This document shows, in pieces, positions 1-55,103 of a stretch of DNA of 55,103 nucleotides. The stretch's first letter is position 1. Every line of letters starts with the position of its first letter. The position numbers and the translations under genes are program-made. The notes beneath the pieces are model-generated. The model searched no databases. It was not told the DNA's origin and saw only the letters and a list, made by a program, of their open reading frames with translations. Origin of the DNA: Clostridiales bacterium (GTDB lineage: Bacteria; Bacillota; Clostridia; Peptostreptococcales; T1SED10-28); the NCBI GenBank assembly GCA_007120165.1, contig SKOH01000032.1, forward strand, positions 1 through 55,103, written 5' to 3'.

Positions 1-390
1 GATCACAGGAATATATTTTTTATTATTTTTAAAGGATTTATCATTCATTTTAAGCCCCAGGAATGAAAGTCCAACAAATCCAAAGCCCATCATTGCTGCT
101 AATAACTCTTGAGCGGGGAATATCAAGTTTCCGATGATTATTCCTAAAAATAAAGCAAATAAAGGAATCATATATAATATAAACGCTGCGGTTAAAACGT
201 GTTGACCTTCCATATCCACTTCGACAATCTGATCATTCTTTGCTCCTGCGGTGTTAATGGCTTCAATTCGAAGTTCATGGCTATCACTTCCAAGCTTGCA
301 AGCATTGCAATTACTACAGCTTGAGTGTTTCTCCATAATTACAAATGCTTTACCCTCTGTTACTTCCACAACTTTTCCATATTGTTTCAT
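1..390 (-). CDS. RseC/MucC-family membrane protein, C-terminus cut by window edge
   Basis: The reading frame is open from an ATG at 390 down to base 1, giving 130 residues without a stop, so the C-terminus lies outside the window. The start follows a strong GGAAAGGAG site. The N-terminus (MKQYGKVVEV) is a small beta-rich domain with a Cys cluster CSNCNAC near residues 29-35. After residue 70 come two hydrophobic segments separated by a short loop. This plan matches the RseC/SoxR-reducing-system family, which in clostridia often accompanies Rnf-type electron transfer. Its partner and redox role here are not shown by the sequence. It starts 2 bases after the tcdA stop, so the two are probably cotranscribed. 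Confidence 0.75.
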   Translation of the reverse strand, partial: MKQYGKVVEVTEGKAFVIMEKHSSCSNCNACKLGSDSHELRIEAINTAGAKNDQIVEVDMEGQHVLTAAFILYMIPLFALFLGIIIGNLIFPAQELLAAMMGFGFVGLSFLGLKMNDKSFKNNKKYIPVI

Positions 391-392
391 AA

Positions 393-1109
393 TCAAGCTC
401 CTTTCCATAAATCCTTGAAAACTTCCGAGGCAATAATAAGTCCAGCCGCTGATGGTACGAAAGAAATGCTTCCCGGAGTTTTTTTGCGCTCATAATTGGG
501 ATCCGATGAAATTCTTTGAACTTCTAATGGTTTTTCCACAGAAAAAACCACTTTAATATCCTTGAGTTTTCTTCTCCGTAATTCTTTTCGCATAACTCTA
601 GCCAGTGGACAGGTATTTGTTTCGTGAATGTCCGCTACAAGAAATTTTGTGGGGTCTACCTTGTTTCCTGCTCCCATGCTACTGATCACAGCAATACCTA
701 GTTTTTTGGCCTGTTCAATTAACAACAGTTTTGCAGATATGGTATCAATGGCATCAATAATATAATCAAAATCATCATGTACCAATTCATCAATGTTTTC
801 CTTTGATAAGTGATCCTTTAAACTATGAATTTTTAAATCAGGATTTATATCCAATAACCTATCTCTCATAACCACCACTTTATCTAGGCCGATGGTTCTA
901 TGACTGGCTTGAATTTGACGGTTAATATTCGTTACACAAACCACATCGGAATCCAGAATAGTAATTTCTTCAATTCCGGCTCTTACCAGTGCTTCAGCTG
1001 CATAAGAACCCACGCCCCCCACACCGAAAACTGCAATATGTTTATCTGAAAAACTTTTCAATGAAGTGCCATTGGCTAGTAACTCGGTTCGTTCAAACTG
1101 GTTTTTCAT
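393..1109 (-). CDS. tcdA: tRNA threonylcarbamoyladenosine dehydratase (TcdA/CsdL, ThiF fold)
   Basis: A 238-residue E1-like/ThiF-fold enzyme that in this family cyclises t6A37 of ANN-decoding tRNAs to ct6A, using ATP. The Rossmann nucleotide site VFGVGGVGSYAAEALVRAG lies at about residues 27-45. It is followed by DSDVVCVTNINRQ, the adenylation region DYIIDAIDT, and the family-typical CPLARVMRKELRRR near 167-180. Length is normal. The ATG follows AGGGTGAAGTT. Its place next to a 6S RNA gene and aspS is the same as for yrvM (tcdA) in Bacillus subtilis, which supports the assignment. It leads directly into the RseC-like gene. Confidence 0.93.
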   Translation of the reverse strand: MKNQFERTELLANGTSLKSFSDKHIAVFGVGGVGSYAAEALVRAGIEEITILDSDVVCVTNINRQIQASHRTIGLDKVVVMRDRLLDINPDLKIHSLKDHLSKENIDELVHDDFDYIIDAIDTISAKLLLIEQAKKLGIAVISSMGAGNKVDPTKFLVADIHETNTCPLARVMRKELRRRKLKDIKVVFSVEKPLEVQRISSDPNYERKKTPGSISFVPSAAGLIIASEVFKDLWKGA

Positions 1110-1165
1110 AACTTCACCCTTTGATTATAAAATATGAATAGTAATTTTGCAAATAAATTTACATA

Positions 1166-1348
1166 GAAAAACCCGCTGTGCCGTTTTTATCGAGTGTTTT
1201 GAAACCTGCGCTCGCAGGTGGGTACCCTGTTGCCCGTTTTGCAAGTCCAGTAACTGGCAGGTGCTCTGCGGGCAAACTCCGGGTTCCCAATGTAATAGTG
1301 TTGGCTCAAAACATATTCGATTTGACGCACACAGCAGGCTTTATTGCT
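1166..1348 (-). ncRNA. ssrS: 6S RNA (RNA polymerase regulator)
   Basis: This gap of about 300 bp between tcdA and aspS holds no credible protein. The minus strand shows a long hairpin-like RNA of about 180 nt. Its 5' side (1329-1341) and 3' side (1169-1181) pair over about 13 bp with a few G-U wobbles, and a T-run follows the 3' side at 1166-1170. GC-rich internal pairing such as CCTGCGAGCGCAGG supports a folded RNA. The position between aspS and the tcdA/yrvM homologue is that of B. subtilis 6S-1 RNA, whose length is similar. 6S RNA binds the housekeeping RNA polymerase holoenzyme in stationary phase. The 5' end is set by the promoter at 1356-1384. Confidence 0.85.
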
Positions 1349-1355
1349 ATATCTA

Positions 1356-1384
1356 ATAATACCATAAAATCCTTCGATATTCAA
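1356..1384 (-). promoter_or_regulatory. Promoter of the 6S RNA gene
   Basis: On the minus strand a -35 TTGAAT (1379-1384) and a -10 TATTAT (1356-1361) are separated by exactly 17 bases. This predicts transcription starting near 1348, just before the closing stem of the 6S RNA. The promoter lies in the short gap after the aspS stop codon. Confidence 0.75.
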
Positions 1385-1410
1385 TCCTTATGACTAGGAT
1401 AACAACCGAT

Positions 1411-3189
1411 TTAAGTCGATTCCTCAGTGGATTTTACATTGATATGAAGTTCTGCTAACTGTTCATCATCAATGCTGGTAGGTGCATCGGTTAAAAGACA
1501 TGTGGCGTTTTGCGTCTTTGGAAAAGCAATTACCTGCCTAATATTATCCTCATTTGCAAGGATCATCACTAAACGGTCTAAACCATAGGCAATTCCACCA
1601 TGGGGCGGGGTTCCAAATTGAAAGGCTTCAAGTAAAAAACCAAACTTTTTATAAGCTTCCTCTTTTGAGAATCCAAGGGCATCAAACATTTTCTCCTGAA
1701 TATTGGAAGTATGAATTCGAATGCTGCCCCCGCCGATTTCATGACCATTTAATACAATGTCATAAGCTCTTGCTCGGGCATCTTCCGGTTTTTTCTCTAA
1801 CAGCAACAGGTCTTCGTCAATGGGTGCAGTAAATGGATGATGCATGGCGGTTAATCGGTTTGTCTCTTGATCTCGTTCAAATAATGGAAACTCCGTAACC
1901 CAAAGAAAGTTGAATTGATCTTCTTTATAAAGATTTAACGCTTTCCCTAAATAATTACGAAGATTGCTAAGGGCCCCATGAACCACTTGGGCTTCATCCG
2001 CAACGAAGAGCAGCAAATCCCCTGTTTTCCCTTGGGTCTTATCTAAGATACTTTGGATTTCCGTATCCGATAGAAATTTAGCAATAGGAGAATTAATCCC
2101 TTCTTCCGTTACTTTTATCCAGGCAAGACCTTTCGCACCATAGTCCTTTGTATATTTCTCCAAGTTTGTAATATCTTTTCTACTAAAGTTTTCCGCTTCT
2201 CCGGTAACGTTAATGGCCTTTATAATACCCCCTTTTTCGATGGTACTGGAAAAGACCTTGAAATCCGAACTTTTTAAGCTGTCAGTAACATCAATAAGTT
2301 CTAATTCAAACCGGGTATCCGGTTTATCATTACCATATCGGTTCATGGCCTCTTCATAGGTTATCCGAGGAAACGGCAGCGATAATTCTACGTCTTTGAT
2401 GTTTTTAAGTACATGAGCCATCATCCGCTCATTGATATCCATAATATCCTCTTCATCTACAAAAGACATTTCACAGTCGATCTGCGTGAATTCCGGCTGG
2501 CGGTCTGCTCTTAAATCCTCATCTCTAAAACACTTCACAATTTGAAAATATCGATCGGTTCCTGATACCATTAATAATTGTTTAAATAGTTGGGGGGATT
2601 GAGGGAGGGCGTAGAACTTCCCTTGATTTACGCGGCTGGGCACAATGTAATCCCGGGCTCCTTCCGGAGTAGGCTTCGTTAAAATCGGTGTTTCCACCTC
2701 CACAAAAGTTTCATTATCTAAAAACTCCCGGACCAGTTTGGTAACCTCGTGACGTAGTTTCAGGTTTTGTTGCATACTGTTTTTCCGCAGATCAAGATAT
2801 CGATATTTCAGACGAAGGTTTTCAGAAACCTGGTCGTCATCCTTTATGTATATCGGTGGTGTTTTGGCTTCATTCAACACTTCAACTTCTTTAACAAATA
2901 TTTCAACTTCCCCTGTGGGCATATCCAAATTTTTCGAATGTCTCTCAAGCACTTTTCCTTTTACAATTATCACATATTCGGAGCCTAAGGTTTCCCCTGT
3001 GGCAAAGGCTTCTTTTGAAACATCCTGATCAAAAACTATTTGGCTGATTCCTGTTTTATCCCGCAAGTCCACGAAGATTAATCCTCCGAGGTCCCTTCTT
3101 TTTTGAACCCAGCCTGCCAGGGTAATCTCTTTTCCGATATCCTCAATTCTTAAAGTTCCTGCCATATGACTTCTTTTTAGTTTTTCCAT
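1411..3189 (-). CDS. aspS: Aspartate-tRNA ligase, bacterial type
   Basis: A 592-residue class IIb synthetase that charges tRNA-Asp with aspartate in the cytoplasm. In order it shows the OB-fold anticodon-binding domain (about 15-110), class II motif 2 with FRDEDLRADRQPEFTQID (about 222-240), the inserted bacterial GAD domain (about 300-420), and motif 3 GIAYGLDRLVMI near the C-terminus. Whether it also charges tRNA-Asn (non-discriminating form) cannot be decided here; a gatCAB search elsewhere in the genome would help. An ATG at 3189 with GGAG ten bases upstream is used. hisS, which often precedes aspS in Firmicutes, is not present. Confidence 0.97.
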   Translation of the reverse strand: MEKLKRSHMAGTLRIEDIGKEITLAGWVQKRRDLGGLIFVDLRDKTGISQIVFDQDVSKEAFATGETLGSEYVIIVKGKVLERHSKNLDMPTGEVEIFVKEVEVLNEAKTPPIYIKDDDQVSENLRLKYRYLDLRKNSMQQNLKLRHEVTKLVREFLDNETFVEVETPILTKPTPEGARDYIVPSRVNQGKFYALPQSPQLFKQLLMVSGTDRYFQIVKCFRDEDLRADRQPEFTQIDCEMSFVDEEDIMDINERMMAHVLKNIKDVELSLPFPRITYEEAMNRYGNDKPDTRFELELIDVTDSLKSSDFKVFSSTIEKGGIIKAINVTGEAENFSRKDITNLEKYTKDYGAKGLAWIKVTEEGINSPIAKFLSDTEIQSILDKTQGKTGDLLLFVADEAQVVHGALSNLRNYLGKALNLYKEDQFNFLWVTEFPLFERDQETNRLTAMHHPFTAPIDEDLLLLEKKPEDARARAYDIVLNGHEIGGGSIRIHTSNIQEKMFDALGFSKEEAYKKFGFLLEAFQFGTPPHGGIAYGLDRLVMILANEDNIRQVIAFPKTQNATCLLTDAPTSIDDEQLAELHINVKSTEEST

Positions 3190-3279
3190 GTATTCAGCAC
3201 TCCTTTTTTTACTTTCCTAGTAAAACAGTGTTTGTACAATATTGATGTGGAAACCTTAGCTGTTTGCGTAGTTATTTAT

Positions 3280-3897
3280 TTATAAGAATGGGTTGCTACG
3301 TCGTTCTTCCTCCAATGAAGTTTTAGGGCCATGTCCGGGAAACACTAGATAATCTTTTTTTAGTGTTAGCAACTTCTCCTTTATAGAGTTAATAAGCTGC
3401 TTATGATTTCCTCCCTCAAGATCGGTTCTTCCAATAGATCCTTGAAAAAGGGTATCCCCGGTAAATAAATAATCCTCTGCCTGAAAGGTAACTCCTCCAG
3501 GACTATGTCCAGGGGTGTGGATTACTTTTATTTCAAGTTTACCGTATTTTAATAAATCACCATGTTTAATCGCCTTAGCATCACTAAAATTTACTGCATT
3601 CATTGGTAGTCTTGCAGAGTAATTCAGTTCTGCATCCTGTAGTATATAGAGGTCTTTCTGATGGACAAATACCGGTGTTTTCCAATCCTTAACAAGTCCT
3701 GCAATACCCCCAATATGATCTCCATGGGCATGAGTTAATAAAACTGCTTGGAGAGTAAGCTTTTCTTTCCTAAGTAAAGAACTTATTTCATCACTGCTAC
3801 CACCGGGATCAATAACCACAGCTTCTTTAGTTTCTTCGTCTCCCAGGATATAAGCGTTAACACCGTATACTCCAACCTCTAATTTATGGAAAATCAC
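3280..3897 (-). CDS. MBL-fold metallo-hydrolase (glyoxalase II-like)
   Basis: A 205-residue single-domain metallo-beta-lactamase-fold protein. The binuclear metal site is clear: THAHGDHIGG at about 55-64, HTPGHSPGG near 131-139, the bridging Asp in TGDTLF, and the late His in FPGHGP near the C-terminus. Proteins of this size and motif set are annotated as hydroxyacylglutathione hydrolase-like or YcbL/YqgX-like. The true substrate is unknown and a glutathione-linked role is unlikely in a strict anaerobe. The GTG start follows GGAGGTG. It sits between dtd and aspS, a placement common in clostridia. Confidence 0.88.
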   Translation of the reverse strand: MIFHKLEVGVYGVNAYILGDEETKEAVVIDPGGSSDEISSLLRKEKLTLQAVLLTHAHGDHIGGIAGLVKDWKTPVFVHQKDLYILQDAELNYSARLPMNAVNFSDAKAIKHGDLLKYGKLEIKVIHTPGHSPGGVTFQAEDYLFTGDTLFQGSIGRTDLEGGNHKQLINSIKEKLLTLKKDYLVFPGHGPKTSLEEERRSNPFL

Positions 3898-3920
3898 AAT
3901 AACACCTCCTACGTAAAATT

Positions 3921-4370
3921 TTAAAATACTTTATTACTATCAAGCAGCATAGTTACCGGACCATCATTTATTGATGAAACCATCATATGTGCCTGAAATA
4001 CCCCGGTTTCCATTGGAACTCCTAACTCAGCGCATGCTTCAACAAACTTATTATACAGATGATTTGCCCCTTCCGGATTTTTTGCGTTGGAAAAACTGGG
4101 GCGTCTTCCCTTTCGACAATCTCCGAGGAGAGTAAACTGGGATATAGCCAATATGGAACCTTCTTCATCCAAGAGAGATCGATTCATTTTTTCATTTTCA
4201 TCTTCGAAAATTCTCAAGTTGCATATTTTTTCTGCTAAATAATTGACATCCTTTATTTCATCTTCTTCTTCAATTCCGAGATATACTAATAGACCTTTTC
4301 CAATTTTACCTTCAATCTGGTCGTCTACACTTACAGAGGCTGACTTTACTCTTTGTACTACCGCTCTCAC
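3921..4370 (-). CDS. dtd: D-aminoacyl-tRNA deacylase
   Basis: A 149-residue protein that hydrolyses D-amino acids (and mischarged glycine) from tRNA, protecting translation. The family start [13 protein letters not shown], the SQFTLLGD motif (about 77-84) and the Gly-cisPro motif GPVTMLLDS near the C-terminus are all present. The length is standard. The GTG start at 4370 follows GGAGG at normal spacing. It lies 15 bases after the rel stop codon and before the MBL hydrolase, the usual rel-dtd order in Firmicutes. Confidence 0.96.
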
Positions 4371-4385
4371 AGAAATCCTCCTTTA

Positions 4386-6566
4386 TTAATTCTTCACTCG
4401 ATAGGCATCAAAAACCCCTTGAATATGCTTGAGTTTCTCAATGAGTTTTGTAAGATGTTCCGTACTACCCACTTCCAAAGTTAAAGTGATAAAAGCAATT
4501 TTTTCTTTATTTGTCCGGGCATTTAATGAATTAACCGTAATTTTGGACTCGGATAACAATAGTGTAATCTCAGTTAATAAACCTTTTCGATCCGTTGCTT
4601 CGACTTCAATTTCCACTTGAAAATCCTGGGCTTTATTTGCATCCCATTCCACTTCAATAAATCGATCTTTTGTCTCTTGAGTTTCTGTAATAGTGGAGCA
4701 ATCTGCCCTGTGAATCGATACTCCCCGTCCCCTTGTAATATATCCTATTATTTCATCTCCAGGTACAGGGTTACAGCATTTGGCAAACCGAATCAATATA
4801 TTGTCCACGCCTTTTACCATAACCCCTTGAGAAATTTTACTCTTTCCATGAGGTTTCTTGGGTTTGACGTAATTATCCGGAATTATGTCCACTTCGGCAT
4901 TCTTCAGTGTGTAATCTTCCTTATCGTTATCGATCTGTTCCTTAATTTTAGATAATACCTGATTAATTGTTACGCCACCATAACCGATGGCCGCATATAG
5001 ATCTTCTGAGTATTTATAGCCCAACTTTTCAATGATTGGATCCAAAATTTTGTTTTTTAACACTTTATCCGCGTTAATGGTTTCTCGTTTCAATGCTTTT
5101 TCCAAACTGGCTTTCCCTTTTTCGATATTTTCTTCTTTTCGTTCTTTTTTAAACCATTGTTTAATTTTCGTCTTGGCCTGAGAACTTTTAACAATGTTTA
5201 GCCAGTCTCGACTGGGCCCATTACTATTGGAAGAAGTTAAAATTTCTACGATATTTCCGTTTTTCAATTTATAATCGATCGGTACAATTCTATTATCAAC
5301 TTTTGCACCCACACATTTATTGCCAATATCCGAATGAATCTTATAAGCAAAGTCTATAGGAGTAGACCCTATTGGCAGGTTAATTACCCTCCCCTTTGGC
5401 GTAAAGGCATATACTTCATTGGTAAACAAATCAACTTTAAGAGCCTCCATAAACTCCTGGGGATCTTTAGTTTCTTTTTCCCACTCCAACATTTGACCAA
5501 GCCATGTAAGCTTATTTTCAATATCTTCGCTTGTTTCTTTAGATTCTTTGTATTTCCAATGGGCTGCAATACCATATTCTGCAATACGATGCATATCCCA
5601 TGTTCGAATTTGGATTTCCAACGGTTCACCGGTATCTACAATAACGGTAGTATGCAAGGATTGATACATATTTGGCTTAGGCATGGCAATGTAATCTTTA
5701 AATCTACCGGGGATAGGCTTCCACATTGTATGAATGACACCAAGTACCCCATAACAATCTTTTACACTATCTACAATTACACGAACTGCTAAAAAATCAA
5801 AGATTTCTTCAAAACTTTTATTTTGATTCATCATTTTTTTGTAGATACTGTAAAAATGCTTTGGTCGACCACTAATTTCACTACTTATGTCGAAAACTTC
5901 AAGTTTCTCATATATGCTTTTGATAACATTATTGATTAAAACTTCCCGGTCCTTACGTTTAATCGAAACCTTTTCAACTAAGTCGTAGTATCCCTCTTCA
6001 TTTATATATCTAAGGCAGATATCCTCAAGTTCCCATTTGATCCGTGATATCCCTAACCGATGGGCAATGGGAGCATATATTTCTAGGGTTTCCAGTGCTT
6101 TTTCCTTCTTTTTATTCTCACTTTGGTATTTTAACGTTCTCATATTATGAAGTCGATCGGCTAGTTTAATTAATATAACCCGAATATCCTTTGCCATAGC
6201 GATAAACATTTTTCGCAAATTTTCTGCTTGTCGTTCTTCTCGAGAGTTGAACGAAAAACGGGTTAGTTTGGTAACCCCTTCCACGAGCATAGCAACTTCT
6301 TCTCCGAATTTTTCGCTTATATACTCGTACGTATATTCCGTATCTTCTATAACATCATGTAAGAGTCCTGCAGCAATAGTACTGCTGTCCATCTTCAGTT
6401 CAATTAAGATTTTGGCCACTTCTACAGGATGGATGAAATATTTTTCTCCAGATTTACGATACTGACCTTCGTGGGCCGTTTCAGCAAAATTATAAGCCTC
6501 AATGATTAGTTCAACATCACATTGAGGATTGGATTCTTCGATTATAGAGATAAGATTTTCTAACAT
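4386..6566 (-). CDS. rel: Bifunctional (p)ppGpp synthetase/hydrolase Rel
   Basis: A 726-residue long RSH protein that makes and degrades the stringent-response alarmone. The HD hydrolase domain (about 25-180) keeps HDVIEDT, so hydrolysis is likely intact. The synthetase domain follows (about 230-350, with YIAMPKPNMYQSLHTT and EIQIRT). Then come a TGS domain (KGRVINLPIGSTPIDFAY), the helical/zinc-finger region with the CCNPVPGDEI motif, and a C-terminal ACT domain. An upstream GTG at 6575 overlaps the ribosome site AAGGGTGA, so the ATG at 6566 is preferred. It lies between apt and dtd, as in most Firmicutes. Confidence 0.96.
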   Translation of the reverse strand: MLENLISIIEESNPQCDVELIIEAYNFAETAHEGQYRKSGEKYFIHPVEVAKILIELKMDSSTIAAGLLHDVIEDTEYTYEYISEKFGEEVAMLVEGVTKLTRFSFNSREERQAENLRKMFIAMAKDIRVILIKLADRLHNMRTLKYQSENKKKEKALETLEIYAPIAHRLGISRIKWELEDICLRYINEEGYYDLVEKVSIKRKDREVLINNVIKSIYEKLEVFDISSEISGRPKHFYSIYKKMMNQNKSFEEIFDFLAVRVIVDSVKDCYGVLGVIHTMWKPIPGRFKDYIAMPKPNMYQSLHTTVIVDTGEPLEIQIRTWDMHRIAEYGIAAHWKYKESKETSEDIENKLTWLGQMLEWEKETKDPQEFMEALKVDLFTNEVYAFTPKGRVINLPIGSTPIDFAYKIHSDIGNKCVGAKVDNRIVPIDYKLKNGNIVEILTSSNSNGPSRDWLNIVKSSQAKTKIKQWFKKERKEENIEKGKASLEKALKRETINADKVLKNKILDPIIEKLGYKYSEDLYAAIGYGGVTINQVLSKIKEQIDNDKEDYTLKNAEVDIIPDNYVKPKKPHGKSKISQGVMVKGVDNILIRFAKCCNPVPGDEIIGYITRGRGVSIHRADCSTITETQETKDRFIEVEWDANKAQDFQVEIEVEATDRKGLLTEITLLLSESKITVNSLNARTNKEKIAFITLTLEVGSTEHLTKLIEKLKHIQGVFDAYRVKN

Positions 6567-6609
6567 TATTATCACCCTTTAAGTAGCAAAATTCATTTCC
6601 AGATAGTTA

Positions 6610-7125
6610 TTAATATTCAATTAGGCTTTCAACTTTGTAGTTCTTTAAAAGCTCTTTCCCATTTAAAAAAGACAGAACCATCAGGAAATTAATCGATACT
6701 ACTTCTCCCCCGAGTTCTTCAATCAATTTTGTTGTGGCAAGCACCGTACCTCCTGTGGCTAGTAAATCATCGACAATAGCTACCCTCTGACCTTTTTTAA
6801 TGGCGTCCTTATGTATTTCAACGCTATCTGTTCCGTACTCCAGGTCATATTCATAGGATATGGTTTCCGCCGGAAGTTTATTCGGCTTCCTAACCGGTAC
6901 AAATCCTGCTCCGATTTTATATGCTATAGGAGTTCCCATAATAAATCCTCTCGCTTCCGGTCCCACAATAATATCGATTCCTAAACCTTCTAATTGCTTG
7001 GCTATTTCATCCACAACATATTTAAATGCGGCTTTGTCTTTCAGCAACGTAGTAATATCTTTAAAATTAATTCCTTCCTTTGGAAAGTCCTGGATTTCTC
7101 TAATTTTACTCTTTATATCCAACAT
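6610..7125 (-). CDS. apt: Adenine phosphoribosyltransferase
   Basis: A 171-residue type I phosphoribosyltransferase that salvages adenine to AMP with PRPP. The PRPP-binding loop VAIVDDLLATGGT (about 116-128) and the family motif PEARGFIMGTPIA (about 57-69) are present, and the start MLDIKSKIREIQDFPKEGI is typical. The ATG is preceded by GGAGCG. It is followed directly by rel. In many Firmicutes recJ lies upstream of apt; here the upstream gene is a UbiB-type kinase. Confidence 0.97.
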   Translation of the reverse strand: MLDIKSKIREIQDFPKEGINFKDITTLLKDKAAFKYVVDEIAKQLEGLGIDIIVGPEARGFIMGTPIAYKIGAGFVPVRKPNKLPAETISYEYDLEYGTDSVEIHKDAIKKGQRVAIVDDLLATGGTVLATTKLIEELGGEVVSINFLMVLSFLNGKELLKNYKVESLIEY

Positions 7126-7205
7126 AATCGCTCCTTTAAATGAATTTTCATTTATAATAGAATAGTACTATTATATCTTCTCTATTAGTTTTTATCAACA
7201 TTTAG

Positions 7206-8855
7206 CTAATCATTCATAAAAATTTGTTTGAATACAAATAAACCGCTGAAGAAAAATCCGATCCAGCTGAGAAGGGGAATCGAAAAAACAGTTCTTCCAT
7301 AATCCATAACCATAATTATTGTTGAGATAATCAACAGCGCGGAAATAAGAATGCTTATACTCACTCTTTTTGTTTGTTTCTGTATTTCTTTTGTGATTTC
7401 CCTGGTTTCTTCGTCCTTTACATGCACGGTGAATTTTTCGTCTTCCATTTTTTGCAGAATACTTCTGATTTGTCGAGGCATATATTTCAAACTGAATAAA
7501 AGATCCTGTGAGTAGCTAAAGTACTCCTTCGCCAGGTTCTCCGGATGGTACTTTTTTTTATAAATCTCTTTCATAAAATCTTTTATTACCATGGCGATAC
7601 TGAATGTAGGAGACAGTTGATTTACGGTGGATTCTAGTGAAATTAGCGCTTTGAGTAATAAAATATACTGACTGGGAAATTTCACGCCATTTCTATAGGC
7701 AATGTCCATAAACTGTCGTAAAGCGGTTCCCAATTTCAATTCTCTCAGGGGCTTATCATAATACTCATTGATAAAAAAGGATATATCCTCTTTAAGTCTT
7801 CGAGCGTTGGTTTCATAACTGATTGCATCAATTTCTTGGATTAAATTGAAAATTCTATCCATATCTTTTTTTCCCACTGCAATGAATAGATTGGTTATAA
7901 AGTTAATACTTTCCTGATCTAAAAATCCAATAATCCCAAAGTCAATATAAGCGATCTTTCCGTCGGGAGTTATAAAAATATTCCCCGGATGAGGATCTCC
8001 ATGAAATAAACCGTAGACAAATACTTGCTCCATAAAAAGATTGGTATTATCCAAGGCTAATTGGTGATGATCCAGCTTTGGATTCTTTAAGGTTTCTGTA
8101 TGTATTATCTTATGACCTTTAATTTTTTCCATTGTCAAAACCTTTTTATTACTCAGTTCCCAGTATATTTTTGGAATATACAGATGTTTGTTGTCTTTAA
8201 AATTAAGACTAAACCGTTCTGCATTTTTACCTTCTAAGGTATAATCTAATTCTCTTTTGATTCGATAACGAAATTCCTCTATGATATCCTGAAAACTATA
8301 CGCTTTATTTTTGTAAAAATGTTCATCGGTAATTTTTGCCAACGTATTTAGAATTTCCAAATCATCTTTAATAATATTTTCAATTTTCGGCCGCTGAATT
8401 TTTACTACCACTTCCTCTCCTGATGTCAACACTGCCTCATAGACTTGACCAATCGATCCGGAAGCAATAGGGTCTTTACTAAAATTTCGAAAGGTATCAT
8501 CAATAGTTTTCCCAAAACTCTGCTCAAAAACTTCTCTCGCCTCTTCATAGGGAAATTCTTCAACTTGGTCCTGAAGTTTTTCAAGTTCCTCAATAATCTC
8601 CGCAGATAAAATATCGCGCCGTGTTCCCATTATTTGACCAAGTTTAACAAATGTGGGTCCTAATTCTTCACAGGCTTTTCGGATTCTAACGCCCCACGTT
8701 TCTTGTTGAAGGTTTTTTCGGGTTTTTAATACGCGTTTTGGAATATAACCTTTTTTCCGCATATTGTCTGCTAAAAAAGTGAACCCATATTTAACCAGAA
8801 CTTCTCCTATTTTTTTATAGCGGCGAAGGGTCCCATATTTTCTATTAATTATCAA
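7206..8855 (-). CDS. ABC1/UbiB/AarF-type atypical kinase, membrane anchored
   Basis: A protein of about 550 residues with the UbiB protein-kinase-like fold. It has the KxGQ motif (VKLGQIMGTRRD), the modified Gly/Ala loop SGSIGQVYEA, the lysine VVVKIQRP, the catalytic loop HGDPHPGNIF and the metal motif IDFGIIGFL. Two C-terminal hydrophobic stretches would anchor it in the membrane. UbiB homologues act as ATPases linked to quinone or isoprenoid lipid handling; anaerobes without ubiquinone still keep them and the client is unknown. An upstream GTG at 8885 has no ribosome site. The TTG at 8855 is preceded by GGGGTGG and is preferred, though not certain. It occupies the place where recJ is usual. 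Confidence 0.85.
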   Translation of the reverse strand: MIINRKYGTLRRYKKIGEVLVKYGFTFLADNMRKKGYIPKRVLKTRKNLQQETWGVRIRKACEELGPTFVKLGQIMGTRRDILSAEIIEELEKLQDQVEEFPYEEAREVFEQSFGKTIDDTFRNFSKDPIASGSIGQVYEAVLTSGEEVVVKIQRPKIENIIKDDLEILNTLAKITDEHFYKNKAYSFQDIIEEFRYRIKRELDYTLEGKNAERFSLNFKDNKHLYIPKIYWELSNKKVLTMEKIKGHKIIHTETLKNPKLDHHQLALDNTNLFMEQVFVYGLFHGDPHPGNIFITPDGKIAYIDFGIIGFLDQESINFITNLFIAVGKKDMDRIFNLIQEIDAISYETNARRLKEDISFFINEYYDKPLRELKLGTALRQFMDIAYRNGVKFPSQYILLLKALISLESTVNQLSPTFSIAMVIKDFMKEIYKKKYHPENLAKEYFSYSQDLLFSLKYMPRQIRSILQKMEDEKFTVHVKDEETREITKEIQKQTKRVSISILISALLIISTIIMVMDYGRTVFSIPLLSWIGFFFSGLFVFKQIFMND

Positions 8856-8891
8856 TCGTACCACCCCATTGACAATAATTTCCACTCAGAT

Positions 8892-8927
8892 AAAAAAAAA
8901 GTAATAATACTTATTCAGTATTATTAC
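8892..8927 (-). terminator. Rho-independent terminator after secF
   Basis: On the minus strand an 11-bp perfect stem GTAATAATACT/AGTATTATTAC with a 5-base loop is followed by nine T residues. It ends the secDF transcript before the UbiB gene. Confidence 0.9.
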
Positions 8928-8962
8928 CCTTTATATCGGTAATTAACCTTCAACTTCCACTG

Positions 8963-9853
8963 CTAGGAGGATTTCGCCCCTTGGTAGGATTTTTTTGCCA
9001 CTTGTCTTTCTTTGATCATTACCCATACCGGAGTAGCTATAAAAATCGAGGAGTAAGTACCACTCAGAATACCGGCGATTAAGGGAAGGGCAAAGGTTCT
9101 AATTTGTTCAACACCGAGTATATATAATGCTATGATTGTAACTAAGGTCGTAACCGAGGTAATAATAGAACGTTTAAGGGTTTGGGCGATACTGGTATTC
9201 CCCAGCTCCACATAATTGTTTTTTTTCAAAAAGGGAATGTTTTCCCTGACTCTATCAAATACTACAATACTATCATTAATTGAATATCCAAGAATCGTTA
9301 ATATCGCTGCAATAAAAGGGTTATTAATGGGAATATTTAAAATTGCATAAACCGATAAAACGATTAAAATATCATGTAATAACGCAGTTAATGAGGCAAT
9401 TCCATAGGAAAGTTCAAAGCGAAAGGTGATATAAATAAGCATTCCTATCGCCGAAATCAATATAGAAAGCAGAGCTCTTTGTTGGATCTCCTGTCCCACA
9501 GCTGGACCAAACTGATCGACTCGCAGGGGTTGATCAGAAGAAAGATTATAACGTTCCTGTAAGTCATTAAAGAGCGCTCTCCGTTCGGCACTACTCAGAT
9601 CTTCTGAAGTTCTAATTACGATGTTATTCCGGTCGGTCCCAATGTGATTAATGCTAGCTCCGGGATCATATTGCTCTAAGGATTCACGAATATCTTCACT
9701 CTCCACATATTGTTCCATATCAATTTCTATTTCCGTGCCTCCGGTAAAATCAATACCGAGTTCTACTCCTTGTATTAATGTAAATATCCCACCGGCTAAA
9801 ATAATCAAGGCAGAAATAATAAAAAAGTATTTTTTATTTTCAACAATTTTCAT
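8963..9853 (-). CDS. secF: Protein translocase subunit SecF
   Basis: A 296-residue membrane protein that, with SecD, uses the ion gradient to help complete Sec-dependent export. It has an N-terminal membrane helix with the GVELGIDFTGGTEIEI motif, a short external domain (about 40-115), and five further hydrophobic segments. These contain the SecF signatures LGYSINDSIVVFDRVREN (about 186-203) and the GT(Y/F)SSIFIATP motif near the end. The ATG is preceded by AGGGGGC. SecD ends 11 bases upstream, so the two are translated together. A strong terminator follows. Confidence 0.96.
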   Translation of the reverse strand: MKIVENKKYFFIISALIILAGGIFTLIQGVELGIDFTGGTEIEIDMEQYVESEDIRESLEQYDPGASINHIGTDRNNIVIRTSEDLSSAERRALFNDLQERYNLSSDQPLRVDQFGPAVGQEIQQRALLSILISAIGMLIYITFRFELSYGIASLTALLHDILIVLSVYAILNIPINNPFIAAILTILGYSINDSIVVFDRVRENIPFLKKNNYVELGNTSIAQTLKRSIITSVTTLVTIIALYILGVEQIRTFALPLIAGILSGTYSSIFIATPVWVMIKERQVAKKSYQGAKSS

Positions 9854-9864
9854 GATAAGCCCCC

Positions 9865-11124
9865 TTACTTTAACCCGAATAGGGTTTTGCTTTTTCGAGT
9901 ATTGATTTTAACTACAAGACGTAGTAACAGCCGGGTAATGATAATGGCGGAGAACATACTGCAAAGTATTCCGATTATAAGAAGAATCGCAAAACCTCGA
10001 ATCGGTCCGGTACCAAACTGATAGAGAACAACTCCGGCAATTAAGGTTGTAACATTCGCATCGAGAATGGTACTGAAAGCACGCTTGAACCCTGATTCGA
10101 TAGCGACCCGGACGGTTTTTCCGGTTCCGATATCCTCTTTAATCCGTTCAAAAATAATAACATTTGCATCCACAGCCATTCCAATTGACAGGAGTAACGC
10201 TGCAATCCCTGGAAGGGTGACGGTGGCGTTTAAGAAAACAATAACCCCGAATACCAGCAGTATATAAACGGTTAAAGCGATATCGGCAACTAAACCCGGT
10301 ATTTTATATATAACGATCATAAAGAGCATTAATAACGAAATCCCGATGATTGCAGCTTGCACACTTCTTTCCAAAGCATATTCCCCTAGCGTTGCAGTAA
10401 TTGTAGACGTTCGAACTTCTTCCAGTTCCACCGGCAAAGCTCCCGCTCGGATGAGGGCTGCGAGCTCGGCGGCCGACTCAATAGTAAAGTTCCCAGAAAT
10501 TGTGGGTCGTCCATCAGCAATCCGATCTTCTACAGTCGGAGCAGAGATGACTTCTCCATCCAGAATTATTTCAATGATCCGGTCCTCTTCAGGAAATTGT
10601 GGAAGTTGAGCTAACTCTCCCGTGGTTTCTGCAAAGGCCTCCCTGGCACCGGCATCTAATTCCAATGCCACATAAGGACGATTTCCATCCATCATTACCC
10701 GGGCATCGTTTACATCATTACCGGAAATCACCAGATTCCCATCAGGATCAATAAATTCTAACCGAGCAGTGGTTCCTATCATTGCAATAGCGTCTTCTGC
10801 TTCTTCCACACCAGGAAGCTCTACCCGTACCCGGTCGTCACCCTCCCGGACAATAACCGGTTCGGTAAGTCCCAAACTGTCTACCCGAAGCCGAAAGATT
10901 TCAATGACCTGTTCGATTTCCCGGTCCAACTCCGCTCCGGTAGAATCGGTATCGGCTTCGTATACCAAATATACCCCGCCCTGTAAATCCAGCCCCTGGT
11001 TGATGGATTCTGAAAGCGGCGCAATCGATACGCCTCCCACATTAAGACCCATAAAAGCGGTATATGCTCCTGCTGCCACCAGTAAGATAATAAAAATAAA
11101 GGCAATTAAGCTCTTTGTATTCAT
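9865..11124 (-). CDS. secD: Protein translocase subunit SecD
   Basis: A 419-residue RND-type export motor. An N-terminal helix is followed by the GLDLQGGVYLVYE motif (about 45-57). A compact external domain (about 60-220) is very rich in Asp and Glu. Five C-terminal membrane segments follow, with the SecD signature GMAVDANVIIFERIKED. The external part is much shorter than in E. coli SecD, as usual for Firmicutes. Its acidity suggests adaptation to salt or alkali (inference). The start overlaps the end of the gamma-carbonic anhydrase-like gene by 4 bases. yajC, normally nearby, is missing. Confidence 0.96.
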   Translation of the reverse strand: MNTKSLIAFIFIILLVAAGAYTAFMGLNVGGVSIAPLSESINQGLDLQGGVYLVYEADTDSTGAELDREIEQVIEIFRLRVDSLGLTEPVIVREGDDRVRVELPGVEEAEDAIAMIGTTARLEFIDPDGNLVISGNDVNDARVMMDGNRPYVALELDAGAREAFAETTGELAQLPQFPEEDRIIEIILDGEVISAPTVEDRIADGRPTISGNFTIESAAELAALIRAGALPVELEEVRTSTITATLGEYALERSVQAAIIGISLLMLFMIVIYKIPGLVADIALTVYILLVFGVIVFLNATVTLPGIAALLLSIGMAVDANVIIFERIKEDIGTGKTVRVAIESGFKRAFSTILDANVTTLIAGVVLYQFGTGPIRGFAILLIIGILCSMFSAIIITRLLLRLVVKINTRKSKTLFGLK

Positions 11125-11642
11125 CGCCGAACCTCCTTATTCCTCTTATGATCTTGCCCATACTCTGCATAATGTAGTGCAGAATCTTTAATTCCTTTAA
11201 TTTCTTCATCGGTGAGTTTACGGACCACTTTTCCGGGAGATCCAAGAACCAATACTCCGGACGGAATTTCTTTCTCCGATGTTACCATAGCTCCTGCGCC
11301 AATAATGGTATTCTCTCCAATCTTTGCACCGTCGAGGATAATCGATCCCATACCAATCAAACAGTTATTCCCTACGTTACACGCGTGGACTATAGCATTA
11401 TGTCCCACGGTAATATAATCTCCTAAAATTGTTGAGTATTTATGACTGATATGAAGTACACTGTTGTCTTGAATATTCGTATACTTTCCGATTTCTATCT
11501 TGTTATAGTCCCCGCGAAGGACCACGTTGTACCAGATACTTGATTTTTCTTTCACCGAGACTCTGCCGATGATTGTGGCATTCGGAGCTATATAAGCATC
11601 ACTATGAATCTTTGGCATTTTCCCTTGGTGTTCTAAAATCAT
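11121..11642 (-). CDS. Gamma-carbonic anhydrase-like / hexapeptide-repeat protein
   Basis: A 173-residue left-handed beta-helix protein with regular hexapeptide repeats (for example IGRVSVKEKSSIW, IGENTIIGAGAMV). The three metal-binding histidines expected of the family can be placed in HISHKYS and VGHNAIVHACNVG. It matches the YrdA/PaaY group, annotated as gamma-carbonic anhydrases; enzymatic activity varies and is not proven by sequence. The ATG overlaps the scfB stop codon as TGATG, so the two are translationally coupled. An upstream in-frame TTG at 11645 is not needed. The stop overlaps the secD start. Confidence 0.88.
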   Translation of the reverse strand: MILEHQGKMPKIHSDAYIAPNATIIGRVSVKEKSSIWYNVVLRGDYNKIEIGKYTNIQDNSVLHISHKYSTILGDYITVGHNAIVHACNVGNNCLIGMGSIILDGAKIGENTIIGAGAMVTSEKEIPSGVLVLGSPGKVVRKLTDEEIKGIKDSALHYAEYGQDHKRNKEVRR

Positions 11643-13009
11643 CAACGATCCCTCCCCAATTTTTTTTTGGCTTCAATAATAATGGAGTTTTGAATCCGTT
11701 TTTTTTCCATTTCACATCCCAGTTCATAAGGTTTTAATAAACTATCATTTTCATGATACGCATTGGCATGACAACCACCACTACAATAGTATTTAGCCCA
11801 GCATTTTCTACAGGATTCTTTATTATCCACACTGGCATTCTTAAAGTTCTTTTTAATTTCAGTGTCCAGTTCCTCTTGATCCCAGATACTGCCCATTTTA
11901 AAATCCGGATTCCCTGCAAACTGATGGCAAGGATAGACTTCCCCTTCCGGGGTTACAGAAACGTATTCTACACCGGCTCCACAACCTAATGCCCGTTTTT
12001 CCTGGCATGGATTTTTTTGTAGATTCATTTTAAAGTGAAAAAAATCAAATTCCTCTTTTGTTCCTTTTTTATTAAAATAAGCCTGTTCAAGAATATCGTA
12101 CTGTGCATTAATTTCCTCTAAATCCTCGTAACCCAGAGCGTAATCCTCTTTACTGGGAGCAACTACCGGTTCTACTGAAATATTACGGAAACCCTGTTCT
12201 GCAAGATGAATCACGTCCTTGGAAAAATCTTTGTTGAATTTAGTAAAAGTGCCCCGGACATAATAAGGCTTATCTCCCCTTTTTTCCACCATCCGTTTGA
12301 TTTTAGGAAGTATTAGATCATAAGTCCCTTTATTATTGACCGTATAGCGCATTCGGTCATTCGTTTCTTTATTTCCATCTATACTAAGTACAATATTTTC
12401 CATGTTTTCATTTATATAATTCATATTCTCTTCATTTAGCAGGGTCCCGTTGGTCGTGATCGTAAAACGCATATTCTTATTCCATTCTTTAGCTTTATTC
12501 TTACCATACTCCACTAAATCCTTTACCACTTGGAAGTTCATCAAAGGTTCTCCTCCGAAGAAATCCACTTCCAAATTCCGTCTATTTCCGGAATTTTCTA
12601 TCAAGAAATCCAAAGCCTTTGCTCCGGTGTCAAAGTCCATTAAAAGATTTTCTCCTTTAAAATTCCCCTGGGAAGCAAAGCAGTATTTACAGCGTATATT
12701 GCAATCATGGGCAATGTGTAGGCAGAGGGCTTTGATCACATGTTCAAAGTTATCACCCCGCTTAACCTCTCCTGTAAAAAGCTGTTCTTCGCTGATAAGC
12801 TGTTCTAATTCATCCATAGCAACTCTCAAGTCCTCTGAATTATACTTCTCTTTTAAGGCGGTTATAATCTTTTCTTTATCAACCTTTGGTGTTTTATTTC
12901 TCGGAAAGTATTCTAAAATATCATAAATCATTTTATCGACAATATGAACCGCTCCGCTGTTCACATCCAAAACCACTGGAATATTATCTTTTTCAAACTG
13001 ATAAATCAT
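11642..13009 (-). CDS. scfB: SCIFF peptide maturase, radical SAM/SPASM enzyme
   Basis: A 455-residue radical SAM enzyme that forms Cys-to-alpha-carbon thioether links in the SCIFF peptide encoded just upstream. An N-terminal peptide-binding RRE-like region (about 1-85) precedes the radical SAM motif CNIRCKYC (about 98-105). The SPASM/twitch region has CGAG, YPCHQF and CRKCWAKYYCSGGC, which would carry two auxiliary 4Fe-4S clusters. The ATG follows AAGGGTG. A hairpin terminator separates it from the peptide gene, so the peptide should be made in excess over the enzyme. Pairing with a real SCIFF peptide makes the call firm. Confidence 0.95.
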   Translation of the reverse strand: MIYQFEKDNIPVVLDVNSGAVHIVDKMIYDILEYFPRNKTPKVDKEKIITALKEKYNSEDLRVAMDELEQLISEEQLFTGEVKRGDNFEHVIKALCLHIAHDCNIRCKYCFASQGNFKGENLLMDFDTGAKALDFLIENSGNRRNLEVDFFGGEPLMNFQVVKDLVEYGKNKAKEWNKNMRFTITTNGTLLNEENMNYINENMENIVLSIDGNKETNDRMRYTVNNKGTYDLILPKIKRMVEKRGDKPYYVRGTFTKFNKDFSKDVIHLAEQGFRNISVEPVVAPSKEDYALGYEDLEEINAQYDILEQAYFNKKGTKEEFDFFHFKMNLQKNPCQEKRALGCGAGVEYVSVTPEGEVYPCHQFAGNPDFKMGSIWDQEELDTEIKKNFKNASVDNKESCRKCWAKYYCSGGCHANAYHENDSLLKPYELGCEMEKKRIQNSIIIEAKKKLGRDR

Positions 13010-13036
13010 AATTTCACCCTTCTTTCTGATTCTCTC

Positions 13037-13070
13037 ATTAAAAAACAGCAGTAAGAATCGACTGCTGTTT
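13037..13070 (-). terminator. Hairpin terminator/attenuator between SCIFF peptide and maturase
   Basis: On the minus strand AAACAGCAGT and ACTGCTGTTT form a 10-bp stem around an 8-base loop and are followed by a T-run. Its place inside the scfA-scfB unit suggests partial termination that keeps enzyme levels below peptide levels. Confidence 0.85.
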
Positions 13071-13084
13071 GCTATGCTGATGTT

Positions 13085-13231
13085 TTACCGATTGGGGTTT
13101 TCACAATCCTGGTTCCCCACGGTGCATGAAGTTTTGCATGCGGATTGGCAAGATGTTTGACATTCTCCACATCCGGTGAATTTTTCTTCCTTTGTTGTGG
13201 TGCCACGTACAAGAGTTGTAATAAAAGTCAT
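13085..13231 (-). CDS. scfA: SCIFF peptide (six cysteines in forty-five residues)
   Basis: A 48-residue ribosomally made peptide, substrate of the radical SAM maturase downstream. The leader-like N-terminus MTFITTLVRGTTTKEE is followed by the near-invariant core CGECQTSCQSACKTSC (residues 21-36) and a sixth Cys at position 43. That is exactly the six-cysteine pattern of the SCIFF family, found almost universally in Clostridia. The ATG follows GGAAAGGAG. The biological role of the mature peptide is still unknown in the field. The extra three residues after the usual Glu-Asn end (PNR) are a small variation. Confidence 0.95.
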   Translation of the reverse strand: MTFITTLVRGTTTKEEKFTGCGECQTSCQSACKTSCTVGNQDCENPNR

Positions 13232-13263
13232 GGTCTTACTCCTTTCCATATAATTTCGTATCA

Positions 13264-13269
13264 ATTATA
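13264..13269 (-). promoter_or_regulatory. Likely -10 box of the SCIFF gene
   Basis: A consensus TATAAT lies on the minus strand about 33 bases before the SCIFF start codon, between the peptide gene and the tgt stop. The -35 region is T-rich and poorly matched, so only the -10 is called. Confidence 0.45.
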
Positions 13270-13311
13270 TCACAAAAAAGACTTTAGAAAAACAATAAAG
13301 ATTAGGAGGGC

Positions 13312-14433
<1,122 letters not shown>

Positions 14434-14443
14434 CTAAAACTGG

Positions 14444-15469
14444 TTATTTAATAAACATCGCATCTCCAAAACTATAAAATCGATATTCTTTACTGATTGC
14501 TTCTTGATAGGCTTTCATAGTGTTTTCTCTACCGGCAAAAGCACTTACCAACATAATTAATGTAGACTTCGGCAAATGAAAATTAGTGATCAGTCCATCG
14601 ATTCCGTTAAACTTATATCCGGGATATATAAAAATATCGGTCCAGCCACTTCCCGCTTCTACAGTTCCATCTTCTTGGGCAATGGATTCTAAAGTTCTAC
14701 AGCTCGTGGTCCCTACGGCAATGACACTTTTTTTGTTGATTCTTGTCTGATTGATAATATCTGCAACTTCGGGACTGATATGATAGAATTCCGAATGCAT
14801 CTTATGGTCCAGGATATTATCAGTCTCCACTGGTTTGAACGTTCCAAGACCGACATGCAAAGTGATGTATACAATATTAACCCCTTTATCCTTTAGTTCC
14901 TGCATCACCTCTTCGGTAAAATGTAAACCGGCGGTCGGTGCAGCCACTGAGCCTCTGTTTTTCGAATAAATGGTTTGGTAACGATCGGGATTCTGTAACG
15001 TTTCACCGATATATGGCGGCAGTGGCATTTCTCCTAATTGATCCAATACTTTATAGAAATCCCCAGTATAATGAAACTCCACTAATCGAAGGCCTTCTTC
15101 CCGTTCCTCCACTACCGTTCCCTCTAACAATCCTTCTTTAAAGATTATTTCCGTTCCTGCTTTTAATTTTTTTGCAGGGCGGGCCATAACCAGCCAGGTT
15201 TTTTCCAGTTCTTCTGCAACTAAAAGAACCTCCACCTTTCCACCGGTTTCTTTTTTCTTACCATATAATCGTGCTGGAATAACCTTTGTATCATTTAAAA
15301 CCAAGGTATCCCCCGAAGCTAAATTCTCAGAAATCTCAAAAAATCTTTTATGTTCAATTTCTCCCGAACTACGGTTCAACATTAACATTTTCGAGTCATC
15401 CCGTTTTTCAATCGGGTGCTGAGCAATTAAGTGTTCCGGAAGATTGAAGTTAAATTCATCTGTTTTCAT
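14444..15469 (-). CDS. queA: S-adenosylmethionine:tRNA ribosyltransferase-isomerase
   Basis: A 341-residue enzyme that transfers and rearranges the ribosyl group of SAM onto preQ1-tRNA to give epoxyqueuosine. The family start FNLPEHLIAQHPIEKRDDS, the VLNDTKVIPARLYG motif, VAAPTAGLHFT and HVGLGTFKPVE, and the C-terminal LITNFHLPKSTLIMLVSAF are all seen. The ATG is preceded by AGGTGG. It is followed by tgt at a short spacing, so the two form an operon. Upstream is ruvB, after a gap of about 115 bp. Confidence 0.97.
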   Translation of the reverse strand: MKTDEFNFNLPEHLIAQHPIEKRDDSKMLMLNRSSGEIEHKRFFEISENLASGDTLVLNDTKVIPARLYGKKKETGGKVEVLLVAEELEKTWLVMARPAKKLKAGTEIIFKEGLLEGTVVEEREEGLRLVEFHYTGDFYKVLDQLGEMPLPPYIGETLQNPDRYQTIYSKNRGSVAAPTAGLHFTEEVMQELKDKGVNIVYITLHVGLGTFKPVETDNILDHKMHSEFYHISPEVADIINQTRINKKSVIAVGTTSCRTLESIAQEDGTVEAGSGWTDIFIYPGYKFNGIDGLITNFHLPKSTLIMLVSAFAGRENTMKAYQEAISKEYRFYSFGDAMFIK

Positions 15470-15585
15470 TTTCGTTGTTCCACCTCTGTTTAGTTAATTC
15501 CGATAATAGTAATTCCAATAATTTATTAGCTGCTTTTTACTTCGCTATTATTTTTCTTAATTTTGCCCTATGATAACCCCATGTA

Positions 15586-16611
15586 TTAACTTCTAGAGAA
15601 ACCGAAATGATCATAGGCCTTTACCGATGCGATTCTTCCTCTCGGAGTACGGCTTAGAAAACCTTTTTGAAGTAAAAAGGGTTCGTATACATCTTCTATA
15701 GTGTTTTTTTCTTCACCGGTTGATGCGGCCAGGGTATCAATTCCCACAGGACCTCCTCCAAAATTTTGAATGATTACTTCGATAATTTTCTGATCCACTT
15801 TATCCAGGCCAAGCTTATCTATTTCCAGTAACTCCAGTGCTTTATGAGCAGTACTCAACGTGATTTTCCCATCACCCTTTACCTCTGCATAGTCCCGGAT
15901 ACGCTTTAGGAGACGATTGGCAATTCTAGGAGTACCCCGGGAACGAAGGGCAATTTCCTCTGCTCCTTCCTCTTCAATGGGGATATTTAAAATTCCGGCA
16001 GACCGAATAACAATTAATTTAAGCTCCTCCATGGAGTAATGTTCAAGTTTATTAATAATGCCGAATCGATCCCTAAGAGGCGAAGTTAATAAACCGGCTC
16101 TTGTGGTGGCGCCGATCAATGTGAATTTCGTTAAATCCAAACGAATACTCCTTGCACTGGGCCCCTTCCCAACAATAATATCAAGGGCATAATCCTCCAT
16201 CGCCGGATACAGTATTTCTTCAACAGCACGGTTCAATCGATGAATTTCGTCGATAAAAAGTACGTCCCCGGCTTTTAAATTTGTTAAAATGGCGGCTAAA
16301 TCACCGGGACGTTCAATAGCCGGTCCGGAAGTGATTCGAATATTTGCAGTCATTTCTGTGGCAATAATACTTGCCAGGGTGGTTTTTCCTAATCCCGGCG
16401 GACCATATAACAGGACATGATCCAGGCATTCTCCTCTAAGCTGGGAAGCCTTTAAAAAGATCTCCAATTTTTCTTTTGCCTTCGTTTGACCAATGTAGTC
16501 CTTAAGGAACTTAGGCCGAAGCCCTTGATCCATTTCATGATCTTCTTCCCTTTTCAAGGTGGAGACCAATCGATCTTCTAATTCAAAATCCAAATCATTG
16601 TTAAATTCCAT
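15586..16611 (-). CDS. ruvB: Holliday junction branch migration helicase RuvB
   Basis: A 341-residue AAA+ motor that drives branch migration of Holliday junctions with RuvA. Walker [12 protein letters not shown] (about 69-79), Walker B DEIHRLN, sensor 1 TTRAG and the C-terminal winged-helix domain ending RTPRGRIAS are present, and the N-terminus contains [12 protein letters not shown]. The ATG follows AAAGGAG. ruvA lies 13 bases upstream. ruvC is not next to them, which is normal for many Firmicutes that use RecU instead. Confidence 0.97.
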
Positions 16612-16624
16612 GGTTTTGACTCCT

Positions 16625-17218
16625 TTACGATTTCATAAGAAGTTTTAAGGATTCTTTAATCATTTCATCAACGGATAAACTTTTGTTTTCCAATGAATTT
16701 ACCACTTTCTGACCTTCATGTTTAGTATATCCCAATGACATTAACGCATCAATAGTTTCCTGATTAACAATATCATCTTTAGCAGCTATTGGGACGGAAT
16801 GGTCTGAAGTTAAATCCATAGCCGAAAGTTTGTCTCTCAGCTCTACGATCATACGCTCAGCCGTCTTTTTTCCGACCCCGGGGGCTTTTGAAATATTTGC
16901 GGTGGAACCTTCATAAATATTTATAGCCAGTTCTTTGGGGGTGAAATAGGAAAGAATTCCACAGGCTACTTTCGCTCCAATTTTTGAAACGGACCGTAGT
17001 TGGTGAAACATTCTTAATTCCTCCTTAGTATTAAATCCAAAGAGAACCATTTCATCTTCCCGTAGCGCAAGATGGGTATATATCGTAGTTTTTTCCCCTA
17101 CATGAACTTGATTTATGGTATTTTCAGTGGTGTTTATCTTATAACCGATCCCATTTACTTCTAGAACGATGAATCCTAGGTCTTTACTGTGAATTTTTCC
17201 ATCTATAAACTCAAACAT
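16625..17218 (-). CDS. ruvA: Holliday junction branch migration protein RuvA
   Basis: A 197-residue tetrameric junction-binding protein. It has an N-terminal OB-fold ([28 protein letters not shown] region), two helix-hairpin-helix motifs ([16 protein letters not shown] and [16 protein letters not shown]), and a small C-terminal domain that contacts RuvB. The frame stays open to 17287, but the first 23 codons have no family match. The ATG at 17218 gives the normal RuvA N-terminus and is used. Its ribosome site (GTAGGA) is modest. ruvB follows closely. Confidence 0.95.
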
Positions 17219-17311
17219 TTTTATTCCTACTTTCTTAATATGATTGTATAAGTTCTCTACTAAGCATTCAATATAAGATGGGTCCATAGATTAAACTGAC
17301 ATAAACAAACA

Positions 17312-17337
17312 AAGCAGGGTTTTTACTCCCTACTTTT
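17312..17337 (-). terminator. Terminator at the end of the Fur-family gene
   Basis: On the minus strand AGTAGGG and CCCTGCT form a 7-bp stem with one G-U pair, followed by a T-rich tail. The first half of the stem overlaps the last codons and stop of the regulator gene. ruvA begins about 95 bases later. Confidence 0.65.
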
Positions 17338-17757
17338 CTGAGTGCATTCCTGGCAAAGCCCTAAGATTTCAAGCTTATGTTCAATTGGTGTAAATCCAAG
17401 TTTTTCAATTAATGTATTTTCTATATGGGAAACTGGACAATCTTTGAAAATCTCACTTTTTCCACAGGAAATACACACGATATGGTGATGATGTTCATTG
17501 GTTACACTAAGTTTGTATTGATCCACATGGTTGTCTAAGGATATTTTTTTTAAAACTCCAATCCTCATCATAACTTCGATATTCCGGTAAATTGTTGATA
17601 AATTAATACTTTTTTCATGCTTTTTGCTCCACTCAAAGACCTTCTCAGCTGACAACAGATGATTTTTTGCCTTCGTAAACGCTTTAATGATAATTTTTCG
17701 TTGTGGTGTGATTTTATATCCTTGGTCCTTCAGCTTTTGTTCAATGGAATCTTGCAT
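17323..17757 (-). CDS. Fur-family metal-responsive repressor (Fur/PerR/Zur type)
   Basis: A 144-residue transcription regulator. The N-terminal winged helix (about 1-85, with the ITPQRKIIIKAF helix and STIYRNIEVM recognition helix) precedes the dimerisation domain. That domain has HHHHIVCISCGK at about 92-103 and a second CQEC near the C-terminus. The two CxxC pairs form the structural zinc site. Whether the sensor metal is iron, manganese/peroxide or zinc cannot be settled by eye. It has its own promoter (17865-17893) and a leader of about 100 nt, then a terminator, so it is likely a single-gene transcript. Confidence 0.9.
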   Translation of the reverse strand: MQDSIEQKLKDQGYKITPQRKIIIKAFTKAKNHLLSAEKVFEWSKKHEKSINLSTIYRNIEVMMRIGVLKKISLDNHVDQYKLSVTNEHHHHIVCISCGKSEIFKDCPVSHIENTLIEKLGFTPIEHKLEILGLCQECTQKSRE

Positions 17758-17864
17758 AACTATCTCCTCGCATTAATCGACAATTATATATCGTAAGCCG
17801 CTGCTTCAAACTCAATCTGTGTAATCCTAAATCGGTTTTATAAGCAGACAGATATATTTATACA

Positions 17865-17893
17865 ATAATAAAACACCCATTTCCATATGTCAA
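17865..17893 (-). promoter_or_regulatory. Strong promoter of the Fur-family gene
   Basis: A consensus -35 TTGACA (17888-17893) and a -10 TATTAT (17865-17870) are spaced by 17 bases on the minus strand. Transcription would begin near 17858, leaving a leader of about 100 nt before the ATG at 17757. No convincing Fur box was seen in the leader. Confidence 0.75.
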
Positions 17894-17904
17894 GTAGCAG
17901 GATT

Positions 17905-18513
17905 TTATAGTTTTAACCCCATTTCCCTTCTTCTTAGAGCAAAACCAGCTATACCATAAAAGAGTAAAATGTTATCAAGAGTTTCTTCCTGATCCCCAGT
18001 AATATTATAGCCATCATCCTTTAACTTCTTTTTGATATTTTCTGTTATACTTTTAGATGCTTTATGTATGGTTTGAATCTCGGAACTATACAAGGATCTA
18101 TTAAATCTTAGAAAAAACATCAGCCATGTTTGGTAAAGTTTGTATTTATCATGACATTCCGTCGGCTTTAAAACTTCTTCGCAACGTATCATATGGGTGA
18201 TGTAGCCAATATAGATAAGTCCTTTAAATAACTTTTCTAATTCGAACATATCATTTTCATGAGGAAAATGATTGTTTTTTCTAAAATAGCCTCCAAACCG
18301 AGGGATTTCATCAGTGATTCGACCCACACCCCGAAGACTTACACTCTGTTGATCTGTTTCTGTTTTTAAAAATTTATTAATGCAATATTCCGAAACAGGG
18401 AAATTCCGGTTATTCTTCAGACTATTAATTTTACTATCTATGTTTATTATTTCGGTACTGGGTAAGACATTCTTAATCCCTGCAATACTCTCTCTCGTGA
18501 TCCATCTTTCCAC
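17905..18513 (-). CDS. Protein of unknown function, about 202 residues
   Basis: I do not recognise this protein. A GTG at 18513 is preceded by AAAGGAGG at ideal spacing and is the likely start; the frame is open 12 codons further but without a ribosome site. The product is soluble, with no signal peptide or clear membrane segment. The C-terminal half looks helical and rich in aromatic and charged residues (YQTWLMFFLRFNRS, IHKASKSITENIKKKLKDD). The middle has a short Gly/Arg/Phe-rich stretch (RGVGRITDEIPRFGGYF). It lies between the Fur-family gene and the selenoprotein. Function is unknown and no assignment is offered. Confidence 0.75.
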   Translation of the reverse strand: MERWITRESIAGIKNVLPSTEIINIDSKINSLKNNRNFPVSEYCINKFLKTETDQQSVSLRGVGRITDEIPRFGGYFRKNNHFPHENDMFELEKLFKGLIYIGYITHMIRCEEVLKPTECHDKYKLYQTWLMFFLRFNRSLYSSEIQTIHKASKSITENIKKKLKDDGYNITGDQEETLDNILLFYGIAGFALRRREMGLKL

Positions 18514-18649
18514 CGTTAACCTCCTTTCCTTGCTTACAATATTATACATATGATTGCTTAATCATTGTATTCTTTATTATTTTAATATGTAATTAACTCA
18601 CTTACAATATAAATTTGAAATATCTTTTGCATTGATCTTTTTATTTCCA

Positions 18650-18683
18650 ATAAAAGTAACTCTGCATCCCTTAGGTTGCAGAG
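18650..18683 (-). terminator. Terminator after the selenoprotein gene
   Basis: On the minus strand CTCTGCA and TGCAGAG form a perfect 7-bp stem around a 10-base loop, followed by a T-rich stretch. It ends the small selenoprotein transcript before the 202-residue orphan gene. Confidence 0.7.
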
Positions 18684-18706
18684 CTGATAGAATATTTCCT
18701 CAAAAT

Positions 18707-18943
18707 TTATAAACTGTCGCTTATTCTTCGGACTACTTTTTCTTCATCGGGAAATTTAACATTTTCCTTTTTATTATTAAAAACCTCACTACCATCTACG
18801 GTAACCGTAAAAATTCCGCCACTACTTTGAATTAGCTCCACGGACGCTTCCTCAATTTCCGAATTGATTTTAGCTTCTAAACTAGAAGCTTTATCTACAT
18901 AACCTCAGGACCCGCAATAAGTGATTTTGATTTTTCTTGACAT
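18707..18943 (-). CDS. Rdx/SelT-SelW-SelH-type selenoprotein, in-frame UGA decoded as Sec
   Basis: A 78-residue gene read through an in-frame TGA at codon 13 (plus-strand 18905-18907). The start MSRKIKITYC is followed by CGSU, a CxxU redox motif after a beta strand, exactly where SelW/Rdx proteins carry CxxC or CxxU. The rest (GIFTVTVDGSEVFNNKKE and the helical end DEEKVVRRISDSL) matches the short thioredoxin-like Rdx fold, whose hallmark is a GxFxVxxDGxxVFxK-like stretch. The ATG follows AGGAGGG. A 7-bp hairpin 14 bases after the UGA is a good SECIS candidate, and selA, selB and tRNA-Sec lie nearby. Because of the UGA an ordinary gene caller would miss it. The redox substrate is unknown. Confidence 0.9.
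18872..18890 (-). promoter_or_regulatory. Candidate bacterial SECIS hairpin
   Basis: On the minus strand AGCTTCT and AGAAGCT form a perfect 7-bp stem with a 5-base loop AGTTT. It starts 14 bases after the UGA Sec codon, so the loop with its G-U lies about 21 bases downstream, within the range used by bacterial SelB. It lies inside the coding sequence, as bacterial SECIS elements do. Confidence 0.7.
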
Positions 18944-18986
18944 ATGAACCCTCCTATTAGCTATTGTTATAATAAATCTCTAACAT

Positions 18987-19014
18987 ATTATATAACCAAA
19001 TGATGTGCTTCCAA
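18987..19014 (-). promoter_or_regulatory. Promoter of the selenoprotein gene
   Basis: On the minus strand a -35 TTGGAA (19009-19014) and a -10 TATAAT (18987-18992) are separated by 16 bases, about 45 bases upstream of the start codon. It lies in the divergent gap shared with the pirin gene. Confidence 0.6.
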
Positions 19015-19106
19015 ACAGAAGTAACCAAAAATCGTTTAGATACTCTCAGACTAGGTATAAATATATAGAACCGCTTAATACTAAAATATTGTAGAGGAGT
19101 GTTGAA

Positions 19107-20135
19107 ATGTCTAGGAAAATTATCGAGTTTTCAAAATTTGATTTCCGGGAAAATCCTGAAGATCCTTATTTAGCCAGGATGCATCATTTGGATCTGTATC
19201 CCCAGGGAAACGGAAATATGGGGGTTCCTGAAGAACTGCTAAAAGATCGGAATTTAGGAGAGGATTTTGATTTCAGCAAGGACTGGAAAATGTATTATGG
19301 AAAAGATATTCCAGGCTTTCCCGCGCATCCTCATCGAGGATTTGAAACTGTAACCATTGTTCTTCAGGGGTTTGTGGATCATGCAGACTCCGCCGGCCAA
19401 TCAGGAAAATATGGTGCAGGTGATGTGCAGTGGATGACTGCTGGAAAGGGAATGCAACACTCAGAAATGTTTCCCCTTGTTTATGAAGATAAAGATAATA
19501 CCTTAGAGTTGTTTCAGGTATGGTTAAATCTTCCTGCAAAAGATAAGTTTGTAGAACCCAGTTATAAAATGCTCTGGAATGAAGAGATCCCAAAAACTGT
19601 ATTTGAGAATGAAAAAAAACAAAAAGCAACCATAAATGTTATTGCCGGCTGTATTAACGGTACAAAAAGCTTACCACCAAATCCGGATTCTTGGGCGAAT
19701 AAAGAGGAAAACCATGTAGGGATTTATACCGTGACGATGGAACCGAGCTCTAGCTTTACGCTTCCAAAGGTGTCTTCGACTTTAAATAGGAACCTATATT
19801 TTTATCGGGGGGAAAGCATTCGAATTGATGATCACGAGGTCAGCACAGAAAGCAGTTTAAAGCTTGTGGGCGACGAATCTATTACTATTACCAATGGGAA
19901 AAAACAAAGTTATTTATTAGTCCTGGAAGGGGAGCCTATCAATGAACCGGTGGTTAACTACGGACCTTTTGTTATGAATACGTTAGAAGAGATACAACAG
20001 GCCTATCGGGATTATCAGGAGACCCAGTTTGGCGGTTGGCCATGGGATGTTAATTACCATGTAACTCCTATTGACGTGGGACGATTTGCAAAACACGAAG
20101 AAAAAGACGATCGTCCGCCGGAAAAATTTTTTTAA
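19107..20135 (+). CDS. Pirin-family bicupin protein
   Basis: A 342-residue cytosolic bicupin. The N-terminal cupin holds the pirin metal site: HPHRGFETVT with His74 and His76, HADSAG, and MTAGKGMQHSEMF with His118 and Glu120. This equals the human pirin His/His/His/Glu set. The C-terminal cupin lacks a clear metal site, as usual. Bacterial pirins are reported as quercetinase-like enzymes or redox-linked regulators; the function here is not known. The ATG follows GTAGAGGAG. It is divergent from the selenoprotein and has its own terminator, so it is a single-gene unit. Confidence 0.92.
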   Translation: MSRKIIEFSKFDFRENPEDPYLARMHHLDLYPQGNGNMGVPEELLKDRNLGEDFDFSKDWKMYYGKDIPGFPAHPHRGFETVTIVLQGFVDHADSAGQSGKYGAGDVQWMTAGKGMQHSEMFPLVYEDKDNTLELFQVWLNLPAKDKFVEPSYKMLWNEEIPKTVFENEKKQKATINVIAGCINGTKSLPPNPDSWANKEENHVGIYTVTMEPSSSFTLPKVSSTLNRNLYFYRGESIRIDDHEVSTESSLKLVGDESITITNGKKQSYLLVLEGEPINEPVVNYGPFVMNTLEEIQQAYRDYQETQFGGWPWDVNYHVTPIDVGRFAKHEEKDDRPPEKFF

Positions 20136-20141
20136 TTATTT

Positions 20142-20187
20142 AAACACTGGATTTTGAGAACAACTCAGAATCCAGTGTTTTTCATTA
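20142..20187 (+). terminator. Terminator after the pirin gene
   Basis: A long stem pairs AAACACTGGATT (20142-20153) with AATCCAGTGTTT (20169-20180), extended inward by TTGAG/CTCAG, with T residues after it. It lies 6 bases after the pirin stop codon. Confidence 0.92.
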
Positions 20188-20257
20188 GTTTTACTCATAT
20201 ATGTTATCGGTAATTTTCAAGATTAAGCCTTATTATAATACGATTCTTTATTATTAT

Positions 20258-20689
20258 TTATTCCTTCTTTGTCTGCATCTGCTTTCGTACAATTTCATAG
20301 GGTGGTACAATCATTCCCTTATAGTTTTTCATTCTTCCCGTTAAATTTTGAATCTGTTCTGTGACGTAGGGCCATATATGGAAATTTAACTGATCCCGTA
20401 ATACACTGTCAGATATCTGCAGCTCCTCTATTCCTTTAAAGTAAAGAAAGGAATTGAGCAGTGCAGTAATTTCAAAGTGTCCCTCTACAATAAAATTGAC
20501 TTGGGTAATATATTTAATTTCTGATGTTTTATTTTTATTTCGCAAAATATTGCTGCTTATACGAATGGTTTGCTGCAGTTTTTTTTTCGAATATTCCTCT
20601 GCATTCTCTGTTTTTTTGAAGGAATAGATATCCTTTTTTAAAGAGATTTCTTCTAAAAAAACGCCCTTAACAATGATTTCATAATTCAT
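20258..20689 (-). CDS. SecB-like protein (probable chaperone fold)
   Basis: A 143-residue soluble protein with alternating beta strands (KYITQVNFIVEGHFEITALL) and a C-terminal helix. The stretch IWPYVTEQIQNLTGRMKNYK followed by VPPYEIV resembles the SecB pattern, in which an (L/F)xPYxxExIxxL helix is followed by a Gly loop and a PI(N/D)-like strand. Classical SecB is a proteobacterial export chaperone; SecB-like proteins elsewhere act with toxin-antitoxin systems or in unknown roles. No toxin gene is adjacent. The ATG follows AAAGGAG. The fold is inferred by eye and needs a profile search. Confidence 0.6.
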   Translation of the reverse strand: MNYEIIVKGVFLEEISLKKDIYSFKKTENAEEYSKKKLQQTIRISSNILRNKNKTSEIKYITQVNFIVEGHFEITALLNSFLYFKGIEELQISDSVLRDQLNFHIWPYVTEQIQNLTGRMKNYKGMIVPPYEIVRKQMQTKKE

Positions 20690-20863
20690 AAATAAACTCC
20701 TTTCATCATTTATTTTAATAATTTAATAATCAACTCAATTACAGGTTTTCTCGGAGGTTAATTCTGTGATATATTTATTATATAATTCTTAATGTCCGTA
20801 TTTCAACTTCCCTTTATTTTTATTTGGAATCCAAGATTAATCTTATTGATAGGAGTGAGTAAT

Positions 20864-21355
20864 ATGAAAGAAACCACTGAAATTCCTTTGAAATTCCAAA
20901 AGGCTCTTGATAAATATTTCCTCATTTACTTCACAGAACGGAATTATAAAGAATTAGAAATGTTTTTGTCCAAGAATTTTTTTGCTTATGGAACCGGACG
21001 TGATGAGCATGTGTATACAAAAACTGAGGCTTTGACTGTATTTCAAAGAGATTTGACGAGCGCACCGAATCCAATGAATTATTCTTTTCTTAAAAAAGCA
21101 TTTCAGGTTTTAAATGACTCTACCGCGATTTTTCAAGGGGAGTTGAAAACTGAAACCCAAATACTTGGTGAATACTTTTCTTTTAATCATTTACGCTTAA
21201 CCTTGGTTTTTCATCAAGAAGGTGATCAAATAAAGCTTGTGGCTAAACATATATCCCTCCCTACTACCGAACATGAGGAAGGGGAATCTTATCCATTAAA
21301 AGAGCTTGATGAGCAAAGAAGGATTAAACAACAGGGGATGGAATTTCGATTTTAG
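20864..21355 (+). CDS. NTF2/SnoaL-like domain protein
   Basis: A 163-residue protein with one cystatin-like alpha+beta fold. It has an N-terminal helix pair (FQKALDKYFLIYFTERNYKE), FLSKNFFAYGTGRDE, a central strand set with STAIFQGEL and LRLTLVFHQEGD, and a charged helical tail. Similar NTF2-like domains occur as ligand-binding units in front of signalling domains in clostridia, but here the domain stands alone. The ATG at 20864 with AGGAGTGAG is preferred; the frame is open upstream from 20792 without a ribosome site. The stop codon overlaps that of the convergent MFS gene. Its ligand is unknown. Confidence 0.7.
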   Translation: MKETTEIPLKFQKALDKYFLIYFTERNYKELEMFLSKNFFAYGTGRDEHVYTKTEALTVFQRDLTSAPNPMNYSFLKKAFQVLNDSTAIFQGELKTETQILGEYFSFNHLRLTLVFHQEGDQIKLVAKHISLPTTEHEEGESYPLKELDEQRRIKQQGMEFRF

Positions 21356-22611
21356 CCGCCAAATAATTTACTTTTGTATTTCTTAGTACCTATAAAAAAC
21401 ACAATAGTCAGTATAAATACACTAAGCGAGAGCAGTAACCAACTAACTCGATAGTTTCCTCGAATATCTGCTATAAGACCGACTAAAGGTGGACCGACAA
21501 CTACTCCGGTACGAATAAATACTAAGGTAACCCCGGTGGCTGTTCCAATGAGTTTATCATCTACTACATCACCTATTGTCGTAAATACCAACCCCGGAAT
21601 TGCCAAGGCAAATATCCCGAAAATCACAGAAACTACGAGAATCGATCCATAAACTAAAACACCGGAATATACTATTGTTCCAATGATGAAGAACATCAAC
21701 GATGAGGTCCCCCCTAAAATAGTTAAACCAAGACGACGATTACTGCTAAAGAAGCGGTCATTTAGATATCCCATGGATGGTTGTCCAACGATCCCTCCAA
21801 ACATGAAAGAACTCAGTGCAAATCCTGCTAAAGCCGGAGTTAATTCTACATCTCCTGTGAGAAACAGTGTATAATGAATGGTCATATTACCCATTGTGAA
21901 CCCAAAAGCTAAACCCATCAGGCAAATAAAAATGAGAACTGGATTTGTGATCAATTTTTTAAAATCTTCCTTAAATGAGCCGGAAGGGACCTTAAGCCTC
22001 TCTGTGACTCGTGTGTTTTTCTTATTCTGAGGTTTGTAGAACACGGCTAACACTAATGCCATTAACATCGCGACGCCTGCTGCAATCAACAAAGCGTTCC
22101 TCCACCCATAAATATTACCTGCAAAGGGGAGTAAACTGGCTCCTAAAATCCCTCCAATTCCTCCTCCTGCTTGGGCTATTCCAATGGATACCGCTCTTTT
22201 TTCAGGAGGCACCAGATTTATGACTCCTTTGTTGATAGCCGGTGTAATAATACTAAATCCGATACCTGTTAAAAATGCTAAGAAAAGGATTATTGAAAAT
22301 ACCGGTATCAAAGTATGTGAAAACATTAAAATTGCGATCAATAGAGTCGCCCCTACTAAAGATTTCTTCGCTCCGATTCGATCTACTACTCTTCCACTGG
22401 TTATGGCAAGTAACGTCCCACTGAAGAAAAAGAACGTCGCGTAAAGACCCGCTTGCGTTCCGCTAATTTGAAAATCTTCACTGACCAGCGGGAGCATTGC
22501 CATAAATCCTTGTACATTGATGCCAACCGCTATATATGCCGTAGACATAATTAATAGTGTCCATATAAATTTTTCCTGGTCTATAGAATCGGAATTTCCT
22601 GGGATGTTCAT
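21352..22611 (-). CDS. MFS transporter
   Basis: A 419-residue major facilitator protein with 12 predicted membrane helices and a central cytoplasmic loop rich in Lys and Arg (about 200-220). The loop 2-3 signature appears as GRVVDRIGAKKSL. The best-matched group is the MFS family of anion or drug exporters seen in clostridia (CynX/NimT or NarK-like); the substrate cannot be named. The ATG at 22611 follows GGAGGC. An ATG at 22623 lies inside the ribosome site and is rejected. It is convergent with the NTF2-like gene, sharing two bases of the stop codons. Confidence 0.88.
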   Translation of the reverse strand: MNIPGNSDSIDQEKFIWTLLIMSTAYIAVGINVQGFMAMLPLVSEDFQISGTQAGLYATFFFFSGTLLAITSGRVVDRIGAKKSLVGATLLIAILMFSHTLIPVFSIILFLAFLTGIGFSIITPAINKGVINLVPPEKRAVSIGIAQAGGGIGGILGASLLPFAGNIYGWRNALLIAAGVAMLMALVLAVFYKPQNKKNTRVTERLKVPSGSFKEDFKKLITNPVLIFICLMGLAFGFTMGNMTIHYTLFLTGDVELTPALAGFALSSFMFGGIVGQPSMGYLNDRFFSSNRRLGLTILGGTSSLMFFIIGTIVYSGVLVYGSILVVSVIFGIFALAIPGLVFTTIGDVVDDKLIGTATGVTLVFIRTGVVVGPPLVGLIADIRGNYRVSWLLLSLSVFILTIVFFIGTKKYKSKLFGG

Positions 22612-22835
22612 AATAGCCTCCATTTAATTACTTATTGTCAGTATAGCATATTATAAAAAAACCATCCATAATCTGTTCTCCTATATAGCTTCCAATTGGT
22701 GAAATGAAAATCGAATTTTAATCTAATTTATATAAAAACTTGAATTATTATTAATTTCATGATAATTTATTAATTAACATAACAAATATGTTTATGATAT
22801 CTAATACTAAAGTATTGAGTTTGGAGGGGAAACTA

Positions 22836-23222
22836 ATGAATGGAGCAGGACACCGAAAAGAAGTTATTACCGGCTTTGCAATTCTAGCCGTTTTAGCAAT
22901 AATAATTTTAAGTGCCAATCACTTTACCCAGGGGCTAGGTAATGAAAATGAAGTTTACGAAGATAAGATTATTGGTTCCGGCGAAGGTTATAAAGGGATA
23001 ATCACCATACAGCTCATCCTGGAAGATGATAATCTAACCGGCTTAAAAGCTGTGGAATTTCACGACACTTCTCAAGTGTTTAACGAAGTGTTAAACAGCA
23101 TTGAAAATGATCTTTTGGACGGGAAGTCCCTCGAAGAGATTGATGTAATTACCGGAGCTACTGCTACTTACCAAGGAATTATAGAAGCACTTGAAGAGGC
23201 CTTTGAAAAATTAGATCAGTGA
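22836..23222 (+). CDS. Membrane-anchored FMN-binding domain protein (RnfG/NqrC-like domain)
   Basis: A 128-residue protein with one N-terminal membrane helix (VITGFAILAVLAIIILSA) and an external FMN-binding domain. The motif DVITGATATYQGI (about residues 103-115) is the site at which FMN is joined to Thr through a phosphoester bond in RnfG/NqrC-type proteins. The domain starts with GEGYKGIITIQLIL. It would act as a one-electron carrier at the outer face of the membrane. The ATG at 22836 with GGAGGGG is preferred over an upstream frame. No Rnf gene is adjacent and no ApbE flavinyltransferase is in the window. Confidence 0.87.
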   Translation: MNGAGHRKEVITGFAILAVLAIIILSANHFTQGLGNENEVYEDKIIGSGEGYKGIITIQLILEDDNLTGLKAVEFHDTSQVFNEVLNSIENDLLDGKSLEEIDVITGATATYQGIIEALEEAFEKLDQ

Positions 23223-23264
23223 ACTTTCAAAATTTAAACGATTGAGTTATAAGCTCCTTACAAA

Positions 23265-23296
23265 AAACCCTACAAATAAATTTGTAGGGTTTAATT
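23265..23296 (+). terminator. Terminator after the FMN-binding protein gene (works on both strands)
   Basis: A perfect 12-bp stem pairs AAACCCTACAAA with TTTGTAGGGTTT around a TAAA loop. T-rich sequence on one side and A-rich on the other let it serve both this gene and the convergent zinc-ribbon gene. Confidence 0.9.
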
Positions 23297-23349
23297 TGTA
23301 CCAAGTCTGTAAAATTCCACATTAGGTGATCTTTTCTGAAATCTCTTCA

Positions 23350-23523
23350 TTATAGAATATCGTGATCCTCTACAAGCTCCAACTTATCTTCGCTACAAAT
23401 TTCCTGAGTTGCTAAGTTTACATGCTGCATTTGCAATACCTCTTCAGGAGAAAAATCACTCCAGTAACCAGGCACCTGATGCATAAATCCACATTCCGGA
23501 CATTTATAATAAGTCAGCTCCAT
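23350..23523 (-). CDS. Small CxxC zinc-ribbon-like protein, 57 residues
   Basis: A 57-residue gene with an excellent AAAGGAGG site before its ATG. The N-terminus MELTYYKCPECGFMHQVPGYW carries a CxxC knuckle (Cys8, Cys11). The remaining sequence is acidic (DFSPEEVLQMQ, EICSEDKLELVEDHDIL) with a further Cys at position 43. One CxxC plus His15 or Cys43 could bind zinc. I do not recognise the family. It has its own promoter about 205 bases upstream, leaving an unusually long leader, and shares a terminator with the FMN-binding gene. It lies downstream of the M23 peptidase on the same strand. Confidence 0.8.
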   Translation of the reverse strand: MELTYYKCPECGFMHQVPGYWSDFSPEEVLQMQHVNLATQEICSEDKLELVEDHDIL

Positions 23524-23734
23524 AAATTAAACCTCCTTTGTGAAACAAAATAAACATCACACTCTTTTTACGGGATACTTATAAGAAGAAACTGTAGGAT
23601 GCGTTTTCGATTGTTCTCTTACTCTCTGTTCAGAAGAGCTTATTTGCTTTTTTAAAATTTTTTATACCTATAGTCAGGAATACTAAACATGTACCGCAGC
23701 TCCTGAGAAATAGCAAGGTTTTGTTCTTATATAA

Positions 23735-23763
23735 ATTATACCATTTCTATTTCTCTTTGACAA
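23735..23763 (-). promoter_or_regulatory. Promoter of the 57-residue zinc-ribbon gene
   Basis: On the minus strand a -35 TTGTCA (23758-23763) and a -10 TATAAT (23735-23740) have a 17-base spacer. The start would be near 23728, so the leader before the ATG at 23523 is about 205 nt. The leader contains short inverted repeats (TCAGGA/TCCTGA; CTCT/AGAG). Confidence 0.65.
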
Positions 23764-23786
23764 TTTATGACTGTTATTCAGACACT

Positions 23787-25478
23787 TTATCTTCTTATAT
23801 GATAGTGCTCTTCTTTTGTATAAGGATTCCCAATAATAAAGTATCCCGGTTCTATGGGAACGTCATAGTAAGAAAGGGTAAAATGCAAATGGGGACCTGT
23901 GGAAAAACCGGTGGTACCTACAGTACCGATAACCTCTCCTTTTTCTACCTGTTCCCCTTCTTCCACATGAATTTCATGCAAGTGCAAATAGGTGCTTAGT
24001 ATTCCATGACCGTGGTCGATTACAATAGTGTTTCCCATTAAAATCATTTCTCTCTCAAAGACTACTTCTCCATGATTTGTTGCCAATATTTCCGTACCGG
24101 TTGGTGCAGCAATATCTATTCCATTATGCCTATAAGAAGTAAGTTCATCATTTACATATCTGCGTTCACCAAATTCCGTAGTTAGTCTCCCTTCTGTAGG
24201 TAATATAAAGGCCTCTTCATAATAACGGTTTTCACTGCTTTCTTTCCAAACATCACTAAAATACTGCTCTCTTTCCGCATATGCTTCTTCATTTCTAGTT
24301 TGCGCTTCTATCGAGGGATCTATAGATAGATACTGGGTTTTATATTCCCTGGGAAGAATTTCAATACTATAGTCATGGGTTTTTTCATGAATTATATCTT
24401 TAAATTTTAAAGAATAAACTCCCGGTTCTGTATGATAGTTGGTTGCAATTATGGTTTTTAGTTGTCCTCCCTCTCGATGCCACTGTAGATCCTCTAGAAT
24501 AGGCCCCTCAACTTCCAGATCTTCTGCACTTGCTGCCCGCTCTGCTATAATTTCTATTACTTCATCCTGAACTATCGATGAATTATCAACGATAAAGTTG
24601 ATCGGAAGTGAAACTTCAGCATTAAAAGAAAGCTTTGTTTTTCTTGGCAGATCCTCATCCCAAAATACTTCCAGTTGATAGTTGTATTCACCATTAACCT
24701 CTGCAATAGGTAAAGCTTCCTGTTCTAAGTCATCGCGTTCTTTAATATTCACTTTCTCATTTGAGTGAGGGTTAAGGACAACATAATTAATTTCAACAGG
24801 TTCCTCATCAAAGCTTAGTTTCAATCGGTCCTCTTGTTGATCGGTACGGGAAGAGGTTTGTTCCACCTCAACTGAATAATTTTTATATTCATCGTGCCGG
24901 CTATCAATCCAGGACCCATCGTACCGTTGTATTTGCCAATGACTGTCCTGAGCCTCGATATCGAATATTATATCATTACTTAATTCTATTTTCGGTAAAT
25001 ACTTTATTTTATAATAGGGATTGAAGGCCGGATGAGTATAGTAAAGATCTGCGTCTTCTATTTTATAAAAAGAATTCTCAAATTCAATATAGGCCATGTT
25101 TTCATTTTCAAGATATATGGTATAGATCCTCTGTTGATTGTATCTATTGACTAACTGTAAAGAAAAAGAAATAAGTGTAGATTGTACTTCTGTATCAATA
25201 TCATCAATCACGGTTATACTCGGATTATCCCGTCCGTTTTCTTCAATAGAGGCTAAGCTTTGCAAAAAAAGCTCATGGTCTTCTTCCGCTATTCGGTATT
25301 TTCCTGAATGAACTTCATGAGACTCTTCCTCTGAACCTTTAGAATCTACTGTGTGGTGTATTTCAATATAATCCAATGTAGACCCGGTAAAACTTGTGTA
25401 GCTGGTAAAGTAGAATCCTCCCATCAAAATCAGGAGTAACACTATCGTCACAATAAGTACTATTCTAGTATTTTTCAT
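23787..25478 (-). CDS. M23 (LytM) family peptidase with large external N-terminal region
   Basis: A 563-residue cell-wall protein. An N-terminal anchor helix (IVLIVTIVLLLILMGGFYF) is followed by about 400 residues of strongly acidic, beta-rich external sequence with no recognised domain. The C-terminal LytM domain has the zinc motifs HNGIDIAAPTG and HLHF near residue 530, plus GTEILATNHGEVVF and YLHLHEIHVEEGEQVEKG. These keep the zinc ligands of active glycyl or peptidoglycan endopeptidases. The acidity of the external region fits a saline or alkaline habitat (inference). The ATG follows GAGAGGATT. It lies downstream of tRNA-Sec after a terminator. Confidence 0.9.
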   Translation of the reverse strand: MKNTRIVLIVTIVLLLILMGGFYFTSYTSFTGSTLDYIEIHHTVDSKGSEEESHEVHSGKYRIAEEDHELFLQSLASIEENGRDNPSITVIDDIDTEVQSTLISFSLQLVNRYNQQRIYTIYLENENMAYIEFENSFYKIEDADLYYTHPAFNPYYKIKYLPKIELSNDIIFDIEAQDSHWQIQRYDGSWIDSRHDEYKNYSVEVEQTSSRTDQQEDRLKLSFDEEPVEINYVVLNPHSNEKVNIKERDDLEQEALPIAEVNGEYNYQLEVFWDEDLPRKTKLSFNAEVSLPINFIVDNSSIVQDEVIEIIAERAASAEDLEVEGPILEDLQWHREGGQLKTIIATNYHTEPGVYSLKFKDIIHEKTHDYSIEILPREYKTQYLSIDPSIEAQTRNEEAYAEREQYFSDVWKESSENRYYEEAFILPTEGRLTTEFGERRYVNDELTSYRHNGIDIAAPTGTEILATNHGEVVFEREMILMGNTIVIDHGHGILSTYLHLHEIHVEEGEQVEKGEVIGTVGTTGFSTGPHLHFTLSYYDVPIEPGYFIIGNPYTKEEHYHIRR

Positions 25479-25591
25479 AATCCTCTCCTATTTCCCAGTA
25501 TTTATTCTTATCTATTATTATAAACATTGAAAACTTCGTCGTCAAAATAAAATTTAGAATCCTCCAATTCATGGTCCATTAGATACTTTGA

Positions 25592-25624
25592 ATAAAAAAA
25601 AGCTATAGAGGGATCTATAGCTTT
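25592..25624 (-). terminator. Terminator after the selA-selB-tRNA-Sec unit
   Basis: On the minus strand AAAGCTATAGA and TCTATAGCTTT form an 11-bp stem with a 4-base loop, followed by a run of T. It lies 13 bases after the tRNA 3' end. Confidence 0.92.
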
Positions 25625-25636
25625 AAGCGCTTTAAT

Positions 25637-25733
25637 TGGCGGGAGTACATAGGAATCGAACCTACCCAAGAGGCTACTAACCCCTCGTACTGGTTTTGAA
25701 GACCAGAGGGCACACCAGTACCCATCTACTCCC
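25637..25733 (-). tRNA. selC: tRNA-Sec (anticodon UCA)
   Basis: A 97-nt tRNA. The anticodon arm CTGGT-CTTCAAA-ACCAG carries anticodon TCA. The D arm has the selenocysteine-type 6-bp stem (GGGTAC/GTGCCC, one G-U) with a 4-base loop. There is a long variable arm (GAGG/CCTC at its base), a T arm with TTCGATT, and an encoded CCA at 25637-25639. The acceptor arm pairs GGGAGTA with TACTCCC; the expected eighth pair is G opposite G. It sits 60 bases downstream of selB and upstream of a strong terminator, so it may be processed from the selAB transcript. Confidence 0.95.
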
Positions 25734-25792
25734 TCTATTTGAACACTCAAACAGTATAACATAGTTTTAAGCCTTCCGTAAAGTTTTTTTAA

Positions 25793-27697
25793 CTATTTGT
25801 TAATAACCCTCTGATCTCCTTCTCTACGGGATATGCCTTCACTATCGTATTTTTCCAACAATGCTACAGCAATCTTACGGTTGCTTCCCAGCATATCACG
25901 AAACTCTGCAATAGAAACTGACCCGTGACTTTGTAAATGCTCCACTAAAATAGCTTTAGCTTTTTCATAGTTTTCCCTAGTAAAATAAGTATCCTCTTCA
26001 ATCTTGACGAGCTCTGTGGTTATAAGCAATTGGAAAACCTGATGTACAGTTATCTCCATATGCTCTTTCATAATGGCTATTTCAATGTCTTTTCTTTTCG
26101 GAGGATTGAAAGGCTCTTGATTAATTTTCTCTATAATTGAAGTCTTAATATTTTCTTGTTCTTTTGTAAGAACTATTTCAAATTCCTTTAATGAAAGATA
26201 CTGTTCCTTAATAGTGATCAAACCTTCTTTTTCGAATAATTTATAAAGGTCATCGGTTACAGAAGTACGAAATTTTATCTCTAATTTATTTTTCAACTCT
26301 TCTTTTAATATCCCCGGTTGCAAGGGCTGTTCAAGATGAAACTGCTGTAATTTCTCTACTGTAAAAGACTTGAGATTTTGATAAAATTTACGGTGAATGT
26401 AACCATTTTTCCCTATTAAGAATATTCTATTTTGACTGTGTAATTTTTCGACGTTGCTTTGGATTATTTCCTTATCTTCAGAAAGTTTAACTGACAGAAA
26501 ATCGACACTAGGGATCTCAGCACTGTGCTTTTCAATCATTTTTTCCAAAACAAACACAAACTCCCCGGTTTCCTTTAGTTTTAGTTCCTCTAATACATCT
26601 AGATCGAACCTTCTATGTTTTTCCGGATAGGGGTCAATTACTAATAACCCTCCGATGGTTTCCATCGGTGAATATAATCTCACGATGATTTTATCTTTTT
26701 TCTTAATAGCTATCTGCTCTTCTAAGCGGATTTGTACATATACCTGGTCTTCTGCTTTAGCTTCTGCTTTGTCAATCAGTACTAATCTTCCCACAGCTTC
26801 ATTAGAATCACAATAAACTTTAACCCTGGTTCGATTTTCAACTACCCTTTGGTAATTTTTCAAAACCGTAAGCTTTCCATCAATCATCATCGTGGTATCC
26901 ATCGAACCCTTCTCTACTAATACATTGCCTCTATCGATTGTCTCTTTTTTTACATTGGAAATATTCAATGCAACCCGTTGCCCTGAAAAAGCTTCTTTTG
27001 CATCTTCTCCATAGGTTTGAACTGTACGAACTCTCACTTGTTGATGTTGTGGCAGTAGTTCTAACGTATCCTCAGGTTTTATATGCCCTTCTAGTAACGT
27101 ACCGGTAACCACAGTCCCAAACCCCTTAATTGAAAAAACCCTGTCTATTGGGAGCCGAACAGCCCGTTGATCTTTATCTTTTTTAATCCCTGAAGCTAAT
27201 CGATCAATTTCTTCGATTAGTTCAGGAATTCCTTCTTTACTAAGAGAGTCTACCGGCAAAATCTTAGCATGTTCTAGAAAAGTACCTTTTACGGCTTCCT
27301 TAACATCTTCTTGAACTAATTCTAAGAACTCCTCATCCACCATGGACTTCTTTGTAATAACCACAACCCCCACCTCAACTTCCAGGAGTGAAAGAATGTC
27401 CAAATGCTCGATGGTCTGTGGCATAACCCCTTCGTCAGCAGCCACGACAAACATAACGATATCCATTCCACCGACCCCAGCCAACATATGTTTTACGAAT
27501 TTTTCATGACCGGGAACATCGATAATACCTGCCCGCTTTTGGCTGGGCAGATCAAAGTAACTAAACCCTAACTCAATAGAGATCCCTCTTTTTTTCTCTT
27601 CCTTCAATCGGTCGGTATCCCGATTGGTTAAAGCTTTTATTAAGGTAGTCTTTCCATGATCGATATGTCCGGCGGTTCCAATGATGATATTTTCCAA
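25793..27697 (-). CDS. selB: Selenocysteine-specific elongation factor SelB
   Basis: A 634-residue GTPase that carries Sec-tRNA-Sec to UGA codons marked by a SECIS hairpin. The GTPase domain starts at the N-terminus with GTAGHIDHGKTTLI (G1), ISIELGF (G2) and DVPGHEKFVKHM (G3). EF-Tu-like domains II and III and an intermediate domain follow. The C-terminus has four winged-helix repeats that bind SECIS RNA (about 380-634). The G4 element reads TKKSMVD, with Ser where Asp is nearly always found. A TTG at 27697, six bases after AAGGAGAGG, gives the typical MENIIIGTAGH start; the TTG at 27715 lies within the ribosome site. selA ends 24 bases upstream. Confidence 0.96.
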   Translation of the reverse strand: MENIIIGTAGHIDHGKTTLIKALTNRDTDRLKEEKKRGISIELGFSYFDLPSQKRAGIIDVPGHEKFVKHMLAGVGGMDIVMFVVAADEGVMPQTIEHLDILSLLEVEVGVVVITKKSMVDEEFLELVQEDVKEAVKGTFLEHAKILPVDSLSKEGIPELIEEIDRLASGIKKDKDQRAVRLPIDRVFSIKGFGTVVTGTLLEGHIKPEDTLELLPQHQQVRVRTVQTYGEDAKEAFSGQRVALNISNVKKETIDRGNVLVEKGSMDTTMMIDGKLTVLKNYQRVVENRTRVKVYCDSNEAVGRLVLIDKAEAKAEDQVYVQIRLEEQIAIKKKDKIIVRLYSPMETIGGLLVIDPYPEKHRRFDLDVLEELKLKETGEFVFVLEKMIEKHSAEIPSVDFLSVKLSEDKEIIQSNVEKLHSQNRIFLIGKNGYIHRKFYQNLKSFTVEKLQQFHLEQPLQPGILKEELKNKLEIKFRTSVTDDLYKLFEKEGLITIKEQYLSLKEFEIVLTKEQENIKTSIIEKINQEPFNPPKRKDIEIAIMKEHMEITVHQVFQLLITTELVKIEEDTYFTRENYEKAKAILVEHLQSHGSVSIAEFRDMLGSNRKIAVALLEKYDSEGISRREGDQRVINK

Positions 27698-27721
27698 AAC
27701 AATCCTCTCCTTCAATAAATA

Positions 27722-29125
27722 CTAATCAATAATTATGTTCTTCAACGTAGTGGCAATGTATTCAAAGTCTCTTTCGTTAATTGTCCGAGGATCTAAAATT
27801 AACGTATTTTTATAAACGCGTGGTATGATTGGAATTTGGGCTTGTCTTAATAGTTTTTCCACAGTAGAAATGGCTGTATTTTGAAAATCTATAACCACGA
27901 CTTCTGTTTTCAGCTTCTCTAGCGGAAGAGAGCCTCCCCCCACTTGAGAATAGTCTTTTCGAGTAGTAACTACAATGGAGTTTTTGCATTGTTCCTCAAT
28001 TACACTCTTAAGACATTTAGCTTTTTTTACCAAGGTATCATAGCTAGCCGTTAGCATGGCTAAACTCAAAATTTTTTCGGTAATTGATTCTTCCTGTAAA
28101 TAATAGGACAATATAATTTCCAAGGCGGAGACGGTCATCTTATCAACCCTGAAGGCTCTTGTTAATGGGTTTTTCTTCATTTTATCGATCCATAGTTTTT
28201 TTCCTATGATAATACCCGCTTGGGGGCCTCCAAGAAGCTTGTCACCACTAAAGGTGATAATATCTGCTCCTGCCTTCACACTCTCCTGAACGGTGGGCTC
28301 ATGGGTTAGTCCATAGTCTTCCAGGTTAATCAGTACACCACTGCCTAAATCTTCAATCACAGGCAGCCCTTTTTCTTTACTGAGATCCACCAGCTCTTCT
28401 AATGACACCTCTTTAGTAAAACCGACAATTTTATAATTACTTGTATGCACCTTTAACAGAGCGCCGGTTTCCTCCCGGATACGGTCTTTATAATCCCATA
28501 AATGGGTTTTATTAGTTGTACCCACATCTACTAATACTGCTCCACTTTGTTCCATAACATCAGGAATCCGAAAAGCACCCCCGATTTCTACTAACTCTCC
28601 CCGGGAGACTATGACTTCCTTTCCCTTGGCAATACTGCTGAGAGCCAGGAGTACTGCTGCCGCGTTATTGTTCACCACTAAAGCATCTTCTGCCCCGGTT
28701 AAAAACTTTATTTTTTCTACAAGATGACTGTACCGGCTGCCTCTTTTACCCGTTGTTAGATCCATTTCTAAATTCGAATAATTGGAAAGAATCTTCCAAA
28801 ATTCTTCTTTCATTTCTTCTGAAAAAACGGCTCTTCCTAAATTGGTATGAAGAACGGTTCCGGTTCCATTAATTACTTGTTTTAAATTCATTTCAATGAA
28901 TTGACGAATCTTTTTTTTCAACATCATGATAACCTGTTGTTCGCTCAGTGGTATGATCTTTGAGTCATTTTGATTTAATACCCGGTTTCGATAGTCATTA
29001 ATAATCATTCGCAGCAAATGAGTCACAAGCTCTAAAGAAGATTTTTTAATAATATTCTGGGTTTCTTCCCTTTGTAACAATCGGTCAATCGATGGAATTT
29101 CTCTTAACAGCTGTTCTTTATTCAT
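27722..29125 (-). CDS. selA: L-seryl-tRNA(Sec) selenium transferase
   Basis: A 467-residue PLP enzyme that converts Ser-tRNA-Sec to Sec-tRNA-Sec with selenophosphate. The N-terminal tRNA-binding domain (about 1-70) precedes the core. The core holds INGTGTVLHTNLGRA, the VNNNAAAVLLAL phosphate region and the PLP lysine in FSGDKLLGGPQAG (Lys296, equivalent to the catalytic lysine of E. coli SelA). Length is normal. The ATG follows AGAGGTGAA. It leads the selA-selB-tRNA-Sec unit. selD, needed for selenophosphate, is not in the window and must lie elsewhere. Confidence 0.97.
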   Translation of the reverse strand: MNKEQLLREIPSIDRLLQREETQNIIKKSSLELVTHLLRMIINDYRNRVLNQNDSKIIPLSEQQVIMMLKKKIRQFIEMNLKQVINGTGTVLHTNLGRAVFSEEMKEEFWKILSNYSNLEMDLTTGKRGSRYSHLVEKIKFLTGAEDALVVNNNAAAVLLALSSIAKGKEVIVSRGELVEIGGAFRIPDVMEQSGAVLVDVGTTNKTHLWDYKDRIREETGALLKVHTSNYKIVGFTKEVSLEELVDLSKEKGLPVIEDLGSGVLINLEDYGLTHEPTVQESVKAGADIITFSGDKLLGGPQAGIIIGKKLWIDKMKKNPLTRAFRVDKMTVSALEIILSYYLQEESITEKILSLAMLTASYDTLVKKAKCLKSVIEEQCKNSIVVTTRKDYSQVGGGSLPLEKLKTEVVVIDFQNTAISTVEKLLRQAQIPIIPRVYKNTLILDPRTINERDFEYIATTLKNIIID

Positions 29126-29142
29126 ATTTTCACCTCTTATTA

Positions 29143-29799
29143 TTACTTGGTTATTTGTGATTTAATATTTTCAAAGGTTACATTTCCGATTCCCGAGACC
29201 TTCATGATATCCTCGATGGATTGAAAAGCTCCATTAGTGTTTCGGTAATCAATAATTCTTTGGGCATACACTTCTCCTATACCGGATAAGCTCATGAGCT
29301 CTTGCTGATTTGCAGTGTTGATATTAATTAGAACCGGTGTCGAAGTATTATTCTCATTTTCCTGAGTTTTCTCAGAATATAGTTCTCCTGGTGGTTCCCA
29401 CTCTTCACCCACCATGGGAATATAGATGAATGCTTCATCATAGACTTTTCTTGCTAAATTGATTCTACTGCGATCGGCGCCTTGCAATAAACCTCCGGCT
29501 TTCTTAACTGCATCATCATAACGACTATCGTCGTCTAAATAATAGAGCCCTGGGTTTTGCACTGCTCCCTCAATATGTATTGCAATTTTTACTTGGGAGT
29601 CTGAATTTGTAGAATTTTCGTTGAAAGTTGTGTTTTCAGTCGCTTGAGGAAATGATGAAGATTCAATACTTTGATCGATTAAAACATGACGTTCCCGCTG
29701 ATGGTTTTGCTCTTTTACATAGCTTACCACGGATATACTTCCTAAAACCGCTAATACCAGTAAAATGACAATAATTTTCTGCTCCTTTGAAAAAGTCAT
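29143..29799 (-). CDS. comEA: ComEA-like DNA-binding protein (SLBB + helix-hairpin-helix)
   Basis: A 218-residue exported protein with an N-terminal membrane anchor (IIVILLVLAVLGSISVV), a polar linker, an SLBB domain (IHIEGAVQNPGLYYL to AFIYIP) and two C-terminal helix-hairpin-helix motifs. These read ININTANQQELMSLSGIGEVYAQRI and IEDIMKVSGIGNVTFENI. This is the layout of Bacillus ComEA, which binds incoming DNA at the cell surface. Whether the strain is transformable cannot be said; comEC is not here. The ATG at 29799 follows GAAAGGGG; an upstream TTG at 29817 is rejected. It lies just upstream of selA. Confidence 0.9.
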   Translation of the reverse strand: MTFSKEQKIIVILLVLAVLGSISVVSYVKEQNHQRERHVLIDQSIESSSFPQATENTTFNENSTNSDSQVKIAIHIEGAVQNPGLYYLDDDSRYDDAVKKAGGLLQGADRSRINLARKVYDEAFIYIPMVGEEWEPPGELYSEKTQENENNTSTPVLININTANQQELMSLSGIGEVYAQRIIDYRNTNGAFQSIEDIMKVSGIGNVTFENIKSQITK

Positions 29800-29994
29800 T
29801 TTTCTACCCCTTTCCAAGATTTTTAGTCTTATATACAGGATGAGTCCGGTTACGATTCCGTCATATATTTTAAGTGTTATCTATTTATCATTATATCCGG
29901 TTTAGCCCTTACATTAAAGCTTTTTCCTCAATAATATCGGAATATAGTTTTTTTTGAATGAATGTACAGAAAGTGCTTTTAGAAACTATATAAT

Positions 29995-30028
29995 AAATAA
30001 AGAGACAACATTAGCAATCTATTGTCTC
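29995..30028 (-). terminator. Terminator after sdaAA
   Basis: On the minus strand GAGACAA and TTGTCTC form a perfect 7-bp stem around a 13-base loop, followed by a T-rich tail. It ends the serine dehydratase transcript 18 bases after the sdaAA stop. Confidence 0.75.
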
Positions 30029-30045
30029 CCGAATGATTATTCTTA

Positions 30046-30924
30046 TTAATTATTGTGGATTTCTTTTTTAATCCTTCTGCCGGTTTCCGTATCTGCCAAA
30101 CCACCTAGCGCCGTTTCTTTTAATTCAAAGGGTAATGATCTTCCGATTTTATACATCGCGTCTACCACCTCATCAAAAGGAATGATGCTCTCAACGCCAC
30201 ATAAAGCCATCTCTGCAGAGATTAAAGCATTGGAGGCACCAATAGCATTGCGCTTTTCACATGGAGCTTCTACAAGGCCTGCAATGGGATCACAAACAAG
30301 TCCCAAAATATTTTTCAAGCTGGTCGCGGCTGCGTGAAAACTCTGTTCTACCGTGCCTCCCATCATTTCCACTATGGCTCCGGCCGCCATGGCTGCTGCG
30401 GTTCCCGTTTCCGCTTGACACCCTCCTTCAGCCCCGGCAACCGTTGCATTTTTGCTTACGATCAGCCCGATCGCACTAGAGGTGATTAGCGCATTGATGA
30501 TAACGGCCTCCGATAGATCATATTCTTCCTGCAGAGCAATTAAGGTGCCGGGTATTATCCCGCTAGACCCCGCTGTAGGAGCGGCTACGATCTTCCCCAT
30601 GGAAGCATTGACCTCTAGTACACCCATGGAATAGGCAATCGCTTTTTTCATCATGGCGCCACAAATAGTTCCACCTTTAATACTTTCATTTTTGTAAATC
30701 TTTTTCGCATCTCCACCGATAAGTCCACTGATGGATTTAATATCTTTAGTAATACTGTCTTCTACGGCTTTTTTCATAATCTCAAGACTTCTTGCCATAT
30801 TTTTTCGAATTTCTGCTTCAGTAGCACCTTGAAGTTCCGTTTCCCGTGCAATCATCAGTTCATATATTTTTTTACCTTCACTATTACTTAAATCAATTAT
30901 TTCTCTGGCACTGTTAAAATTCAA
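30046..30924 (-). CDS. sdaAA: L-serine dehydratase, iron-sulfur dependent, alpha subunit
   Basis: A 292-residue catalytic subunit that deaminates L-serine to pyruvate and ammonia using an oxygen-sensitive 4Fe-4S cluster. Family motifs are APTAGSSGIIPGTL (substrate region) and cysteines in GGTICGAMM, GAEGGCQAETGTAAAMAAGA and VCDPIAGLVEAPCEKRNAIG, which supply the cluster ligands. It uses a TTG start after GAGGGGG. The beta subunit gene ends 18 bases upstream. Serine breakdown to pyruvate suits an amino-acid fermenter. Confidence 0.96.
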   Translation of the reverse strand: MNFNSAREIIDLSNSEGKKIYELMIARETELQGATEAEIRKNMARSLEIMKKAVEDSITKDIKSISGLIGGDAKKIYKNESIKGGTICGAMMKKAIAYSMGVLEVNASMGKIVAAPTAGSSGIIPGTLIALQEEYDLSEAVIINALITSSAIGLIVSKNATVAGAEGGCQAETGTAAAMAAGAIVEMMGGTVEQSFHAAATSLKNILGLVCDPIAGLVEAPCEKRNAIGASNALISAEMALCGVESIIPFDEVVDAMYKIGRSLPFELKETALGGLADTETGRRIKKEIHNN

Positions 30925-30942
30925 GCCTTTTCCCCCTCACTC

Positions 30943-31611
30943 TTATTTAAGATTAATGCTATACGTGTTCATGACCCCATTTAAGGCTTTAATTTCATCC
31001 ATGGTTTTCTGATCCACCACATTGTCTGATTCAATAATCATAAAGGCCTCTTTCCCACGAGTATGACGGTAAACTTTCATAAAAGCTATGTTTATTTCGT
31101 GATTTGCTAGAACAGAGGTTACCTTAGTGACGATACCCGGTCGATCGATATGAGGAACAACTAAGGTAAAGTATTCTCCAGTGAATTCCAGATCCAAGCC
31201 GTTGATTCTTGTAATGATGATATTTCCTCCCCCGATGGAAGAACCCATCACTTCCACGGTTTCACCATCGGATTTCTCTATTTCGATTTTCACAGTATTG
31301 GCGTGCACATCACCTAGATCCTTTTTAATAAATTCATATTTAATACCTAAATTATTGGCAATGTTCAGGGATTCTACAATGCGCTCATCATCTGGGTCAA
31401 AACCTAAGATTCCGCCCACTAAGGCCCGATCCGTTCCGTGACCTTGATAGGTTTGACCAAAGGAACCATGAAGATAAAACCTCACATAGGAAATGTCGCC
31501 TTTAGACATTTTATTTCCGACTTTACCGATTCGACATGCCCCTGCAGTATGGGAACTGGAAGGTCCAATCATATTCGGCCCTAATACATCAAACATGCTT
31601 AATTCGCTCAA
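30943..31611 (-). CDS. sdaAB: L-serine dehydratase, iron-sulfur dependent, beta subunit
   Basis: A 222-residue partner of the alpha subunit. The N-terminus LSMFDVLGPNMIGPSSSHTAGACRIG is the family signature (serine-binding region). A C-terminal ACT domain (YFTLVVPHIDRPGIVTKVTSVLANHEINIAFMKVYR, broken here by its loop) may sense amino acids. The TTG at 31611 follows AAGGAGGG at good spacing. The frame is open upstream to 31662 but through the terminator hairpin, so a longer form is rejected. sdaAA follows closely. Confidence 0.95.
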   Translation of the reverse strand: MSELSMFDVLGPNMIGPSSSHTAGACRIGKVGNKMSKGDISYVRFYLHGSFGQTYQGHGTDRALVGGILGFDPDDERIVESLNIANNLGIKYEFIKKDLGDVHANTVKIEIEKSDGETVEVMGSSIGGGNIIITRINGLDLEFTGEYFTLVVPHIDRPGIVTKVTSVLANHEINIAFMKVYRHTRGKEAFMIIESDNVVDQKTMDEIKALNGVMNTYSINLK

Positions 31612-31627
31612 AATGCTCCCTCCTTTT

Positions 31628-31657
31628 TTAAAAAAAAGATGGTTTTGCAACCATCTT
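31628..31657 (-). terminator. Hairpin terminator between ridA and sdaAB
   Basis: On the minus strand AAGATGGTT and AACCATCTT form a perfect 9-bp stem with a 4-base loop, followed by eight T residues. It lies between the RidA stop and the sdaAB ribosome site, so serine dehydratase expression likely depends on read-through or on a promoter hidden here. Confidence 0.88.
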
Positions 31658-31669
31658 ATCAACCAGTTT

Positions 31670-32047
31670 TTATTTTACAGCGATTGCATCAATCTCCACT
31701 TTTACATCCTTCGGTAATCTTGCTACTTCCACACAGGCTCTTGCCGGCTTGTCATCTTTAAAGAATTCACCGTATACTTCATTTATAAGACCAAACTCAT
31801 TCATATCTTTAATAAATACCGTGGTTTTCACCACATCACTGAGTCCAAATCCCGCTTCTTCTAATATTGCCACAAGATTTTTTAAAGATTGTTCCGTTTG
31901 CTCCTGTACATCGTCGGAGATAAGCTCCATTGTTTCAGGGACAAAAGGAATCTGTCCGGATACAAACAGCATCCCATTCATCTCTACTCCTTGTGAGTAG
32001 GCTCCAATAGCCGCGGAAGCTTTTGTTGTGTTGATCAATTTTTTCAT
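31670..32047 (-). CDS. ridA: RidA-family reactive intermediate (enamine/imine) deaminase
   Basis: A 125-residue trimeric YjgF/RidA protein that hydrolyses 2-aminoacrylate and related enamines to keto acids and ammonia. Landmarks are AAIGAYSQGVEMNGMLFVSGQIP, the Asn/Arg-containing active-site region PARACVEVARLPKDVKVEIDAIAV at the C-terminus (given in part), and TTVFIKDMNEF. The ATG at 32047 is 7 bases from GGAG; the ATG at 32053 is too close and rejected. It precedes serine dehydratase, whose PLP-free reaction still passes through enamine chemistry, so a protective role is plausible. Confidence 0.94.
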   Translation of the reverse strand: MKKLINTTKASAAIGAYSQGVEMNGMLFVSGQIPFVPETMELISDDVQEQTEQSLKNLVAILEEAGFGLSDVVKTTVFIKDMNEFGLINEVYGEFFKDDKPARACVEVARLPKDVKVEIDAIAVK

Positions 32048-32064
32048 ATTCATACTCCTCTCAA

Positions 32065-32709
32065 TTATCCATTAATTCTTATTTCATCTAAATAATTATA
32101 AATGGTATATCTTGAAACACATAAAATTTTGGCTACATAATCGATAGCTCCTTTAATCAGAAAAGCTCCCTGATCGTCCAGTTTTTTTACAATCTTTACT
32201 TTTTCGTCCTTATTCATATATGCTACCGGTCGACCAAAGGCCTCGAGCGTATCTGATACGATGTTTACCAAAATATCATTAACATTATTATTCTCAAAGT
32301 CTCCAAGCTTCGTTTCACCTTCAATGTCGGTCATAACCAGTTCTTCAAGAGCCTTTTGTGCAACGATGAATTCCGACACGTTTATGTTAATACAAAGACA
32401 TCCAATGATTTCATCATTCTCATCACGAATAAACATCGTAGAGGATTTTAGGACTTTTCCATCGGAGCTCTTATTTTTATAATTCAGAATATTGTCCGCC
32501 TTCTTACCCCTACGAATTGCTTGAATACCCACATCCAACATCGGACTACCCACACTTCGTCCTGTTACATGGCCATTGTATATGGCAATTATGGATTTGT
32601 TGGAGTTTTTGATTTCATGAAGCACTACTTCACAGTTCTTACCAAAGGTTTTCCCTATCCCTTCAATTAAAGGGATCATTCGCACTAAAACTGGATGGAC
32701 ATTTTTCAT
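32065..32709 (-). CDS. YheO/DauR-like PAS and helix-turn-helix regulator
   Basis: A 214-residue transcription regulator. The N-terminal YheO-type PAS domain (about 1-120) has FGKNCEVVLHEI, NGHVTGRSVG and KSSTMFIRDENDEIIGCLCI. The C-terminal helix-turn-helix ends in GAIDYVAKILCVSRYTIYNYLDEI (given here as a family landmark, residues about 187-210). DauR of this family controls D-arginine use; many clostridial members sit beside RidA and amino-acid breakdown genes. The ATG follows AGGAGCG. It lies 17 bases before ridA and probably controls the serine unit, perhaps in response to a serine-derived ligand (inference). Confidence 0.88.
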   Translation of the reverse strand: MKNVHPVLVRMIPLIEGIGKTFGKNCEVVLHEIKNSNKSIIAIYNGHVTGRSVGSPMLDVGIQAIRRGKKADNILNYKNKSSDGKVLKSSTMFIRDENDEIIGCLCININVSEFIVAQKALEELVMTDIEGETKLGDFENNNVNDILVNIVSDTLEAFGRPVAYMNKDEKVKIVKKLDDQGAFLIKGAIDYVAKILCVSRYTIYNYLDEIRING

Positions 32710-32746
32710 GGACGATCGCTCCTATTCTTGAAAATTTGCTTATTTG

Positions 32747-33118
32747 TTATAATGTTGAATCCGGTTTCCCATCGGTTACAGGAATAAGCTTGGCATCTTG
32801 CCAAATCTTTTCAAGATCATAAAATTCCCGGGTCTCTTTTTCAAAAATATGCACGACTACATCCCCATAATCTAAAAGAATCCAGTTTCCTGTTTGATGC
32901 CCCTCTTTATTGCGAACAAAAATCCCTTCAGTTTCCAAAGCATCCATCACATCTTCCGCAAGAACTTTGGTCTGTCGTAATGATTCTCCATTTGTCAAAA
33001 TAAAATAATCCGCAATGGTGGAGACAGAACTTAAATCGATCACCACGGTGTCTTTTCCAATTTTATCATCGATCACTTGTACAATTTTTTCTACTAACGC
33101 TTTTGGACTTTCTATCAT
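32747..33118 (-). CDS. rsfS: Ribosome silencing factor RsfS
   Basis: A 123-residue Iojap-family protein that binds uL14 on the 50S subunit and blocks subunit joining when nutrients are short. The domain reads from VQVIDDKIGKDTVVIDLS through YFILTNGESLRQTKVLAEDV to GNWILLDYGDVVVHIF and REFYDLEKIW, all typical. The ATG follows GGAGGGAAAAC. It lies after yqeK; the LytR-type gene often found between them is missing, leaving a gap of about 110 bp. The YheO-like gene follows after 37 bases. Confidence 0.96.
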   Translation of the reverse strand: MIESPKALVEKIVQVIDDKIGKDTVVIDLSSVSTIADYFILTNGESLRQTKVLAEDVMDALETEGIFVRNKEGHQTGNWILLDYGDVVVHIFEKETREFYDLEKIWQDAKLIPVTDGKPDSTL

Positions 33119-33227
33119 GTTTTCCCTCCTTATTTGGCTATATTATAGATATCATTTATAAATTAGCTAATATATTCTCTAGTGATACTAAGCGCATAAA
33201 TTTTCTATTTGATGTTTAAGCTATTAT

Positions 33228-33824
33228 TTATCCGCTTTCATTTGTATAAATCTCTCGCAATATTTGGTTTCTGGCTTCTACGGTATTACAATGCAAAACC
33301 TTGTCTGTTTTTACTAGAAACTCTATGGTGTTATTAAATCCTTGAAGAAGACCTTGGTCCAAATCTTTATAAGCCAGTTCTCGCAGAGCTTTTACCCCGG
33401 GATAATCCCTATTTTCTTCGATAAAATCCGACAAATAGATTATTTTCTCTAAAGGAGTCATATGGACCCGGCCTGTAGTATGATAAGTTATAGCTTGGAG
33501 AATTTCATCATCATCGATCTGAAATTCCGCCTTTGCCATGTGTGCCCCCACAATCCCATGGAGTAGTTGATAAGTTTCGAACAGGCCTTGATCCACTTTC
33601 AAGTTATGGTTGAGAACATATTCTTTAAGTTCCCGTTCCTTAAGATCCTTGGCATAATCGTGGAGCAGCGCTGCTATTTGAGCTTTTTCTTCTGATTCAC
33701 CGTAATGCCTTGCTAGGTCACAGGCTACTTTTGCTACTCCTAAAGTATGTTGATATCTTCCAGCCGGTTGACGAGCTTTTACCCGCTTTTTTATTCTTTC
33801 GATGCGCTGGTCCTCATTATTCAT
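33228..33824 (-). CDS. yqeK: HD-domain bis(5'-nucleosyl)-tetraphosphatase YqeK
   Basis: A 198-residue HD-superfamily hydrolase that splits diadenosine tetraphosphate symmetrically to ADP (established for the YqeK family). The metal motif is H...HD...D: RYQHTLGVAKVACDLA, AALLHDYAKDL and HGIVGAHMAK, followed by AITYHTTGR and IIYLSDFIEENR. Length is normal. The ATG lies after GAGTGAGG. nadD ends 15 bases upstream, giving the conserved nadD-yqeK-rsfS order of Firmicutes. Confidence 0.95.
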   Translation of the reverse strand: MNNEDQRIERIKKRVKARQPAGRYQHTLGVAKVACDLARHYGESEEKAQIAALLHDYAKDLKERELKEYVLNHNLKVDQGLFETYQLLHGIVGAHMAKAEFQIDDDEILQAITYHTTGRVHMTPLEKIIYLSDFIEENRDYPGVKALRELAYKDLDQGLLQGFNNTIEFLVKTDKVLHCNTVEARNQILREIYTNESG

Positions 33825-33839
33825 TGTACATACCTCACT

Positions 33840-34445
33840 CTATTTATATAGTTCATGTTTGCTGATATAGTCTTCTACCTCATGGGGAACTAAATACCGG
33901 ATGCTTTTGCCTTGTTTTGCTATCTTTCGTATAGATGTAGCAGAAATATTTAAGGTTTTCGCATAAATCGTATTTATTCTACAGGAGTACTTTTCCTGAT
34001 AATTTTTGATCTTTTCCTCCACTTTACTGGTTTTATAATAACTTCTAGATAGAATAATTAATTCAACCATCGATAAAAACTCTTCTAAATCCTTCCAGGT
34101 ATCCATATCCAAAAAAGCATCCGCTCCAAGAATAAAGGAAAAGGCCGTTTTCTTCGGATACTGCTTTTGAAGCTCCTTGATGGTTAAAATGGTATAAGTG
34201 ATTCCGGTTTCATGAATCTCATAATCGCATACTTTGAAGTTTTTATTGCCTTTTACTGCAAATTTAACCATGTTATAGCGATCTATAGCAGGAGACAAAT
34301 TCTTGGTATTTTTATGGGGAGGATTCCCGGAGGGAATAAATAAAATCTCTTTTAAATTTTGTTCTTCCAAAGCAATTTGTGCAATTCGCAAATGTCCGAA
34401 GTGTATAGGATCGAAGCTTCCTCCAATTATACCGACTTTATTCAT
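33840..34445 (-). CDS. nadD: Nicotinate-nucleotide adenylyltransferase
   Basis: A 201-residue enzyme that makes deamido-NAD from nicotinate mononucleotide and ATP. The nucleotidyltransferase motif GGSFDPIHFGHLRIA (with HFGH) is at residues 6-20 and the second motif ISATSIRK is near 167-174. FIPSGNPPHK (ATP/substrate loop) and LGADAFLDM are also present. The ATG at 34445 is preceded by GAGGGTG and gives the family start MNKVGIIGG; a GTG at 34472 is rejected. yhbY is 30 bases upstream and yqeK follows. Confidence 0.96.
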   Translation of the reverse strand: MNKVGIIGGSFDPIHFGHLRIAQIALEEQNLKEILFIPSGNPPHKNTKNLSPAIDRYNMVKFAVKGNKNFKVCDYEIHETGITYTILTIKELQKQYPKKTAFSFILGADAFLDMDTWKDLEEFLSMVELIILSRSYYKTSKVEEKIKNYQEKYSCRINTIYAKTLNISATSIRKIAKQGKSIRYLVPHEVEDYISKHELYK

Positions 34446-34475
34446 TTTTTCACCCTCTTGTACAAATTTCACTTA

Positions 34476-34772
34476 CTATCCTTTGGGGAGTTTTATTTTT
34501 TTGTTTTCTTCCGATTCCTTATAGATCACAAATTTCTTTCCGATAGCTTGAACAAATTCTGCACCGGATTTTTCTGCTACGATTGAAGCTGCTTCCTTTG
34601 TGTCTAAATCAGAATTATCTAATACCGTAATTTTTACCAGTTCCCTTGCCTCTAACGCATCTTTTAACTGCTCAATAAAATTGTCATTAATCCCAGCTTT
34701 TCCAATTTGAAATATTGGATCCGTATCATGGGCCAACTTTTTTAAATAGCTCCGTTGTTTACCTTTTAACAT
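34476..34772 (-). CDS. yhbY: YhbY-type CRM-domain RNA-binding protein
   Basis: A 98-residue single CRM domain that associates with pre-50S particles. The start LKGKQRSYLKKLAHDTDPIFQIGK contains the characteristic GxxG-like surface, and IEQLKDALEARELVKITVL and KFVIYKES follow. The ATG comes after GGAGGGATAGG. It lies between obgE and nadD, its usual place in clostridia and bacilli, fitting a set of genes for ribosome maturation. Confidence 0.95.
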   Translation of the reverse strand: MLKGKQRSYLKKLAHDTDPIFQIGKAGINDNFIEQLKDALEARELVKITVLDNSDLDTKEAASIVAEKSGAEFVQAIGKKFVIYKESEENKKIKLPKG

Positions 34773-34784
34773 CCTATCCCTCCA

Positions 34785-36068
34785 TTACTCAGTAAATTCA
34801 AATTCTATATCATAAATCTTTACTGTATCTCCTTCATTAATTCCTAAATCTCGGAGTTTTTGAATTACCCCTTTATCTTTCAAATACTTCTGGAAAAAGT
34901 TAGTGGACTCCGTATCATCAAAATTAACCGAATCTATCAGCCTTTCAATCTTCTTACCTTCAACCAAATACACGTCATTTTCCCGGTAGACTCTAATAGC
35001 CTCTTCTTTATTAACCTCATGCTGATAAACCCTTATTTCATCCTGGGGTTTAATTACCGGTTCCTCTTTTTCCAGGAGTTGAAGTTCCTGCATTACAACG
35101 TCCAACAATGACTCAATACCCTTATGGGCAATTGCGGAAATTTCCAAGTATTTCATTCCCTTTTTTTCGACTAATTCCCGAACCTTTTGACTGCTTTCCC
35201 CGTCCTGCATTAAATCCACTTTATTGCCGACTACAATCCGGCATTTATTTATTAAGGAAGTATCATACTTCAGCAACTCATCATTAATTTTTTCGAAGTC
35301 TTCCATAGGATCTCGCCGTTCAGATCCGGAGATGTCAATGACATGAATCAACAGTTTTGTTCGAGATGTATGCTTTAAAAATTCATGTCCAAGACCAACC
35401 CCTTCATGGGCGCCTTCAATAAGTCCAGGGATATCCGCGAGCACAAAACTGTCTACCCCTTTATATTCTACAATACCGATGTTTGGATGAATCGTTGTAA
35501 AATGATAATTCCCTATTTTCGGCTTTGCACTTGTAACTACCGACAACAGTGTTGATTTTCCAACATTAGGAAATCCAATCAATCCCACATCAGCAACAAC
35601 TTTCATTTCCAATTCCAGTTCGATCTCGTCGGTACGATCACCAGGAGTAGCAAACTTAGGTGCTCTACGGGTTGAGGTTTTAAAACGGGTGTTGCCCCGG
35701 CCTCCTCCGCCACCTTTTTGAATCAATGCTTGATCCTCTTTATCTACCAAATCTGCTAATACTTCCCCGGTGGTTTTATTTTTTATAGTGGTTCCAGGGG
35801 GAACTTTAATGTAAAGGGATTCTCCGTTCTTTCCTTTACGGTTGGACTTTCCACCATTGGCTCCATTTTCCGCACGATGATGTTTTTTGTAGCGAAATTC
35901 AACCAAAGTACGGATCCCTTCATCAACCACAAAATATATATCTCCACCTGCACCGCCATCGCCTCCGGCAGGGCCCCCGGATGGTTCGTACTTTTCTCTT
36001 CGAAAAGCCACGATGCCGTCACCACCATTTCCAGCTTTAACTTTTATATCAACCTTATCAATAAACAT
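34785..36068 (-). CDS. obgE: GTPase Obg (ObgE/CgtA), 50S assembly
   Basis: A 427-residue GTPase for late 50S assembly and stringent signalling. The Gly-rich Obg domain (about 1-158, with GGDGIVAFRREKYEPSGGP) precedes the G domain: G1 GFPNVGKST, G2 in TTIHPNIG, G3 DIPGLIEGA, G4 NKVD. A C-terminal OCT domain ends with NEGDTVKIYDIEFEF. The ATG follows GAGGGTG. It follows rpmA after a terminator and precedes yhbY, the standard order. Confidence 0.97.
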   Translation of the reverse strand: MFIDKVDIKVKAGNGGDGIVAFRREKYEPSGGPAGGDGGAGGDIYFVVDEGIRTLVEFRYKKHHRAENGANGGKSNRKGKNGESLYIKVPPGTTIKNKTTGEVLADLVDKEDQALIQKGGGGGRGNTRFKTSTRRAPKFATPGDRTDEIELELEMKVVADVGLIGFPNVGKSTLLSVVTSAKPKIGNYHFTTIHPNIGIVEYKGVDSFVLADIPGLIEGAHEGVGLGHEFLKHTSRTKLLIHVIDISGSERRDPMEDFEKINDELLKYDTSLINKCRIVVGNKVDLMQDGESSQKVRELVEKKGMKYLEISAIAHKGIESLLDVVMQELQLLEKEEPVIKPQDEIRVYQHEVNKEEAIRVYRENDVYLVEGKKIERLIDSVNFDDTESTNFFQKYLKDKGVIQKLRDLGINEGDTVKIYDIEFEFTE

Positions 36069-36133
36069 TTTATCACCCTCATTTATATGGTATATACCAC
36101 TTTTCCTTCTTAATTACACAAACTTTAAACTGT

Positions 36134-36162
36134 TAAAAAAAAACCGCCATCAAGGGCGGTTT
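36134..36162 (-). terminator. Terminator after rpmA
   Basis: On the minus strand AAACCGCC and GGCGGTTT form an 8-bp stem with a 6-base loop, followed by a T-run. It lies between rpmA and obgE and would lower obgE expression relative to the ribosomal proteins. Confidence 0.9.
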
Positions 36163-36181
36163 AGATAGCTTTTCTTAAGTA

Positions 36182-36460
36182 TTAGTTTGGATAGATACTT
36201 ATTTGCTTTTTGTTTTTACCAATACGTTCAAACTTCACTGAACCATCGATGGTTGCAAAAAGAGTGTCATCGCCACCTCTTTTAACATTATGTCCAGGAT
36301 GGTACTTAGTACCCCGTTGTCGAACAAGAATGTTTCCAGCTAGAACATGCTGTCCATCACCTTTTTTTACACCCAGTCGTTTTGAAATACTGTCTCGTCC
36401 GTTCTTGGTACTTCCTACACCTTTCTTACTGGCAAATAGTTGTAAGTTCATTTTAATCAT
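36182..36460 (-). CDS. rpmA: Ribosomal protein bL27 with cleavable N-terminus
   Basis: A 92-residue 50S protein that reaches the peptidyl transferase centre. The N-terminus MIKMNLQLF is a 9-residue extension like that of Staphylococcus aureus bL27. It is removed by the Prp protease after Phe to expose [12 protein letters not shown]. The presence of this extension and of prp just upstream confirms the start at 36460, which follows [30 protein letters not shown] is the family core (given in part). Confidence 0.97.
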
Positions 36461-36462
36461 TT

Positions 36463-36792
36463 TTACACCTCCAGTTCGTTGATTTCCATAAATTCAGAAT
36501 AACTATATTGGACGCTTTTCATACCTAAATACATGGTATTTACGATAATATCGGCTTCTCTTGCCTTAGCAGCTGTAAGATCTTTTGGAATTTCACAGGT
36601 AAGATACCCCGGCTCAATCCTATGTTGTATAGGAATATTTGCAACTTCCATCAGACCAATAATACAGGTTTGTCCTAACACAGATATGGCTGAGCAAACG
36701 ATGTCTTCCCCGTATTCTGCTGCATTGGCATGTCCTTTAATCTCAAAATAATATATCCGGTTATTCTTTTTTTTTATTTTTATTTTTACCAT
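36463..36792 (-). CDS. prp: Ribosomal-processing cysteine protease Prp
   Basis: A 109-residue cysteine protease that trims the N-terminus of bL27, which is essential in Firmicutes with the extended form. The catalytic pair lies in [18 protein letters not shown]: His21 and Cys33, matching S. aureus Prp. The rest of the small dimeric fold ([20 protein letters not shown]) is typical. It sits between rplU and rpmA, the conserved rplU-prp-rpmA order. Its stop codon lies 2 bases before the bL27 start. Confidence 0.95.
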
Positions 36793-36803
36793 AAACAGAA
36801 ATA

Positions 36804-37115
36804 CTACCCGTTGATTTTTTCAATCAATAATCTTGTATAAGGTTGTCGATGTCCTTGCTTTTTTCTATAAGCTTTTTTTGGCTTATATTTGAAAACAGTG
36901 ATTTTTTTAGACTTGCCTTGTTTCTCTACTTTTGCTTCAACGCTTACCCCGTCTAAAAGTGGAGTTCCAAATGTGAAACTTCCGTCTTTAAAAACGCCAA
37001 GAACTCGATCTAAGGTAACATTGTCACCTTCGTTGACTTCTAACTTTTCAACAAAAACAGAATCTCCTTCTGCTACTTTGTATTGCTTTCCACCAGTCTC
37101 GATAATTGCGTACAT
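36804..37115 (-). CDS. rplU: Ribosomal protein bL21
   Basis: A 103-residue 50S subunit protein. The start [18 protein letters not shown] and the C-terminal [18 protein letters not shown]-type ending (here [20 protein letters not shown]) are diagnostic. The length is normal. The ATG follows GAGGTGCTTGATAG. It leads the rplU-prp-rpmA unit. A structured leader may regulate it (see 37116-37205). Confidence 0.97.
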
Positions 37116-37205
37116 CTATCAAGCACCTCCTCTTATCAAACTCGCCAAATACAGGCAACATCTCTGTTTTAAACCTTATTTGTGCGGCTACTACAAATAT
37201 AAATA
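37116..37205 (-). promoter_or_regulatory. Possible L21-type leader upstream of rplU
   Basis: The 110-bp gap before rplU contains short inverted repeats on the minus strand, for example TTTGT/ACAAA around GTAGCCGC, just before the ribosome site GAGGAGGTG. Many Firmicutes have an L21 leader RNA here. I could not match the conserved core, so this is only a candidate. Confidence 0.3.
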
Positions 37206-37227
37206 ATATCATATTTAAGTCATTAAG

Positions 37228-38673
37228 TCAATCAGTATTCATAAGTATTTCGTAATCTCCATAGGCTACACGTATTTCACCTTTAAAAGACAGTGTGACT
37301 TGATAGAATTTTTCGAATTTACCAACTCTTTCTCGATTAACTTCCAATTTCCTCATTAAATCCGGATGAACAGTAAAAATAAAACTTGTCTTATCTCTGT
37401 GGGTAATATTTCTTTGTACTTCCTTTTCAATTTTCAGCAAAAAGAAGTCCAAAGATATTATTCTTCCTGACCCATTGCAGCAGCTGCAATTGCTATATAA
37501 ATACTTTTCCAAGGTTTTGTTCTCGCGCTTTCGAGTAAGCTCTACAAGTCCTAAATTTGTAACACCTAAAATCTTGGTTTTTGTTTTGTCATTATTTAAA
37601 TACGTCTGAAAAGTTTCCAAGAGTTCTTTATAATGTTCTTGACTTTTCATATCAATAAAATCGATGATAATGATACCACTGATATCCCTTAACTTTATTT
37701 GTCTAGCTATTTCTTTAGAAGCTTCCAGATTGAGCTGGAATATCGTTTCCTCAAACTCATATTTCCCTGTATATTTTCCTGTGTTTACATCAATAGCCGT
37801 TAAGGCCTCTGTAGGATTAATTACAATATAGCCCCCACTATTCAGCCACGTTTTAATTTTATACATCTGTTCTAATTGAGATATCACGTTGAACTCTAAA
37901 AACATAGGAAGTCTTTCATCGTAAAGTTTCATACGCTTTACCAAATTAGAATTAAACTTTTCCATTAGCGATAAACTTTTAAAATATTCCTCCTGGGAAT
38001 TAATGAATAATTCTTTAACCTCATCGGTGAAGTAATCTCGAAGTACCTTATGGGCAACTCCCCATTCTTCAAAAATAAGTTTGGGGGCATATTCATAGGA
38101 ACTTACTTGCTTAATATCCTTCCAAAGTTTAATCAGGTATTGAAGTTCTGATTCAAATTCTTCTCCTGTATAATCCTTGGCTGCGGTTCTGACAATCAAT
38201 CCGTAATCCTCTGGAAGGTATTTTTTAACTTCATTCTTTAACGCTTTACGGCGTACAGGGTTTCGAATGTTTCTTGATATTCCAATTCCCTGTTCCAATG
38301 GGAGCAACACCACATTTCGTCCGGGGAGGGCAATTTTTCTCGTAATCTTAGCACCCTTGTCCCCGATCTCCTCTTTTGTTACTTGAACAATAATTCCCTG
38401 CCCTTTTTTTAAAACATCACTGATCTTCTGGTTTTTCTCCTCCCCCGGAATGATTGCATCCTGAATATGAAGATAGGCATTTTTCTCCCGGCCGATATCA
38501 ACAAAAGCCGCATGCATGCCGGGCAGAACGTCGGTAACCTTTCCCAGGTAAATATTATTCAAAATTCTTACCGCACCTTTTTTTTCTACATAGAACTGAC
38601 TGAGATCAAGTTTTTCATCAAGAATCGCAATCCGATCTTCTTCTAAACCGATATCCACTAAAATGGTTTCCAT
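37228..38673 (-). CDS. rng: Ribonuclease E/G family endoribonuclease
   Basis: A 481-residue RNase G-type enzyme for rRNA and mRNA processing. An S1 RNA-binding region (NIYLGKVTDVLPGMHAAFVDIG) precedes the catalytic domain, whose metal-binding Asp residues lie in TAIDVNTG and GIIIIDFIDM. The zinc-link motif CSCCNGSG is near residue 415. The ATG at 38673 follows AGGGGGGAG; eight further upstream codons are rejected. RNase E/G is common in clostridia that group it with rplU and a TIGR03960 radical SAM gene, as here. Confidence 0.94.
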   Translation of the reverse strand: METILVDIGLEEDRIAILDEKLDLSQFYVEKKGAVRILNNIYLGKVTDVLPGMHAAFVDIGREKNAYLHIQDAIIPGEEKNQKISDVLKKGQGIIVQVTKEEIGDKGAKITRKIALPGRNVVLLPLEQGIGISRNIRNPVRRKALKNEVKKYLPEDYGLIVRTAAKDYTGEEFESELQYLIKLWKDIKQVSSYEYAPKLIFEEWGVAHKVLRDYFTDEVKELFINSQEEYFKSLSLMEKFNSNLVKRMKLYDERLPMFLEFNVISQLEQMYKIKTWLNSGGYIVINPTEALTAIDVNTGKYTGKYEFEETIFQLNLEASKEIARQIKLRDISGIIIIDFIDMKSQEHYKELLETFQTYLNNDKTKTKILGVTNLGLVELTRKRENKTLEKYLYSNCSCCNGSGRIISLDFFLLKIEKEVQRNITHRDKTSFIFTVHPDLMRKLEVNRERVGKFEKFYQVTLSFKGEIRVAYGDYEILMNTD

Positions 38674-38696
38674 TGAACTCCCCCCTACGCCTAACA

Positions 38697-39452
38697 TTAA
38701 CCTACTGCTTCTATAAGGTTTTTCAACTCTCCATTTACTTTATGATACAAGTCCTTTCTTATGATGTTTATGGAGGTGATTGCTAGAGATTGTTCCTTTT
38801 CAAAATCAGTATTTTGACTTTGTAAATGTTTTTCAAAAAGTTGTATCAGATCCTCAGGCTTTAAATTACCCTTCGATCCTGTAGTCAGTAAGGTATCAAA
38901 ATAGTATCGTTCCCGATCTGTTCTTACGAATATGAATTTTTTTATTAACGGCTTTACATCAACTTCTTTATATTCTTGGTGCCGTTGACGGCGCTTTTTC
39001 TTTTTCTTCCGTGTAATCATAATAGCATCCTGATTTAAAAAATCGTTGATCCATTGTTCGAGTAGCCCTTCATCTATTTTCCCTGAAGAGAATTCCAGTG
39101 CAATACGGTAGTCCGAATATTCTACCATAGACATTAATGAATCTTCCTTTGCATCAATATATTTACCTTCTAGGATTTCAATGCCTCGGGGCATATGTTC
39201 GTTAACCTTTTGTTTAAACTCCTGAAAAGGAATCTCGTCATGAAGTTTCACATCAAAATATTCTCCATAACTTTCCACTCCAAGGCTCAAAGCGGTGGCA
39301 AACGAAATAATCGGATGAGGGTTAAATCCCTGAGTATAAGCGATATTAATCCCTCCTCTTCTTAATACCCGATGAAACAGTCTTACAAGGTCCAAGTGGG
39401 AAATATACTTCATCTCCCCGGTTTTAGAAAACTTCCCACGTAATATTGCCAT
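38697..39452 (-). CDS. DUF2344 / TIGR03936-family radical SAM-associated protein
   Basis: A 251-residue protein of the DUF2344 family, which in many bacteria is fused to or adjacent to the TIGR03960 radical SAM enzyme. The signature GEMKYISHLDLVRLFHRVLRRGGI and AYTQGFNPHPIISFATALSLGV are both clear in the first 75 residues. A basic stretch (TRKKKKKRRQRH) in the middle suggests RNA contact. The ATG at 39452 overlaps the stop of the upstream radical SAM gene as TAATG, implying coupled translation. The biochemical role is not established. Confidence 0.9.
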   Translation of the reverse strand: MAILRGKFSKTGEMKYISHLDLVRLFHRVLRRGGINIAYTQGFNPHPIISFATALSLGVESYGEYFDVKLHDEIPFQEFKQKVNEHMPRGIEILEGKYIDAKEDSLMSMVEYSDYRIALEFSSGKIDEGLLEQWINDFLNQDAIMITRKKKKKRRQRHQEYKEVDVKPLIKKFIFVRTDRERYYFDTLLTTGSKGNLKPEDLIQLFEKHLQSQNTDFEKEQSLAITSINIIRKDLYHKVNGELKNLIEAVG

Positions 39453-41317
39453 TAACATACACCCCGCTTCGTCGTAAAACATTGATTAATCCCACAACCG
39501 GAGCAGTTCAGTCGGCAATCGGCGGTTACTTCCTCACCCTTTGCCCTTTCATTTTCTTTAATTAAAAATGATTTATTTACCCCGATATTAAAGTGTTCCC
39601 ATGGGAGGATTTCCTCATAATCCCGGTTCCTGTGACTGTAGAAATCCAATGATAAACCTTCTGATTGAAAAGCTTCCGTCCATTTTTGATAATTAAACCG
39701 GTCATCCCAGCCATCAAATTTGCACCCTAAAGAGAATGCTTTATAAAGGACTTTTGAAAGCCTCCGGTCTCCTCTGGCGAAAGCTCCTTCTATCACACTG
39801 GTTTTTCCATCATGATAATTATAGTTTATACTTCGGTGGGTAAGACTTTCCTTTAACAGGGATTGACGCCGATGAATTTCATCTAAGGTAATCTGTTCTT
39901 CCCACTGGAAGGGTGTAAAGGCTTTGGGTACAAAGGTGGAAGTACTCACTGTGATTTTTAAGCCGGGGGCTCTTTGCTCCTTCGGTACATTGTGGTATTG
40001 ATTTAACACCTTATACACCAGATCTTTTATTCCCAATATATCTTCATCGGTTTCTGTTGGAAGGCCAATCATAAAATACAACTTGATATTATTATAACCC
40101 ATCTCAAAGGCCTCTTTGGCTGAGGATAAGAGATTCTCCTCAGTAATGTTTTTATTTATCACATCTCGAAGTCTTTGGGTTCCCGCTTCCGGAGCAAAGG
40201 TCAATCCGGTTTTACGCACTTTTTGGATCTCCTCTATCATTTCCTTAGAGAAGTTGTCCAGCCTAAGGGAAGGAAGAGAAACTCCGATATGATCTTTTTG
40301 ATTTATTTCAATTAGATGTTTAATCAACGCTTCGATTTCAGTATAATCACTGGAACTTAAAGAAGCTAGGGAAATCTCTTCATAGCCCGTATTCTGAAGC
40401 AAATCATAAGCCATGTTTTGAAGTTTTTCCAAGCTACGTTCCCTAACCGGTCGATAGATCATTCCCGCTTGACAGAATCGGCAACCGCGAATGCAGCCTC
40501 GAAAAATCTCTAAAACCACACGGTTATGCACAGTATCAATATAGGGCACAAGAATTTTATCCGGGTAGTAGGCCTCATCCAAATCTGCAATAATTCTTTT
40601 TGTTAGTGGCTGCTCACCTCTAAGTTCTTCAACTACTCTAATTTCCTTTATCTTTCCATTGCTATGATAATCCACAGCAAAATGACTTGGTACATAAATC
40701 CCTTCGATTTTTGAGACTTCTTTCAAAAATTTCGATTTTGAATAATTATTTTTCTTTTTCCTTTCTTTATAAAGATTAACCACTTCGAGGATAATCTCCT
40801 CCCCTTCTCCTAATACGATAATATCGGCGAAGTCCGCAATTGGTTCCGAGTTATAACTGCATGGACCGCCTAAAATTATTAGGGGATCTTCATCCCCCCG
40901 GTCCTTTTGGAATAGTGGAATGCTTCCCATTTCTAGTATGTTTAATATGTTCGTATAGCTCAGTTCATATTGCAAGGTAAAACCTATAAAATCAAAGTTT
41001 TTTAAGGGAGATTTGGACTCTAGCGCAAACAGGGACCGTCCCTTTTCTCTAAGGAGATTTTCCATGTCTTCATTTGGTGAAAATACCCGTTCACAAAAGA
41101 CATCCTGCTGTTCATTCAATAAGTGATACAGAATTTGCATGCCCAAGTGACTCATCCCAATTTCATACGTATCAGGAAAAGCGAATGCAAAGCGAATTGT
41201 ATCTTCTGTTATCTCTTTATGGGCAGAGTTCATTTCGTTACCCAGATACCTTGCTGGTTTTTCCACTCTCATTAATAAGTCCTCTATTTGTACTTTCATT
41301 ATTTTATCTTCCATCAT
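39452..41317 (-). CDS. TIGR03960-family B12-binding radical SAM protein
   Basis: A 621-residue protein with a cobalamin-binding-like N-terminal domain (about 40-190, with FPDTYEIGMSHLGMQIL and LGGPCSYNSEPIADFAD) and a radical SAM domain whose cluster motif is CIRGCRFCQAG (about 277-287). The C-terminal region ends with a Cys-rich segment CRLNCSGCGINQCF. The substrate is not known in the field; the link with RNase G, L21 and L27 genes suggests RNA or ribosome modification. The first ATG at 41317 is used; the second at 41314 has better spacing from GGAG and is equally possible. Confidence 0.9.
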   Translation of the reverse strand: MMEDKIMKVQIEDLLMRVEKPARYLGNEMNSAHKEITEDTIRFAFAFPDTYEIGMSHLGMQILYHLLNEQQDVFCERVFSPNEDMENLLREKGRSLFALESKSPLKNFDFIGFTLQYELSYTNILNILEMGSIPLFQKDRGDEDPLIILGGPCSYNSEPIADFADIIVLGEGEEIILEVVNLYKERKKKNNYSKSKFLKEVSKIEGIYVPSHFAVDYHSNGKIKEIRVVEELRGEQPLTKRIIADLDEAYYPDKILVPYIDTVHNRVVLEIFRGCIRGCRFCQAGMIYRPVRERSLEKLQNMAYDLLQNTGYEEISLASLSSSDYTEIEALIKHLIEINQKDHIGVSLPSLRLDNFSKEMIEEIQKVRKTGLTFAPEAGTQRLRDVINKNITEENLLSSAKEAFEMGYNNIKLYFMIGLPTETDEDILGIKDLVYKVLNQYHNVPKEQRAPGLKITVSTSTFVPKAFTPFQWEEQITLDEIHRRQSLLKESLTHRSINYNYHDGKTSVIEGAFARGDRRLSKVLYKAFSLGCKFDGWDDRFNYQKWTEAFQSEGLSLDFYSHRNRDYEEILPWEHFNIGVNKSFLIKENERAKGEEVTADCRLNCSGCGINQCFTTKRGVC

Positions 41318-41439
41318 TTCACTCCTTGATTTTCATTCCTCAGATACTCAGGTATAAGTTCTTAAAGATATGAGAGATTTTTTGACTCTTCAGTTTATCA
41401 TATCTATGTATATAAATCAATCTTCCTACTGATCACTTT

Positions 41440-41495
41440 AAAAAAACGCAAAAAAACAGAACCTTTAATTGAGCATTCAACTTAAAGTTCTGTCT
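41440..41495 (-). terminator. Terminator after minE
   Basis: On the minus strand ACAGAAC (41487-41493) pairs with GTTCTGT (41456-41462), extended by CTTTAA/TTAAAG with one offset, then a T-run. It ends the mre-min transcript. The rest of the 198-bp gap before the radical SAM gene shows nothing else certain. Confidence 0.85.
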
Positions 41496-41515
41496 GATTA
41501 AAATTAATAAGTAAT

Positions 41516-41809
41516 TTAATTTTCCTTTTTCCGATCTTTCATTTTCTTAATGGGGATGTTGGCAACTAACGCTGGTTTCCCACGAGAAGTTGAATCATCA
41601 TCGGTTTGTACAAGCTTTACGTCAAAACAGCTTTCATCAATTTCAATGTACTTTGAAATCACCTCTAAAATATCACTCTTTAAGCTATTAATAAACTCCG
41701 GTGATGAATTATTACGATCATGAATCAGGACAAGTTGTAATCGCTCTTTGGCTACATTTTTACTAGTTTTGTCTTCTTTGTTGAACCACTTAAATATATT
41801 AAGATTCAT
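41516..41809 (-). CDS. minE: Cell division topological specificity factor MinE
   Basis: A 97-residue protein that binds MinD at the membrane and drives its release. The N-terminal membrane-targeting stretch MNLNIFKWFNKE is followed by the contact helix ERLQLVLIHDRNNSSPE, and the C-terminal dimer domain contains ILEVISKYIEID and VANIPIK. MinE rather than DivIVA suggests an oscillating Min system. The ATG follows GGGGGCACAAC. It is the last gene of the mreC-minE unit. Confidence 0.93.
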   Translation of the reverse strand: MNLNIFKWFNKEDKTSKNVAKERLQLVLIHDRNNSSPEFINSLKSDILEVISKYIEIDESCFDVKLVQTDDDSTSRGKPALVANIPIKKMKDRKKEN

Positions 41810-41829
41810 GTTGTGCCCCCTCCCTCTTT

Positions 41830-42630
41830 TTAGTTTGAATTGATTTTAAAAAAACTTTTTAATCGGTCCATAATTCCATTTTCCACTTTGTACTGTTCAA
41901 AAGGAACATCTTCGCCGTCAATGCGACGGGCAATATTTCTAAAAGAAGTGCCTGCAAAGGAATCCTCATGGTTTACTACCGGGTCCCCTCTATTAGTTGA
42001 AATAACGATATTTTCGTCATCATGCACCACCCCTAGCAGATCGATGGCCAATATATCAATCATGTCTTCTGTATTCATCATATCTCCGCGCTTTACCATA
42101 TCATAACGCAGTCGATTGATAATTAGTTTCGGATCCCTAATTTCTGCGGCTTCCAATAGACCAATGATTCGATCCGCATCCCGTACAGCTGATACCTCTG
42201 GAGTTGATACTACAATTGCTTCATCCGCTCCTACAATAGCATTTTTAAAGCCCTGTTCAATACCCGCCGGACAGTCGATTACCACATAGTCGAATCGTTC
42301 TTTCAACTCATCAATCAAGGTTTTCATTTGATCTGCCGCAATCGCATTTTTATCCTTCGTTTGTGCTGCAGGAAGCAGTTGAAGCCCGGGGTGTTTTTTA
42401 TCTTTAATTAATGCTTGGCGAAGTTTACAGACCCCTTCTATTACATCTACAATATCATATACAATTCTATTTTCTAAACCTAGGACCACATCTAAATTAC
42501 GAAGTCCAATATCAGCATCCACTACAACCACTTTTTTGCCTAATTTAGCCAAAGCTGTACCGATATTCGCTGTAGCCGTTGTTTTTCCAACCCCACCTTT
42601 GCCCGACGTAATTACGATAACTTTTCCCAT
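41830..42630 (-). CDS. minD: Septum site-determining ATPase MinD
   Basis: A 266-residue deviant Walker ATPase that recruits MinC to the membrane. The motif GKGGVGKTTATANIG lies at residues 10-24, Walker A' VVVDADIGLRNLD follows, and DYVVIDCPAGIE is the Walker B region. The C-terminal amphipathic helix MDRLKSFFKI is the membrane-targeting sequence. The ATG overlaps the minC stop codon as TAATG. minE is 20 bases downstream. Confidence 0.97.
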   Translation of the reverse strand: MGKVIVITSGKGGVGKTTATANIGTALAKLGKKVVVVDADIGLRNLDVVLGLENRIVYDIVDVIEGVCKLRQALIKDKKHPGLQLLPAAQTKDKNAIAADQMKTLIDELKERFDYVVIDCPAGIEQGFKNAIVGADEAIVVSTPEVSAVRDADRIIGLLEAAEIRDPKLIINRLRYDMVKRGDMMNTEDMIDILAIDLLGVVHDDENIVISTNRGDPVVNHEDSFAGTSFRNIARRIDGEDVPFEQYKVENGIMDRLKSFFKINSN

Positions 42631-43262
42631 TATTTTTCCCCCTTCTTCTTTCCATTGTAATTGGATTCTACGTATACTGATTTATTTTTAACTTTTGCAA
42701 CTTCGGGATTCACCGAGTCCGGTATTTTTTCATCCGGGGATCGGGCAATGATATCCGCTATTCTTAATTGAGTAGGATTCAGTACATGGGCTGAAACAAT
42801 AGCCTCGACATTACCGTTAGCTCCTGCGTGGGCAATGCCTCTTAGGCTACCGAGTACGATGATATTACCGTTGGCTTTAACCACAGCTCCGGGATTTACA
42901 TCACCAAAAATTACAAGGTTCCCGTCGTAGGCTAAAACTTGTCCAGAACGCAGCGTCCCACTGTGAAATTTCGTCATCCCCTCACTGAGGCCTTCAAAGA
43001 TTTGATCTTCGGGTTCCACGATCACTTCTTTAAAAGTTAAATCATACTTTTCCATAACCAGGGTTTTCAGTTCCAGTCGTTCTTCTTCATTGATGAAAGG
43101 GCATTCGATGTCTAACAATTTTGCTCCGGCAAAAAAGCTTCCCGCTTTCTCAAACTGGGCGATTAACGCATTTTTAATATTTTGAAAATCCCGGTATTCT
43201 TTAATTTTAATAATCAACCCGTCTTTCGTTCCTTTAAATTCAATTATGTTTTGATTGACCAT
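42630..43262 (-). CDS. minC: Septum site-determining inhibitor MinC
   Basis: A 210-residue FtsZ antagonist. The N-terminal domain (about 1-100) binds FtsZ. The C-terminal beta-helix (about 105-185) carries the MinD-binding RSGQVLAYDGNLVIFGDVNPGAVVKA region (quoted in part) and GSLRGIAHAGANGN. The length is normal. The ATG follows GGGGGTTTCAAT. It is translationally coupled to minD. The upstream gene is PBP2. Confidence 0.95.
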   Translation of the reverse strand: MVNQNIIEFKGTKDGLIIKIKEYRDFQNIKNALIAQFEKAGSFFAGAKLLDIECPFINEEERLELKTLVMEKYDLTFKEVIVEPEDQIFEGLSEGMTKFHSGTLRSGQVLAYDGNLVIFGDVNPGAVVKANGNIIVLGSLRGIAHAGANGNVEAIVSAHVLNPTQLRIADIIARSPDEKIPDSVNPEVAKVKNKSVYVESNYNGKKKGEK

Positions 43263-43344
43263 ATTGAAACCCCCACACTCAAATTCTTCTATCTGTTACT
43301 ATTCTCTATAAATCAGAAATCTCCTGCTTAATCTTTGAAAAAAT

Positions 43345-46233
43345 TTAATTTTCAGGTTCTTCCAACCCATGTTCTTCATTCTCCGAGTTTTCCTCTTCCC
43401 TATCCTCGCCTTCGTATTCATCGGGGTTTTCTTCATCCAGTTCTTCATTCATTCCTAGATACTCTGCCACAATTTCTCTAAAGATCGGAGCTGAGTACCC
43501 ACCGGTTCCCCCTTGATGAATTACTACAGCAACAGCGATTTCCGGTTCGTCATAAGGAGCAAAGCCAATGAACCAGGAGTAATTATCGTAATCCTCTTTG
43601 AACTGATCCAATTCCTGATTCCCAATATTGGGATTCAGCGCTTTAATTGCTTCTCTCATAGCAAATCCGTCTTCTAATAAACGAAGCTGGTTTGGATTGC
43701 TTTCTCTTAGTTCCGCCATTTTTTCATAGACTTGTTCTTCTGTTACACGGAAACGATTGAGATGCTGTAAAAGATATTCCACTTCATCGGGGGGTGGAAT
43801 TTTACCCGTTAACTGTGCGGTACCGGTTTTTCCGGCCACATCCACAGGAAAATCTTGAAAATATCTCCAAGGAGTACCCTCTTCCGTTGTAAGAAACATA
43901 CCTTCATTTATAATATCTAAATGGGCGGGATTGCTTAAATTTAATTGATTAGCTATCACCGGTTCTACCTTTTCAAACTCCCCGGTGGAAGGATTTTCTA
44001 TCCCCTCTATCATCGAGACTTCATATCTTGTCCCACCATTCGCTAGGATCGCCATAAAATTCGCCATTTGGATTGGTGTATATTGATGTTCCCCTTGTCC
44101 TATGGAAAGGTTTAATACATCCATTTCTGTCCAATAGGCTTGATTAAAGTAGCTATATTTGATAATGTCTACCCAGCCCTCTCCGTTATCAATACTCTGG
44201 ACATATTCTCTATCGATTCCGATTTCCACCAATCGATTATACAATTCTCCCCTGGAAGGGTTTTCAGCGGTCCAAGAGATAATTTCATCGATGATATCCT
44301 CCCTAGGATCCTCTGAAAGATCTACCACTTCTAAATCTAAATGCTCTAATAGCAGATCGTTACTCAGTTTCCATCTGAGTGATCTTTCAATGCCTCGGGT
44401 TTTTGATTCTTCGCTGGGAATTTTCCCTGAGACTTCACTGGGAACGCTGATTTCAACTCCTGAAGGCTCGTTTAGCCCAAGTTCCTTAGAAAAATCCAAC
44501 ATTTGATCAATACTCATATTAAAAGGCAGATCCCGTTTTCTGGAATAATCCCAGTTACGGAGAATGGAAGCAAAATAAATATTGTTTGAGTCTGCAATGG
44601 CTTCCGCTAAATTCTGGTTCCCTAGGTAGCCTCTGCTTTGATTCCATAACCAGTTACCAAAGATCTGATTGCCACCAATTCCAACTTCAATAAAACCGAT
44701 ATCCTGCATACGATAATTCGGATCAAGACCATACTCTAGGGCAGCTAATCCTACTACCATTTTATATACAGAACCAGGTTGGACCGCGGAGCTTAGGGCA
44801 ATATTTCTTAGCGGTGCCGGGGATATACTGTTCCTTGGATTCTCAGGTTGAAGGCTAGCCCAGTCTTCACTACTTATCCCGGTTGTAAAAAGATTCGGAT
44901 CGAAGTCCGGATAATTGGCCAAGGCCAGTACTTTGCCGGTATTAACATCCAATACCACAGCAGACCCACTTTTTGCTTTATCATACACTCGTCCCTGGGC
45001 ACTCTTAAAAGTATCGGTTCCCCATGGAGATTCATAAGTGCCACCTTGTTGGATAGCATTTATTACTTCTTCTAGGATGTTTTCCGTTTTCAACTGTAAG
45101 TTTTTATCAATGCTAGTATAAATATTGTTGCCAGGGATGGGGTTTATAGTTTCCAATGTTTCCTGCCGTCGCCCTCTGGAATCCACTAAAACCTCTTCCA
45201 GTCCAGGTTTCCCTTGAAGATCAATTTCAAAGGCATGCTCGATTCCGAGCTTTCCGATAATATTATCTTTTTCATAGCCTAATTCTTCGACATAATAGTT
45301 GATCTCACTATCTGTTGCTATTCTGCCCACGTGACCGACGGTATGGGAAGCTAAGGATCCATTGGGATAATGTCTGACGGGCTCGCTAACTACATTAACG
45401 CCAGGAAATTTATAAATATGTTCTTCAATGTCTATAACAGACTTGATGCTGATATCTTCGATAATCGTTACTGGCTGATATTGAAAATAGGACCCTTGGC
45501 GCTGAATCTGATCCCGCAGAATCATGATATCCCGCACCTCTTTATCTGTCAGATCCCCATTTATACCAAAAACTTCCTTGCGAATATAATTAAAGGTTTC
45601 TTGAGCACTCATCTCGTAGTCTTCAATTCTATAACTGCCCATCCAGCGTTCCTTGTGTAATTCTTCACGAAATTTCCAACTATGAATGGATATGGGAACA
45701 GATATTTCGGACAGTTCATTTATAAAATACTGCTGTGCCTCTTCATCTCCAATATCCTCTATACCATAACGGTATTTTAACATTTCAAAGGCTTCCTTAG
45801 CCGTTTGTGCTTCCTCTAGGTCATAACTTTCTTTCCATTGAGCTATTTTTTCATCGTAAGTAAAATAAAGGCCACCCTCCTCAGAAAATACAATTGGAAA
45901 GTCATCTTCTTCCAAGTCCTCATTCTTGCGTAGAATAGCCATAAGATTTCGGGCCATCTCATTTATGTCCATATCAATGGTCTCATTTCTCATAAGCTGG
46001 ATATTATAGCTTGGACTATTACCCGCAAGCAGTTCACCTTCTCGCGTGTAAATCTCACCACGGGGAGCTGGAGTCGTAATAGTCTTTAAAATACTATTTG
46101 CAGCGCGATTTCTATAAACTTCGCCTTCCACGATCATTAAACTTGCCAGCCTAAGAAAGATTATGGCAAACACCACAATTATCATAAAGGCTACGATGAC
46201 ATATCTTTTTGCAGCTTTTTTATCCTTCGTCAT
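43345..46233 (-). CDS. mrdA: Penicillin-binding protein 2 (class B transpeptidase), long form
   Basis: A class B PBP of about 962 residues, longer than the usual 600-750. An N-terminal membrane helix (VIVAFMIIVVFAIIFLRLASLM) is followed by the PBP dimer/pedestal domain with ITTPAPRGEIYTREGE. The transpeptidase domain keeps all active-site motifs: SVYK of QPGSVYKMV, SNN in ADSNNIYFA and KTGT in VAGKTGTAQLTG. Large acidic insertions and a tail of almost only Glu/Asp account for the extra length. The ATG at 46233 follows CAGGTG; a GTG at 46242 is possible. It lies in the mreCD operon and so probably serves lateral wall growth. Confidence 0.93.
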   Translation of the reverse strand: MTKDKKAAKRYVIVAFMIIVVFAIIFLRLASLMIVEGEVYRNRAANSILKTITTPAPRGEIYTREGELLAGNSPSYNIQLMRNETIDMDINEMARNLMAILRKNEDLEEDDFPIVFSEEGGLYFTYDEKIAQWKESYDLEEAQTAKEAFEMLKYRYGIEDIGDEEAQQYFINELSEISVPISIHSWKFREELHKERWMGSYRIEDYEMSAQETFNYIRKEVFGINGDLTDKEVRDIMILRDQIQRQGSYFQYQPVTIIEDISIKSVIDIEEHIYKFPGVNVVSEPVRHYPNGSLASHTVGHVGRIATDSEINYYVEELGYEKDNIIGKLGIEHAFEIDLQGKPGLEEVLVDSRGRRQETLETINPIPGNNIYTSIDKNLQLKTENILEEVINAIQQGGTYESPWGTDTFKSAQGRVYDKAKSGSAVVLDVNTGKVLALANYPDFDPNLFTTGISSEDWASLQPENPRNSISPAPLRNIALSSAVQPGSVYKMVVGLAALEYGLDPNYRMQDIGFIEVGIGGNQIFGNWLWNQSRGYLGNQNLAEAIADSNNIYFASILRNWDYSRKRDLPFNMSIDQMLDFSKELGLNEPSGVEISVPSEVSGKIPSEESKTRGIERSLRWKLSNDLLLEHLDLEVVDLSEDPREDIIDEIISWTAENPSRGELYNRLVEIGIDREYVQSIDNGEGWVDIIKYSYFNQAYWTEMDVLNLSIGQGEHQYTPIQMANFMAILANGGTRYEVSMIEGIENPSTGEFEKVEPVIANQLNLSNPAHLDIINEGMFLTTEEGTPWRYFQDFPVDVAGKTGTAQLTGKIPPPDEVEYLLQHLNRFRVTEEQVYEKMAELRESNPNQLRLLEDGFAMREAIKALNPNIGNQELDQFKEDYDNYSWFIGFAPYDEPEIAVAVVIHQGGTGGYSAPIFREIVAEYLGMNEELDEENPDEYEGEDREEENSENEEHGLEEPEN

Positions 46234-46248
46234 TTTAATCACCTGATC

Positions 46249-46746
46249 CTAATATTTTACTTCTTTCATTCTTTTATTGTAAAATTTTCCAAATTGCGTG
46301 TATATTAACAGCATAATCACACTGTTATATCCAATCTCCACTAAAGTATTCAAGCTGAAATAATGGGTAAAACGTACAGTATAACCCATTAAATACACGA
46401 AAAAAAGGCTGAACACGTTATAAATTACAATCGACATAATCCCCAGCAGTAAAGGGGTTACATAACTCTCTTTTACAATTTCTTCTTGGATGATCGATAT
46501 GGCATAGGCAAGCAGTAAAAATATAAATGTATTAAGACCTATGAATACACCGGTAACCGTATCCAATAGTAGTCCTGAATAAAGAGCATATAAAAAACTG
46601 TCTCTTGGTTTCAAATAAACGCTAAGCACGATGATTAGCAAAAGGGTAGTGTTCAGTGTAGCTCCGTTAATGGTTAAGAAATTTAAAATCGTAGTTTGAA
46701 GGATAATATTTGCTGTTAAAATCCCAAGTATTATTATTTTATTCAT
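46249..46746 (-). CDS. mreD: Rod shape-determining protein MreD
   Basis: A 165-residue membrane protein with about five hydrophobic segments and few polar loops. It contains TLLLIIVLSVYLKPRDSFLYALYSGLLLDTVTG (quoted in part), the Gx(L/I)LLD-type motif found in MreD. It bridges MreC and the elongation PBP in the rod complex. The ATG follows AAAGGAGACG. mreC lies 25 bases upstream and PBP2 directly downstream. Confidence 0.93.
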   Translation of the reverse strand: MNKIIILGILTANIILQTTILNFLTINGATLNTTLLLIIVLSVYLKPRDSFLYALYSGLLLDTVTGVFIGLNTFIFLLLAYAISIIQEEIVKESYVTPLLLGIMSIVIYNVFSLFFVYLMGYTVRFTHYFSLNTLVEIGYNSVIMLLIYTQFGKFYNKRMKEVKY

Positions 46747-46771
46747 AACGTCTCCTTTAATGAAAGAAACT

Positions 46772-47608
46772 TTAGTTGCTGTCAGTAGTATTCAAAACTA
46801 ATACGCGGTTGATTTTTTGGAAATCCACAGCAGGATGAACTTTTACAGCATCTAAGAGTTGTTCTCTTGATTTGCCAATTTCAGTAACTTCACCTATTAA
46901 AATCCCCGCAGGAAAAATACCTTGCCCGGATGTCACCAATTGATCGCCTATTTCAATTTCCATTCGCGGATCAAAAAGATACCCTTCCAGATTCTCTGTG
47001 GCACTACCTTGAACGATCCCTTCCACATTTCCTTCCCGTAGCACTTTAAAACTTACGGAACTATTGCTATCGGATATAGACATTACTCTTGCCCAGTTGT
47101 CGCCCACTTCGATGACTCTTCCGACTAAACCACCTTGACTCAGTACAACGCTGTCTTGAATTATTCCATGATTTTCTCCGGCGTTAATGGTAAAAACATT
47201 AAACCAGTCAGCATTGGATTTGGAAATGATACGGGCAGATATCGGCTCTCCATAAGTTTCTGCAGGTATATAGTTCAACGCTTCCTGCAACCCCCGGAGT
47301 TCCTCTAACTCATTCATTGATAGGCGTACTTCAACTAAAGCTTGTTCTTTTTCAATAAGTTTTTCTTGAAGTTCTTGATTTTGTTGATTTAGCTGTGCGA
47401 AATTGGCTAGATCATAAACTCTGTCCTGTACAGCATGAATTGGAGCCATTACTGCACGTTGAACAGGTGTAATAATGTTCCCGACCCACCGTTCTATCTC
47501 ACTGACCTCTTGTCTTTCTCCCGAGGTAATTCCCATAAAAATAATCATAAGGATTAAAAGCATTGTAATAACAATTGCAATTCTTCTATTAAAAAAAGGT
47601 TTACTCAT
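46772..47608 (-). CDS. mreC: Rod shape-determining protein MreC
   Basis: A 278-residue membrane-anchored protein. An N-terminal helix (IAIVITMLLILMIIFMG) precedes a coiled coil (about 70-110, LNQQNQELQEKLIEKEQAL) and an external beta-barrel core with ISARIISKSNADWFNVFTINAG and QGIFPAGILIGEV. It organises PBP2 in the rod complex. The ATG at 47608 lies 1 base after the maf stop codon and gives the typical MSK start; the frame is open 5 codons further. mreB, normally upstream, is absent. Confidence 0.94.
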   Translation of the reverse strand: MSKPFFNRRIAIVITMLLILMIIFMGITSGERQEVSEIERWVGNIITPVQRAVMAPIHAVQDRVYDLANFAQLNQQNQELQEKLIEKEQALVEVRLSMNELEELRGLQEALNYIPAETYGEPISARIISKSNADWFNVFTINAGENHGIIQDSVVLSQGGLVGRVIEVGDNWARVMSISDSNSSVSFKVLREGNVEGIVQGSATENLEGYLFDPRMEIEIGDQLVTSGQGIFPAGILIGEVTEIGKSREQLLDAVKVHPAVDFQKINRVLVLNTTDSN

Positions 47609-47609
47609 C

Positions 47610-48266
47610 TTAGTCACCATCACTTCTGAATTTTCTAATCATATGTCCATGCTTACTCATCAACTTTTTTGCGGAAATCTCTATATTATGATATGTCTTA
47701 AAATAATCAATCAGAGTAGTTACTGAAAGACCCATCACATTGAAATAGTCTCCTTCAATGTTTTCAATTATTCGATTTCCATTATTTTGAATACCATACG
47801 CACCAGCCTTATCTGAATATTCATTTTGCCCAAGATAGTCAAGAATTCCTTCATTAGTAAGTTTTTTGAAGTTCACAATGGTTTTGTTTGCCATTTCAAA
47901 GTTTGTTTTTTTTTGCCTATCTATTATAACCGTGGCCGTTATTACCGTGTGTTTGTTTCCAGATAAGTTTTTCAGCATTTTAACAGCTTCATTTTGATTT
48001 TTAGGCTTTCCCAATATTTCTTCTTTTAAACAGACTATCGTATCGGCAGCAATTATAAGATTTTCAGAAATAGTGCCGTTAAGTATCGAGGATACAGCAT
48101 CGGCTTTTTTTCTCGCAATGCTAATGACTTTATCTTCCATAGAACGACACCACGGATCACTGATTTCTTTGATATTACTTTCAAAAACCCTTGGTTGAAA
48201 CCCTAAATCTTGAAGGATTTCCTTTCTTCTAGGCGATTTCGAAGCCAGTATTAAGGGCAACTTCAT
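47610..48266 (-). CDS. maf: Maf-like nucleoside triphosphate pyrophosphatase
   Basis: A 218-residue house-cleaning enzyme that hydrolyses non-canonical or dTTP/UTP nucleotides to monophosphates. Motifs are LASKSPRRKEILQ (residues 6-18), AADTIVCL with the catalytic Asp, and DKAGAYGIQNNG near 153-164. The ATG follows GAGGTGAAG. The usual clostridial order is maf-radC-mreB-mreC; here maf runs straight into mreC with no radC or mreB. Confidence 0.95.
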   Translation of the reverse strand: MKLPLILASKSPRRKEILQDLGFQPRVFESNIKEISDPWCRSMEDKVISIARKKADAVSSILNGTISENLIIAADTIVCLKEEILGKPKNQNEAVKMLKNLSGNKHTVITATVIIDRQKKTNFEMANKTIVNFKKLTNEGILDYLGQNEYSDKAGAYGIQNNGNRIIENIEGDYFNVMGLSVTTLIDYFKTYHNIEISAKKLMSKHGHMIRKFRSDGD

Positions 48267-48281
48267 TACTCTTCACCTCAA

Positions 48282-48809
48282 TTATGAGTATTTCGTTAAA
48301 CTGACGGTCACAGAATTCTTGATTTTCGACAATGTTAGCTGAGAAGTTAATCCAATGAAAATTCCGGTAAGAATACTGGCAAACATCAGAATCGGCAAGT
48401 ATATGAAAATTCTAATGTTGCTGATAATCAGGGCAGCTACCAACAGCTGTGCGACATTATGGGCAAGAGCCCCGAAGACACTTACTCCAATTAAACTGAA
48501 TTGGCGTCTAAAGTACTTATAAATAAACCACATCGCTAAAGTACTCAGAAAAGCACCGGCCATGCTGTAAAACATCGATGTAACTGCTCCGGTGGCAAGA
48601 CCTCCTAAAAAAGACCTTAAAATATTGACGGTTAATGCACTTTTTAAACCAAGTATTACTAAGGTAATTAAACCGATAATATTAGCTAATCCAAGTTTTG
48701 CCCCCGGTGCAAGGCCTACAAAGGGATTTGGTATGAAGCCTTCTATAATATGCAGTGCCAGTCCGAGAGACACTAATATTGCTAAATAGATCATTTTCTT
48801 TAAATTCAT
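48282..48809 (-). CDS. Gx transporter family protein (PF07456-type)
   Basis: A 175-residue membrane protein with about five hydrophobic segments. It matches the family once named heptaprenyl diphosphate synthase component I and now called Gx transporter, related to ECF S-components. Landmarks are LHIIEGFIPNPFVGLAPGAKLGLANI (quoted in part), FLGGLATGAVTSMFYSMAGAF and GALAHNVAQLLVA. In clostridia it lies downstream of Rnf, usually with a NusG-II protein between, which is absent here. The ATG follows GAGTGAG. The substrate is not established. Confidence 0.87.
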   Translation of the reverse strand: MNLKKMIYLAILVSLGLALHIIEGFIPNPFVGLAPGAKLGLANIIGLITLVILGLKSALTVNILRSFLGGLATGAVTSMFYSMAGAFLSTLAMWFIYKYFRRQFSLIGVSVFGALAHNVAQLLVAALIISNIRIFIYLPILMFASILTGIFIGLTSQLTLSKIKNSVTVSLTKYS

Positions 48810-48948
48810 TATTTCTCACTCGTTTCTATGATTATCAACAGAATAGGGCAACATGCCTATTTTTGCGCAATACGCTTAATATGAACTCATAAAGATTTTA
48901 ACACTTTCAATCCTTTCTTACAAGTTAAAATTCAACAACGACAAAAGT

Positions 48949-49002
48949 AAAAACCCCCTGCGATTATGAAAATTTATTGCATTATCGCAGGGGGTTTTCT
49001 AT
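48949..49002 (-). terminator. Terminator of the rnf operon
   Basis: On the minus strand AAAACCCCCTGCGAT and ATCGCAGGGGGTTTT pair perfectly over 15 bases around an 18-base loop, with a T-run. It lies just after the rnfB stop. The A-rich flank lets it work in the other direction too. Confidence 0.95.
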
Positions 49003-49013
49003 ACTTTTTATAT

Positions 49014-50006
49014 TTACTTCCTCTTTTTCATTTCGATCGCGTCCTTTGGACATTTTTCAGCACAAACACTACATCCAATGCACTGATCTTGATGAACGAG
49101 ATGCTTTTCTTTTACTTCTCCTTCGATAGCATCCACAGGACAGGCTTTTGCACAAATATTACACTTAATACATTTGTTCTGTAGTATTTCCGCTTTTTTA
49201 CGGTTATTGATATCCCCTTCAATTGCATGGGTCGGACATTTTTCCACACATACATGACAGTTCGTACACTTGTCATAGTCGATAAAAGCAAGATTGTTCT
49301 CAAAATCGATTGCATCAAATGGACAGGATTTTACACAAATCTGACAACCGATACAAGCAACATCACATTTCTGACGGGCAATCTTTCCTTTTTCTTCATT
49401 TTTACAGGTGATGACCACTTCCTGACTCTCAGGAACCATGTCAATCACATTTTTCGGACAAACTTTAACGCATTTTTCACAACTAATACATAGATCCGGA
49501 TCGACTTTTGCAATCTTGTTATTGGTAATATGGATGGCATCCACAGGGCACTCTCTTACACAAGTAGCCAGACCCAGACAGCCATAATTACAGGATTTGC
49601 TACCACCATTAAACTTACTGGCAGCTTTACAGTCTACAATACCCTGATAGTCGAAATCTTCCTTTGCTTTTTTATTGTCTGCATTACAAATAACTTTTGC
49701 CACTTGACGCTCACCAACGCTTACTTCAACGCCCATGACCTTCGCTACCTCTTCAGCAGTGGACTTTCCTCCGACAGGACATCCGTCTACAGCAGCAACT
49801 TCCTCTACAACAGCTTTCGCAAAGCTAGAGCATCCCGGGTAACCACAGGCTCCACAGTTAACTCCAGGTAATGCATCGTTTACCTGAAGAATTAACGGAT
49901 CAACTTTTACTGCAAATTTTTGCGAGGCAAAAGCCAAACCTCCACCAAAGAGTAAACCCAATCCTCCCAAACTTACAACTGGATATATAACATCACTGAT
50001 ATTCAT
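49014..50006 (-). CDS. rnfB: Rnf complex subunit RnfB, multi-cluster ferredoxin-like
   Basis: A 330-residue subunit that accepts electrons from reduced ferredoxin. It has an N-terminal helix, the RnfB-type cluster motif CGACGYPGC with a later Cys (GCPVGG), then a long series of ferredoxin-type motifs. These include [48 protein letters not shown] and [12 protein letters not shown]. With [16 protein letters not shown] this implies about seven 4Fe-4S clusters in all, more than the compact proteobacterial RnfB but in the range of clostridial ones. The ATG follows AGAGGTGAG. It is the last gene of the operon. Confidence 0.96.
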
Positions 50007-50018
50007 ATACTCACCTCT

Positions 50019-50609
50019 CTATACAAGACCGGAGAAACCTAAAAATGCTAACGACATTAGACCTGCAGTAAGTAAAGCGATTGGAAATCCTTTGAAAGGT
50101 TGTGGTACATTTGCAATTTCCAATTTTTCTCGAATGGCAGCAAATAATACAATCGCCAATGAGAAACCTACCGCAGCCCCAATAGCATGAACAATGGTTT
50201 CAACGATGTTATAATTTTCTTGAATATTTAGTATCGTAAGACCTAAAACCGCACAGTTAGTAGTGATTAGCGGTAAAAACACTCCTAAAGACTGATATAG
50301 CGCCGGGCTGGTTTTTTGAATAACCATTTCTACAAATTGCACCAAGGAAGCAATAACCAAAATAAACATGATGGTTTGCATATACTGAAGACCTAGCGGA
50401 TCTAATATATAGTTTTGTACAACAAACGTAATAATTGAGGCTAAACTCATAACAAAAGTTACAGCCATCCCCATACCAAAGGCAGTTTCCACTTGTTTTG
50501 AAACGCCTAGGAAAGGACAGATTCCTAGAAATCTAGACAATACAAAGTTGTTTACTAGAATAGCACTCACAAGAATTGCAAATAACGACGAAACTGATAA
50601 ATCTAGCAT
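50019..50609 (-). CDS. rnfA: Rnf complex subunit RnfA
   Basis: A 196-residue integral membrane subunit with six helices. Family motifs are [18 protein letters not shown] (containing one of the two cysteines that hold the intramembrane iron-sulfur cluster) and [12 protein letters not shown] (second Cys). Together with the inverted homologue RnfE it forms the membrane electron path. The ATG follows ATAGGAGG. It lies between rnfE and rnfB. Confidence 0.96.
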
Positions 50610-50625
50610 ATTCCGATCCTCCTAT

Positions 50626-51222
50626 CTATTTGATTCGTTTCAAAATCACGACATTGAAAAGCGCAGTCAACAAACCTAGGGCTAAGAAAGCACCCGGAGG
50701 CTGAACCATAATACCCATGGCTGGATAAGCCTCTCCTAATAACTCCAGGCCAAAAATGGAACCGCTCCCAATTAATTCTCTTACGGCTCCCAGTACTACT
50801 AAGGCGAGAGTAAACCCTAGCCCCATACTTATACCGTCAACCATTGAAGCACCTGTAGGTTTTTTAGAAGCAAAGGATTCTGCCCGGCCTAGGATTAAAC
50901 AGTTTACTACGATCAGTGGAATAAATATTCCCAACGCATTAAACAAATCAGGCAAATAGGCATTCATGACCATACCAATCATTGTTACAAATGTAGCGAT
51001 AACAACAATAAAACTTGGAATTCTTATTTTGCTTGGGATGAAATTTTTCATTAATGCTATAACAGTATTTGAGCCTAGGAGAACAGCAGTGGTTGCAAGA
51101 CCCATTCCGAGTCCATTGGTGGCCGTTCCAGTGACCGCTAAAACCGGACACATTCCCAGGAATTGAATAAATACCGGATTCTCTCTAACAATACCATTTT
51201 TAACAATATTGCCCATATTCAT
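50626..51222 (-). CDS. rnfE: Rnf complex subunit RnfE
   Basis: A 198-residue membrane subunit homologous to RnfA and inserted in the opposite sense. It has IVRENPVFIQFLGMCPVLAVTG and IPLIVVNCLILGRAESFASKK, each with the conserved Cys. The ATG at 51222 follows GGAGGTG; the frame is open upstream to 51285 but overlaps rnfG and lacks family similarity. It lies 16 bases after the rnfG stop. Confidence 0.96.
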   Translation of the reverse strand: MNMGNIVKNGIVRENPVFIQFLGMCPVLAVTGTATNGLGMGLATTAVLLGSNTVIALMKNFIPSKIRIPSFIVVIATFVTMIGMVMNAYLPDLFNALGIFIPLIVVNCLILGRAESFASKKPTGASMVDGISMGLGFTLALVVLGAVRELIGSGSIFGLELLGEAYPAMGIMVQPPGAFLALGLLTALFNVVILKRIK

Positions 51223-51238
51223 GTTAACACCTCCATTT

Positions 51239-51772
51239 TTAGTTTCTAAGTTCCTCTTCAAACACTTCGGTTGCTGCATTGACACCGTTAACTACAGCAT
51301 TTTTGGATACTGTAGCGCCGGATAATGCGTCTACCTCCAGTTCCTCGTCAGAAGATTGTCCTGCAAATTGATCTTTAAATTCATCATTGGTAATACGATC
51401 TCCAAGACCCGGAGTTTCGGTTTGACTTAGTATCTCAATGCCGGTAATTTCTCCTTCAATGCTGATCCCGGTTAAGAGTTCTATCGGTCCGTCATAGCCA
51501 TTCGGTACGGTCTTGATTGTATAACCAATAACAGTATCGCCTTGTAGAACTTCATAAACTTCGTCCACTAAATCATAGGCCAACACGTCGCCATCATCTA
51601 TAATTCCAGCATCATCAGACTCCGGGAAAAAGGCTTCAATGGCTTCCATACTATCTTCAAGAGCTCGTGCTTCAATAATGTCTGCAGTCATAGAGTTTAC
51701 TCCGCCTAGGATTAAACCTGCTACAGACGTGATGATCAATAAAATTAATCCTAATTTAATTATTTCACGCAT
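51239..51772 (-). CDS. rnfG: Rnf complex subunit RnfG, flavoprotein
   Basis: A 177-residue subunit with one N-terminal helix (LGLILLIITSVAGLILGGV) and an external FMN domain. FMN is joined to Thr of the motif DALSGATVSKNAV (about 147-159). TPGLGDRITNDEFKDQFAG is another family landmark. It passes electrons across to RnfD and the membrane core. It overlaps rnfD by 8 bases. The domain is very acidic. Confidence 0.96.
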   Translation of the reverse strand: MREIIKLGLILLIITSVAGLILGGVNSMTADIIEARALEDSMEAIEAFFPESDDAGIIDDGDVLAYDLVDEVYEVLQGDTVIGYTIKTVPNGYDGPIELLTGISIEGEITGIEILSQTETPGLGDRITNDEFKDQFAGQSSDEELEVDALSGATVSKNAVVNGVNAATEVFEEELRN

Positions 51773-52718
51773 TTTGCTTTTTCACCTCCCCAAAGACTTT
51801 CGGAGCTGTATAACGGTCGATGATCGGTACCATGGTATTCATCAATAATATTGAGAAACCTACTCCTTCAGCATACCCGCCAAATAGTCGAATGGTTGCA
51901 GTCAAAATTCCGCATCCCAGAGCAAAATAAATTCTTCCTCTTGGCGTTACCGGTGTAGACGCATAATCTGTTGCCATATAAATAGCACCAATCATTAGTG
52001 AACCGGATAGCAAATGGAAAGTCATGTACTGCACATCAAATCCGCCATAAAGCAATGTGGCAATGGCAACAGTTAAAATGTATACCCCGGGAATTTTTAT
52101 AGTTATTACACCGCGGTACACTAAGTAAATTCCTCCAATAATTAAAAGTAATGCAGATGTTTCTCCCATGCTTCCTGCAACATTTCCTATTAGAAGATCA
52201 ACAAAACTAGGTGCCCCGTCTTGCACAGCTGTAAAATCTTTTACAAAAGTTAACGGAGTAGCGGTTGAAACAGCATCTACCCCTGGTTCTACCCATCCGG
52301 TCATTCGATCAGTGTAGGAAATCGTAAGCATAATTCTTGCAGCTAATGCAGGGTTCATAAAGTTATGACCAACCCCGCCAAATAATTGTTTTACAATACC
52401 TATGGCAAATACAGAACCTACTACCGGTAACCATAATGGAACGGTTGATGGTAAGTTTAAAGCAAGTAACATTCCAGTTACTAGAGCACTGCCATCATGA
52501 ATTGTTACTGGTGTCTTTCTGATTTTTTGAACCACTATTTCCGTTACCAAACAGGAAATGATGCTAATTAATAGAATCATTGCAGCTGGTGCTCTAAAAA
52601 AATAAACTGAAGCTATTGTTGCCGGTATCAAGGCAATGGCAACATCGAACATAATTTTTTGAATCGAGGTATCTTCTCTAAGGTGAGGAGAAGAAGATAC
52701 AATTAATCGATCACTCAT
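51765..52718 (-). CDS. rnfD: Rnf complex subunit RnfD, flavoprotein
   Basis: A 317-residue membrane subunit with about ten helices. The N-terminal SSPHLREDTSIQKIMFDVAIALIPA and GSALVTGMLLALNLPSTVPLW are typical. FMN is attached to a Thr near the middle or in MIGAIYMATDYASTPVTPRG (C-terminal family motif). It takes part in coupling electron flow to Na+ or H+ transport. The ATG follows AGGAGGG. rnfC lies 34 bases upstream. Confidence 0.95.
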   Translation of the reverse strand: MSDRLIVSSSPHLREDTSIQKIMFDVAIALIPATIASVYFFRAPAAMILLISIISCLVTEIVVQKIRKTPVTIHDGSALVTGMLLALNLPSTVPLWLPVVGSVFAIGIVKQLFGGVGHNFMNPALAARIMLTISYTDRMTGWVEPGVDAVSTATPLTFVKDFTAVQDGAPSFVDLLIGNVAGSMGETSALLLIIGGIYLVYRGVITIKIPGVYILTVAIATLLYGGFDVQYMTFHLLSGSLMIGAIYMATDYASTPVTPRGRIYFALGCGILTATIRLFGGYAEGVGFSILLMNTMVPIIDRYTAPKVFGEVKKQNA

Positions 52719-52752
52719 TAATTTCCCTCCTTATACGATCTATCGCATTTCT

Positions 52753-54069
52753 TTATTTTCTGTTTCTCGCTTGTATTTCTCCCTTAGCAATTCTAATACT
52801 TTGTAATAATGGCCGCTTTGAAGGACAAATATATGAACATGACCCACATTCAATACAATCCATCGGGTAAAATTTCTCAGCCATGTCGATATTATCAACT
52901 AAAGTATACGCACTAATATAGAGGGGTTGTAAGTAAACCGGGCAGATATCCACACAGGCAGAACATCGAATACAGTTTTCCGGTTCTGGTATGGTTCCTT
53001 CCTCGCGATTAAAAAACAGTACCCCGGACGATCCTTTAGTAATCGGTAGTTTATCTGTACTTACTGCCATACCCATCATAGGTCCACCCATTATGATCTT
53101 TCCAGCAGGTTCTTTCAAACCTCCACATTGTTCAACAAGTTCGTTAACTGGTGTACCAATTTTTACCCAAAGATTTTTTGGACTTTGCAAAATCCCACCG
53201 CTTAGGGTAGTTACTCTTTCAATTAGAGGCATGCCTGTTTCGATAGATTGATGAATCTGATATGCGGTTCCAATATTATTAACCACAACGCCTACTTCCA
53301 TCGGCAAAGCTCCTGAAGGTACAATTCGTCCCGTACATGCATCAATTAACTGTTTTTCAGCACCTTGGGGATATTTAGTCTGAAGTACAACGATTTGAAT
53401 ATTTTCTTCGTTTTCAACGGATTTTTGCATGATCTCGATGGCATCCGGCTTATTGTTTTCAATACCGATATACCCGGTTGTCACATTCAGCACTTTCATA
53501 ATGGCCTTTAAACCACCAACAACCTCGTTCGGATGTTCCACCATCAAACGATGGTCCGCTGTTAAATACGGCTCACATTCCGCCCCGTTCAGTATAACGG
53601 TATCAATGGCTTTATCCGGTGGAGGGGATAGTTTTACATGGGTTGGAAATGTTGCGCCACCCATTCCCACAATTCCAGCTTCTTTAATAATTTCTTTAAT
53701 TTCATCACCGCTAAGATTTTCAATGCTTCCTTTCTTATTAACTGATTCATGCACTTCATTCTTCCCATCGGATACAATCACCACGGTTAGTACTTCTCCA
53801 TTGGCAGCGGGTTTCATAGCAATTTCCCGAACTGTACCGGAAACACTGGCGTGAACTGGTGCCGATACAAATCCTCCTGCTTCACCGATCTTTTCGCCGA
53901 CTTTTACCAAATCCCCTACTTTCACCACCGCATTACAGGGAGCTCCAATATGCTGTTGAAGTGGTATTTCAACGATTTCTGGTTCTTTTGCTTTTTCTAA
54001 TGCTAAATGAGCAGTATAATCCTTTCTTTCTGGTGGATGTATACCTCCTTTAAATGAAAACACTTTCAC
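52753..54069 (-). CDS. rnfC: Rnf complex subunit RnfC, NADH-side subunit
   Basis: A 438-residue peripheral subunit that reduces NAD+. FKGGIHPPERKD at the N-terminus, the NADH/FMN-binding region GIVGMGGATFPTHVKL and NGAECEPYLTADHRLM, an SLBB-like part, and two 4Fe-4S motifs CIRCSACVDICP and CIECGSCSYICP near the C-terminus are in the expected order. It uses a GTG start at 54069 after GGGGTGA. It leads rnfCDGEAB, with a promoter at 54111-54139. Confidence 0.97.
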   Translation of the reverse strand: MKVFSFKGGIHPPERKDYTAHLALEKAKEPEIVEIPLQQHIGAPCNAVVKVGDLVKVGEKIGEAGGFVSAPVHASVSGTVREIAMKPAANGEVLTVVIVSDGKNEVHESVNKKGSIENLSGDEIKEIIKEAGIVGMGGATFPTHVKLSPPPDKAIDTVILNGAECEPYLTADHRLMVEHPNEVVGGLKAIMKVLNVTTGYIGIENNKPDAIEIMQKSVENEENIQIVVLQTKYPQGAEKQLIDACTGRIVPSGALPMEVGVVVNNIGTAYQIHQSIETGMPLIERVTTLSGGILQSPKNLWVKIGTPVNELVEQCGGLKEPAGKIIMGGPMMGMAVSTDKLPITKGSSGVLFFNREEGTIPEPENCIRCSACVDICPVYLQPLYISAYTLVDNIDMAEKFYPMDCIECGSCSYICPSKRPLLQSIRIAKGEIQARNRK

Positions 54070-54110
54070 TTTGTTTCACCCCTATCATTTTTTTATATTT
54101 TGTAGCTCTT

Positions 54111-54139
54111 ATTATAGCTTTTATAATTAAGTTTGTTAA
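54111..54139 (-). promoter_or_regulatory. Promoter of the rnf operon
   Basis: On the minus strand a -35 TTAACA (54134-54139) and a perfect -10 TATAAT (54111-54116) are separated by 17 bases. Transcription would start near 54104, about 35 bases before the rnfC GTG. Confidence 0.8.
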
Positions 54140-54207
54140 TGTTACAACAATCCTAACCATAAATACTAATGGATAATGATTCTACTTAAAATATCTTATA
54201 ATATATT

Positions 54208-54798
54208 TTATGTTTTAACAAGTCTTTCTAAGTTTTCTTTTAAGTAATTTTTAATCCAATCTAAAACGTATACATCATTTATCGGTGTATTTCCTAGGAT
54301 TTTTTTAATTTCTTTCGTTTCAAATAAAAATGTCTGATCATTTATTTGATGTTCATACACGTAATTAAATGCCGCACTATCTTCAGATTTATTGGATGGG
54401 TCAGCCGAATCTTCTTCCTCACTTGCAATAAGCAATGTAATCAGAGAATCCACCATATTACCTAACGGGACACGATCAATATGACTATATTGAAAAGTAG
54501 TATAAACTCTAGTGCCAATTCCTTCTACTGATTCAATAGATAAATCCCCTTCACACTGTTGTGCTGCAGCTTTTAGTAAAGAAAGTCCAAGGCCTACCCT
54601 TCTTGTTTTCCTGGTTGTAACAAAAGGGTCTGTTGCTTTTTCCAACAGACCCTGGCTCATACCTTTGCCATTATCTTTAATTTCAATCGTTAAGCGATCA
54701 TTTTTTAGATTTTCATTGATCCTTATCTCTACAATAGTTGCTTTTGCTTTTAGAGAGTTCTGAACAATATCTAAGATATGCAGGGATAACTCCTTCAC
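54208..54798 (-). CDS. Histidine kinase-like ATPase domain protein
   Basis: A 196-residue protein with one GHKL/HATPase_c domain. The N box is HILDIVQNSLKAKA, G1 is DNGKGM, and the G2/ATP lid reads TTRKTRRVGLGLSLLKAAAQQ. There is no phospho-acceptor His, so it is not a normal sensor kinase; anti-sigma-like or ATP-dependent control are possible. Similar proteins lie with PHP, DRTGG and hydrogenase genes in clostridia (HymD-like context). The GTG follows GGAGTGATGAT. It sits 12 bases after the PHP gene and before rnf. Confidence 0.85.
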   Translation of the reverse strand: MKELSLHILDIVQNSLKAKATIVEIRINENLKNDRLTIEIKDNGKGMSQGLLEKATDPFVTTRKTRRVGLGLSLLKAAAQQCEGDLSIESVEGIGTRVYTTFQYSHIDRVPLGNMVDSLITLLIASEEEDSADPSNKSEDSAAFNYVYEHQINDQTFLFETKEIKKILGNTPINDVYVLDWIKNYLKENLERLVKT

Positions 54799-54810
54799 AT
54801 CATCACTCCT

Positions 54811-55103
54811 TTAAATATTTTTTTTAAATGTTTGTATTATGGAAGCGTTACTCGCCGCACTAAATATATTTGCCTCTTCTCTCTCTAAAATAGAGGTAAG
54901 GTCGTGAGCATCAGAGTTTTGTATGATTTTGTATTCATTCGTAGTGGGGAATTGTTCATAAAACTCTGTTTTAGTAATTTTCCTGCTAATTTCAAGGAAC
55001 TTTCCGTTAAACTCGGGAGGAATAAATCCTAAATTACTTAAGACACTGAAACTTGAACGGTCTACATGGGCCGGGATCAATGCGCCATCAATCTCTTTAG
55101 TTA
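54811..55103 (-). CDS. PHP-domain metal-dependent phosphoesterase, N-terminus cut by window edge
   Basis: The frame is open from the right window edge to a stop at 54811, so the N-terminal part lies outside. The visible 97 or so residues include ALIPAHVDRSSFSVLSNLGF and the late motif QNSDAHDL, both typical of the C-terminal half of PHP-domain proteins with His/Asp metal ligands. A TTG inside the frame at 55080 is not the real start. Such PHP proteins pair with HATPase proteins near iron hydrogenase or Rnf genes in clostridia. The substrate is unknown. Confidence 0.85.
   Translation of the reverse strand, partial: TKEIDGALIPAHVDRSSFSVLSNLGFIPPEFNGKFLEISRKITKTEFYEQFPTTNEYKIIQNSDAHDLTSILEREEANIFSAASNASIIQTFKKNI

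Follow-up and report, generated by a model that had tools for sequence, protein, structure and literature searches.

The gene at 18,707 to 18,943 on the minus strand of the window (the whole stretch of 55,103 nucleotides analysed here, a contig of a Clostridiales bacterium) very probably encodes a bacterial SelW-like selenoprotein of the Rdx family (CxxU), with predicted selenocysteine (Sec) insertion and a predicted redox role. Its UGA at codon 13 is, on comparison with its homologues, almost certainly read as selenocysteine, given that the TGA is conserved among relatives, that the constrained frame comes with a bacterial SECIS (bSECIS) hairpin, that sel genes lie in the same window and that SelD and GrdB of the same genome carry UGAs of their own.

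The interrupted frame and its product

The features at the locus are the following.

18707..18943, minus strand: selW-like (Rdx) selenoprotein gene, 78 codons plus TAA
18905..18907, minus strand: in-frame TGA, codon 13, predicted Sec of CGSU (from sequence and homologues)
18872..18890, minus strand: putative bSECIS hairpin AGCUUCUA-GUU-UAGAAGCU, 8 bp, 3-nt loop, -7.9 kcal/mol
18950..18956, minus strand: Shine-Dalgarno sequence AGGAGGG (from sequence)
18987..19014, minus strand: sigma-70-like promoter, TTGGAA-16-TATAAT, by match to the consensus only
18707..18841, minus strand: 44-aa GTG-start fragment of the standard-code ORF listing, not a separate gene

The frame starts at the ATG at 18943-18941, with AATAGGAGGGTTCAT directly upstream, and runs to a TAA that ends at 18707, a single TGA being its only interruption. 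With the UGA read through, the product is MSRKIKITYCGSUGYVDKASSLEAKINSEIEEASVELIQSSGGIFTVTVDGSEVFNNKKENVKFPDEEKVVRRISDSL, in which 12 codons precede the UGA, Sec is residue 13 and 65 codons follow. Re-reading the sequence reproduced to the base the frame and TGA position given in an earlier note on this DNA, and the AGGAGGG and the codon count agree with its description of a 12-codon start with a strong ribosome site joined to 65 further codons. The promoter match is to be read with the count of sigma-70-like matches in the region, which was no higher than in shuffled sequence. The table-11 listing of open reading frames of at least 40 aa retains at this locus the 44-aa GTG fragment alone, and a plain gene caller would therefore miss the gene, so that the earlier note was fair in expecting standard gene calling to lose it.

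The read-through product matches the Pfam Rdx family (PF10262) with E=4e-18 and 65.8 bits (cut-off 22.6) over positions 1-74 of 74, and TIGR02174 (CXXU_selWTH) with 55.9 bits, above the curated cut-off of 34.2; the search against Rdx/SelW families that had been proposed as a check thus gave two matches above cut-off. The best E-value among the NCBIfam models came from NF041051 (SelTWH_Campy, E=8e-21), whose curated cut-off of 88 bits is above the 74.1 bits obtained, which places the product outside that equivalog. The codons on either side of the TGA align as a single domain, and the CxxU motif follows the first strand as CGSU at residues 10-13, with C10 and position 13 invariant in our alignment (A2); both the Rdx profile and the homologues put the UGA at the second redox position of CxxC/CxxU, as had been proposed. 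It is the only Rdx gene in its genome.

An AlphaFold2 model of the read-through product (pLDDT 88.5; strand 3-10, helix 15-29) has the thioredoxin-like SelW fold. When it was compared with known structures by Foldseek, the Cys-type Rdx proteins 2obk, 2fa8 and 2oka matched with a TM of about 0.92 at 1.1-1.2 Å and about 26-31% identity, differing in that they have CxxC in alignments where the window protein has UGA/Sec in second place, while thioredoxins matched more weakly. A phmmer search of the PDB likewise returned SelW-related bacterial proteins and mouse selenoprotein W (2npb, E=0.0025), which shares the fold (TM 0.68) but is distant, with about 27% identity. The mammalian SELENOW is also a CxxU protein, and a 14-3-3 partner has been reported for it (PMC8508763), which is not expected for the window protein.

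Conservation of the TGA, the downstream codons and the hairpin

Of 198 related genomes, most of them from the same order, 40 contain a total of 41 Rdx genes, and exactly one in-frame TGA is present in every one of them; no Cys-form Rdx was seen in these 198 genomes. When 39 distinct Rdx sequences were read directly, all 39 showed CxxU-G[YF], a motif that the reading script itself required, a sequence being obtained from every fetched locus except one (L063). At the class level, one TGA was again found in five out of five Rdx genes, and a Cys form (CGPCG, locus L087) occurs only in one distant genome of the phylum-wide sample, outside the class. The earlier note had held that its reading would fall if no homologue carried Cys or Sec at residue 13, or if all homologues ended at the UGA; Sec occurs there in the relatives and Cys in L087, and the homologues extend past the UGA. 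A scan of contigs found two close relatives, corresponding to contigs of G004 and G003, and a tblastn search of plasmid records gave two weak enterobacterial matches only.

The codon comparison further indicates that the stretch downstream of the TGA is under purifying selection, since dN/dS past the TGA was 0.09/1.15 and 0.12/1.33 against two relatives of the genus, that is about 0.08, and the excess of synonymous change is confined to the selW-like frame, the other two frames being without it.

Eukaryotic SECIS elements have a different structure and are located in the 3′-UTR. The bacterial model, on the other hand, asks for a loop of 3-9 nt, a stem of 4-16 bp, a G as the first or second base of the loop, a spacing of 16-37 nt and an energy at or below -7.5 kcal/mol (PMC13188914), and the putative hairpin of the selW-like gene, with its loop of 3, stem of 8, spacing of 22 and -7.9 kcal/mol, agrees with it throughout: the stem begins 14 bases past the UGA and the GUU loop 22 nt past it. 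Over 39 homologues the mean energy of the best SECIS-like stem was -4.35 kcal/mol, compared with -1.37 ± 0.28 kcal/mol in synonymous-codon shuffles (300 replicates, ± being the standard deviation; the homologues are related, so that their independence is overstated), and the protein sequence alone is therefore no sufficient explanation of the stem. In the near clade, 89% of cells are paired and three of the eight pairs have changed on both sides; shifting the partner by 1-3 columns lowers pairing to 28-43%. More distant clades have other codons in the 3′ arm, and many keep a small hairpin with an early loop G at 17-20 nt. A strict scan allowing no stem mismatch found no hairpin in nine of the 39 homologues, among them two members of the genus, G004 and G001, whose stems contain mismatches. 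Folding of the window's own 66 nt against dinucleotide shuffles gave z=-0.47, which is not unusual; the signal for this predicted hairpin is one of position and comparison and does not come from the folding of those 66 nt.

Sec-decoding genes, neighbourhood and the weighing of other readings

Three genes for Sec decoding are found in the same window, 7-10 kb from the selW-like gene.

25637..25733, minus strand: selC, tRNA-Sec, anticodon TCA (ARAGORN; Rfam RF01852, 74.6 bits, E=1.6e-13)
25793..27715, minus strand: selB, selenocysteine-specific elongation factor (SelB winged-helix domains: PF09107, 8.5e-17; PF09106, 1.5e-8)
27722..29125, minus strand: selA, L-seryl-tRNA(Sec) selenium transferase (PF03841, 1.5e-157)

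The genome also has selD, on another contig (L079, contig C72), which completes the set of selA, selB, selC and selD. The listed selD frame has a TGA in frame at its codon 27 (KSAGUAGK), so that SelD is probably itself a selenoprotein. Other selenoproteins were sought family by family, and GrdB (L083, contig C224) has an in-frame UGA (TSTUGTCTRCG) and adjoins the C-terminal part of GrdA, which points to the presence of glycine reductase selenoproteins as well. Across the relatives, Rdx genes occur in 39 of the 152 genomes with a strong tRNA-Sec match (E < 1e-10) and in one of the 46 without (Fisher p=1e-4, on genome counts made by eye). The exception is G004, a genome of 79% completeness whose contig breaks off right before the position at which synteny would place the sel locus.

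The order ruvB-ruvA-fur-hyp-Rdx-pirin-...-selB-selA is common to G001 and G003, and to G004 as far as its contig reaches. This synteny was seen within the genus only: in G005, of the same family, Rdx is missing from the contig that unites the sel locus with ruvBA-fur and is found on a different one. Given this arrangement, the neighbourhood of the gene looks positional and is not taken as evidence of shared function, and we rejected a functional tie to the divergently transcribed pirin or to the Fur-family regulator. Other features of the region were observed in passing. A 143-aa protein (20258-20689, minus strand) has 82-88% identity across the genus, higher than the conservation of the Rdx protein, and a 214-aa protein encoded immediately downstream of the selW-like gene (17905-18549, minus strand) has 48-52%, both being without a Pfam match; a 6S RNA is located at 1166-1343 on the minus strand (Rfam RF00013, 112.9 bits).

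The TGA could in principle be a true stop, in which case the locus would be an Rdx pseudogene in decay, or else a leader of 12 codons with an independent 44-aa ORF behind it that begins at the GTG at 18841, and the standard-code listing, which yields the 44-aa fragment only, would fit this. However, the TGA is kept at the same motif in all 41 Rdx genes of the 40 relatives, both its sides align as one domain with the dN/dS of about 0.08 past it, and codon, frame and hairpin have all been retained, unlike in a decayed gene, so that we rejected the true stop, to which we assign a negligible probability. The UGA might alternatively be read as tryptophan or through near-cognate suppression, in a genome-wide change of the code. 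Nothing specific favours this, beyond the fact that any in-frame UGA could in principle stand for Trp, and it is hardly credible considering that TGA terminates other genes of the window (six of the 51 ORFs tallied), that a tRNA-Sec with a UCA anticodon, SelA and SelB are encoded there, and that the UGA coincides with the redox position (CxxC/CxxU) of Rdx proteins and precedes a hairpin conforming to the SECIS model; it was therefore rejected too. The identification as an Rdx/SelW-type protein of 78 residues, made in the earlier note, is thus borne out by family profile, fold, homologues with TGA, bSECIS and nearby sel genes.

If the UGA is read as Sec, as it almost certainly is, Sec-tRNA(Sec) would be made by SelA and SelD and carried by SelB, which would dock at the hairpin 22 nt downstream of the UGA, so that selenocysteine is inserted as residue 13. 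The resulting 78-residue thioredoxin-like protein would present Cys10-Gly-Ser-Sec13 just before its first helix, and it would most likely act as a small thiol/selenol oxidoreductase, cycling via a Cys-Sec selenenylsulfide; both Sec insertion and redox cycling of the SelW-like product are what we infer from knowledge of the family. A defined pathway role, for instance in arsenical or metalloid thiol chemistry, instead of that of a general redox carrier, appears improbable. It would draw on fusions of UGA-containing Rdx with DUF2703 that have as neighbours either genes for an ArsR-family regulator and SBF-family permease or one for an ArsA-type ATPase, and on the presence of DUF2703 in a Rhodococcus ars cluster (PMC6514093). 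However, the neighbours of the selW-like gene are the pirin, the Fur-family regulator, ruvAB and the sel genes, with no recognised ars gene in its vicinity, and the DUF2703 fusions are a distant branch.

Rdx-DUF2703 fusions and the place of the gene in its family

These fusions were encountered in other lineages of the phylum. An Rdx with an in-frame UGA and a hairpin behind it is fused to DUF2703 in L084 (G579), L085:2028-2867 (G726), L089:2053-2967 (G887) and L090 (G750), and frames of similar length, judged by length alone, occur in G774 and G663. Downstream of the L085 fusion lie a gene of the ArsR family and one for a permease of the SBF/ACR3 type, the latter being present at L089 as well. 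The Sec-Rdx-DUF2703 protein is a candidate selenoprotein of arsenic-resistance clusters; the paper that placed DUF2703 in the Rhodococcus ars cluster did so without mention of Rdx or selenium (PMC6514093). A minus-strand Rdx-DUF2703 ORF in L086 (G712) has CGA (Arg) at the Sec position, one base from TGA, and keeps a hairpin of the SECIS kind behind it, and close by are a methyltransferase gene and a fragment of an ArsA-type ATPase; from its sequence, this looks like a loss of Sec. The TGA at the C-terminal end of the fusions was considered as a second Sec and rejected, since a further stop lies no more than two codons on, and the hairpin past this TGA has a T run behind it, as a terminator would.

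The earlier note had called bacterial SelW-like selenoproteins few. In the Sargasso Sea set, in fact, this family had more members than any other selenoprotein family, with 48 genes (PMC1088965, 2005), and a listing of 2006 gave it 10 sequences, one of them from Alkaliphilus metalliredigens, with very few or no Cys homologues among Sec-decoding organisms (PMC1794560). Given these descriptions from 2005-2006, the family is well described and not rare, and the novelty of the gene was overstated; it is a somewhat divergent addition to a described family. It resembles the other bacterial SelW-like selenoproteins in its single Rdx domain, its CxxU, a bacterial SECIS just behind the UGA, an anaerobic clostridial host with Sec decoding and the scarcity or absence of Cys homologues among relatives that decode Sec. 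It differs only in sequence, the clade of the window having KASSLEAK/NNKKE as opposed to the KAxxLAE/SKK of the commoner type in the order, and in its location near selA-selB-selC within the genus.

With all 41 genes in the Sec form and no Cys form in the 198 genomes, selenium may be obligatory for these proteins and no mere upgrade. That the Rdx of the order is perhaps selenoprotein-only, with selenium perhaps obligatory, and that the DUF2703 fusions hint at arsenical or metalloid-thiol chemistry, is a picture to which we give little probability. Beyond the correction of a gene and a new clade little is changed: the analysis rescues a gene that plain gene finding would lose, and a selenoprotein family already known gains a divergent clade. 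A lineage in which no Cys form was seen, with a genus in which the sel genes are 7-10 kb away, could suit the search for the substrate of the family.
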